Origin: an uncultured Bacteroidaceae bacterium
GTDB lineage: Bacteria > Bacteroidota > Bacteroidia > Bacteroidales > Bacteroidaceae
Direction: 5' to 3'
Assembly (NCBI GenBank): GCA_944320785.1
Contig: CALUIR010000028.1
Coordinates: 1 to 34,294, forward strand
Length of the DNA: 34,294 bases
The notes under the pieces are model-generated. The model had not been told where the DNA came from. It saw only the letters and a list, made by a program, of their open reading frames with translations, and did no database searches. Of this stretch, positions 1 to 34,294 are shown in pieces; the stretch's first letter is position 1; each line of letters opens with the position of its first letter. The position numbers and the translations under genes were made by a program.

Positions 1-1
1 T

Positions 2-67
2 CAGCGTTATAAAAACCAGCATCAAGGTCGCCGTCCACGTTACAATGATAATGACAACGGGAAATAA
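2..67 (+). CDS. C-terminal tail of an unidentified protein (cut by window edge)
   Basis: An open plus-strand frame enters from the left edge and ends at TAA 65-67. The 21 visible residues are strongly basic and polar (RYKNQHQGRRPRY, then an N/D-rich end). Such tails are common on Bacteroidales mobilisation and other nucleic-acid-binding proteins, but that is only a compositional resemblance. A hairpin at 122-159 lies just downstream and could terminate this gene. The alternative is a minus-strand gene starting at ATG 77 and running off the edge, which is also open here. Function is not assigned. Confidence 0.35.
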   Translation, partial: QRYKNQHQGRRPRYNDNDNGK

Positions 68-90
68 CCGAAGTCATAGTTTTCACTCCA

Positions 91-108
91 ACCTTGCTGC
101 AACAAGGT
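91..108. other. Near-perfect 18-bp dyad
   Basis: ACCTTGCTGCAACAAGGT has 6-bp arms (ACCTTG/CAAGGT) around a near-symmetric centre. It lies between the end of the left-edge reading frame and the larger hairpin at 122-159. It could be part of the 3' structure or a protein site; nothing else supports a role. Confidence 0.35.
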
Positions 109-121
109 CATGAGTACTATC

Positions 122-159
122 AAAGCCGCTGTCATTTTTGGCACTATGACGGTGGCTTT
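122..159 (+). terminator. Hairpin, probable terminator of the left-edge gene
   Basis: The 14-nt arms AAAGCCGCTGTCAT and ATGACGGTGGCTTT pair over 12 of 14 positions around a loop of about 10 nt. The right arm runs into TTTT. The stem follows the plus-strand stop at 67, so termination on the plus strand is the simplest reading. The T run is short, so efficiency is uncertain. Confidence 0.45.
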
Positions 160-284
160 TCCTCTATAACGCTGCAAAGATAACATCTTATATCTGTAAT
201 AGTTCAAATTCTTTTCATAGTTTAAGATTTTCAGTTATAAATCAGATAAACTAACTACTTTGTTAGCAAAAACATGGTTAGGTA

Positions 285-980
285 CTAATGCGTATAATTC
301 CCTTGTTTTATAGCGGTTTGTTTCGTCCCGTTTAATTCATATTTGTCGGGGAATGTTTGCAGCCTTTTATACTCATGAAGCGAGAAATAGCGATTTTCCC
401 AACTCAATGGCCCTGTGTATTGGCCACCAGAAGCCTTGATGGTTCTTACAGGCGCCTCAGGGTCGGCTTTGTAAAGGAAATCAGAAAATTTGCTTCTCCA
501 TGCGAAAATCGGGCGTGGATGTCCCATTTCTTTGGTGAAGAAGCTGTAATTAAGTCCCGGTGGTATTTCTTTGAGGAGATGGCCGTATCTTCCATTAATG
601 CTTTTCTTTGTCTCTTCTTCGGGCAAGGATATTCCTTTTACGGCCGTACCGGCATTGTAAAATGGCATTTCGCCAATGGAATCAGGACCATGGGTGGGCC
701 GTGGAAACAGGAAGCTTCCTGTTTCCAACCCTACGATGATGAGCCTTTCTCGGTGTTGCGGAACGCCATAATCCGCTGCATCAAGAACACGATAATGCAG
801 GATATAGCCTGCTTCTTTGAATGCATTTGTGATTTCTTTCCATGGTTCGCCGTTCTGTGCGCCAGTGATGCCGTAAACATTCTCGAACAGGAATCCTTTG
901 GGCTTTAGCTTTTTCAAAAGGCGGACATATTCACGGAATAGCGTGCCTCTTTCATCGAATGTGCCTAACACGCCGGTCAT
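285..980 (-). pseudogene. C-5 cytosine DNA methyltransferase remnant
   Basis: The 231-residue frame carries the middle of an m5C methyltransferase: the ENV motif (motif VI, in FLFENVYG), the QHRERL motif (motif VIII), a variable target-recognition stretch, and a motif IX-like end (HEYKRLQTFPD). Both ends are damaged. The N-terminal SAM-binding region is missing. The frame continues upstream without an ATG as ICPFSLKWRG until an in-frame TGA at 1020-1022, so the catalytic PCQ loop is not intact. At the other end the protein stops at KQGN, where an intact enzyme reads QIGN-x-VPP, so motif X is lost. It lies downstream of, and on the same strand as, the SIMPL gene. I read it as a decayed restriction-modification or solitary methylase gene. 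A split two-subunit enzyme is less likely because no partner is visible. Confidence 0.75.
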
Positions 981-1133
981 CCCTCTCCATTTCAGGGAAA
1001 AGGGGCATATTTCTGTTTCTCATAGATGACATGTTAGGCTTGTTGGCGGGACTGCATGTGCGTTCGTTAATGATTGGATTTGTTTGTTGATTCCTTATGG
1101 ATGCTTTTAATGGTTTCAAACGAGTATGAAACC

Positions 1134-1835
1134 TTAGTCTTTTAGGAAATAATCAATCGTGGTGACCACCCTTATCTTTTTGATATAAGGAGTGTTGGCA
1201 TCACGGTCGGTGATGGTGAACTGCCCTTGGCTGGCCCATTTGATTTTCCCAAGCTGGCTTTCAGAATCTTCTGCGAACTTCTCGCCGGCCTCGCGCGCTT
1301 TGCGGGTCGCTTCTTCAATCATTTGCGGTTTGATGCTGTTCAGGTCCGTGTAGTCATATTGGATATTGTAGCGGTAGTCGCCTCCCGTGACGGCAATGCC
1401 TTGCTTGAGGAGTTCGCTTTGCTCGCTGATTAGCCCGCGTACTTTGTCCACCTGTTGCGAGGTGACGGTGATGACGGAGGTGACGTTGTAGCGGTAGTCC
1501 CTTCGCTCGTTGCTGTAGCGTTCGGCTTGCAGGTCGATGATTTCCGGGGCGTTGATGGTGATTTCATTTTCGGCGATGCCGTTGCTTTTCAGGAACTGCA
1601 CGATGGCTTTGTTGGTGGTGTTGATTTTGTTGTATAGACTCAGAAGGTCGTTGCCTACTTCTTTGTAAACCAGAGGCCATGTGACCTTGTTGGCCGGGAC
1701 TTCCATTTCGGCCAATCCTTTGACGGACACAACCCGTTCCTTTTCACTGAAACTGCTTAACCCGCACTGAATGCAAATGCCTAACACAATTAATCCAATG
1801 GCAATGATAGCTGCCTCTTTTACTCCGTTTTTCAT
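1134..1835 (-). CDS. SIMPL/DUF541 domain protein, membrane anchored
   Basis: About 233 residues. I start at the ATG giving MKNGVKEAAII, because the 17 extra residues of the longer frame run back through the likely promoter. A single hydrophobic segment (about residues 6-25) acts as an uncleaved anchor or signal. It is followed by the SIMPL fold, with VVSVKGLAEMEVPANKVTW near residue 37 and a C-terminal VVTTIDYFL. SIMPL (DUF541) proteins are periplasmic or envelope proteins of poorly defined role. A second, only distantly similar member lies just upstream at 2166-2855. The gene has its own possible -7 element at 1853-1860 and a palindrome at 1877-1894. A terminator at 2122-2158 separates it from the upstream operon. 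Confidence 0.85.
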   Translation of the reverse strand: MKNGVKEAAIIAIGLIVLGICIQCGLSSFSEKERVVSVKGLAEMEVPANKVTWPLVYKEVGNDLLSLYNKINTTNKAIVQFLKSNGIAENEITINAPEIIDLQAERYSNERRDYRYNVTSVITVTSQQVDKVRGLISEQSELLKQGIAVTGGDYRYNIQYDYTDLNSIKPQMIEEATRKAREAGEKFAEDSESQLGKIKWASQGQFTITDRDANTPYIKKIRVVTTIDYFLKD

Positions 1836-1852
1836 AATCACTTTTTTATTTG

Positions 1853-1860
1853 CAAAGCTA
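1853..1860 (-). promoter_or_regulatory. Possible Bacteroidota -7 element for the SIMPL gene
   Basis: On the minus strand this reads TAGCTTTG, matching TAnnTTTG, and lies 18 nt before the ATG at 1835. No clear TTTG is seen at the -33 position, so this rests on the -7 match alone. Confidence 0.35.
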
Positions 1861-1876
1861 TGGAAAGAATCGGATA

Positions 1877-1894
1877 ACCCGGCCATGGCCGGGT
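1877..1894. other. Perfect 18-bp GC-rich palindrome
   Basis: ACCCGGCCATGGCCGGGT is a perfect palindrome with no loop, in an otherwise AT-rich gap. It sits 17-34 bp upstream of the candidate -7 element of the SIMPL gene, where an operator would sit. Having no loop, it makes a poor hairpin and is more consistent with a dimeric DNA-binding protein. That role is inferred. Confidence 0.4.
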
Positions 1895-2121
1895 ATAAAA
1901 CATGTTATAAGAAAAAAGTTTTTCTTTTGCGGCTCTCTCAATCCAGCAAATTTGTTTAAATCTGTATAAGGAATCTACCTTTTTAAATCAAGAGAGTTAG
2001 AAGGAATACCTCGTTTTTTTATGGGGGAGGGGTAATGGGTTGGCTACCGTCCTAATTGCTGCGGTCTGCATCGCTTTGCTTGTTTGGGTAACTCTTGCGG
2101 ATGCAAATGCACACAGATAAA

Positions 2122-2158
2122 GCGGATGAAAAGAAGAATATGGCTTTTTTTCATCCGC
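2122..2158 (-). terminator. Terminator of the 4612-2166 operon
   Basis: On the minus strand an 11-bp perfect stem (GCGGATGAAAA with TTTTCATCCGC, loop about 15 nt) begins 8 nt after the stop of the 2166-2855 gene and is followed by TTTATCTG. Between here and the palindrome at 1877 (about 1895-2121) I see no gene or other structure. Confidence 0.7.
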
Positions 2159-2165
2159 CTTCTGT

Positions 2166-2855
2166 TTAATCGATGATTTCAAAACGTACCAGCATGGAAT
2201 AGTTCTTCTTGATGGTGCGGAAGTTGTCGAATGAGGCAGCATCGGATGAAAGGACATTGCTTTGCGCGAACGAGGCATTGTTGCTGTTCCCTTCTTCTAC
2301 AATACGTATCACATCACCTAATTTCTTGCCCAATGCTTCCACCAAGTAAGCGGCTTTCCTTTGGGCGGCTTTCAATGCCTCAATCTTTCCCTTTTGGTGA
2401 TAGGCAAGCATGTCTTTGTTTTCCAGTTCTCCGACGCGCATGGAGTGGATGCCTCTCGTATCTATATGCTTGATTATCTCATTTATCTGATTGAAGTCCG
2501 TTAATGTGATGTCGAACTTCTTGGAAACAAGAAAGTCTTGTCCTTGTTGCCGCCAATAGTCGCCGATTTCCTGCGTGCGGACGGCATTCTGCGGAATATC
2601 CGCTTGGGCAAGAGCTTCTCTTAATCCTTGTTCTATTTCAGCCAAAGGCACTTTGGTGCGGTATTCTTCGGGCTTCGATTTCCCGTCAAACTCTTCCTCG
2701 AAATATTCACGGATTTCAATCAGGTAATGGATTTTGTCGGGCACGATTTCTATTTCCGATGTGCCTGTCACTTCGATGTACCGCTCGTTGATTTGCGCTT
2801 GCAAGGAAAAGGTCGCCAATAGGCTGATTACCAATATCAATAGTTTCATTTTCAT
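2166..2855 (-). CDS. Secreted SIMPL/DUF541 domain protein
   Basis: 229 residues with a clear Sec signal peptide (MKMKLLILVISLLATFSLQA, cut after QA). The mature protein begins INERYIEVTGTSEIEIVPDK, the standard SIMPL opening. The body is alpha/beta with a conserved central region (KDMLAYHQKGKIEALKAAQRKAAYL) typical of the family. The product is expected in the periplasm, and its biochemical role is unknown. It is the last gene of a minus-strand run: 15 bp separate it from the 2871-3443 lipoprotein, and a terminator follows at 2122-2158. The next gene downstream (1134-1835) is a divergent second SIMPL protein. Confidence 0.88.
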   Translation of the reverse strand: MKMKLLILVISLLATFSLQAQINERYIEVTGTSEIEIVPDKIHYLIEIREYFEEEFDGKSKPEEYRTKVPLAEIEQGLREALAQADIPQNAVRTQEIGDYWRQQGQDFLVSKKFDITLTDFNQINEIIKHIDTRGIHSMRVGELENKDMLAYHQKGKIEALKAAQRKAAYLVEALGKKLGDVIRIVEEGNSNNASFAQSNVLSSDAASFDNFRTIKKNYSMLVRFEIID

Positions 2856-2870
2856 TTCTTTTGATTTTAA

Positions 2871-3443
2871 TTATTTGTTCTCAAATCCTTTTACAATGGA
2901 GCAGGCATCAATATAGTCCAATGTGTTTATGATTGAATCCTGTTTTTTCTGGTCTAATTGATTAAAAAAGAGCGTATCGTTTTCCCATTCGTTGGCTTTG
3001 AACAAAGCGTCCAAAGAATCTTTCTTTTCTTTCAACAGGCTTCTGTATAAAGCTGACATATCATAATTGCGGAGTGTCGTAATTTGAAATGTTCCACTCT
3101 CTATCTTCATATTTACTTGTGGCGCGGTAATCACAGAATCATTGAATACGAATCCTATCCGCTTGCCTATAAGTTGCTCCGTAGAATCTGCCCATGCCTG
3201 CAATTTATGCTTGCTAACACGTCCTATTATCGCTGCCTTTCCGAAGATATCTTTATCCAGTCGTAAGGCGGCAAATTCCTTTACTGTAACAATTGGCTGG
3301 GAAGCAATACTGTCTTTTTGTCCGTCTATGATGCGATACCAGCCGTTTTCCCTATGCTTGACTAATTGAGAATGACTGGAATAATTAGTGCAACTTAGGC
3401 AAGTAACACTTGCCAGCATTGCGAATAAGATGATTGTTTTCAT
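2871..3443 (-). CDS. Lipoprotein with a SecD P1-head-like domain
   Basis: 190 residues. The start MKTIILFAMLASVTCLSC ends in a lipobox (LSC), so a lipoprotein is predicted. Residues of about 60-130 resemble the head subdomain of the first periplasmic (P1) domain of SecD: a phenyl/leucine-rich helix, then GKRIGFVFNDSVITAPQVN and an SGTFQITT strand, matching the family pattern GKxxAIVLDxxVxSAPxxxxxIxxGxxxIxG. None of the SecD membrane helices is present, so this is not SecD itself. The C-terminal 60 residues are charged helix of unknown role. Its ATG overlaps the stop of the upstream double-TonB gene by 4 bp (ATGA), which implies translational coupling. The domain assignment is by pattern and no function is established. 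Confidence 0.65.
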   Translation of the reverse strand: MKTIILFAMLASVTCLSCTNYSSHSQLVKHRENGWYRIIDGQKDSIASQPIVTVKEFAALRLDKDIFGKAAIIGRVSKHKLQAWADSTEQLIGKRIGFVFNDSVITAPQVNMKIESGTFQITTLRNYDMSALYRSLLKEKKDSLDALFKANEWENDTLFFNQLDQKKQDSIINTLDYIDACSIVKGFENK

Positions 3444-4612
3444 TGTATAAGTTCTCCTTTCTTAAAAAATATAGGTAAAGTCCACGTGGATTCCCGATAT
3501 GCTCCTTTTCCGTAATAATTGATGGTAGGCATCCAGCGTGGCATCTTTCTAATGATTTCCAATACTTGGTTGTCCCAATCCTGTATGCCGCAGCTTCGCA
3601 GGACTTTGGCTTCATACACTTCTCCATACGAATCAATCCGTACCGTGTAGATGCCTCTCATTTGTTGTTTATCGCCCAATAATGCAGGGTCATACTTTAA
3701 GTGTTGGGTGATGTAGTTTTGAGCAGACCACGGTTTTCCGTCTTGAAAAGAAGAAACAGCTTCCCATTCTACAAAACAATGTTTCAGATCTTCTTCCGCG
3801 ATACTGTCCGCCTTCACCCTGTCTCGGTAGTGTTGTGGCAGGAAAGGCACATAGACCGTATAGCGACATTCCATCCGCTTACCGTCCTTGTCCCTGCATG
3901 GCAGGCAATGCGGCAATTCTTTGGTCAGCCGGATAACCTCTTTGTCGAACTCTTTATGGATGGATATCAAGATATTGATGCCGCGTGGCAGCCCTAATGT
4001 GTCGATAGAAAACATGACTGTGGAATATCCGGCTTGGTTTCTCTCCAAGAGTTCCTCAGGATAAACCATCTGTGAAGTGAAATATTTTTCCAAGTCATAA
4101 TCCCATTTTGCCCATCGGGGCGGCTCTATGGCAGACAAGTCTTTGATTGGCTTCCCCGACATATCTAAAACGCCCAAGTTCCAACTGATTTCCGCACGCC
4201 AAATGCTGTCCAAACGGTTTTCATTCTTCCGTTGTCCTTGCGGACTGTTGTCCGTCACGCATCTGACAGGACCAACGCCAATAGTCAGCGTGTCGGGCAG
4301 GTATTGAAAAACCAATGTGCTGTCGGTCAGTTCTTGGACAATGTAATTTTTCCCCGATTCAAAGACTTTGATTGTATCTCCGCATAGAGAATATGAATAA
4401 AAAGTTTCTTTTCTTTTTCCACCCTGCAAAAACGCGCTTCTCCATACGGCATCGCGAAATTCCATTTCTATAACGTATTGCTTGTCTTGGGGTAATTGCA
4501 CTTTCCATATCTTATTTTCCAGCAATGCAGACATATCCGCACAGTTGTTATTCTGGGCGGGAAGCCCGGCTATAACAGTCCATGAAAGCAATATGAACAA
4601 AAACTTTTTCAT
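3440..4612 (-). CDS. Secreted protein with two TonB C-terminal-like domains
   Basis: 390 residues with a signal peptide (MKKFLFILLSWTVIAGLPAQ). A lipocalin-like or META-like N-terminal portion (about 25-110) is followed by two copies of a TonB C-terminal-type fold. The first (about 180-265) has FTSQMVYPEELL followed by GYSTVMFSIDTLG; the second (about 300-388) has ITQHLKYDPALL followed by GIYTVRIDSYGEV, VLRSCG and MPRWMPTINYYGK. TonB proteins normally have one such domain plus an inner-membrane helix; this protein has two and a cleavable signal. It may be a periplasmic or outer-membrane-associated TonB-like protein rather than an energy transducer. It is first in the operon with the SecD-head lipoprotein (4-bp overlap) and the SIMPL protein, and has a well-formed promoter at 4636-4667. 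Confidence 0.75.
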   Translation of the reverse strand: MKKFLFILLSWTVIAGLPAQNNNCADMSALLENKIWKVQLPQDKQYVIEMEFRDAVWRSAFLQGGKRKETFYSYSLCGDTIKVFESGKNYIVQELTDSTLVFQYLPDTLTIGVGPVRCVTDNSPQGQRKNENRLDSIWRAEISWNLGVLDMSGKPIKDLSAIEPPRWAKWDYDLEKYFTSQMVYPEELLERNQAGYSTVMFSIDTLGLPRGINILISIHKEFDKEVIRLTKELPHCLPCRDKDGKRMECRYTVYVPFLPQHYRDRVKADSIAEEDLKHCFVEWEAVSSFQDGKPWSAQNYITQHLKYDPALLGDKQQMRGIYTVRIDSYGEVYEAKVLRSCGIQDWDNQVLEIIRKMPRWMPTINYYGKGAYRESTWTLPIFFKKGELIQ

Positions 4613-4635
4613 AATCTGTCATCCTAATGGTACTT

Positions 4636-4667
4636 CAAAGATAACGAAAAGGAATAACCTAATCAAT
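4636..4667 (-). promoter_or_regulatory. Bacteroidota-type promoter of the TonB-like operon
   Basis: On the minus strand: ATTG (-33, 4664-4667), a 20-nt spacer, then TATCTTTG (-7, 4636-4643), 23 nt before the ATG at 4612. This matches the TTTG-N19/21-TAnnTTTG consensus with one mismatch at -33. Confidence 0.65.
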
Positions 4668-5025
4668 TATTAGACTACTCCTTTCCCGTTAGGTTTAAGC
4701 AAACGTTCTTTTCCTTGCTGCCGTTCGCATAGAACAGCACGCGAAATGTGCTACTTGTCATATTCGTTCATTTTGGTTACTAAACTACAACTCGACTGGT
4801 TAAACCTTGAAAAGAAATCTACGCAAAACGGTACAAACGAAACGGAGAGGGTTAAATCTGTACTTTTATCGGGTAACGGATAAGGAACCGTTCTTCTGCT
4901 TCAATCCGCTTAGGAACGGTTTTCGGCCCTCTGCCCTACTTCCGTAATTTCCTCCTAACTGCTTAATCTTCAATTTCAAATTCGCATTTCTGCCAAAATT
5001 CAGTGGATATTCCACAAATTTTGAG
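4668..5025. other. Divergent intergenic region, little recognisable
   Basis: Gap between divergent operons. I see no coding frame of note and no tRNA. One hairpin is possible at 4886-4921 (AACCGTTC with GAACGGTT, loop about 20 nt), and a short dyad GTGGA-TAT-TCCAC lies at 5003-5015, about 10 bp upstream of the rlmN -7 element. Neither has independent support. Confidence 0.4.
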
Positions 5026-5033
5026 TATGTTTG
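5026..5033 (+). promoter_or_regulatory. -7 element upstream of rlmN
   Basis: TATGTTTG matches TAnnTTTG and is 32 nt before the ATG at 5066. A convincing -33 TTTG is not seen. This would serve the eight-gene run from rlmN to myo-inositol-1-phosphate synthase. Confidence 0.45.
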
Positions 5034-5065
5034 CAAAATAATTCCAATCTTCAAGATTCTTGCGA

Positions 5066-6082
5066 ATGGATAAATTGCTGGGGATGACATATGGGGAGTT
5101 GCAACGGGTGGCAAAAGATTTGGGCATGCCGGGCTTTGCGGCGAAACAAATGGCCGCTTGGTTGTATGACAAGAAGGTTTCATCGATAGACGAGATGAGC
5201 AATTTGTCATTGGCTTTTCGTGAACGTTTGAAGGCGGATTATGAGTTAGGCGCTTCAGCCCCTGTGAATGCCGTTCGTTCGCAGGACGGCACTGTGAAAT
5301 ATCTTTTTCAAGTGTCCGAAAAGGATTTTGTGGAGACCGTCTATATCCCGGAGGATGGCAGGGCTACCTTGTGTGTGTCTTCGCAAGTTGGATGCCGGAT
5401 GAACTGCAAGTTCTGCATGACGGGCAAGCAGGGCTTTTCTTCCAATTTGGATGCGAACCAGATTTTGAACCAGATTTATTCCGTCCCGGAACGGGACAAA
5501 CTGACGAATATCGTGTTCATGGGCATGGGGGAACCGTTAGATAACCTGGACGAATTGTTGAAGGTGTTGGAGATATTGACGGCGGGGCATGGATACCGAT
5601 GGAGCCCGAAACGCATCACTGTCTCCACGGTAGGGGTGCGGAAGACGTTCCGCCGTTTTATTGAACAGGCTTCCTGCCATGTGGCTGTGAGCCTGCATTC
5701 GCCTTTCCCAGCCCAAAGGGCTTTGCTGATGCCGGCTGAGAAAAGTTTCTCTTTGACGGAAATCATTGATGTTGTGCGAGATTATGACTTCAGCAAGCAA
5801 CGCCGCCTCTCTTTTGAATACATCCTTTTCAAGGGTGTGAACGACAGTTTGATTTATGCAAAAGAAGTGGTCAGGATTTTGAAGGGAGTGCCTTGCCGGG
5901 TAAATCTGATTCGTTTCCATGCGATTCCGGGTGTGGAATTGGAAGGCGTTGGCATGGACACCATGCTGGCGTTCCGGGATTATCTGACGAAACATGGCGT
6001 TTTTGCCACGGTCCGTGCTTCGCGTGGAGAAGATGTTTTTGCGGCATGCGGCATGCTTTCCACGTTGCGGCAGGAAGAATGA
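5066..6082 (+). CDS. rlmN: 23S rRNA (adenine-2503-C2)-methyltransferase RlmN
   Basis: 338 residues, normal for the family. A radical SAM enzyme that methylates C2 of A2503 in 23S rRNA (and A37 of some tRNAs), acting on nascent ribosomal RNA in the cytoplasm. The [4Fe-4S] cluster motif CxxxCxxC is at about Cys110/114/117 (GCRMNCKFC). The two catalytic cysteines are visible: Cys103 (LCVSSQ) and the C-terminal AACG Cys at about 328. GMGEPLDN and the N-terminal RlmN helical domain are also present. The frame is open from a TTG at 5060, but I prefer the ATG at 5066 (MDKLLGMTYGEL). First gene of the run that leads into pdxA and the inositol-lipid genes. Confidence 0.96.
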   Translation: MDKLLGMTYGELQRVAKDLGMPGFAAKQMAAWLYDKKVSSIDEMSNLSLAFRERLKADYELGASAPVNAVRSQDGTVKYLFQVSEKDFVETVYIPEDGRATLCVSSQVGCRMNCKFCMTGKQGFSSNLDANQILNQIYSVPERDKLTNIVFMGMGEPLDNLDELLKVLEILTAGHGYRWSPKRITVSTVGVRKTFRRFIEQASCHVAVSLHSPFPAQRALLMPAEKSFSLTEIIDVVRDYDFSKQRRLSFEYILFKGVNDSLIYAKEVVRILKGVPCRVNLIRFHAIPGVELEGVGMDTMLAFRDYLTKHGVFATVRASRGEDVFAACGMLSTLRQEE

Positions 6083-6128
6083 GGAGAGGCGCTGATGGAA
6101 GCATAGAAGAAATTAAATTCAGATAACG

Positions 6129-7151
6129 ATGAAAGGTATGATTAAGTGTTGGGGGCTGATGGCCATGTTGCTGGTAATGGCAGGCGCCTGCTCCAATTCG
6201 AAAAGCAAAAAGACGGTGTTTACCCCTTCTTCCAGCGGGCGTCCTTATGAAGTGCTGGTGGTGGTAGATCAGAATTTGTGGGAAAGACCGGCGGGACGTG
6301 CCTTGTTTGATGTCTTGGACACGGATGTTCCCGGATTGCCCCAGTCGGAGCGTTCGTTCCGTATCTCGGATGTAGATCCTCAATATTATGACCAAGTATT
6401 GAAGATATTCCGCAATATCATTATTGTGGATATTCAGGATATTTATACGCAACCTAAATTGAAGTATGCGGCGAACGTGCATGCGGTTCCTCAGATGATT
6501 ATGACCATCCAAGCACCGGACGAGGAATCTTTCCGTGAATATGTGAGTCAGAACGGGCAAAGCATTATAGACTTTTTCGTGCGGGCAGAGATGAACCGCC
6601 AGGTGGCGTTCCTGAAAGACAAGCACAGTGTGGATATATCTGCGCGGGTAAAGGAGATGTTTGGCTGTGACATCTGGCTACCGGCAGAACTGGCCAGTTC
6701 AAAGGCTGGGAAGCATTTCTTGTGGTTTTCCACCAATGCGGCCACGGCAGACATGAATTTTGTGATGTATTCTTATCCTTATCGCGACAAGAATACGTTC
6801 ACGAAGGAATATTACATGCATAAACGTGACTCTGTGATGAAGGTCAATATCCCAGGCGCCCAAGAAGGGATGTATATGGCTACGGACACGCTTTCCGTGG
6901 AAGTGAGAGATTTGTCGGTGAATGGGGGATATGTGCAGGAAGCCAGAGGCTTGTGGCAGGTGGAAGGCGACATGATGGGCGGGCCTTTTGTGGCACATTC
7001 CTGTGTGGACACGATTCATGGCTGTGTGGTGGTGGCTGAAGTGTTCGTGTATTCTCCAGACAAGTTGAAACGTGACATCATGCGGCGTTTGGAGGCATCG
7101 CTTTATACGCTGAAGTTGCCTTCGGCAGGGATTTCGGATGTGAAAGAATAA
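6129..7151 (+). CDS. DUF4837 family lipoprotein
   Basis: 340 residues. An N-terminal lipoprotein signal (LLVMAGACSN, Cys at about 21) is followed by the DUF4837 body: GRPYEVLVVVDQ, WERPAGRALFDVLDTDVPGLPQ, and a second half with YSYPYRDKNTF and GLWQVEGDMMGGPFVAHS. DUF4837 proteins are restricted to Bacteroidota and are anchored in the envelope; no activity is established. It sits 46 bp after rlmN and 51 bp before pdxA on the same strand, and I recall the same order in other Bacteroidales. Confidence 0.88.
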   Translation: MKGMIKCWGLMAMLLVMAGACSNSKSKKTVFTPSSSGRPYEVLVVVDQNLWERPAGRALFDVLDTDVPGLPQSERSFRISDVDPQYYDQVLKIFRNIIIVDIQDIYTQPKLKYAANVHAVPQMIMTIQAPDEESFREYVSQNGQSIIDFFVRAEMNRQVAFLKDKHSVDISARVKEMFGCDIWLPAELASSKAGKHFLWFSTNAATADMNFVMYSYPYRDKNTFTKEYYMHKRDSVMKVNIPGAQEGMYMATDTLSVEVRDLSVNGGYVQEARGLWQVEGDMMGGPFVAHSCVDTIHGCVVVAEVFVYSPDKLKRDIMRRLEASLYTLKLPSAGISDVKE

Positions 7152-7202
7152 AAGTTTTCTCTTTTTTGAGGGAAAGTCAACATATAATTTATAAAATTCA
7201 GG

Positions 7203-8300
7203 ATGGAAGATAATAGGAAAATCAAAGTAGGCATTGCACATGGTGAAATCAATGGCATCGGTTATGAAGTGATTTTGAAGACTTTTTCAGAACCATTGAT
7301 GTTGGACTTGTGTACACCTATTATATATGGTTCGCCCAAGATTGCGGCTTATTACCGCAAGGCGTTGGAATTGCCTGCCAATTTTGGGATCGTGGCTTCT
7401 GCTTCGGAAGCATCACACAATAGGCTGAACATAGTGAATTGCGTGGAGGACGAGGTGAAGGTAGAATGCTCGAAGCCGACGCAGAAGACAGGCATGGCGG
7501 CTTTGCAGGCATTGGAGACGGCAGTGGCTGAGTATGAAGCAGGATTACTGGATGTGCTTGTGGCGGCGCCGATGAGCATGAACCTTTTGCAATCGGATGA
7601 GTTCCATTTCCGCGCACATTCAGAGTATGTGGAAGAAAGGCTTTCCCGCAAAGGGGATGCCTTGACGATCTTGTTGGGCGGAGGCCTTCGGATTGCCTTG
7701 GCTACCGAACACATCCCGTTGCGCGAGGTAGCTTCGTCTCTGAGCATTGATTTATTGAAAAGCAAGCTGTTGGCTTTCCAGAAGTCATTGCAATATGATT
7801 TTGGCATCAATGCGCCGCGCATTGCAGTCCTGTCATTGAATCCGCATGCCGGTGAGGGCGGCCTGATGGGAAAGGAGGAAGAAGAAATCATCTGCCCGGC
7901 TATCCGGCAAATGATGAATGAAGGCATGCAGTGTTTCGGCCCTTATCCGGCAGACGGCTTGATAGGTTCCGGAAATTACGCCCTTTTTGACGGCATATTG
8001 GCCTTGTACCATGACCAAGGTTTCCTTCCTCTCAAGGCTTTGTCAGAAAGTGGCGTGGTATATACGGCCGGATTGCCAGTGGTGCTGACATCGCCGGCGC
8101 ATGGCATCGCTTGCGATATTGTAGGGCAAGGGGTTGCCCGGGAGGATTCTTTCCGCCAAGCGGTGTATGATGCCATTGATGTGTACCGCAGCCGTATCCG
8201 CGAGAAACAGATTCGTGTGAACCCGCTTCAAAAACAATATTACGAGAAGAAGGATGATAGTGACAAACTGAAGCTGGACACGGTGGACGATGACGTATAA
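7203..8300 (+). CDS. pdxA: 4-hydroxythreonine-4-phosphate dehydrogenase PdxA
   Basis: 365 residues. NAD-dependent oxidation and decarboxylation of 4-phosphohydroxy-L-threonine in the DXP-dependent route to pyridoxal phosphate. The three metal-binding histidine sites of PdxA are present: FRAHSEY, LNPHAGE and YHDQGFLPLK. The N-terminus (KVGIAHGEINGIGYEVILKTF) corresponds to the family's GDPAGIG-type loop, with Glu-Ile-Asn replacing Asp-Pro-Ala. The C-terminus extends about 25 residues past the family core with a charged tail. Followed after 17 bp by the nucleotidyltransferase of the inositol cluster, so the genes are probably co-transcribed. Confidence 0.93.
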   Translation: MEDNRKIKVGIAHGEINGIGYEVILKTFSEPLMLDLCTPIIYGSPKIAAYYRKALELPANFGIVASASEASHNRLNIVNCVEDEVKVECSKPTQKTGMAALQALETAVAEYEAGLLDVLVAAPMSMNLLQSDEFHFRAHSEYVEERLSRKGDALTILLGGGLRIALATEHIPLREVASSLSIDLLKSKLLAFQKSLQYDFGINAPRIAVLSLNPHAGEGGLMGKEEEEIICPAIRQMMNEGMQCFGPYPADGLIGSGNYALFDGILALYHDQGFLPLKALSESGVVYTAGLPVVLTSPAHGIACDIVGQGVAREDSFRQAVYDAIDVYRSRIREKQIRVNPLQKQYYEKKDDSDKLKLDTVDDDV

Positions 8301-8317
8301 AGGGTAATTTTCTTCAA

Positions 8318-9028
8318 ATGAAATATGCGATTATAGCTGCCGGAGAAGGTTCCCGGTTGTTGAAAGAAGGTGCTTCCCGTCCTAAGCCTTTGACTCTTGT
8401 GAATGGCGTGGCGATGATTGAGCGCCTGATACGGGTCTTTATAGGCAATGGCGCATCCTCCATTGTTGTCGTCATAAACCAAGCGAGCAGTGAGGTGGAC
8501 GCTTTTTTGCGCTCTTTGCAGCGGGAGGGTTTGCCTTTGGAGATTGTCGTGAAAACGACGCCTAGTTCCATGCATAGCTTCTATGCGTTGTCTCCTTTGT
8601 TGGAAGGGGATGATTTTTGCCTGACGACCGTGGATACGATATTCAAGGAAGATGAATTTTCTGCCTATGTCAAGGCGTTCCGGTCTTCGCAGGCAGACGG
8701 GTACATGGCTGTCACGGATTATGTGGATGATGAACGCCCGCTGTATGTTGCTACGGATGAGAATCTGCATATCAAGGGTTTCCATGACGAGGTGGACGGG
8801 AATTGCAAGTTTGTTTCGGGGGGCGTTTATTGTTTGCGCCCTTCTTCGTTGGAGGTGTTGGCCGGATGCGTGGCGGAAGGCATGTCGCGTATGCGGAATT
8901 TCCAAAGGGAATTGGTGCGGCAAGGCGCAGACCTTGTGGCCTATCCTTTTACGAAGATATTGGATGTGGACCATGTGGCTGACATTGTGAAAGCAGAGCG
9001 TTACCTGGCCGGAAAAAACATATTGTGA
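8318..9028 (+). CDS. Sugar-nucleotidyltransferase-like protein of the inositol-lipid cluster
   Basis: 236 residues, a single NTP_transferase (GT-A-like) domain. The nucleotide-binding signature AAGEGSRL (residues 7-14) is followed by RPKPL with the substrate-loop Lys23, and a metal-site Asp lies in LTTVDTIF. Such enzymes join an NTP to a phosphorylated sugar or alcohol and release pyrophosphate. It lies between pdxA and four genes for inositol-lipid synthesis and overlaps the next gene by one base (TGATG). Candidate substrates are inositol-phosphate or another head group. The related bifunctional IPCT/DIPPS enzymes of thermophiles use exactly this domain to make CDP-inositol, but nothing in this sequence proves the substrate. 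Confidence 0.8.
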   Translation: MKYAIIAAGEGSRLLKEGASRPKPLTLVNGVAMIERLIRVFIGNGASSIVVVINQASSEVDAFLRSLQREGLPLEIVVKTTPSSMHSFYALSPLLEGDDFCLTTVDTIFKEDEFSAYVKAFRSSQADGYMAVTDYVDDERPLYVATDENLHIKGFHDEVDGNCKFVSGGVYCLRPSSLEVLAGCVAEGMSRMRNFQRELVRQGADLVAYPFTKILDVDHVADIVKAERYLAGKNIL

Positions 9029-9891
9029 TGAAGATTCCCATGCTTGGTGTCAGCAGAGGCGGACGTTATTCCCCGAACCATGTGGATAATGATGCCGCCA
9101 TATTTGAGGCGGTTTGCCGGGAGTTGCAGTGTTTGGGTGGCGACGTGCTTGCATGCGCGGAAGATGAATTTGCCGGTTCTTGCTTTTCGGGCAAAACGGT
9201 GTTCGGCATGCCCCGGAGCCGGGAAGCTGTTTCCCGCCTCGAAGCGTTGGAACGTCAGGGATCGTTGGCTGTGAATTCCGCTTCCGGGATACGGAATTGC
9301 CGACGTGAGCGATTGACGCAACTTTTCGTGTCCCATAAAGTTCCTTGCCCGGCGAGTGAAATCCTTGTAATGCGTGAAGGGGGCTTCGTTATGCCATCTT
9401 TGGATTTTCCATATTGGGTAAAGCGGGGCGATTCGCATGCCATGGTGAAAGAAGACGTGTGTTTTGTGGCATGCCGGGAAGATGCAGAAGCGGTGCTTTC
9501 TGATTTTGCCACCCGAGGCATCTGTTCTGCGGTTGTCAATGCGCATTTGCCGGGAGATTTGGTGAAATTCTACGGAGTGGCCGGTACTGGTTTCTTTTAT
9601 TGGTTTTATCCTTCTTCCTGTTCGCACAGCAAGTTCGGGTTGGAAGCCATCAACGGGGAAGCGGAAGGCATTCCTTTTGATGCATTGGATTTGCAGAAAA
9701 CCTGTGACCGTGCGGCTGCTGTTCTGGGCTTGGTTGTTTATGGCGGGGATTGCATTGTCGGGAAGGATGGGCAAATCCGGATTATTGATTTTAATGACTG
9801 GCCGAGTTTTGCCCCTTGCCGGGATGCGGCGGCGCGTAGCATAGCCGGTTATATTTACGGGCAAGCATTAAAGAAGTGGCAAGATGGATAA
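9028..9891 (+). CDS. ATP-grasp family ligase of the inositol-lipid cluster
   Basis: 287 residues. Start chosen at the ATG overlapping the previous stop (TGATG, 9026-9030); a GTG at 9025 is possible. The ATP-grasp fold is indicated by the central lysine and glycine-rich region (WVKRGDSHAMVKED), the acidic loop VVNAHLPGDLVKFYGV, and the C-terminal Mg-binding strand IIDFNDWPSF with its Asp-x-Asn pair. The N-terminal part has the usual RNCRRERLTQLF helix before the first lysine. ATP-grasp enzymes form amide or similar bonds via an acyl-phosphate. The substrate here is unknown. It overlaps the phosphatidyltransferase gene by 8 bp, so coordinated expression is very likely. Confidence 0.78.
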   Translation: MKIPMLGVSRGGRYSPNHVDNDAAIFEAVCRELQCLGGDVLACAEDEFAGSCFSGKTVFGMPRSREAVSRLEALERQGSLAVNSASGIRNCRRERLTQLFVSHKVPCPASEILVMREGGFVMPSLDFPYWVKRGDSHAMVKEDVCFVACREDAEAVLSDFATRGICSAVVNAHLPGDLVKFYGVAGTGFFYWFYPSSCSHSKFGLEAINGEAEGIPFDALDLQKTCDRAAAVLGLVVYGGDCIVGKDGQIRIIDFNDWPSFAPCRDAAARSIAGYIYGQALKKWQDG

Positions 9892-10840
9892 AGATTCTTT
9901 TCGCAAAGGAGTGGAAGCGTCCTTGAAGTCGCTGGATACGGAGGAGCCGATTGACATTTATTTCTATCGCCCTTTGGGCTACCGTTGCGCTCTGGGCTTT
10001 GCGCGTTGGGGCGTGCATCCCAATGTCGTCACGATTATCTCCATTGTCATTGGCGTGGCTTCCGGGGTGTTCTTCTATTTTGATGCATGGTGGTTGAATT
10101 TGGTCGGTATTCTTCTGCTGGTGTGGGCGAATGTGTACGACAGCACGGATGGGCAGTTGGCGCGGATGACCGGGAAGAAGACTTTATGGGGGCGTTTGCT
10201 GGATGGCTTTGCCGGCGACTTGTGGTTCTTCTCAATTTATTTCTTTATTTGCCTTCGTTTCACGATGTCGCATGATTGGGAAAGTGAGCGGTGGCAAATA
10301 TTGTCTGTTTGGCTGATGGCCGCTTTTGCGGGTTTCATTTGCCATAGCCGGCAATGTTCTTTGGCGGATTATTACCGTAATGTCCATTTGTATTTCCTGA
10401 AAGGAAAGGAGGGCAGTGAATTGGATACTTTCAAGCAACAGCGTGCCTTGTTCCATGCTACTCCTTGGAAGCATCATTTTTGGTGGAAGCTGTGGTTGTA
10501 CTTTTATGGCAACTATACACGCTTGCAGGAGTCGATGACACCTGAATTCCAGCGGCTTATGTCGCTCGTGAGAGAAAGATACGGTGATGACGTGCCGGAT
10601 TCTTTCCGGAATCGTTTCCGCGAATTGAGCAAACCCTTGATGGTGTATGCCAACATATTGACATTCAACACTCGTTCGATTGCGCTTTTCATATTGCTTT
10701 TGGCAGGAATGCCTTGGTGCTATTTCGTGTTTGAGATTACGGTGATGAACGTGCTGTTTTTCTACATGCGCTATCGTCATGAGAAATTTTCTTCCATGCT
10801 GTATGCCCAGTTGTCTAAAGAAGGGGAAGCAAATGGCTGA
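9884..10840 (+). CDS. CDP-alcohol phosphatidyltransferase, probable phosphatidylinositol-phosphate synthase
   Basis: 318 residues, long for the family (about 200), with several hydrophobic segments and a middle soluble insertion (about 175-235). The CDP-alcohol motif is clear: Asp86, Asp89-Gly90, Ala93-Arg94, Gly103, Asp107. The last Asp is Asp112, which leaves four residues after Asp107 instead of the canonical three. The expected reaction is CDP-diacylglycerol plus inositol-1-phosphate giving phosphatidylinositol phosphate at the inner membrane. The assignment rests on its position two genes before myo-inositol-1-phosphate synthase and one before the HAD phosphatase, the arrangement described for Bacteroides inositol-lipid synthesis. 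Ceramide-based acceptors are an alternative. Confidence 0.85.
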   Translation: MDKDSFRKGVEASLKSLDTEEPIDIYFYRPLGYRCALGFARWGVHPNVVTIISIVIGVASGVFFYFDAWWLNLVGILLLVWANVYDSTDGQLARMTGKKTLWGRLLDGFAGDLWFFSIYFFICLRFTMSHDWESERWQILSVWLMAAFAGFICHSRQCSLADYYRNVHLYFLKGKEGSELDTFKQQRALFHATPWKHHFWWKLWLYFYGNYTRLQESMTPEFQRLMSLVRERYGDDVPDSFRNRFRELSKPLMVYANILTFNTRSIALFILLLAGMPWCYFVFEITVMNVLFFYMRYRHEKFSSMLYAQLSKEGEANG

Positions 10841-10852
10841 TGTTTTTGGGAA

Positions 10853-11581
10853 ATGAGGGATGTTATGAATAAATTGCCAGACATACAAGGAATCATATTT
10901 GATTTTGGGGGAACCCTTGATACCAATGGATGCCATTGGTCGGAAGTGTTGTGGAACAAATACGTGGAGTGCCGTGTCCCGGTGGACAAGGAAACGTTCA
11001 AGGCGGCTTATGTGCATGGGGAAAGGGCTTTGTCTTCACAACCCCTCATCAAGAATAGTGACGGCCTTTATGAGGTGTTGCATGTGAAAGCGGGACTTCA
11101 AGTCGCTTACTTGTTGGCTCAAGGCTTCTTGGATGAGGCTGCTGCTGGAGGACTTCCGGAACGGATAGCACGTGCGGCTTACGCCTATGCGTGCGACATG
11201 CTCCAAAAGTCCCGCCTTGTGGTTGAAAAGTTGTATTCGCAACATAAATTAGTGCTTGTTTCAAACTTTTACGGGAATATTGAAACAATCCTTAGCGATT
11301 TTAGCTTACTTTGCTTTTTTGAAAGAGTCATAGAATCGGCTGTCGTCGGAATTAGGAAGCCAGACCCGGCTATTTATCAGCTAGGTGTGGAGGCATTGGC
11401 TTGCCCGTCCGGGAACATAGCCGTGGTCGGTGATTCGTTCAGGAAAGATATGATACCGGCCAAAGCATTAGGGTGCAAGGCCGTATGGCTGCGGGGCATC
11501 GGTTGGGACGAGGACACCGATGACTCGTTGCCGGATGTGATTATTTCCAGTATAGATCAATTGCCTGAAGTCATAATATAG
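10853..11581 (+). CDS. HAD-family phosphatase, probable phosphatidylinositol-phosphate phosphatase
   Basis: 242 residues. HAD motif I is FDFGGTLD with nucleophile Asp17; the second Asp of the usual DxD is Gly19. Motif II is LVLVSNFYG, motif III is VGIRKPDPAIY (Lys), and motif IV is VVGDSFRKDM. A helical cap (about 25-100) separates motifs I and II. Loss of the Asp+2 acid/base occurs in other HAD phosphatases with a DxGGT loop, but it may indicate unusual kinetics. By context it would dephosphorylate phosphatidylinositol phosphate to phosphatidylinositol. ATG at 10853 or 10865 could be the start. It sits 12 bp after the transferase and 44 bp before MIPS. Confidence 0.8.
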   Translation: MRDVMNKLPDIQGIIFDFGGTLDTNGCHWSEVLWNKYVECRVPVDKETFKAAYVHGERALSSQPLIKNSDGLYEVLHVKAGLQVAYLLAQGFLDEAAAGGLPERIARAAYAYACDMLQKSRLVVEKLYSQHKLVLVSNFYGNIETILSDFSLLCFFERVIESAVVGIRKPDPAIYQLGVEALACPSGNIAVVGDSFRKDMIPAKALGCKAVWLRGIGWDEDTDDSLPDVIISSIDQLPEVII

Positions 11582-11625
11582 AGATATGTATCAATAAGTG
11601 TTTTGTTCGAAAGATAGAAATAGAA

Positions 11626-12933
11626 ATGGAAAAAGTAAATGTTAAACCGGCAACCGGGAAACTGGGTGTGCTTTGCGTAGGGTTGGGAGCGGTTACTTCT
11701 ACCTTCATGACGGGAGTGCTGATGGTTCGAAAAGGACTTTCCAAGCCTGTCGGGTCGATGACGCAATACGACAAGATACGCGTGGGGCGTGGAAAGGACA
11801 AGCAATACAAGCATTACGGGGAGATTGTCCCGTTGGCTGGCTTGGACGATTTGGTATTTGGCGCATGGGACGTGTATCTGGTCAATGCATTTGAAGCGGC
11901 TGTCAATTGCGAAGTGCTGAAGGCGAAAGACATTCTTCCTGTGAAAGATGAACTGGAGAAGATAGTGGCCATGGAGGCCGCTTTCGACCATGACTATGCA
12001 AGCCGTCTGGACGGCACGAACGTGAAGGCATGCAAGAGCCGTTGGGAAATGGTGGAGCGGTTGCGGGAAGACATCCGCAACTTCAAGGAAACCAATGGGT
12101 GTGAACGGATTGTGGTGATTTGGGCGGCTTCTACCGAGATTTATGTCCCTGTAAACGAGAAAGTCCATGGCTCATTGGCGGCATTGGAGCAAGCGATGAA
12201 GGAGGATGACCGGAAGCATGTGGCTCCTTCCATGTGCTATGCATACGCTGCGTTGTCGGAAGGTGCGCCTTTTATTATGGGAGCGCCCAACACGACGGTG
12301 GATATCCCGGCTATGTGGGAATTGGCCGAGAAGGTGAAGCTGCCCATTGCGGGGAAAGACTTCAAAACGGGCCAGACATTGGTGAAATCAGGCTTTGCCC
12401 CGATTATCGGCACCCGTTGCTTGGGGCTTTCCGGCTGGTTCTCAACCAATATATTGGGAAACCGCGACGGGCTTGTGCTGGACGAACCAGCCAATTTCCA
12501 TACGAAAGAAGTCAGCAAGTTGTCAACATTGGAGTCTATCCTTGTGCCGGAGAACCAGCCGGATTTATATACAGGCTATTACCACAAAGTTCGCATCAAC
12601 TATTATCCTCCCCGCAATGATAACAAGGAAGGGTGGGACAATATCGATATTTTCGGTTGGATGGGCTATCCCATGCAAATCAAGATAGACTTCCTGTGCC
12701 GGGATTCGATATTGGCGGCGCCATTGGTGCTTGATTTGGTGTTGCTGAGCGATTTGGCGGCACGTGCCGGGCGTTATGGCATCCAGCGTTTCTTGAGTTT
12801 CTTCTTGAAGAGCCCGATGCATGACTATACGGAAGGCGAGGTGCCTGTCAACCATCTGTTCCAGCAATACGTCATGCTGAAAAATGCCATCCGGGAGATG
12901 GGAGGCTATGAGGCAGATGAAGAGATAGATTAA
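11626..12933 (+). CDS. myo-inositol-1-phosphate synthase (MIPS)
   Basis: 435 residues. Converts D-glucose-6-phosphate to 1D-myo-inositol-3-phosphate (equal to L-inositol-1-phosphate) using NAD as a recycled cofactor. An N-terminal Rossmann loop GVLCVGLGAVTST (about residues 14-26) and family blocks VIWAASTEIYVPV, GAPNTTVDIPAMWELA, IAGKDFKTGQT and STNILGNRDGLVL match the Ino1 family; GKDFKTGQT contains the conserved catalytic lysine region. The last gene of the run; a strong terminator follows 16 bp after the stop. It supplies the head group for the transferase upstream. Confidence 0.95.
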   Translation: MEKVNVKPATGKLGVLCVGLGAVTSTFMTGVLMVRKGLSKPVGSMTQYDKIRVGRGKDKQYKHYGEIVPLAGLDDLVFGAWDVYLVNAFEAAVNCEVLKAKDILPVKDELEKIVAMEAAFDHDYASRLDGTNVKACKSRWEMVERLREDIRNFKETNGCERIVVIWAASTEIYVPVNEKVHGSLAALEQAMKEDDRKHVAPSMCYAYAALSEGAPFIMGAPNTTVDIPAMWELAEKVKLPIAGKDFKTGQTLVKSGFAPIIGTRCLGLSGWFSTNILGNRDGLVLDEPANFHTKEVSKLSTLESILVPENQPDLYTGYYHKVRINYYPPRNDNKEGWDNIDIFGWMGYPMQIKIDFLCRDSILAAPLVLDLVLLSDLAARAGRYGIQRFLSFFLKSPMHDYTEGEVPVNHLFQQYVMLKNAIREMGGYEADEEID

Positions 12934-12949
12934 AGATGCTGTCGCAGGC

Positions 12950-12985
12950 AAACGGGGCGGGAAGATGCCTTCCCGCCCCGTTTTT
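12950..12985 (+). terminator. Strong intrinsic terminator of the rlmN-MIPS operon
   Basis: A perfect GC-rich stem, AAACGGGGCGGGAAG with its complement, closes on the loop ATGC (12965-12968). The right arm ends in TTTTT at 12981-12985. It starts 16 nt after the MIPS stop. Confidence 0.93.
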
Positions 12986-13027
12986 GCTGATGGGTAAAAG
13001 CCGTTGGGGCATTTGCCGGTTGGCGGC

Positions 13028-13043
13028 CGGGCATTTTTGCCCG
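13028..13043. other. Small hairpin CGGGCA-TTTT-TGCCCG
   Basis: A perfect 6-bp GC-rich stem with a TTTT loop, located between the operon terminator and the 22-bp repeat array. It may belong to the array's folding or be a separate element. Confidence 0.35.
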
Positions 13044-13057
13044 CATTTCCGTTCATG

Positions 13058-13189
13058 CTTCCCAAAGAGGTTGCCGGAACCTCCCAAAGGTTTTTGAAAA
13101 GCCTTCCAATGTTTGGGGCAAAACTTTCCAATGTTTTTGAAAATCTTCTAAGAACTTTTTCGGAAGGTTCGTAGAGGGTTTGCCGGAGG
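13058..13189. repeat. Degenerate tandem array, six units of about 22 bp
   Basis: Six consecutive imperfect units, at 13058-13079, 13080-13101, 13102-13123, 13124-13144, 13145-13167 and 13168-13189 (22, 22, 22, 21, 23 and 22 bp). The core of the better copies is CTTCCAAnGTTTTTGAAAA. Many units start with CTTCC-like and end in GGAA-like sequence, so adjacent units form inverted repeats across their junctions. No long conserved frame runs through it. It lies in the 375-bp gap between the terminator (12985) and the promoter of the sigma-54 activator gene (13260). Confidence 0.65.
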
Positions 13190-13259
13190 CATGGGATGTT
13201 CTTTTTGTACCCACCGTCCCCTTTGCCGCCGGAATAAAACGATTTGTTGATTCGGCATT

Positions 13260-13289
13260 TTTGTTTTCCATGTATTTGTTGTACTTTTG
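13260..13289 (+). promoter_or_regulatory. Promoter of the sigma-54 activator / lptE / secG operon
   Basis: TTTG (13260-13263), 18-nt spacer, TACTTTTG (13282-13289), 19 nt before the ATG at 13309. Both elements match the Bacteroidota housekeeping consensus; the spacer is one base shorter than usual. Confidence 0.6.
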
Positions 13290-13308
13290 TCAGGCTAAAC
13301 ATTTCATA

Positions 13309-14538
13309 ATGAATAACGCAGAAGTTCAACAAGTGAAGCAACGGTTCGGCATTATCGGCAATACGGAGGCATTGAACCGTGCGATAGACATTGCTATCCA
13401 AGTGGCTCCTACGGATTTGTCGGTGCTGATAACCGGCGAGAGCGGAGTCGGCAAGGAGAGTTTCCCGCAAATCATCCATCAATACAGCCGCCGCAAGCAC
13501 GGGCAATACATTGCGGTGAATTGCGGCGCGATTCCCGAAGGCACGATTGATTCTGAATTGTTCGGGCATGAGAAAGGGGCTTTTACCGGCGCGGTGAGCG
13601 ACCGGAAAGGGTATTTTGGCGAAGCCGACGGAGGAACGATTTTTTTGGATGAGGTGGGCGAATTGCCTTTGTCAACGCAAGCGCGTTTGCTGCGTGTCTT
13701 GGAATCGGGAGAATTCATCAAAGTCGGTTCATCGAAAGTGCTGAAGACAGACGTGCGGATCATTGCAGCCACGAATGTGAACCTTGCCGCCGCCATTGCG
13801 GACGGGCGTTTCCGGGAGGACTTGTTTTACCGTCTGAACACAGTGCCTATCAGAATCCTGCCATTGCGTGAAAGGGCGGACGACATCGTGTTGCTGTTCA
13901 GAAAATTTGCTTCTGATTTTGCAGAGAAGTATCGCATGCCTGCCATTCAGTTGACGGAAGATGCCAAGAAGTTGCTGACAGGCTATCCTTGGCCGGGGAA
14001 CGTCCGCCAGTTGAAAAACATTACCGAACAGATTTCCATTATAGAAACCAACCGGGAAATAACCTCTGAGATACTTCGGAATTATTTGCCGGAGCAGAAT
14101 GCACAGCGTTTGCCGGCTTTGTATGGAAGCAAGGCGGACAAGTCGTTCGGCAGCGAGCGGGAGATTCTTTACCAAGTCTTGTTCGACATGCGGCAAGATG
14201 TGACAGAGTTGAAGAAACTGGTGCATGGCATCATGGAGGAGCGGGGGATGAAGAACGATGCGCCATCGGTGACTTATTATCCCCGGCATGAAGGATTCGT
14301 GGAGTCCGATGCTGTGCCTACGACTATCAACATTCCGGCAAAACCGGACAAGGAGGCGGGCGAGACGCCTGATTCTGCCGAATACGTGGAAGAATCCTTG
14401 TCGCTGGACGAGGTGGAGAAGGAAATGATACGGAAAGCGTTGGAAAAGCATCATGGCAAGCGGAAGAATGCGGCTAAGGATTTGAACATATCAGAACGGA
14501 CGTTATATAGAAAAATCAAGGAATATGGGTTGGACTAA
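13309..14538 (+). CDS. Sigma-54-dependent transcriptional activator without a receiver domain
   Basis: 409 residues. The AAA+ sigma-54 interaction domain starts almost at the N-terminus (about 15-250): Walker A GESGVGKES, the GAFTGA loop that contacts sigma-54, Walker B FLDEVGELP, and the NVRQLKN sensor region. After a variable linker the C-terminus has a Fis-type helix-turn-helix (KNAAKDLNISERTLYRKIKEYG). No response-regulator receiver, GAF or PAS domain precedes the AAA+ module, so activity must be controlled otherwise, for example by a partner protein as for PspF. The ATG at 13309 follows the promoter at 13260-13289; the frame is open upstream but that stretch reads as non-coding repeat. 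It overlaps lptE by 14 bp. Confidence 0.92.
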   Translation: MNNAEVQQVKQRFGIIGNTEALNRAIDIAIQVAPTDLSVLITGESGVGKESFPQIIHQYSRRKHGQYIAVNCGAIPEGTIDSELFGHEKGAFTGAVSDRKGYFGEADGGTIFLDEVGELPLSTQARLLRVLESGEFIKVGSSKVLKTDVRIIAATNVNLAAAIADGRFREDLFYRLNTVPIRILPLRERADDIVLLFRKFASDFAEKYRMPAIQLTEDAKKLLTGYPWPGNVRQLKNITEQISIIETNREITSEILRNYLPEQNAQRLPALYGSKADKSFGSEREILYQVLFDMRQDVTELKKLVHGIMEERGMKNDAPSVTYYPRHEGFVESDAVPTTINIPAKPDKEAGETPDSAEYVEESLSLDEVEKEMIRKALEKHHGKRKNAAKDLNISERTLYRKIKEYGLD

Positions 14539-15046
14539 GAAATTACGTGCTGCTTTTGCTGTTTCGTTCCTGTTGCTGGTGGCGGTGTCATGCACCATCT
14601 CTTATAAATTCAACGGGGCATCCATTGATTATGACAAGGTGAAGACCATCACGGTGGAGACTTTCCCGATTAAGTCTGCTTATGTGTATGCGCCTTTGGG
14701 CACAGTGTTCAATGATGAGTTGCAGACCATTTACATGACGCAGACCCGGCTGAGCCTTGTTCCGAGGGGAGGGGATTTGGTCGTTTCGGGCGAGATTACC
14801 GGCTACGACCAGTTGAACCAATCGGTGAAGGCCGACGGCTTTTCTTCGGAAACGCAGCTGAAGGTGACGGTGAACGTGCGTTTCACGAACAACACCAACC
14901 ATGCGGAGGACTTTGAGCAGCAATTTTCCGCTTTCAGGAATTACGACTCCTCCATGCCGCTTAATACCGTGCAGGACGGGTTGATAGACGAGATTGTGGA
15001 CGAGATTGTGGACCAGATATTCAATGCGACCGTAGCGAACTGGTAG
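14525..15046 (+). CDS. lptE: LPS assembly lipoprotein LptE
   Basis: 173 residues. Lipoprotein signal with lipobox at about LLLVAVSC (Cys23), followed by ISYKFNGASIDYDKVKTITVETF, the typical opening of Bacteroidota LptE. LptE plugs the LptD barrel and delivers lipopolysaccharide to the outer leaflet of the outer membrane. The body has a mixed alpha/beta pattern (GEITGYDQLNQSVK; VNVRFTNNTNHAEDF) and a C-terminal amphipathic helix rich in DEIVDEIVDQIF. It overlaps the activator gene by 14 bp and its stop is directly followed by the next ATG, so the three genes are tightly coupled. LptD is not in this window. Confidence 0.88.
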   Translation: MGWTKKLRAAFAVSFLLLVAVSCTISYKFNGASIDYDKVKTITVETFPIKSAYVYAPLGTVFNDELQTIYMTQTRLSLVPRGGDLVVSGEITGYDQLNQSVKADGFSSETQLKVTVNVRFTNNTNHAEDFEQQFSAFRNYDSSMPLNTVQDGLIDEIVDEIVDQIFNATVANW

Positions 15047-15802
15047 ATGATGACAGCGGACGTTCTGGAAGAATGGCTGGCCCATCCCGCCCGTTTGGAC
15101 AGGGAAGCACTGTATGAGCTGCGGAAACTGGTGGCGCGTTACCCTTATTTCCAAGTTGCCCGCCTGCTCTATGTGAGGTGCTTGTATTTGTTGCATGATG
15201 CCTCTTTCGGGGAAGAATTGCGGAAAGCAGCGATTTGCATCAGCGACCGCAGGCAGCTCTTCAATCTTATGGAAGGCATGGACGAGCCTCTCCAAGCGGC
15301 AGGGCAGCCTGAGGGATGGGATGGTGAGCCATCATTGGACAGGACGCTGGCGCTCATTGATGCATTCTTGGAAACGCATGTGGATGAACTTTCATCGGCC
15401 GGTCCGTTGGATGTTTCTGTGGATTACACTCCTTACCTGCTGCGCGAGGAAGATGCCGTGGAAGGAAACGTTTCCAAGATGAAGGGGCAGGATTTGATTG
15501 ACCATTTTATTGAAAAAGACGCATCAGAAGGGATACGCCCGCTTTTTGCACAAGGTGGGGAGGCCGGTGAAACGGAGGAAGACATGCCGTTCCCACCGGG
15601 TTTGGGGGACAATCCAGATGCAGGCGGCGATGAAAATTTCTTTACGGAAACACTGGCGAAAATCTATGTCAAGCAGAAGCGTTATTCGAAAGCACTTGAA
15701 ATAATTAAAAAGTTAAGTTTGAAATATCCAAAAAAAAACGCTTACTTTGCAGACCAAATCAGATTTTTGGAGAAATTGATTATTAACGCTAAATCGGAAT
15801 AA
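15047..15802 (+). CDS. TPR-like protein of unknown function
   Basis: 251 residues, no signal peptide. The N-terminal half is helical (EALYELRKLVARYPYFQVARLLYVRCL), the middle is acidic and low in hydrophobicity, and the end carries one TPR-like pair (ETLAKIYVKQKRYSKALEIIKKLSLKYPKKN). It begins at the base after the lptE stop (ATGATG, so 15050 is also possible) and ends 4 bp before secG. I recall a gene of this type in the same place in other Bacteroidales, between lptE and secG. A role in envelope assembly is suggested by context only. Confidence 0.75.
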   Translation: MMTADVLEEWLAHPARLDREALYELRKLVARYPYFQVARLLYVRCLYLLHDASFGEELRKAAICISDRRQLFNLMEGMDEPLQAAGQPEGWDGEPSLDRTLALIDAFLETHVDELSSAGPLDVSVDYTPYLLREEDAVEGNVSKMKGQDLIDHFIEKDASEGIRPLFAQGGEAGETEEDMPFPPGLGDNPDAGGDENFFTETLAKIYVKQKRYSKALEIIKKLSLKYPKKNAYFADQIRFLEKLIINAKSE

Positions 15803-15806
15803 CAAA

Positions 15807-16202
15807 ATGTATCTATTATTGGTAATCTTAATGGTGATAGCAGCACTGCTGATGTGTTTTATTGTCTTGATTCAGAACTCGAAGGGCGGAGGCTTGGCTT
15901 CCAGTTTTGCATCGTCCAACCAAATCATGGGCGTGCGCAAGACGACCGACGTGTTGGAAAAGACCACATGGGGCTTGGCTGCTTTCATGGTGGTGCTGAG
16001 CATCGCTTCAGCCTATACATTGCCGGAGGCCGTGCAAGAGACATCGGTGATGGAGCAGCGTGCCGTAGAGGAGGCGAAGGAAAACCCATTGGCCCCTCCT
16101 GCCGGATTCGCTACTCCTGAGACAGAGGCAACTCAGGCACCGGATGCAGTGCCTCAGCAGAATGCTCCGGCAGCAGAGACCCCGGATACTCCGGCTCAAT
16201 GA
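15807..16202 (+). CDS. secG: Preprotein translocase subunit SecG
   Basis: 131 residues. Two transmembrane helices (about 3-22 and 53-72) flank the SecG signature loop IQNSKGGGLASSFASSNQIMG. SecG associates with SecY and SecE in the inner membrane and helps SecA-driven protein export. The C-terminal 55 residues after the second helix are rich in Ala, Pro, Glu and Thr and extend the protein beyond the usual 75-110 residues, as in other Bacteroidota SecG. Last gene of the operon; a strong terminator follows 20 bp later. Confidence 0.92.
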   Translation: MYLLLVILMVIAALLMCFIVLIQNSKGGGLASSFASSNQIMGVRKTTDVLEKTTWGLAAFMVVLSIASAYTLPEAVQETSVMEQRAVEEAKENPLAPPAGFATPETEATQAPDAVPQQNAPAAETPDTPAQ

Positions 16203-16221
16203 AAGGAATTGTTTGAAAGGG

Positions 16222-16258
16222 ATAGCGCAAAGTTTTGAAGCTTTGCGCTATTTTTTTT
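16222..16258 (+). terminator. Intrinsic terminator after secG
   Basis: ATAGCGCAAAG pairs perfectly with CTTTGCGCTAT over an 8-nt loop, followed by eight Ts (16251-16258). Ends the activator-lptE-TPR-secG transcript. Confidence 0.92.
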
Positions 16259-16388
16259 ACCCTTCTGCCTGCCTTTTTCAATGGATGCGTCGCTAGGAAA
16301 GTGCCGGCAGCGATATTGCTTGCGGGCGTTTTCTGCCATGGCGGCGGGAAAAACTTGGTATGGAAGCGTTTTGTTTGGAAAATGATGA

Positions 16389-16396
16389 TAACTTTG
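16389..16396 (+). promoter_or_regulatory. -7 element upstream of the frameshifted lipoprotein gene
   Basis: TAACTTTG matches TAnnTTTG, 42 nt before the ATG at 16439. TTTG sequences upstream are only 11-15 nt away, so the -33 element is unclear. Confidence 0.4.
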
Positions 16397-16438
16397 CTAT
16401 ATTGTCAGCTTATTATGGATGTTTAAACGATTTGTGTC

Positions 16439-16886
16439 ATGAAAAAATGGATGATTGTGTTATGTGTAGCATGGGGACTGTTCGTCTCCTGTGCAGTGAA
16501 CAAAGCAGTGGTCTCAGATGTTGGAGGGTTGAAGGATTATGCTTATGCCTCTATCGTTGATGTGCGCGACAAGACGGATTGGGTGTATTTGGCCGATGCG
16601 GAGGAGGAGGTTTATGATGCTTTGGCTTCTAAAGGCTTGGAGATGGTAGGGGAGAAATGTGTGGACGGCTTGCCGGTGGAGCAGAAGGAGCAGTTGCTGC
16701 TGGTGCGCCTTTTGGTGGGGCAGGGAACCCCGTCGTCGATATTTGTCCATGTGAAGTTCCTGGATTACCGGACGGGGAAGCCTGTCGCTCTATAAGGGCT
16801 GTTTCGAGGTCAGGAAGCGCCAAGCGGAGGCCGACATGGAATTGGCGCTCTTGAACGTGGCCTCTGACATAAAGAAGTTGTTTTGA
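16439..16886 (+). pseudogene. Small lipoprotein gene with a +1 frameshift
   Basis: The first frame gives 118 residues: MKKWMIVLCVAWGLFVSC is a lipoprotein signal, followed by a small alpha/beta domain ending LDYRTGKPVAL and TAA at 16793-16795. Directly at that stop the +1 frame continues as YKGCFEVRKRQAEADMELAL and on to DIKKLF, ending in TGA at 16884-16886. The joined reading RTGKPVALYKGCFEVRKRQ makes a natural domain end and a C-terminal helix, so an extra base near 16790 has probably broken a gene of about 148 codons. It may be a true mutation, an assembly error, or less likely a programmed shift. No family is recognised. It faces the MsbA-type gene. Confidence 0.65.
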
Positions 16887-16926
16887 CGCTTTCGGGGGGG
16901 AATGGCCGGTGCGGCATGCAGGGGTG

Positions 16927-18756
16927 TTACACCTGCTGCATGTCGCACAAGCGCTTGTAATAGCCGTTGAGGGCGAGGAGTTCCTCGTGGCGGCCGCGCT
17001 CCACGATGCGTCCTTCGTGCAGCACGCAGATCTCATCGGCGTTGCGGATGGTGGAGAGGCGGTGGGCGATAGCGATGGTGGTGCGGTTCTTCATCAGGTT
17101 TTCCAACGCTTCCTGCACCATCTTTTCCGATTCCGTGTCGAGGGCGGAGGTTGCTTCATCTAAAATCAGGATGGGCGGGTTCTTCAGGATGGCGCGTGCG
17201 ATGCTCACCCGTTGGCGTTGCCCGCCGGAGAGTTTGCCGCCACGGTCGCCAATCAGGGTATCGTAGCCCTGCTCGCTGGCCATGATGAAGTCGTGTGCGT
17301 TGGCTATCTTGGCCGCTTCGATGACTTGCTCCATGGTGGCGTTCTCCACGCCGAAGGCAATGTTGTTGAAGAACGTGTCGTTGAACAGGATGGCTTCTTG
17401 GTTCACGTTCCCCATCAGGTTGCGCAGTTCCTGCAGGCCGGTGTCTTTCACGTTCACCCCGTCAATCAGCACGGCGCCTTCCTGCACGTCATAATAGCGG
17501 GGCAGGAGGTCAACGAGCGTGGACTTGCCGGAGCCGGACTGCCCTACGAGAGCCACGGTCTTTCCTTTCTCTATCGTGAGGTTGATGTGGCGCAGCACCC
17601 ATGTGTTTTGGTACTTGAACGACACGTCGCGGTATTCAATCTTCTCTTTCAGCGTGGGCAGCGGCACGGGGCGGGCGGGTTCTTTGATATGGTTCTCGGC
17701 CAGCAGGATTTTGTCGATGCGTTCCATGGAGGCCAGACCCTTGGGGATGTTGTAGCTGGCCTTTGAGAACTCCTTGAGGGGGTTGATGAGGCTGTACAGC
17801 ATCACGAGGTAGAAGATGAAGGTGGGTGCGTCGATGGTGGAGCCGTTGTGGAGGATAAGGGTCCCGCCGAACCACAGGACGATGACAATCAGCACTGTGC
17901 CGAGGAATTCGCTCATGGGGTGCGCCAGTTGCTGGCGGGTGTTCACGCGGCTGATAGTGCGGCGGTAGGCTTCATTGGTGCGTTCAAAGCGGCCGCGCAT
18001 CTTGCCTTGCGCGTTGAACGCCTTGACGATGCGCAGGCCGCCGAGGGTTTCCTCCACCTGCGACATGAGGTCGCTCCATTGGCTTTGGGCGAGGAGCGAT
18101 TTCCGCTTCAGCTTCTTGCCCACCGCGCCCATGAGCCAGCCCATCACGGGCAGCACCACGAGGGTGAACAGCGTGAGTTGCCAGCTGATGGCCACCAGCG
18201 TGCCGAAGTAGGCGATGATGAGGATGGGGTTCTTGAACAGCATGTCCAGCGAACTCATGATGGAGGTCTCCACCTCCTGCACATCGCCGCTCATGCGGGC
18301 GATGATGTCGCCTTTGCGTTCCTCTGAGAAGAAGCCGAGGGGAAGCGACAGGATTTTGCGGTAGAGCTGGTTGCGGATGTCGCGCACCACGCCCGTCCGG
18401 ATGGGGATGACCATGGCCGAGGAGAGGAAGTAGCATCCTGTCTTCAGGAAGGTCATCACGGCGAGGAACAGACCAAGGATGAGCAAGGTGGTGCTTTCGC
18501 CCAGTTGGCCGATGAGGCGGGTGACGAAGTAGTAGAAGTTGTTGACGGCAATGTCCTTCAGGCTGCCTTCCCCGCCCCAAGGCATGAACTCGTAGGCCTG
18601 TCGGGATATCTTGAACAGGATTTGGAGGATGGGGATGATGAGCGAGAAGGAGAAGATGTTGAGCAAGGCCGACAGGAAGTTGAATCCGATGGTCAGCGCC
18701 AGGTATTTCCGGTAGGGGCGCACGAAGCGGCGCAACAGGTTGAAGAATTCTTTCAT
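16927..18756 (-). CDS. ABC exporter, MsbA-type (fused membrane and ATPase domains)
   Basis: 609 residues, usual for a half-transporter. I start at MKEFFNLLRRF, since the longer open frame reads back through promoter and hairpin DNA. Six transmembrane helices (about 20-350) are followed by the nucleotide-binding domain: Walker A GQSGSGKST at about 402-410, signature LSGGQRQR near 508, Walker B ILILDEATSA near 529, and the H-loop IAHRLST. It would homodimerise in the inner membrane and flip a lipid such as lipid A-core or another amphipathic substrate; the substrate cannot be read from sequence. G+C is visibly higher than in the core genes around it. A -7 element is at 18786-18793. A hairpin (16915-16942) covers the stop codon. 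Confidence 0.88.
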   Translation of the reverse strand: MKEFFNLLRRFVRPYRKYLALTIGFNFLSALLNIFSFSLIIPILQILFKISRQAYEFMPWGGEGSLKDIAVNNFYYFVTRLIGQLGESTTLLILGLFLAVMTFLKTGCYFLSSAMVIPIRTGVVRDIRNQLYRKILSLPLGFFSEERKGDIIARMSGDVQEVETSIMSSLDMLFKNPILIIAYFGTLVAISWQLTLFTLVVLPVMGWLMGAVGKKLKRKSLLAQSQWSDLMSQVEETLGGLRIVKAFNAQGKMRGRFERTNEAYRRTISRVNTRQQLAHPMSEFLGTVLIVIVLWFGGTLILHNGSTIDAPTFIFYLVMLYSLINPLKEFSKASYNIPKGLASMERIDKILLAENHIKEPARPVPLPTLKEKIEYRDVSFKYQNTWVLRHINLTIEKGKTVALVGQSGSGKSTLVDLLPRYYDVQEGAVLIDGVNVKDTGLQELRNLMGNVNQEAILFNDTFFNNIAFGVENATMEQVIEAAKIANAHDFIMASEQGYDTLIGDRGGKLSGGQRQRVSIARAILKNPPILILDEATSALDTESEKMVQEALENLMKNRTTIAIAHRLSTIRNADEICVLHEGRIVERGRHEELLALNGYYKRLCDMQQV

Positions 18757-18785
18757 GCCACGAGGGTATAAGGATTTTGCGCGGG

Positions 18786-18793
18786 CAAAGATA
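18786..18793 (-). promoter_or_regulatory. -7 element of the MsbA-type gene
   Basis: TATCTTTG on the minus strand, 29 nt before the ATG at 18756. A -33 TTTG at the expected spacing is not seen. Confidence 0.45.
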
Positions 18794-18840
18794 CGGAAAA
18801 CCTCCCGTATGCAGGGCTGTTGGCCTCCGTTTTTTGCATG

Positions 18841-18908
18841 CAGGGCAGGAAACGAAAAGGGGCGCAGCCCGCGCCGCGCCCCTTGCGGGAAATGTCGGGC
18901 CTGCCCTG
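18841..18908 (-). terminator. Two-tier hairpin, probable terminator of the export operon
   Basis: An inner 9-bp stem AAGGGGCGC/GCGCCCCTT (18857-18865 with 18876-18884) lies inside an outer 9-bp stem CAGGGCAGG/CCTGCCCTG (18841-18849 with 18900-18908). On the minus strand the inner stem ends in CCCCTTTTCGTTT, the form of an intrinsic terminator. It lies about 470 nt after the permease stop at 19351, so the repeat array at 18985-19122 would be inside the 3' untranslated region. Confidence 0.55.
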
Positions 18909-18984
18909 GTTTTGTCATTCAGGCAGCCATGCGCAAGGGGCAAGATGCCTTGTGCTGTATATACTCTTTACCATGCATGGGGGA

Positions 18985-19122
18985 GGCGGAAACCGCTATT
19001 GTGGTGAGGCGTCGGCCACAATAGAGGTGAGGTGGCGGCCACCATTGTGGTGGGGCGGTGGCCATAATGGAGGTGGCAGGGTGACCACAATGGTGGTGGA
19101 GGGTACACCATAATTGTGGTGT
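18985..19122. repeat. Tandem array, six exact 23-bp units
   Basis: Six head-to-tail units of exactly 23 bp: 18985-19007, 19008-19030, 19031-19053, 19054-19076, 19077-19099 and 19100-19122. The approximate consensus is GGCGGnGGCCAcAATnGtGG followed by TGg. Units differ by several bases but keep register with no indels. Each centres on a dyad of the type CCAC-AAT-GTGG. Since 23 is not a multiple of 3, no repeated peptide results in one frame, which argues for a DNA or RNA role. It lies in the 594-bp gap between the ABC-2 permease stop and the MsbA-type promoter. Confidence 0.85.
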
Positions 19123-19238
19123 CGGGGCAGGGAATGCGTTCCCTCCTGCACCCCCTCCACAGTGGCCTGTGAGGCATGTTTGGAGGGATGCCCTAAAGGC
19201 TGAGGCAGTGGATGGGCGAGTGGGGAAGCGGAGAAGGC

Positions 19239-19257
19239 GGAAGCCCGCCGGGCTTCC
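19239..19257. other. Hairpin GGAAGCCC-GCC-GGGCTTCC
   Basis: A perfect 8-bp stem with a 3-nt loop within the 3' untranslated region of the export operon. No T run follows on either strand, so it is a structural element rather than a terminator. Confidence 0.45.
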
Positions 19258-19310
19258 TGCGGAAAGCCTCCTGCGGACGGGATTGTTGCAATCTATTACT
19301 CCCCGGGCAT

Positions 19311-19343
19311 GAAGCAGAGACGCAAGGCCTTGCGGCCTGCTTC
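19311..19343 (-). other. Nested dyad directly after the export operon stop
   Basis: A perfect 14-bp palindrome CGCAAGGCCTTGCG (19321-19334) lies inside outer arms GAAGCAG/CTGCTTC (19311-19317 with 19337-19343). On the minus strand it starts 7 nt after the stop of the 19351-20619 gene. There is no T tract, so mRNA stabilisation or transcript processing is as likely as termination. Confidence 0.5.
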
Positions 19344-19350
19344 TTGGCTT

Positions 19351-20619
19351 CTATATTTTGGCTGCTAGCTGCTGCTGGCGGCTTGCCGCCCGCCGCAGGC
19401 GGCGCATCTCGTCGCGGAGGTGGCGGCGCCCGATACGGCCTTGGTGGCGATAGACCAGGCAGGCCGTGATGAAGTAAGCTCCTGCCTGCACCCACAGGGC
19501 GCGGTATTCCGCAGCCACCTCCGCCAGCGTGGCGCCCATGGTGTTGATGCGGATGAACCCGTTGATGCCGAACGTGGAGGGGAACAGCCACGACACATAT
19601 TTCCAGAACGGGGGGATGGACGCGCCGGGCCACGACACGCCGCTGATGAACAGCAGGGGCAGCGAGGTGAAAACAAAGAGTATCATGCACGTCTCGCGGT
19701 TGCGCACAGCGGCGGAGGCCGTCATGGAGAAAAAGATGCACGCCGCCAGGTAGGGCAGCATGAAGAGGATGAGCGTGGCAGGGTCGGCCACCTGCACGAG
19801 GCGGAACATGCGCGGCACGGCGCACAACACATAGACGCTCACCACAGCGTAGAGCATGAAGTAGCACAACGCCTTGCCCATCACGATGCGCAACGTCCCC
19901 TCGTAGTGGCGGTTGCGGGCAGGCACGAGGTCGCGGAAGCGGTTCTTCTCGCGGGCCGTCCCGGCAGAAAGGCCGATGCCCAGCAGCAACGTCTGCTGGA
20001 GGATGAGGACAAGCACGGCGGGGATGAGGAACGACGCGAAGCCGTTCTGGGGGTTGAACAGCGCCACGTCCTCATATTCGAAAGGATAAGCCGTCACTTC
20101 GTCCTGCCGCCCGGTGGTGTTGCCCGCGCGGGCCACCTTGATGTCCCTGTTCATGTCAAGCGACACATAGGTGCAGGCCGACAGCAGGTTCTTGTAGTAG
20201 AGCAGGCATCCCATGTCGCAATAAATGGCCACATGCGCTTGCCGCCCGGCGGCAAGGTCAGAAGCAAACTCGCCGGGGATGCGGATGATGCCATGGGCCT
20301 CCCCTCGCCTCATCCGCTCTTGGGCATCTTCCATGTCGGGGCAGAGGCATGCGATGCGGATGTCGGCCGTGGCGTCCACCTTCCGGGCGAATTCGCGGCT
20401 GAGGCTTCCCCGTGCGTCGTCCACCAAAGCCACCGGCACTTCCCGCACCACCTCGCCCGTGTAGATGAAAGCATAGATGAGCGGGTACGCCAAAGGCACG
20501 AGGAGGAAGAAGATGAGCATCCCTTGGTCGCGGAAGGTGTTCTTCACCTCTTCCTTCCAAATGTGGAACAGGCTCTGGAAGCCTTGCTTTATCTTTTGCT
20601 TTAGCGTGACGTCTTTCAT
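19351..20619 (-). CDS. ABC-2 type permease (second permease of export operon)
   Basis: 422 residues. I start at MKDVTLKQKIKQGF; the frame is open upstream but that part is a shadow of the previous gene. Topology is that of ABC-2/YhhJ-type permeases: one helix near residue 32-52 (GMLIFFLLVPLAYPLIYAFIY), a large periplasmic domain (about 55-200), then five or six helices including AVLVLILQQTLLLGIGL and FVFTSLPLLFISGVSWPG. The C-terminus is a very basic tail (RRHLRDEMRRLRRAASR). It would form the inner-membrane channel of a drug- or lipid-type exporter with its neighbour. It follows the first permease by 14 bp. High G+C (the 60 bp at 19921-19980 contain 42 G or C). Confidence 0.85.
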   Translation of the reverse strand: MKDVTLKQKIKQGFQSLFHIWKEEVKNTFRDQGMLIFFLLVPLAYPLIYAFIYTGEVVREVPVALVDDARGSLSREFARKVDATADIRIACLCPDMEDAQERMRRGEAHGIIRIPGEFASDLAAGRQAHVAIYCDMGCLLYYKNLLSACTYVSLDMNRDIKVARAGNTTGRQDEVTAYPFEYEDVALFNPQNGFASFLIPAVLVLILQQTLLLGIGLSAGTAREKNRFRDLVPARNRHYEGTLRIVMGKALCYFMLYAVVSVYVLCAVPRMFRLVQVADPATLILFMLPYLAACIFFSMTASAAVRNRETCMILFVFTSLPLLFISGVSWPGASIPPFWKYVSWLFPSTFGINGFIRINTMGATLAEVAAEYRALWVQAGAYFITACLVYRHQGRIGRRHLRDEMRRLRRAASRQQQLAAKI

Positions 20620-20633
20620 GGGGTTCGTCGTTT

Positions 20634-21812
20634 CTATGGGATATATTTGTAATGCGCCATGGCCGTCTTCAGCCTGTTCATCACCAGGAAAGGAAGGAAC
20701 AGGAACAGCAGCAGCGCCACGTATGACGGCCACGTGTAGGCCATGCCGTATCCGTTCAGCGCCTGCCCGGCGTATATCAGGTAATAATGCCTCAAAGGGA
20801 AAAGGTTGGCCAACGCCTGGAGCGCAGGGTGCATCGCCATGACCGGGAAAGTGAACCCCGATATGGAGAACGACAGCACCCCCCAGATGGAGGCGAAGCT
20901 CAGGCCAAGGCGGAGGGTGGGCAGCATGCCGATCATGAACACGCCGCATGCCTGCGAGGACAGCACCAATAGGAGCGAGGCCAGCAGCATGGGCAGGATG
21001 CCGCCATGGCAGGGGAAATGGAGGAACCCGTAAAGCCAGGCGTTGTAGAAAGCCGCCATGACGGTGAACACCACAGTGTGGGGCAGCAGCTTGCCGCACA
21101 AGGCCACGTACATCGACCCGCCTCCCATGCGCAGCCATTGGTGGGAGGTGCGTTCCTTCACCTCCGTGCCGATGGAATACACGGTAGTCATGAAGATGAG
21201 CAGCATGAGGATGCCTGGCAGGATCGTGTTGCAAAGGTACACGGAATAGTTGAGCCAAGGGTTGTGGATGGCATGGGTGTCGATGACGATGGGCTGGAGG
21301 AAGGCCATCGCCTGTGCCTCTGTGGCGCCTTTCGCGTAAAGCACGGTGCGCCCCGCAGCCCCGTTGGCCAGTTCCGACATGGTCTTCATGTCGCGGTAGA
21401 GGAGGGAGCCTGCGATGAGGTAGGCATTGTTCGTGTAGAACGAAGCTTTGGGCTGCCGGTTGGCCTGCAGTTCCTCTGAGAAGCGGGGCGGTATGTAGTA
21501 GAACCCGTAGATGTCGCCCCGTTGCATGGCGGCGCGTGCCTCGGACGGGCTGGGGTAGTGTGCAGCGATGTGTGTCTGTTGGAAGGCATCAAGGTTGCGG
21601 ACAAGGTTGCGCGAAGTGGCGCTGTCGTCCATGTCAACGGCTCCTACGGGAAGGTCTGTCGGCAGTCCTTCGTCCATGAGCGTGGTGAAGAACACGTAGC
21701 AGAACAGGGGCGCCCCCACCATGGCGAAGATGTAGAGCGGCCTCGACACGAGCCGTTTGCATTCGCGCCATGCGATGCGCTTCAAGCATTGGTATGTTTG
21801 CCGGTTGAACAT
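20634..21812 (-). CDS. ABC-2 type permease (first permease of export operon)
   Basis: 392 residues. One N-terminal helix (about 24-44, LYIFAMVGAPLFCYVFFTTL), a periplasmic domain of about 130 residues, then a cluster of helices from about 180 to 380 (ILPGILMLLIFMTTVYSIG; GILPMLLASLLLVLSSQACGVF; SYVALLLFLFLPFLVM). The conserved EVKERTSHQW after the second helix matches ABC-2 permeases of the YhhJ group. It sits between the HlyD-type adaptor (10 bp) and the second permease (14 bp). No ATP-binding gene is present in the operon, although ABC-2 permeases require one. Confidence 0.87.
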   Translation of the reverse strand: MFNRQTYQCLKRIAWRECKRLVSRPLYIFAMVGAPLFCYVFFTTLMDEGLPTDLPVGAVDMDDSATSRNLVRNLDAFQQTHIAAHYPSPSEARAAMQRGDIYGFYYIPPRFSEELQANRQPKASFYTNNAYLIAGSLLYRDMKTMSELANGAAGRTVLYAKGATEAQAMAFLQPIVIDTHAIHNPWLNYSVYLCNTILPGILMLLIFMTTVYSIGTEVKERTSHQWLRMGGGSMYVALCGKLLPHTVVFTVMAAFYNAWLYGFLHFPCHGGILPMLLASLLLVLSSQACGVFMIGMLPTLRLGLSFASIWGVLSFSISGFTFPVMAMHPALQALANLFPLRHYYLIYAGQALNGYGMAYTWPSYVALLLFLFLPFLVMNRLKTAMAHYKYIP

Positions 21813-21822
21813 GGTATGTGGC

Positions 21823-22824
21823 CTATCTTTGTTTCAGGATGACGGACATGCCGGGACGCAGGCCGGGGACAGGCCCGGTGGGGACAGCCCTCACCTCGAA
21901 GGTCTTCAGGTCGAATTGGCCGGTAGTCTTTGTGGCCTTCCATGCGGCGTAGGTGCCGAGGTCTTTCATGTAGTAGATGCGCAGGCGGACTGTCTTGTTG
22001 CCAAGGGCGGGGACGGCAGCCTCCACTTCGTTGTCGATGGCGAGTCCTTCCAGCAGGTCTTCACGCACGTTGAAGCTCACCCACATGTTCTCCAATTCAG
22101 CAATGCTCATGATAGGTGCGCCGGTGCCTACCAATTCTCCCGTTTTGGGGAATATCTCTGCCACTTCGCCATCGGCCAATGCCGTGAGGTATGTTTCGTG
22201 GATGTAGGATTCCACTTCGGCCACTGCACCTTTGGCACGTTCCACAAGGGCGGCTGCGGCCATTTTGTCTTCGCGTTCGGCACCGTTGCGCGCCATCTCG
22301 TATTGTGCTTTCGCGGCTTTTTCGGTGGCTATTGCGGCATTGTATTGCGCAGTGGCTTCATCGTTCTTTTGCGCCGTCATGACTCCTTGTTGGTAAAGGC
22401 GGTTCACGCGTTGGTATGATTTCTCGGCTATTTCGCGTCCCGCTTTGGCTTTTTGCCACATTTCATAGGCAGCTTGTATTTGTTCGCTGCGTGCGCCTTT
22501 CAGCGCTTTCTCGTTTTGTGCCTGCGCCATGGCTTGTGCGGCCTTGGCTTGTGCCATTTTGGCTTCCACGTCGGGCGCTTCGAGGATGGCGAGAGTATCG
22601 CCGTCTTTGACCTTTTCGCCTTCTTTGACAAGGAGTTTGAGGATGCGCCCGGGAACTTTGCTTGATACGCGGTATTCGGTGGCTTCCGCTTGGCCTTGTA
22701 TGATTTCAGGCCCTTTGCGGAGAGTGAGGAATCCCACAAGCGCTACGAGGGCGATGACTCCCACGAGGGTGAGGAACGCAAGGAGCATATTGCTGTTTTG
22801 TGACTTTCTTTCCGGTGATGCCAT
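21823..22824 (-). CDS. HlyD-family periplasmic adaptor protein
   Basis: About 333 residues. A single N-terminal inner-membrane helix (LLAFLTLVGVIALVALVGFLT) precedes a biotinyl-lipoyl-like half (YRVSSKVPGRILKLLVKEGEKVKDGDTLAILEAPD), a long Ala/Lys/Glu-rich coiled-coil hairpin (about 75-200), the second lipoyl half (YLTALADGEVAEIFPKTGELV) and a beta-barrel. Adaptors of this kind bridge an inner-membrane transporter and a TolC channel. I start at MASPERKSQ, preceded by an A-rich leader typical of the phylum; an in-frame ATG at 22869 would add 15 residues that read as non-coding. Follows tolC and precedes the permeases. Confidence 0.87.
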   Translation of the reverse strand: MASPERKSQNSNMLLAFLTLVGVIALVALVGFLTLRKGPEIIQGQAEATEYRVSSKVPGRILKLLVKEGEKVKDGDTLAILEAPDVEAKMAQAKAAQAMAQAQNEKALKGARSEQIQAAYEMWQKAKAGREIAEKSYQRVNRLYQQGVMTAQKNDEATAQYNAAIATEKAAKAQYEMARNGAEREDKMAAAALVERAKGAVAEVESYIHETYLTALADGEVAEIFPKTGELVGTGAPIMSIAELENMWVSFNVREDLLEGLAIDNEVEAAVPALGNKTVRLRIYYMKDLGTYAAWKATKTTGQFDLKTFEVRAVPTGPVPGLRPGMSVILKQR

Positions 22825-22876
22825 AGTTTTTTTGTTATTATTGTTGGTACATTTTATTTCATGATTCAATGGGATG

Positions 22877-24391
22877 TCATTCCAAAGTGCCTGTGGCTTT
22901 TCTCAAGCAGGCTTGCGTGAGCCTGACGTCTATTTGTGCGTCTATCTTTTCAGACTGGGCAGACAGCCATGCGGTATGGGCTTCGAGGACATTGCTGGGA
23001 GGTATGACTCCTTCCTCAAAACCGAGAGTTGCATAACGGAGGTTCTCATTGGCTTTTTCCATGTTTTTTTGCGCCATGGCAAGCTTCTTTTCCGCCTCAT
23101 GTACTTGGAAGGCCGATTGGTTGACTTGGAGTTCCACTTTTTCGCGGGCATCCTCCAATTGGTAGCGTGCGATACGTGCCTCTGCTTTTGCGGCTTTCGT
23201 TTTATAGATGCCTTCTCCCCAATGGCAGATGGGGATTTTGAGCATGACTCCGACGTTGAACATGCCTTTGAATTTGTTTTCAAAGCTGTTGAATACGGAA
23301 GGGTTGGTGATCACGTAATTTCCCATGAGCGCGAGGGTGGGCAGATGCCCGGAACGTGTGACACGCACTTTTTGCTCATAGATTCCGCTTGCTATTTCCA
23401 GGCTTTTCAGTTCTGGCCGGTTTTGGTAAGCAAGTTCCATGTTGGCTGGTATTTCTTCGTTTGCAAAGGCGATGTCCTCTAAATTCTCATCTGCCAAAGT
23501 AGGTGTCGTGTTCAGTTCCAATCCACATAGTTGGCATAATAACATTCGGGCGAGGGTCAGCCCATCCTCCACTTTGGTGAGCGTCATTTCGGCTTCGTTC
23601 ACTTTGACTTTTACGGACAATCCGTCAGCCTTCGTGGCAACCCCTTCCGCAATCATCTTTTCAATGTCGTCATTCAGTTTCTGGAGTAGTTGGAGATATC
23701 CTTCGGCCAGTTCTTTTTTTGCAGAAAGTGACACCACTTGCCAATAAGCTTGGTCGGTGGCCAAAATGATATCTTGCAGTGCAGCATCATGCTGTTCTTG
23801 TGCCAATTGCTCGGCATATCGGGTTATTTTGTTATAGGCTCTGATTTTTCCTCCCATGTAAAGAGGTTGCGTGAGGGTAACAACTCCTGCATAGATGTTG
23901 CGTGTATCAGTGCGGAAAGCATCAATGATAGATGTTCCTATCGCGTTGAGCGGACTGGCAATGTCGATGGCCGAAAGCGCTCCTGCCAATTGTGAAAAGA
24001 GGGGATTGGCTGCGAGTGCAGGTTGGCTTTGCATGAGTCCTTGCATGCTGTTTTGTATTCCTCCTTGCAATTGAGTGCCGACTCCTGTAAGGGCATTTTT
24101 CTGTTCATCGTTTAGCAGGGAAAATTCTTTTTGATTGCGCATGTACATTCCTGTTGCTGAAATTTCAGGGAAATAGTTGGTAAAAGCGGCTTTTCGTTGA
24201 TAGTGCGCAGCATTGGTTTTTTCCTTTGCTATTTTCAGGTTCTTGTTATTCTGGATGGCGAGGGCGCGGCAGCTGTCTAACGTTAATACGCTCTGTGCCT
24301 GCACAGGCAGGATAAAACACGTAGCGGCTATGAAGATGGTCAGTGCTTTTGCCTGTTTGGAGAAAAGGGTTGCCGATGATTGTTTGTACAT
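22877..24391 (-). CDS. TolC-family outer-membrane efflux protein
   Basis: 504 residues. Start at MYKQSSATLFSKQ, which gives a signal peptide ending VQAQ. The mature protein starts SVLTLDSCRALAIQNNKNLK, the standard TolC opening. Two long helical repeats follow with beta-strand blocks (NIYAGVVTLTQPLYMGGKI and MFNVGVMLKIPICHWGEG), as in the trimeric channel fold. It would form the outer-membrane exit for the HlyD/ABC-2 exporter encoded downstream (52 bp to the chosen HlyD start). The promoter at 24438-24478 is well formed. Base composition is lower in G+C than in the permeases (27 G or C in the 60 bp at 23761-23820). Confidence 0.9.
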   Translation of the reverse strand: MYKQSSATLFSKQAKALTIFIAATCFILPVQAQSVLTLDSCRALAIQNNKNLKIAKEKTNAAHYQRKAAFTNYFPEISATGMYMRNQKEFSLLNDEQKNALTGVGTQLQGGIQNSMQGLMQSQPALAANPLFSQLAGALSAIDIASPLNAIGTSIIDAFRTDTRNIYAGVVTLTQPLYMGGKIRAYNKITRYAEQLAQEQHDAALQDIILATDQAYWQVVSLSAKKELAEGYLQLLQKLNDDIEKMIAEGVATKADGLSVKVKVNEAEMTLTKVEDGLTLARMLLCQLCGLELNTTPTLADENLEDIAFANEEIPANMELAYQNRPELKSLEIASGIYEQKVRVTRSGHLPTLALMGNYVITNPSVFNSFENKFKGMFNVGVMLKIPICHWGEGIYKTKAAKAEARIARYQLEDAREKVELQVNQSAFQVHEAEKKLAMAQKNMEKANENLRYATLGFEEGVIPPSNVLEAHTAWLSAQSEKIDAQIDVRLTQACLRKATGTLE

Positions 24392-24437
24392 GCCTTTGAT
24401 ATTTAAACATGCTCGTGATTGCGCATGCAACTTTTTG

Positions 24438-24478
24438 CGAAAATAGATACATCCTTGGATATGGCAAAGTTCCTTAAC
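24438..24478 (-). promoter_or_regulatory. Promoter of the TolC-HlyD-permease operon
   Basis: On the minus strand TTTG (24475-24478), a 19-nt spacer, and TATTTTCG (24438-24445), one mismatch from TAnnTTTG, 46 nt before the ATG at 24391. Confidence 0.55.
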
Positions 24479-24729
24479 TTTTTTTATAAAGAATCCTGGT
24501 CGTGCCTGTTGGAGACTGAAGATTTGCAGCATGGCGTTTTTCCTTTCCTTATTAATAATTGATAAATAGATATGGGCATTCTGTTTTAAAAAAGGTTGAT
24601 GCGATGTTGCTTGTGGAAAAGCTTGAACTGTGTTTTTTAGATTGTATTGTTTTTGTATCCTGTTGCTTTGGCAACTTTTCGATAACGTCGTTTTTCCGCT
24701 GTCTGCATGGTGGTATAGAGGAAATTCCA
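24479..24729. other. Divergent intergenic region, nothing recognised
   Basis: AT-rich gap between the tolC promoter and the tsaB -7 element. I find no convincing short gene, tRNA or terminator. TTGC-TTTG-GCAA near 24663-24674 is a small dyad. Confidence 0.35.
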
Positions 24730-24737
24730 TATCTTTG
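24730..24737 (+). promoter_or_regulatory. -7 element upstream of tsaB
   Basis: TATCTTTG, a perfect TAnnTTTG match, 26 nt before the ATG at 24764. No -33 TTTG at the usual spacing. Confidence 0.45.
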
Positions 24738-24763
24738 CCACGTGAAAGGATTCCATTTGAATT

Positions 24764-25459
24764 ATGGCTTGCATATTGCATATTGAAACCTCTACGGAGG
24801 TCTGTTCCGTTGCGGCGAGTGAGGAAGGCATGCTTCTTTTTGCGAAAGAAGATCGCGCAGGGCATTCGCATGCGGAGTCTTTAGGTACGTTTGTAGATGA
24901 AGCATTATCGTTTGTTGATGCGCGTGGGCTTTCATTGGCTGCGGTTGCGGTTAGTTGCGGGCCAGGTTCGTACACCGGTTTGCGTATTGGAGTTTCCATG
25001 GCAAAGGGGATTTGCTATGGCCGTGGCGTGCCTTTGTTGGGGATTCCTACTTTAGAGGTGCTTTGTGTGCCAGTCCTGTTGCATCATGAACTTCCTGATG
25101 ATGCTTTGCTTTGTCCGATGCTGGATGCCCGGCGTATGGAGGTGTATGCCGCTGTTTATGATCGTGCTTTAGGCATGCGGCGTGGAGTGCAGGCAGACAT
25201 TGTGGACGGGGATGTTGTTTATCGTGAGTTTTTGGATGCCCATCCGGTATATTTCTTTGGCAATGGTGCAATGAAATGCCGCAAAGCCTTGGCAAGCCAT
25301 CCGAATGCGCATTTTATTGAAGAAGTGGAACCTTTGGCGAAAATGATGTTCCCTTTGGCAGAAAAAGCCTTGTTGAAAGGAGACATGAAGGATGTGGCTT
25401 ATTTTGAACCATTTTATTTGAAAGAATTTGTGGCATCAAAACCTAAAAAACTATTGTGA
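24764..25459 (+). CDS. tsaB: tRNA threonylcarbamoyladenosine biosynthesis protein TsaB
   Basis: 231 residues. TsaB partners with TsaD and TsaE to transfer threonylcarbamoyl to A37 of ANN-decoding tRNAs. The ASKHA-fold N-terminus is clear: ILHIETSTEVCSVAAS, HSHAESLGTFVDEAL and the phosphate-loop region AVSCGPGSYTGLRIGVSMAKG. The C-terminal half matches TsaB (LDARRMEVYAAVYD; YFEPFYLKEFVASKPKK). TsaB lacks the metal-binding His pair of TsaD, so this is not TsaD. Head of a four-gene run; the next ATG is 2 bp after its stop. Confidence 0.94.
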   Translation: MACILHIETSTEVCSVAASEEGMLLFAKEDRAGHSHAESLGTFVDEALSFVDARGLSLAAVAVSCGPGSYTGLRIGVSMAKGICYGRGVPLLGIPTLEVLCVPVLLHHELPDDALLCPMLDARRMEVYAAVYDRALGMRRGVQADIVDGDVVYREFLDAHPVYFFGNGAMKCRKALASHPNAHFIEEVEPLAKMMFPLAEKALLKGDMKDVAYFEPFYLKEFVASKPKKLL

Positions 25460-25461
25460 TT

Positions 25462-26076
25462 ATGAATATGGATGATTTGAAGTACAATACTCAAGAGAGG
25501 CCTTTGTTGCTTCCAGAATATGGACGGAGTGTGCAGAACATGGTGGATTATGCTGTGTCTATTCCTGATCGCGCAGAACGCCAGCGGTGTGCAAATACCA
25601 TCGTGGATATCATGGGTAACATGTTCCCGCATTTGCGTGACATACCCGATTTCAACCATAAGCTATGGGACCATTTGGCTATTATGGCTGATTTTAAGTT
25701 AGACATTGATTATCCATGTGACATTGTGAGAAAAGACACGCTCTGCACACGGCCCGATAACATTTCTTATCCCAAAGGCGCGATTCGTTACCGGCATTAT
25801 GGACGTGGGGTACAGGAATTGGTAGCTAAAGCGGTAGATTATCCTGAAGGTGAAGAAAGGCAACGTCTGGTGTTGCTTATTGCCAACCACATGAAGAAAT
25901 GTTTTTTGGCTTGGAATAAGGATGTTGTGGATGATCAGAAAATATTTGATGATCTTCGGGAATATTCGAATGGTGCTATTGATTTGGATGCAGAGGAAGT
26001 GCATTTATGGGATCAGAAAATGTTTGGCCAGCAACGTAAGGGTAAACAGGGCAAGCGTCGTCAGAAAAACGGTTGA
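25462..26076 (+). CDS. DUF4290 family protein
   Basis: 204 residues (ATG at 25462; a GTG at 25456 overlaps the tsaB stop). A soluble, mostly helical protein with the family blocks LKYNTQERPLLLPEYGRSVQ, MFPHLRDIPDFNHKLWDHL and YRHYGRGVQELV, and a strongly basic tail (RKGKQGKRRQKNG). DUF4290 is confined to Bacteroidota and has no assigned activity; the basic tail would fit RNA or ribosome contact, which is inference. It sits between tsaB and murA on the same strand. Confidence 0.88.
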   Translation: MNMDDLKYNTQERPLLLPEYGRSVQNMVDYAVSIPDRAERQRCANTIVDIMGNMFPHLRDIPDFNHKLWDHLAIMADFKLDIDYPCDIVRKDTLCTRPDNISYPKGAIRYRHYGRGVQELVAKAVDYPEGEERQRLVLLIANHMKKCFLAWNKDVVDDQKIFDDLREYSNGAIDLDAEEVHLWDQKMFGQQRKGKQGKRRQKNG

Positions 26077-26078
26077 TG

Positions 26079-26088
26079 AAAGGAGGTG
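26079..26088 (+). promoter_or_regulatory. Strong Shine-Dalgarno sequence before murA
   Basis: AAAGGAGGTG lies 3 nt upstream of the ATG at 26092 (5 nt from AGGAGG). Its AAGGAGGTG core is fully complementary to the usual 16S rRNA 3' end. Most other genes in this window have A-rich leaders without such a site. It supports the ATG at 26092 over the GTG at 26086. Confidence 0.7.
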
Positions 26089-26091
26089 CGC

Positions 26092-27396
26092 ATGGCATCA
26101 TTTATTATAGAAGGAGGGCATAGGTTAGAAGGAGAGATAGCTCCGCAAGGTGCCAAGAATGAGGTGCTGCAAATCATCTGTGCTACTTTGCTGACCGAGG
26201 AAGAAGTCGTGGTGCATAATGTGCCTGACATACTGGACGTGAACAATCTCATCCAATTGCTGCGTGACATGGGGGTGGAAGTGTCAAAAGAGGGCATGGA
26301 TACTTACCGTTTCAAGGCTGCGGATGTGGATTTGGCCTTCTTGGGAAGTGATGAGTTCCTGAAGAAGTGTGCTGCTTTGCGTGGTTCTGTGATGTTGATG
26401 GGGCCTTTGGTCGCCCGTTTTGGGAAGGCAGTGATATCCCGTCCGGGAGGTGACAAAATCGGCCGCAGGAGGCTGGACACACATTTTGCCGGCATTCGTG
26501 CTTTGGGTGCGCATTTCACATATGATGCTTGCCGGGGCGTTTATGAAGTGACAGCATCGCGTTTGGAAGGATGCTATATGTTGCTTGATGAAGCTTCCAT
26601 TACCGGCACCGCCAATATTGTGATGGCTGCCGTCCTCGCACGTGGCACTACTACTATTTATAATGCTGCTTGTGAGCCTTATTTGCAGCAATTGTGCAAG
26701 ATGCTCAACCGTATGGGGGCGCGCATTAGTGGGATTGCGTCGAATTTGCTTTCCATTGAAGGGGTAGAGTCATTGGGGGGGGCAGAGCATACTGTGCTGC
26801 CTGACATGATTGAGGTAGGAAGCTTTATCGGCATGGCCGCCATGACAGGCAGCAGGTTGACCATTAAAGACGTGTCTTATGCTAATCTCGGTATTATTCC
26901 TGAAAGTTTCCGTCGCCTTGGCATACGTCTTGAGCAACAAGGGGACGACATTCTGGTTCCGGCACAGGAAAGTTATGAGATAGAATCATTCATTGATGGT
27001 TCCATAATGACGATTGCCGATGCGCCTTGGCCCGGCCTTACGCCTGATTTGCTTAGCGTGCTGCTTGTGGTGGCGACCCAAGCGAAAGGAAGCGTGCTGA
27101 TTCACCAGAAAATGTTTGAAAGCCGGCTTTTCTTCGTGGATAAGCTGATAGATATGGGTGCGCAGATTATATTGTGCGACCCGCACCGTGCTGTTGTCAT
27201 CGGGCATAACCACGCATTTCGTTTGCGCGGAGGGAATATGGTGTCGCCAGACATTCGTGCAGGCATAGCCTTGCTTATAGCCGCGATGAGTGCGGACGGG
27301 ACAAGCCGCATACATAATATAGAACAGATAGACCGTGGGTATCAGGACATAGAGCATCGTTTGAATGCTGTTGGAGCCCGCATTACACGCATCTGA
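26092..27396 (+). CDS. murA: UDP-N-acetylglucosamine 1-carboxyvinyltransferase MurA (Asp type)
   Basis: 434 residues. Transfers enolpyruvate from PEP to UDP-GlcNAc, the first committed step of peptidoglycan synthesis. The EPSP-synthase-like fold is clear: [21 protein letters not shown] at the N-terminus with the catalytic Lys-Asn pair, [20 protein letters not shown], and [14 protein letters not shown]. The active-site loop reads PGGDKIG: the usual cysteine (Cys115 of E. coli) is Asp121 here (GAC at 26452-26454). Asp-type MurA is active but not alkylated by fosfomycin. Preceded by a strong Shine-Dalgarno sequence; rimM starts 2 bp after its stop region. Confidence 0.95.
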
Positions 27397-27397
27397 C

Positions 27398-27922
27398 ATG
27401 ATACGGAAAGAGGAAGTATATAAGATTGGCTTGTTCAACAAGCCTCATGGCGTGAAGGGCGAGTTGTCTTTCACCTTTGTGGACGATATTTTTGACCGTG
27501 TGGATTGCGATTATCTGATATGCCAGATGGATGGCATTCTTGTTCCTTTTTTCATTGAGGAATACCGTTTCAAGTCAGGCACGGTGGCCTTGGTGAAATT
27601 GGAAGGGGTGGATACGGCAGAGGATGCCCGCCGTTTTACGAATGTGGAGGTTTATTTCCCTGTGAAATACCGGCAAGAAGATGTTGAAGCAGGGTATCCT
27701 GCATCATGGCATTACTTTGAAGGATTCTATGTGGACGATGTCCGTCATGGCCGTTTGGGGCAAGTCCTTCATGTGGATGATTCTACTGCGAATGTGCTTT
27801 TCACGATTTCCCGGCCGGATGGGGAACTGCTTGTGCCTGTTTCCGAGGAATTGGTGCTTCATGTGGATCATCTGGCGCGCGTAATCAGGATGGAACTTCC
27901 TGACGGGCTTTTGGAATTGTAA
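27398..27922 (+). CDS. rimM: Ribosome maturation factor RimM
   Basis: 174 residues starting at [20 protein letters not shown]. Binds S19 and helps mature the 30S head. The N-terminal RimM barrel ([34 protein letters not shown]) is followed by a PRC-barrel-like C-terminal domain ([32 protein letters not shown]). The ATG lies 2 bp after the murA stop. Last gene of the run; a bidirectional hairpin follows immediately. Confidence 0.93.
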
Positions 27923-27955
27923 AAAAAGGATATGCCGGAAGACATATCCTTTTTT
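27922..27955. terminator. Bidirectional terminator between rimM and rseP
   Basis: AAAAAAGGATATG pairs with CATATCCTTTTTT over an 8-nt loop. T runs are present on both strands, fitting the convergent genes on either side; the left arm begins at the last base of the rimM stop. Confidence 0.88.
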
Positions 27956-27976
27956 ATGGAATTGCAGGACTGTTGC

Positions 27977-29311
27977 TCAGAAAAGGAATCTTACCACATC
28001 GTTGAAATTGGCCCAAATCAGCAGTCCGAATAGAATGAACATTCCTGCCATTTGGGCATATTCCATGAATTTGTCACTGGGTTTGCGGCGGGCGATGATT
28101 TCGTAAAGCAGGAACAGCACATGTCCTCCATCGAGTGCAGGGATTGGCAATATATTCATGAATGCCAGGATGATGGAGAGGAATGCGGTCATGGACCAGA
28201 AACGATACCAGTCCCATGTGGCGGGAAATATGCTTCCGATGGTGCCGAAGCCGCCCAAGCTGTTGGCTCCTTCCTTGGTGAATACATATTTCATGTCGCT
28301 TACGTAACCTTTCAAGGTATTTACGCCCAGCATGACACCGGCAGGGAAGGAACCGAAGAAACTGTATTCTATTTCTACAGGCTTGTATATCTTGCTTAGC
28401 GGAATTGGGACTATGCCCGCCATCCCGGCAGAATCCGTTGCAAATGTGAGCGTGTCTGTCACACCGGCACGTGAATAAGCAAGTGTGACTTGGGTGTTTC
28501 CCTCGTCTTTTCCTTTGAGCTTGTCTAATTCATCCGTGAATTGTTTCCATGAATCTACTGGGATGCTGTTTATGGAAAGAATCTTGTCGCCTTTCCGCAA
28601 TCCAGCCATTGCTGCCGGTTTTCCGGGGCTGACAGAATCTATTTGGCAAGGCAGGCGGTAGGCGATGAAAGGTTCTTTGTCTTTGCTGATATCGAGCAAA
28701 CTGAGTTCAGGTACATAAACAGATGTTTCTTTCCCTTCGCGAAGCACTTTTACTTCGGTGGCGTCAATGATGCTCCGTAACATATCCATGTTGAAGCGTT
28801 CCAATTTCTTCCCGTCAGCAGAAAGAAGGATGTCCCCGTCTTTGAATCCGGCTTCTTTGGCCCGTTGGCTGAACTCCATGCCATACGACATTTCTTGCAG
28901 GGGAATGTAGCTGTCTCCCCATTTGAAAAGAATCATGGAATAAATGAAAAGTGCCAACAGGAAGTTGAACAACACGCCGGCCACCATGACCATCAAGCGT
29001 TGTCCGGCAGGTTTAGAGCGGAATTCCCAAGGTTGTGCAGGCTTTTTCATCTGCTCTGTGTCAAGGGACTCATCAATCATTCCCGCTATTTTCACGTAAC
29101 CGCCTAATGGAAGCCAGCCTATGGCATATTCGGTGTCGCTTTTCTTCGGCTTGAATTTGAACAGGGTGAACCACGGGTCAAAGAACAAGCAGAATTTCTC
29201 GACCCGTATTTTGAATAAGCGTGCAAAGAGGAAGTGTCCGGCCTCATGCACGATGACCAGCAGCGAAAGGCTCATGATGAGTTGCAGGGCACGGATTAAG
29301 AATGTTTCCAT
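27977..29311 (-). CDS. rseP: RIP metalloprotease RseP (site-2 protease)
   Basis: 444 residues. Intramembrane zinc protease of the M50 family. The zinc motif HEAGH is in the first helix (about residues 22-26) and the second motif NILPIPALDGGH is near the C-terminus, with the Asp ligand. Two PDZ domains lie between them (about 145-215, with AGFKDGDILLSADGKKL; and about 225-300, with AMAGLRKGDKILSINSIPV). In other bacteria it cleaves anti-sigma factors and cleared signal peptides. Downstream of dxr by 43 bp on the same strand; this dxr-rseP order is common in bacteria. Confidence 0.94.
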   Translation of the reverse strand: METFLIRALQLIMSLSLLVIVHEAGHFLFARLFKIRVEKFCLFFDPWFTLFKFKPKKSDTEYAIGWLPLGGYVKIAGMIDESLDTEQMKKPAQPWEFRSKPAGQRLMVMVAGVLFNFLLALFIYSMILFKWGDSYIPLQEMSYGMEFSQRAKEAGFKDGDILLSADGKKLERFNMDMLRSIIDATEVKVLREGKETSVYVPELSLLDISKDKEPFIAYRLPCQIDSVSPGKPAAMAGLRKGDKILSINSIPVDSWKQFTDELDKLKGKDEGNTQVTLAYSRAGVTDTLTFATDSAGMAGIVPIPLSKIYKPVEIEYSFFGSFPAGVMLGVNTLKGYVSDMKYVFTKEGANSLGGFGTIGSIFPATWDWYRFWSMTAFLSIILAFMNILPIPALDGGHVLFLLYEIIARRKPSDKFMEYAQMAGMFILFGLLIWANFNDVVRFLF

Positions 29312-29354
29312 TTCGTTTCTTTTCTATTCTTGTTTATAAATTGTTTTACACCGT

Positions 29355-30506
29355 TCATGCCAACAGGCTTTGTGCAAAACGTCTTGCTTCTGCATCAGTG
29401 GCCACATAATCATCATAGGAGGCTTTGCGGATGAAAGGCACGTTTTGCATGGTTTTCTCGATGATGTCGCTCATTTGGTAGAACTTCACACGATCCTGCA
29501 GGAATGCAGCCACCATGACTTCGTTGGCAGCATTGATGATGCAGGGCATGTTCCCGCCTTGCCGGAGGGCTTCATAGGCTAATGCCAAGTTCGGGAAACG
29601 TGATGTGTCGGGCGTTTCGAAAGTAAGTTCTTTGATTTGGTTGAAGTCGATGCGTTCGAACGGCGCATGCAGGCGGTCAGGATAAGAAAGTGCATATTGT
29701 ATGGGCAGTTTCATGTCCGGCATGCCTAATTGCGCTTTGATGGCTCCGTCCTCGAATTGCACCATGGAGTGAATGATGGATTGAGGATGGATGACCACCT
29801 CGATTTGTCCGGGAGCGGCATCAAAGAGCCATTTGGCTTCAATGACTTCAAATCCTTTGTTCATCATGGTGGCGGAGTCTATCGTTATTTTTGCGCCCAT
29901 TTTCCAATTGGGATGGTGCAAGGCTGCATCTTTGCCTGCTTGTTCCAGTTGTTGGCGCGTATAAGAGCGGAAAGGTCCTCCTGAAGCCGTGAGGATGATT
30001 TTCTCGATGGGGTTTCCTGTTTCTCCCACTAAGCATTGGAAGATGGCCGAATGTTCGGAATCTACAGGAATGACAGGCGCTTTGTGTTGCATGGCCAAGT
30101 CACGTACCAGTTCTCCGGCTACGACCAAAGTCTCTTTGTTGGCCAAGGCGATGACCTTTCCGGCACGTATGGCATGTATGGCAGGTTTCAGTCCGGCATA
30201 TCCCACCATTGCGGCCAATACGACATCGACAGGAGCCGCTTCCGCCACTTGTGCGATGGCATCTTCTCCGGCATACACTTTGACGGGCTGGCCGGCAAGT
30301 GCATTTTTTACTTGTGCGTACTTCTCTTTGTTGGCTATCACCACGGTGTCGGGATGGAATTTCCGTGCCTGCTCTATCAAGCGTTCGGCCTGATTGTTGG
30401 CAGTAAGCGCGTACACCTCATACAGGTCAGGATGTCTGGCGATGACTTCCAAGGCTTGTGTGCCGATAGAGCCGGTGGAGCCTAATATGGCGATTTGCTT
30501 TTTCAT
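29355..30506 (-). CDS. dxr: 1-deoxy-D-xylulose-5-phosphate reductoisomerase Dxr
   Basis: 383 residues from MKKQIAILGSTGSIGTQ. NADPH-dependent second step of the MEP isoprenoid pathway. GSTGSIGTQ is the NADPH loop; metal and substrate sites are in PVDSEHSAIFQ, ASGGPF, KMGAKITIDSATMMNKGFE and HPQSIIHSMV. The C-terminal helical domain is complete. The longer frame upstream (to 30569) is rejected because it overlaps the M23 gene. Lies 7 bp after the M23-type gene and 43 bp before rseP, so the three are likely one operon. PdxA, elsewhere in the window, also uses a DXP-derived route but is not otherwise linked. Confidence 0.95.
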   Translation of the reverse strand: MKKQIAILGSTGSIGTQALEVIARHPDLYEVYALTANNQAERLIEQARKFHPDTVVIANKEKYAQVKNALAGQPVKVYAGEDAIAQVAEAAPVDVVLAAMVGYAGLKPAIHAIRAGKVIALANKETLVVAGELVRDLAMQHKAPVIPVDSEHSAIFQCLVGETGNPIEKIILTASGGPFRSYTRQQLEQAGKDAALHHPNWKMGAKITIDSATMMNKGFEVIEAKWLFDAAPGQIEVVIHPQSIIHSMVQFEDGAIKAQLGMPDMKLPIQYALSYPDRLHAPFERIDFNQIKELTFETPDTSRFPNLALAYEALRQGGNMPCIINAANEVMVAAFLQDRVKFYQMSDIIEKTMQNVPFIRKASYDDYVATDAEARRFAQSLLA

Positions 30507-30513
30507 GTCACGT

Positions 30514-31374
30514 TTAAAAGATGATGTATTCTTCAGGATTGATGGGCCGCCCTCTTTTCCATAATTCAAAGTGGAGGAAGGGATGCGGGTTCGGTTGTTT
30601 TATCTTGTTTCCCAAGGCAATGGCTTCGCCTCCTTTCACTTCGTCTCCTTCGTTTTTCAGGAGCGGGCCGCAATGTTTGTAGATTGTTACAAGGTCCTGG
30701 CCGTGTTGTATGGCCATCACGTAGCCATAAGATGGCGTGTAGGAACTGATGACGATTGTCCCGTCAAGCACGGCAAGGATGTTTTCATCGGGCCTTGTGG
30801 CGATATCCACGCCATAGTGCCTCGCTTCAGGGTTGAAGTGGGCGGTGATGCCTCCGGAAGATGGCGTGTGCAGGAAGATGCCTTCTATGGAAGGGTCTTT
30901 GTTGATGGAGATAAGGTTGTATTTTTCTGTTTCTTCGTATTGTTTCCGGAATTCTTTTTCACGTTCGGTGGGAGGCATGAGCGAATCTGTCCTCAGGTTG
31001 GCCAGTGAATCGATGGAATGCACGGTGTCGGCCATGATTTTTCCTTTGAAAATATCTTGTATATTGACAATGTAAAGGTTTTGCTTGTCCAAAGCCTGTT
31101 GGAGGGAATCGGCCCGGAGGGCATTCTTCACGATTTGCGTCCTCACTTCGCTGTTCATGTATCCGGGAAGGTAGTTCTTCAAAGGTGTAAAGGCGATGAT
31201 GGCGGCAGCGATGGAGAACAGGATGATGGCCATGGCCAGCAGGAGATAGATGGCATTCAGCTTGGAGACACGTATGCCGGCCACTTCCTCTAACGTGTTT
31301 TCGTTGGTGATGGTCAGCTTGTATTTGAATTTTATGTTGTTCCAGAAAGCTTTGTTCCTTCTTTTTCTTGCCAT
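30514..31374 (-). CDS. M23-family peptidase-like protein, HxH motif altered
   Basis: 286 residues. A cytoplasmic basic start, one transmembrane helix (about 42-64), a periplasmic coiled region, and a LytM-type domain (about 150-286). The first zinc pair is present: His186 and Asp190 in RHYGVDIA. YKHCGPLL supplies a further active-site His. The usual HxH, with HLHFEL in most members, reads FLHFEL here: Phe266 replaces the first His, while His268 (metal ligand) remains. The metal site may therefore still form but the general-base His is missing, as in non-catalytic LytM proteins that activate amidases. First gene of the run with dxr and rseP; a -7 element lies at 31394-31401. Confidence 0.85.
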   Translation of the reverse strand: MARKRRNKAFWNNIKFKYKLTITNENTLEEVAGIRVSKLNAIYLLLAMAIILFSIAAAIIAFTPLKNYLPGYMNSEVRTQIVKNALRADSLQQALDKQNLYIVNIQDIFKGKIMADTVHSIDSLANLRTDSLMPPTEREKEFRKQYEETEKYNLISINKDPSIEGIFLHTPSSGGITAHFNPEARHYGVDIATRPDENILAVLDGTIVISSYTPSYGYVMAIQHGQDLVTIYKHCGPLLKNEGDEVKGGEAIALGNKIKQPNPHPFLHFELWKRGRPINPEEYIIF

Positions 31375-31393
31375 GGCAGTATTGTATGAGTTG

Positions 31394-31401
31394 CAAAGAT
31401 A
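31394..31401 (-). promoter_or_regulatory. -7 element upstream of the M23-dxr-rseP run
   Basis: TATCTTTG on the minus strand, 19 nt before the ATG at 31374. No -33 match at the usual spacing. Confidence 0.45.
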
Positions 31402-31440
31402 GGGATTTACCTTTTAGGGGGCTTTCTTCCTTTATTCATT

Positions 31441-32244
31441 TTAACGATTGGCGTTCAAAATGATGTGTATGTGGCCGCTATCCCCGGTGAAGGTGAAATT
31501 GTGGTTGCGGAATGCTTCCTGCAATTGGTTGTTTTGCGTCAGTTCATGGGGGCTTCCGGCGATGATTCCTTTGTGTGGGGTCATGAGCCATATCTTGTGG
31601 CAGGCCTGTAAGGCTAAGTCCAGTTCATGGGTGGACAGGAGGATGGCTTTTCCTGTTTCTTGTGCTAATTTCCGTAGGAGCAGCAGGATGTTTGCCCGGT
31701 TCGGCAAGTCGAGATGCGAAGTTGGTTCATCCAGCAGGATGGCGGGTGTGTCTTGTGCCAATGCTTTGGCAATCATGGCGCGTTGTCGTTCCCCGTCAGA
31801 CAGTTGGTTGATTTTCTTTTTTTCATACCCTTGCAGATGCACTTGCCGGATAGCTTCTTCTGCTTTTTGCCGGTCTTCTTCCTTCAACGTGTTGAACCAT
31901 CCGGTGTGGGGGCTTCGTCCGGCGGCAACTAATCCGGCAACGTCCAGATGGGTATCTTCGATGCGGTCGGTGAGGACAAGGGCAATGAGCTTTGCCTTTT
32001 CGCGCAAGTTTTGTCGTTTCAGTTCTTTCCCGTTGACGAAGATTTGGCCGTTCAAGGGAGGTTGCAAGCCGGCCAAGGTGCGCAGCAAGGTGGATTTCCC
32101 GCATCCGTTAGGGCCTATCAGGCCAATCATTTCTCCTTGCCGGGCTTCCAGGGAGAGGTGTTCCTGCACGATGTGTATGTGTCTGCTGTTTTTTCGGTAG
32201 CCGATGCCCAGGTCGTGCGTGCATATGATGGGTTTCTCATTCAT
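31441..32244 (-). CDS. FecE-type ABC transporter ATP-binding protein
   Basis: 267 residues from MNEKPIICTHDLGIGY. Walker A GPNGCGKST (about 42-50), Q-loop LVLTDR, signature LSDGERQRAMIAKALAQ, Walker B ILLDEPTSHLD, and the H-loop LSTHELDLAL. Sequence style matches ATPases of iron-siderophore, haem or cobalamin importers (FecE/BtuD group). No matching FecCD permease or binding protein is next to it in this window, so its partner must lie elsewhere. Its start overlaps the cca stop by 8 bp, which implies co-expression. Confidence 0.85.
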   Translation of the reverse strand: MNEKPIICTHDLGIGYRKNSRHIHIVQEHLSLEARQGEMIGLIGPNGCGKSTLLRTLAGLQPPLNGQIFVNGKELKRQNLREKAKLIALVLTDRIEDTHLDVAGLVAAGRSPHTGWFNTLKEEDRQKAEEAIRQVHLQGYEKKKINQLSDGERQRAMIAKALAQDTPAILLDEPTSHLDLPNRANILLLLRKLAQETGKAILLSTHELDLALQACHKIWLMTPHKGIIAGSPHELTQNNQLQEAFRNHNFTFTGDSGHIHIILNANR

Positions 32245-33688
32245 GTTCTTCTGTTTGATGCCCTTGTATGGGCGTGAGTCCCATCTTCCGGGCTTCTTCC
32301 AATAGGAAGCGGTAGGCCGCTTCGTGTTCATTGGGGATTGCGCCGTCCAAGATAGCGTCTTTGATGGATGATTTCAGCGTGCCGATTTCTTTGCACGGGG
32401 AAAGCCCGAACACCTGCATGATTTCTTCCCCGCTGACGGGGGGCTGGAAGTTGCGTATGCGGTCTTTTTCTTCCAGGTCTTTCAGTTTTTTCCGGACGAG
32501 TTGGAAGTTGTCGAGGAATCTTTGTTTGCGTACTTGGTTTTTTGACGTGATGTCGGCTTCGCAAAGCAGCATGAGGTCTTCAATGTCATCGCCGGCGTCG
32601 AACAGCAGCCGCCGCACGGCAGAATCGGTCACTACGTCTTCTGCCAAGACAATGGGGCGCATGTGCAGCCCGACGAGTTTCTGCACGTATTTCATCTTTT
32701 CGTTCATCGGCAGCTTCATTTTCCGGAACACCCCTGGAATCATCTTTTCCCCGATGAAATTGTGGTTGTGGAAGGTCCATCCGTTGCGCGGGTCCCATCG
32801 TTTGGTGGAGGGCTTCCCGATGTCGTGCAGCAAGGCGGCCCACCTTAGCCATAAGTTGTCCGTGTGGGCGGATATGTTGTCAACGACCTCCAGTGTGTGG
32901 TAGAAATTGTCTTTGTGCGCCCGCCCGTTCCGGCTTTCCACGCCTCTCAAGGCAGCCAGTTCGGGGAAGATGAGTTCCAGCAGCCCGCATTCTTCCAGCA
33001 GGACAAACCCGATGGAGGGGCAGGGCGCGAGGAGCATTTTGTTCAGTTCATCGGCGATGCGTTCTTTGGAAATGATGTGGATGCGTTCTTTGTTCCGGCG
33101 GATGGCCTCGAAGGTTTCTTCATCGATGTGGAAGTTCAGTTGCGTGGCAAACCGTATGCCCCGCATCATCCGCAGCGGGTCGTCGCTGAAGGTGATGTCC
33201 GGGTCGAGCGGCGTGCGGATGGTTCTTTCCTGCAAGTCCTCTATTCCGTGGAACGGGTCGAGCAATGTGCCGAACCGTTCTTGGTTCAGGCACACGGCCA
33301 ATGCGTTGATGGTGAAGTCGCGCCGGTTTTGGTCGTCCTCCAATGTGCCGTCCTCTACGATGGGTTTCCGTGAATCGTGCGTGTAGGATTCTTTCCTTGC
33401 CCCGACAAACTCTATTTCCAGGTCGCGGAACTTGACTTGCGCCGTCCCGAAGTTCCTGAACACGGAGATGCGTGCTTTCTTGCCTAACTTGGCGCACAAG
33501 GCCTCGGCCATCCGGATGCCGCTTCCCACCACCACGATGTCGATGTCTTTCGAGGGTCGTTGCAGGAAGATGTCGCGCACGTATCCCCCGATGGCGTAGC
33601 ATTCCAGCCCCAATTCATCGGCAGTCTGGGATATTTGTTCAAAAATCTTTCCTTTGAAATGTTCCTTTAAGTCTGTTTCCTGCATCAT
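32237..33688 (-). CDS. cca: CCA tRNA nucleotidyltransferase with HD domain
   Basis: About 483 residues. Class II enzyme adding CCA to tRNA 3' ends. The head motif GGYVRDIFLQRPSKDIDIVVVGSG carries the DxD catalytic pair; further motifs are RRDFTINALAV and PLRMMRGIRFA. A C-terminal HD domain follows (HTLEVVDN, then ALLHDIGKPSTK), which may hydrolyse phosphate esters. I start at MMQETDLKEHF (33688; 33685 also possible), since the upstream extension overlaps the promoter. Followed by an ABC ATPase with 8-bp overlap. Confidence 0.93.
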   Translation of the reverse strand: MMQETDLKEHFKGKIFEQISQTADELGLECYAIGGYVRDIFLQRPSKDIDIVVVGSGIRMAEALCAKLGKKARISVFRNFGTAQVKFRDLEIEFVGARKESYTHDSRKPIVEDGTLEDDQNRRDFTINALAVCLNQERFGTLLDPFHGIEDLQERTIRTPLDPDITFSDDPLRMMRGIRFATQLNFHIDEETFEAIRRNKERIHIISKERIADELNKMLLAPCPSIGFVLLEECGLLELIFPELAALRGVESRNGRAHKDNFYHTLEVVDNISAHTDNLWLRWAALLHDIGKPSTKRWDPRNGWTFHNHNFIGEKMIPGVFRKMKLPMNEKMKYVQKLVGLHMRPIVLAEDVVTDSAVRRLLFDAGDDIEDLMLLCEADITSKNQVRKQRFLDNFQLVRKKLKDLEEKDRIRNFQPPVSGEEIMQVFGLSPCKEIGTLKSSIKDAILDGAIPNEHEAAYRFLLEEARKMGLTPIQGHQTEEHE

Positions 33689-33706
33689 TTCTTGCCTATT
33701 AAGGCG

Positions 33707-33739
33707 CAAAAATACAACAATTGCGCAGGGAAATGCAAA
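33707..33739 (-). promoter_or_regulatory. Promoter of cca
   Basis: On the minus strand TTTG (33736-33739), 21-nt spacer, TATTTTTG (33707-33714), 18 nt before the ATG at 33688. Perfect match to the Bacteroidota consensus. Confidence 0.65.
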
Positions 33740-33918
33740 TGTTGCCTGCGAAATCTGCGCGGGGCTGTCATTCCCACATCTGTTTCCAAAGGTTTCCATT
33801 TTGAGGTATTGACGTTGATGTTCCACGATGGGTATGGTTGAAACGACCCTATAATGAATTATTTAAACCTAACTTAATATATTCAAGTTTGAGGCATCAG
33901 GCCGCAAAGCATATTTGT
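33740..33918. other. Intergenic region, no gene seen
   Basis: AT-rich gap between the divergent cca and DUF6088 genes. No tRNA or coding frame is evident. It may contain the junction between core chromosome and an accessory insertion, but no repeat or attachment site is visible. Confidence 0.3.
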
Positions 33919-33951
33919 AATGTCCGATTTACTTTAAGAATTTCGGACATT
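33919..33951. promoter_or_regulatory. Inverted repeat, candidate operator of the DUF6088 gene
   Basis: AATGTCCGA (33919-33927) and TCGGACATT (33943-33951) are perfect 9-bp arms 15 bp apart. The right arm ends 1 bp before the -33 element of the promoter. AbiEi antitoxins repress their own promoters through inverted repeats, so this is a plausible operator; that link is inferred. Confidence 0.5.
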
Positions 33952-33952
33952 C

Positions 33953-33984
33953 TTTGTTATGCCAAGAGGAAAAGTTTATCTTTG
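33953..33984 (+). promoter_or_regulatory. Promoter of the DUF6088 gene
   Basis: TTTG (33953-33956), 20-nt spacer, TATCTTTG (33977-33984), 14 nt before the ATG at 33999. Perfect match to the Bacteroidota consensus. Confidence 0.7.
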
Positions 33985-33998
33985 CACCATTAATCAAA

Positions 33999-34294
33999 AT
34001 GGATATGAAAGTGATACTAACAAAGGAGATACGAAGCATTATTGATAGGAACGGGCCTAATAAGCTTTATATGGTGAGTGACTTTGCCCATCTGAATAAT
34101 GACGGGCTGGTTACTCGGGCGCTTTCCCGACTGGAGAAAGAGGGAGTTCTCATTCGTCTTTCTCAAGGTCTGTACTTATATCCATTACGGAATAAATTCG
34201 GTGTACTTCGCCCCTCCATAGAAGATATCGCATACGCTATAGCGGAAAAGGATAAGGCTCGTATTATACCTAGTGGATTGACTGCATTGAACAA
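33999..34294 (+). CDS. DUF6088 / AbiEi-type antitoxin-like protein (cut by window edge)
   Basis: 98 residues are visible; the frame is open at the right edge. Starts at ATG 33999 (33999-34001) or 34005. Pattern: an N-terminal winged-helix (FAHLNNDGLVTRALSRLEKE), the hallmark GVLIRLSQGLYLYPLRNKFG, then a PSIEDIAYAIAEKDKARIIPSG block, all as in DUF6088 proteins, which are related to the AbiEi antitoxin of type IV toxin-antitoxin and abortive-infection systems. In complete systems the next gene is the AbiEii nucleotidyltransferase toxin; it would lie beyond the window, so the pairing is not shown here. Confidence 0.7.
   Translation, partial: MDMKVILTKEIRSIIDRNGPNKLYMVSDFAHLNNDGLVTRALSRLEKEGVLIRLSQGLYLYPLRNKFGVLRPSIEDIAYAIAEKDKARIIPSGLTALN

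Follow-up and report, generated by a model that had tools for sequence, protein, structure and literature searches.

Introduction

What does an ATP-grasp enzyme do in a gene cluster for inositol lipids? The question is raised by five genes in a stretch of 34,294 nucleotides from an uncultured Bacteroidaceae bacterium (contig CALUIR010000028.1 of assembly GCA_944320785.1), referred to here as the window. In series on the plus strand, these genes encode a nucleotidyltransferase (NTP), an ATP-grasp protein, a CDP-alcohol phosphotransferase-like membrane protein (CDP-AP), a HAD hydrolase and MIPS. A first-pass annotation had taken MIPS, CDP-AP and HAD for the known three-step route to phosphatidylinositol and the two leading genes for additions to it, neither of them needed, that could make a nucleotide-activated head group and attach a group to it by an amide link.

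Two inositol-lipid clusters have been described in Bacteroidetes (PMC9246714; papers are cited by PMC number for the portions of their text available to us). The second, termed 'alternative', consists of NTP, CDP-AP and HAD genes near MIPS. In that description, NTP is proposed to form CDP-inositol in a Kennedy-type scheme, which is unconfirmed and has no ATP-grasp step, and HAD is given the role of PI-DHC synthase; the scheme is restated in a review (PMC10191378). That work considers it likely that Prevotella and Bacteroides vulgatus owe their inositol sphingolipids to the alternative cluster, a point left unconfirmed there. HPLC-MS confirmed PI-DHC in B. vulgatus, the species that serves as reference for this cluster type and in which decorated forms are still possible, and PI-DHC is reported for P. 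veroralis, which also carries the alternative cluster type. The ATP-grasp gene goes unnamed in the main text of PMC9246714, in which 'atp-grasp' and 'ligase' give 0 matches.

Results

The window carries an alternative inositol-lipid cluster

The NTP gene (8318..9028, + strand) overlaps the ATP-grasp gene (9028..9891, +; start at ATG 9028, alternatively GTG 9025) by 1 bp, which in turn overlaps the CDP-AP gene (9884..10840, +) by 8 bp. Gaps of 12 bp and 44 bp then lead to HAD (10853..11581, +) and MIPS (11626..12933, +; PF07994 and PF01658, and found again in the genome survey below). The five genes and both overlaps, as first annotated, are thus real in the window sequence. Pfam gives names to four of the five, the exception being the ATP-grasp gene. 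A pdxA-like gene (7203-8300) lies 17 bp upstream of the cluster, adjoins it in many relatives and is possibly co-transcribed.

NTP, CDP-AP and HAD in the vicinity of MIPS are what defines the B. vulgatus-type cluster in PMC9246714. On the NCBIfam model PIPSynBT1523, for the BT1523-type PIP synthase, the window CDP-AP reaches 22.7 bits against a cut-off of 350. Among the neighbours scanned at 7203-14538 (PdxA, NTP, ATP-grasp, CDP-AP, HAD and a sigma-54 activator), neither a PgpA-like phosphatase nor an AUR1-like synthase was found beside MIPS. The window cluster is therefore the 'alternative' cluster of PMC9246714 and different from the B. thetaiotaomicron route; it belongs to an inositol-lipid cluster type that has been described from gut bacteria as putative and is biochemically unproven. 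Because clusters of this type stand in place of the three-step route, the premise that NTP and the ATP-grasp protein are not needed is unsupported.

Four of the proteins fit a route through CDP-inositol

NTP matches PF00483 and PF12804, and in the PDB 4jd0 and 2xme, the latter a CTP-inositol-1-phosphate cytidylyltransferase. Its R13, K23 and D106, assigned by motif position, match the critical R16, K26 and D112 of Thermotoga maritima IMPCT. Against the NCBIfam equivalog NF041135, whose model spans a bifunctional protein, it scores 39.6 bits with a cut-off of 580. Judged by these residues and matches, NTP is likely a CTP:inositol-phosphate cytidylyltransferase producing CDP-inositol. That it makes a nucleotide-activated head group, as first suggested, is thus most likely right, but the idea is not new, the CDP-inositol proposal being already in print (PMC9246714). 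MIPS, by its families, would supply Ins3P.

CDP-AP, which would carry the head group from CDP-inositol to a lipid, is recognized by Pfam (41.8 bits, cut-off 22), PDB, structure and VIA, and motif evidence, and retains the signature D1xxD2GxxAR...GxxxD3. The fourth Asp, four residues past D3, is replaced by Gly111 (window 10214-10216), with an Asp at the next position. In fetched loci, Gly occupies the D4 position in 124 of 127 motif matches, L182 being a different transferase, and mostly Asp (103) or Asn (17) stands one position on. D4 is the likely catalytic base of such enzymes, and its change from D to N nearly abolishes activity (PMC4634129). In sequence, CDP-AP resembles enzymes using polar CDP-alcohol donors, and its mechanism or acceptor may differ from the norm.

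The HAD protein also departs from its family. Motif I of a typical HAD phosphatase reads DxDx(T/V); here it is D-F-G-G-T (window 10901-10915), with the second Asp missing and motifs II-IV present, and D-x-G-G-T with Gly for the second Asp recurs in all 17 aligned rows. On Pfam, motif and co-occurrence evidence we read HAD as likely the phosphatase of the pathway and do not adopt its role as PI-DHC synthase (PMC9246714).

The ATP-grasp gene is a core part of the pathway

The survey covered 151 genomes of the window's family. Two ATP-grasp matches (G009 and G037; E 1.7e-5, RimK-like), CDP-AP matches weaker than 1e-30 and NTP matches weaker than 1e-40 were left out before counting. CDP-AP was found in 105 genomes, ATP-grasp in 92 and, among the matches listed, NTP in 95. 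All 92 ATP-grasp genomes have NTP, and the reverse case, NTP without ATP-grasp, is confined to three of the 95 among the matches listed (G122, at a contig end, G128 and G140), all three also without CDP-AP. No more than 300 bp separates NTP from ATP-grasp in 82 of 92 genomes and ATP-grasp from CDP-AP in 87 of 91; in 79 the three genes form a contiguous row. Of the 92 ATP-grasp genomes, 91 also have HAD (the exception, G085, has its CDP-AP broken by a contig end), and HAD occurs without ATP-grasp in three genomes. MIPS is present in 80 of the 92 and in a further 22 genomes without ATP-grasp. Frequent loss of the two leading genes from otherwise complete clusters, which the first-pass annotation had named as evidence against their place in the pathway, was not found: the ATP-grasp gene is kept in 92 of 95 NTP genomes and 91 of 94 HAD genomes, and both genes do belong to the pathway.

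The genes are also linked physically. In the best 80 of at least 571 confirmed loci, the neighbours of ATP-grasp include NTP (78), CDP-AP (76), HAD (73), MIPS (48) and a flippase-like gene (25); several of the missing neighbours fall near contig ends. NTP is fused to ATP-grasp in five of these 80 and CDP-AP to HAD in four. In individually read loci (L numbers), NTP is fused to ATP-grasp in L160 (L160:3822-5372, 516 aa), CDP-AP to HAD in L158 and ATP-grasp to CDP-AP in L154 (601 aa), and L153 joins NTP, ATP-grasp and CDP-AP in a single protein of 827 aa. The ATP-grasp gene is a core part of this pathway.

A natural swap points the same way. Of the 151 genomes, 14 have CDP-AP but neither ATP-grasp nor, among the matches listed, NTP; MIPS and HAD are likewise missing from 13 of these, whereas G133 has both. 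In eight of nine surroundings read, an IspD-like cytidylyltransferase adjoins CDP-AP, the exception being L194 (in G133). The IspD-like call comes from NCBIfam scoring of the L019 gene, from the same genome as L189, and from matching the others to the L191 gene. In L190 and L191 the IspD-like version occupies the same chromosomal slot (rlmN, pdxA ... sigma-54 activator) as the inositol version; the other swap loci are L189, L192, L193, L195, L196 and L201. These loci likely make another CDP-alcohol head group. Since NTP, ATP-grasp and HAD are replaced together by a cytidylyltransferase without an ATP-grasp partner, they behave as an inositol-specific set.

Kinase or ligase: fold and metal motif

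Which reaction does this protein catalyze? Pfam has no match to the window protein at E 0.001, and in 25 family rows that include it only stray matches appear (E >= 0.015), with RimK (PF08443) in one of the 25 at E 0.11. The window protein is below the PF08443 cut-off, and the RimK matches of the window genome sit on other contigs. At E 0.001 the window genome gives 0 matches to the ITPK family PF05770, which is also absent among the families of the 25 members scanned. The sole NCBIfam match is sub-threshold, to the ligase MptN (18.3 bits, cut-off 350). The predicted model (pLDDT 93.8) has an overall ATP-grasp fold with LysX, ArgX and RimK as top structural matches; as modelled, this fold fits kinase and ligase alike. 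PDB searching with the single sequence gave nothing meaningful, and a profile search gave weak matches, the best being the ligase PsnB (7drm, E 0.0042), followed by ITPKs (E 0.019-0.65). PsnB is an ester-forming ligase. In sequence, the window protein comes nearest to RimK-like proteins some 490 aa long.

These matches favour a RimK-like ligase that gives a decorated lipid by joining an amino acid or other acyl group, through an amide or ester bond, to the inositol head group or to a precursor of that group, and clusters of distant relatives that contain an aminotransferase (see below) could provide the amine. The metal motif argues against it. D241, D254, N256, K132 and K180 are invariant in 25 aligned rows and 20 distant copies, and the D254-x-N256 ligands in the C-terminal loop (IIDFNDWPSF; codons at 9787..9795, +, placed by alignment and motif comparison) have the form D-x-N, as in three ITPKs, where all 11 readable RimK-like relatives have E-x-N. 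Members of the ITPK family in Bacteroidota occur in three of 296 genomes, all below cut-off and with E-x-N by eye, so no ITPK alignment from this phylum was available. A D-x-N count over the 80 named loci was discarded as evidence, the motif having been among the search patterns itself. Furthermore, a decorating step should sometimes be lost while NTP stays, yet only three of 95 NTP genomes lack ATP-grasp among the matches listed, all of them also without CDP-AP. The window cluster has no amine-making gene, an aminotransferase of the L144 type is found in 0 of the best 80 of at least 571 loci, and B. vulgatus makes PI-DHC, decorated forms being still possible there (PMC9246714). We consider a ligase unlikely, and the amide-linked decoration first suggested is doubtful for the window.

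Residue 63 changes with an adjoining aminotransferase

In nine of 16 regions from distant Bacteroidota (L141-L144, L146-L149 and L218), the cluster contains an aminotransferase and a dehydrogenase, one kind each. In L144 the former is class-III by Pfam and the latter belongs to Gfo/Idh/MocA, its best NCBIfam match being inositol 2-dehydrogenase, below cut-off (68 against 355). An MlaE-type permease is present in eight of the nine, MlaE/MlaD-like genes occur in the distant clusters, and 15 of the 16 regions have a flippase-like gene. A search for MIPS was positive in each of the ten f17/f34/f35 genomes tested and negative in G340. One genome, G181, holds both an aminotransferase-type cluster (L141) and a plain inositol-type cluster (L222).

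The position of Arg63 in the window protein (codon 9214..9216, +, by arithmetic from ATG 9028) varies with these additions. All nine ATP-grasp copies adjoining an aminotransferase have Gln there, the upstream tandem copy, where one exists, keeps Arg (4/4), and the seven regions without aminotransferase have Arg in six and Gln in one (L150). A Fisher test, a simple one that ignores kinship, gives 0.0009. In the tree, L148, with Gln and an aminotransferase, is nested among Arg copies from clusters that have no aminotransferase (support 0.93; some deeper nodes are weak, 0.7-0.8), so that the most parsimonious history has two or more changes from Arg to Gln. Because this change tracks the aminotransferase, we infer that residue 63 is close to the cyclitol and that the enzyme acts on the cyclitol itself.

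IolG acts on free inositol. If the dehydrogenase of these clusters does so too, phosphorylation would have to come before NTP could take an amino-inositol, and the one ATP enzyme there without an assigned role is the ATP-grasp protein. The aminotransferase-type clusters are thus candidate makers of amino-inositol lipids, in which dehydrogenase and aminotransferase would convert inositol to amino-inositol ahead of the kinase; for these distant relatives an amine-bearing head group is plausible. The fuller proposal is tentative: the ATP-grasp proteins may be bacterial cyclitol kinases of a new family, distinct from the inositol-kinase families known so far, that work next to a CDP-cyclitol synthase or in fusion with it, and their R63Q paralogue in some distant Bacteroidota may phosphorylate amino-inositol made by the IolG-like dehydrogenase and class-III aminotransferase, yielding phospho-inosamine membrane lipids not described before, with Mla-like export. 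If true, the amino-inositol variant would be a head-group class new to membrane lipids.

Discussion

A proposed Kennedy-type route with a cyclitol kinase

The best explanation, which we hold with moderate confidence, is that the cluster makes inositol (sphingo)lipids by a Kennedy-type route in which the ATP-grasp protein is the missing kinase. It would phosphorylate the cyclitol ring with ATP, NTP would activate the resulting phosphate with CTP, CDP-AP would transfer phospho-inositol to ceramide or diacylglycerol, and HAD would take off a phosphate. Two orders are conceivable: HAD might free inositol from Ins3P for re-phosphorylation by the ATP-grasp protein, or the latter might form an inositol bisphosphate and HAD trim the lipid last. 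An ATP-grasp kinase, ITPK1, is known to phosphorylate Ins3P, the product of MIPS (PMC7618535). Twelve genomes (completeness 79-99%) have the cluster without detected MIPS, and its retention there would be explained by imported inositol and a kinase; all twelve keep HAD, which suggests that HAD does more than free inositol from Ins3P. The kinase reading draws together the strict co-inheritance, the swap, the fusions, D-x-N as in three ITPKs, R63Q, the clusters without MIPS and PI-DHC in B. vulgatus. If it is right, the Kennedy-type CDP-inositol route is complete and the retention of the gene wherever the pathway occurs is explained; bacteria would have their own ATP-grasp inositol kinase, and the route could be tested with one purified protein.

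A second alternative is that NTP takes Ins3P directly, as in the published scheme, which requires no ATP-grasp step (PMC9246714), and that the ATP-grasp protein phosphorylates the lipid acceptor or is a helper (scaffold or regulator) without turnover of the head group. The fusions would fit scaffolding as well. However, D241, D254, N256, K132 and K180 do not vary in any of the aligned copies, which is what a functioning enzyme would show, and R63Q goes along with head-group genes; we regard this account as distinctly improbable. That the cluster makes a soluble product of the di-inositol phosphate type, as the resemblance of CDP-AP and NTP to hyperthermophile DIPP enzymes might suggest, is most improbable given the flippase-like genes (25 of the best 80 of at least 571 loci and 15 of 16 distant regions, though none between the window's genes), the MlaE/MlaD-like genes of distant clusters, and PI-DHC in B. 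vulgatus and P. veroralis, both with the alternative cluster (PMC9246714).

Comparison with known systems

Among open-licence papers we found no bacterial ATP-grasp inositol kinase or inosamine lipid, and no paper naming BVU_RS13100; the ATP-grasp family as an obligate member, with its amino-inositol-type extension, was not found in print in the same set. The closest system is that of B. vulgatus, where NTP, CDP-AP and HAD (BVU_RS13095/13105/13115; PMC9246714) lie near MIPS as in the window. All seven Phocaeicola loci inspected have the order NTP, ATP-grasp, CDP-AP, flippase-like, HAD; this synteny fits the locus-tag spacing from BVU_RS13095 to 13115, so BVU_RS13100 would be the ATP-grasp gene. 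Unlike this type, the window has no flippase-like gene between CDP-AP and HAD. B. thetaiotaomicron BT_1522-1526, with a PIP intermediate, has MIPS and an inositol-lipid product in common with it but uses CDP-DAG with MIP and a PgpA-like phosphatase.

ITPK/PPIP5K kinases resemble the window ATP-grasp protein, which has no PF05770 match, only in fold, motif and weak profile matches. RimK/LysX ligases are its best fold match, and RimK-like proteins of about 490 aa the nearest relatives found; they differ by E in the metal motif where the window has D, and the window protein is without a PF08443 match. Finally, the hyperthermophile CDP-inositol enzymes (IPCT, AF2299, DIPPS) have homology and fold of NTP and CDP-AP in common with the window. 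The window's CDP-AP differs from them in having no fourth signature Asp, and to their set the window adds a kinase-like ATP-grasp protein and many of its relatives add lipid-export genes.
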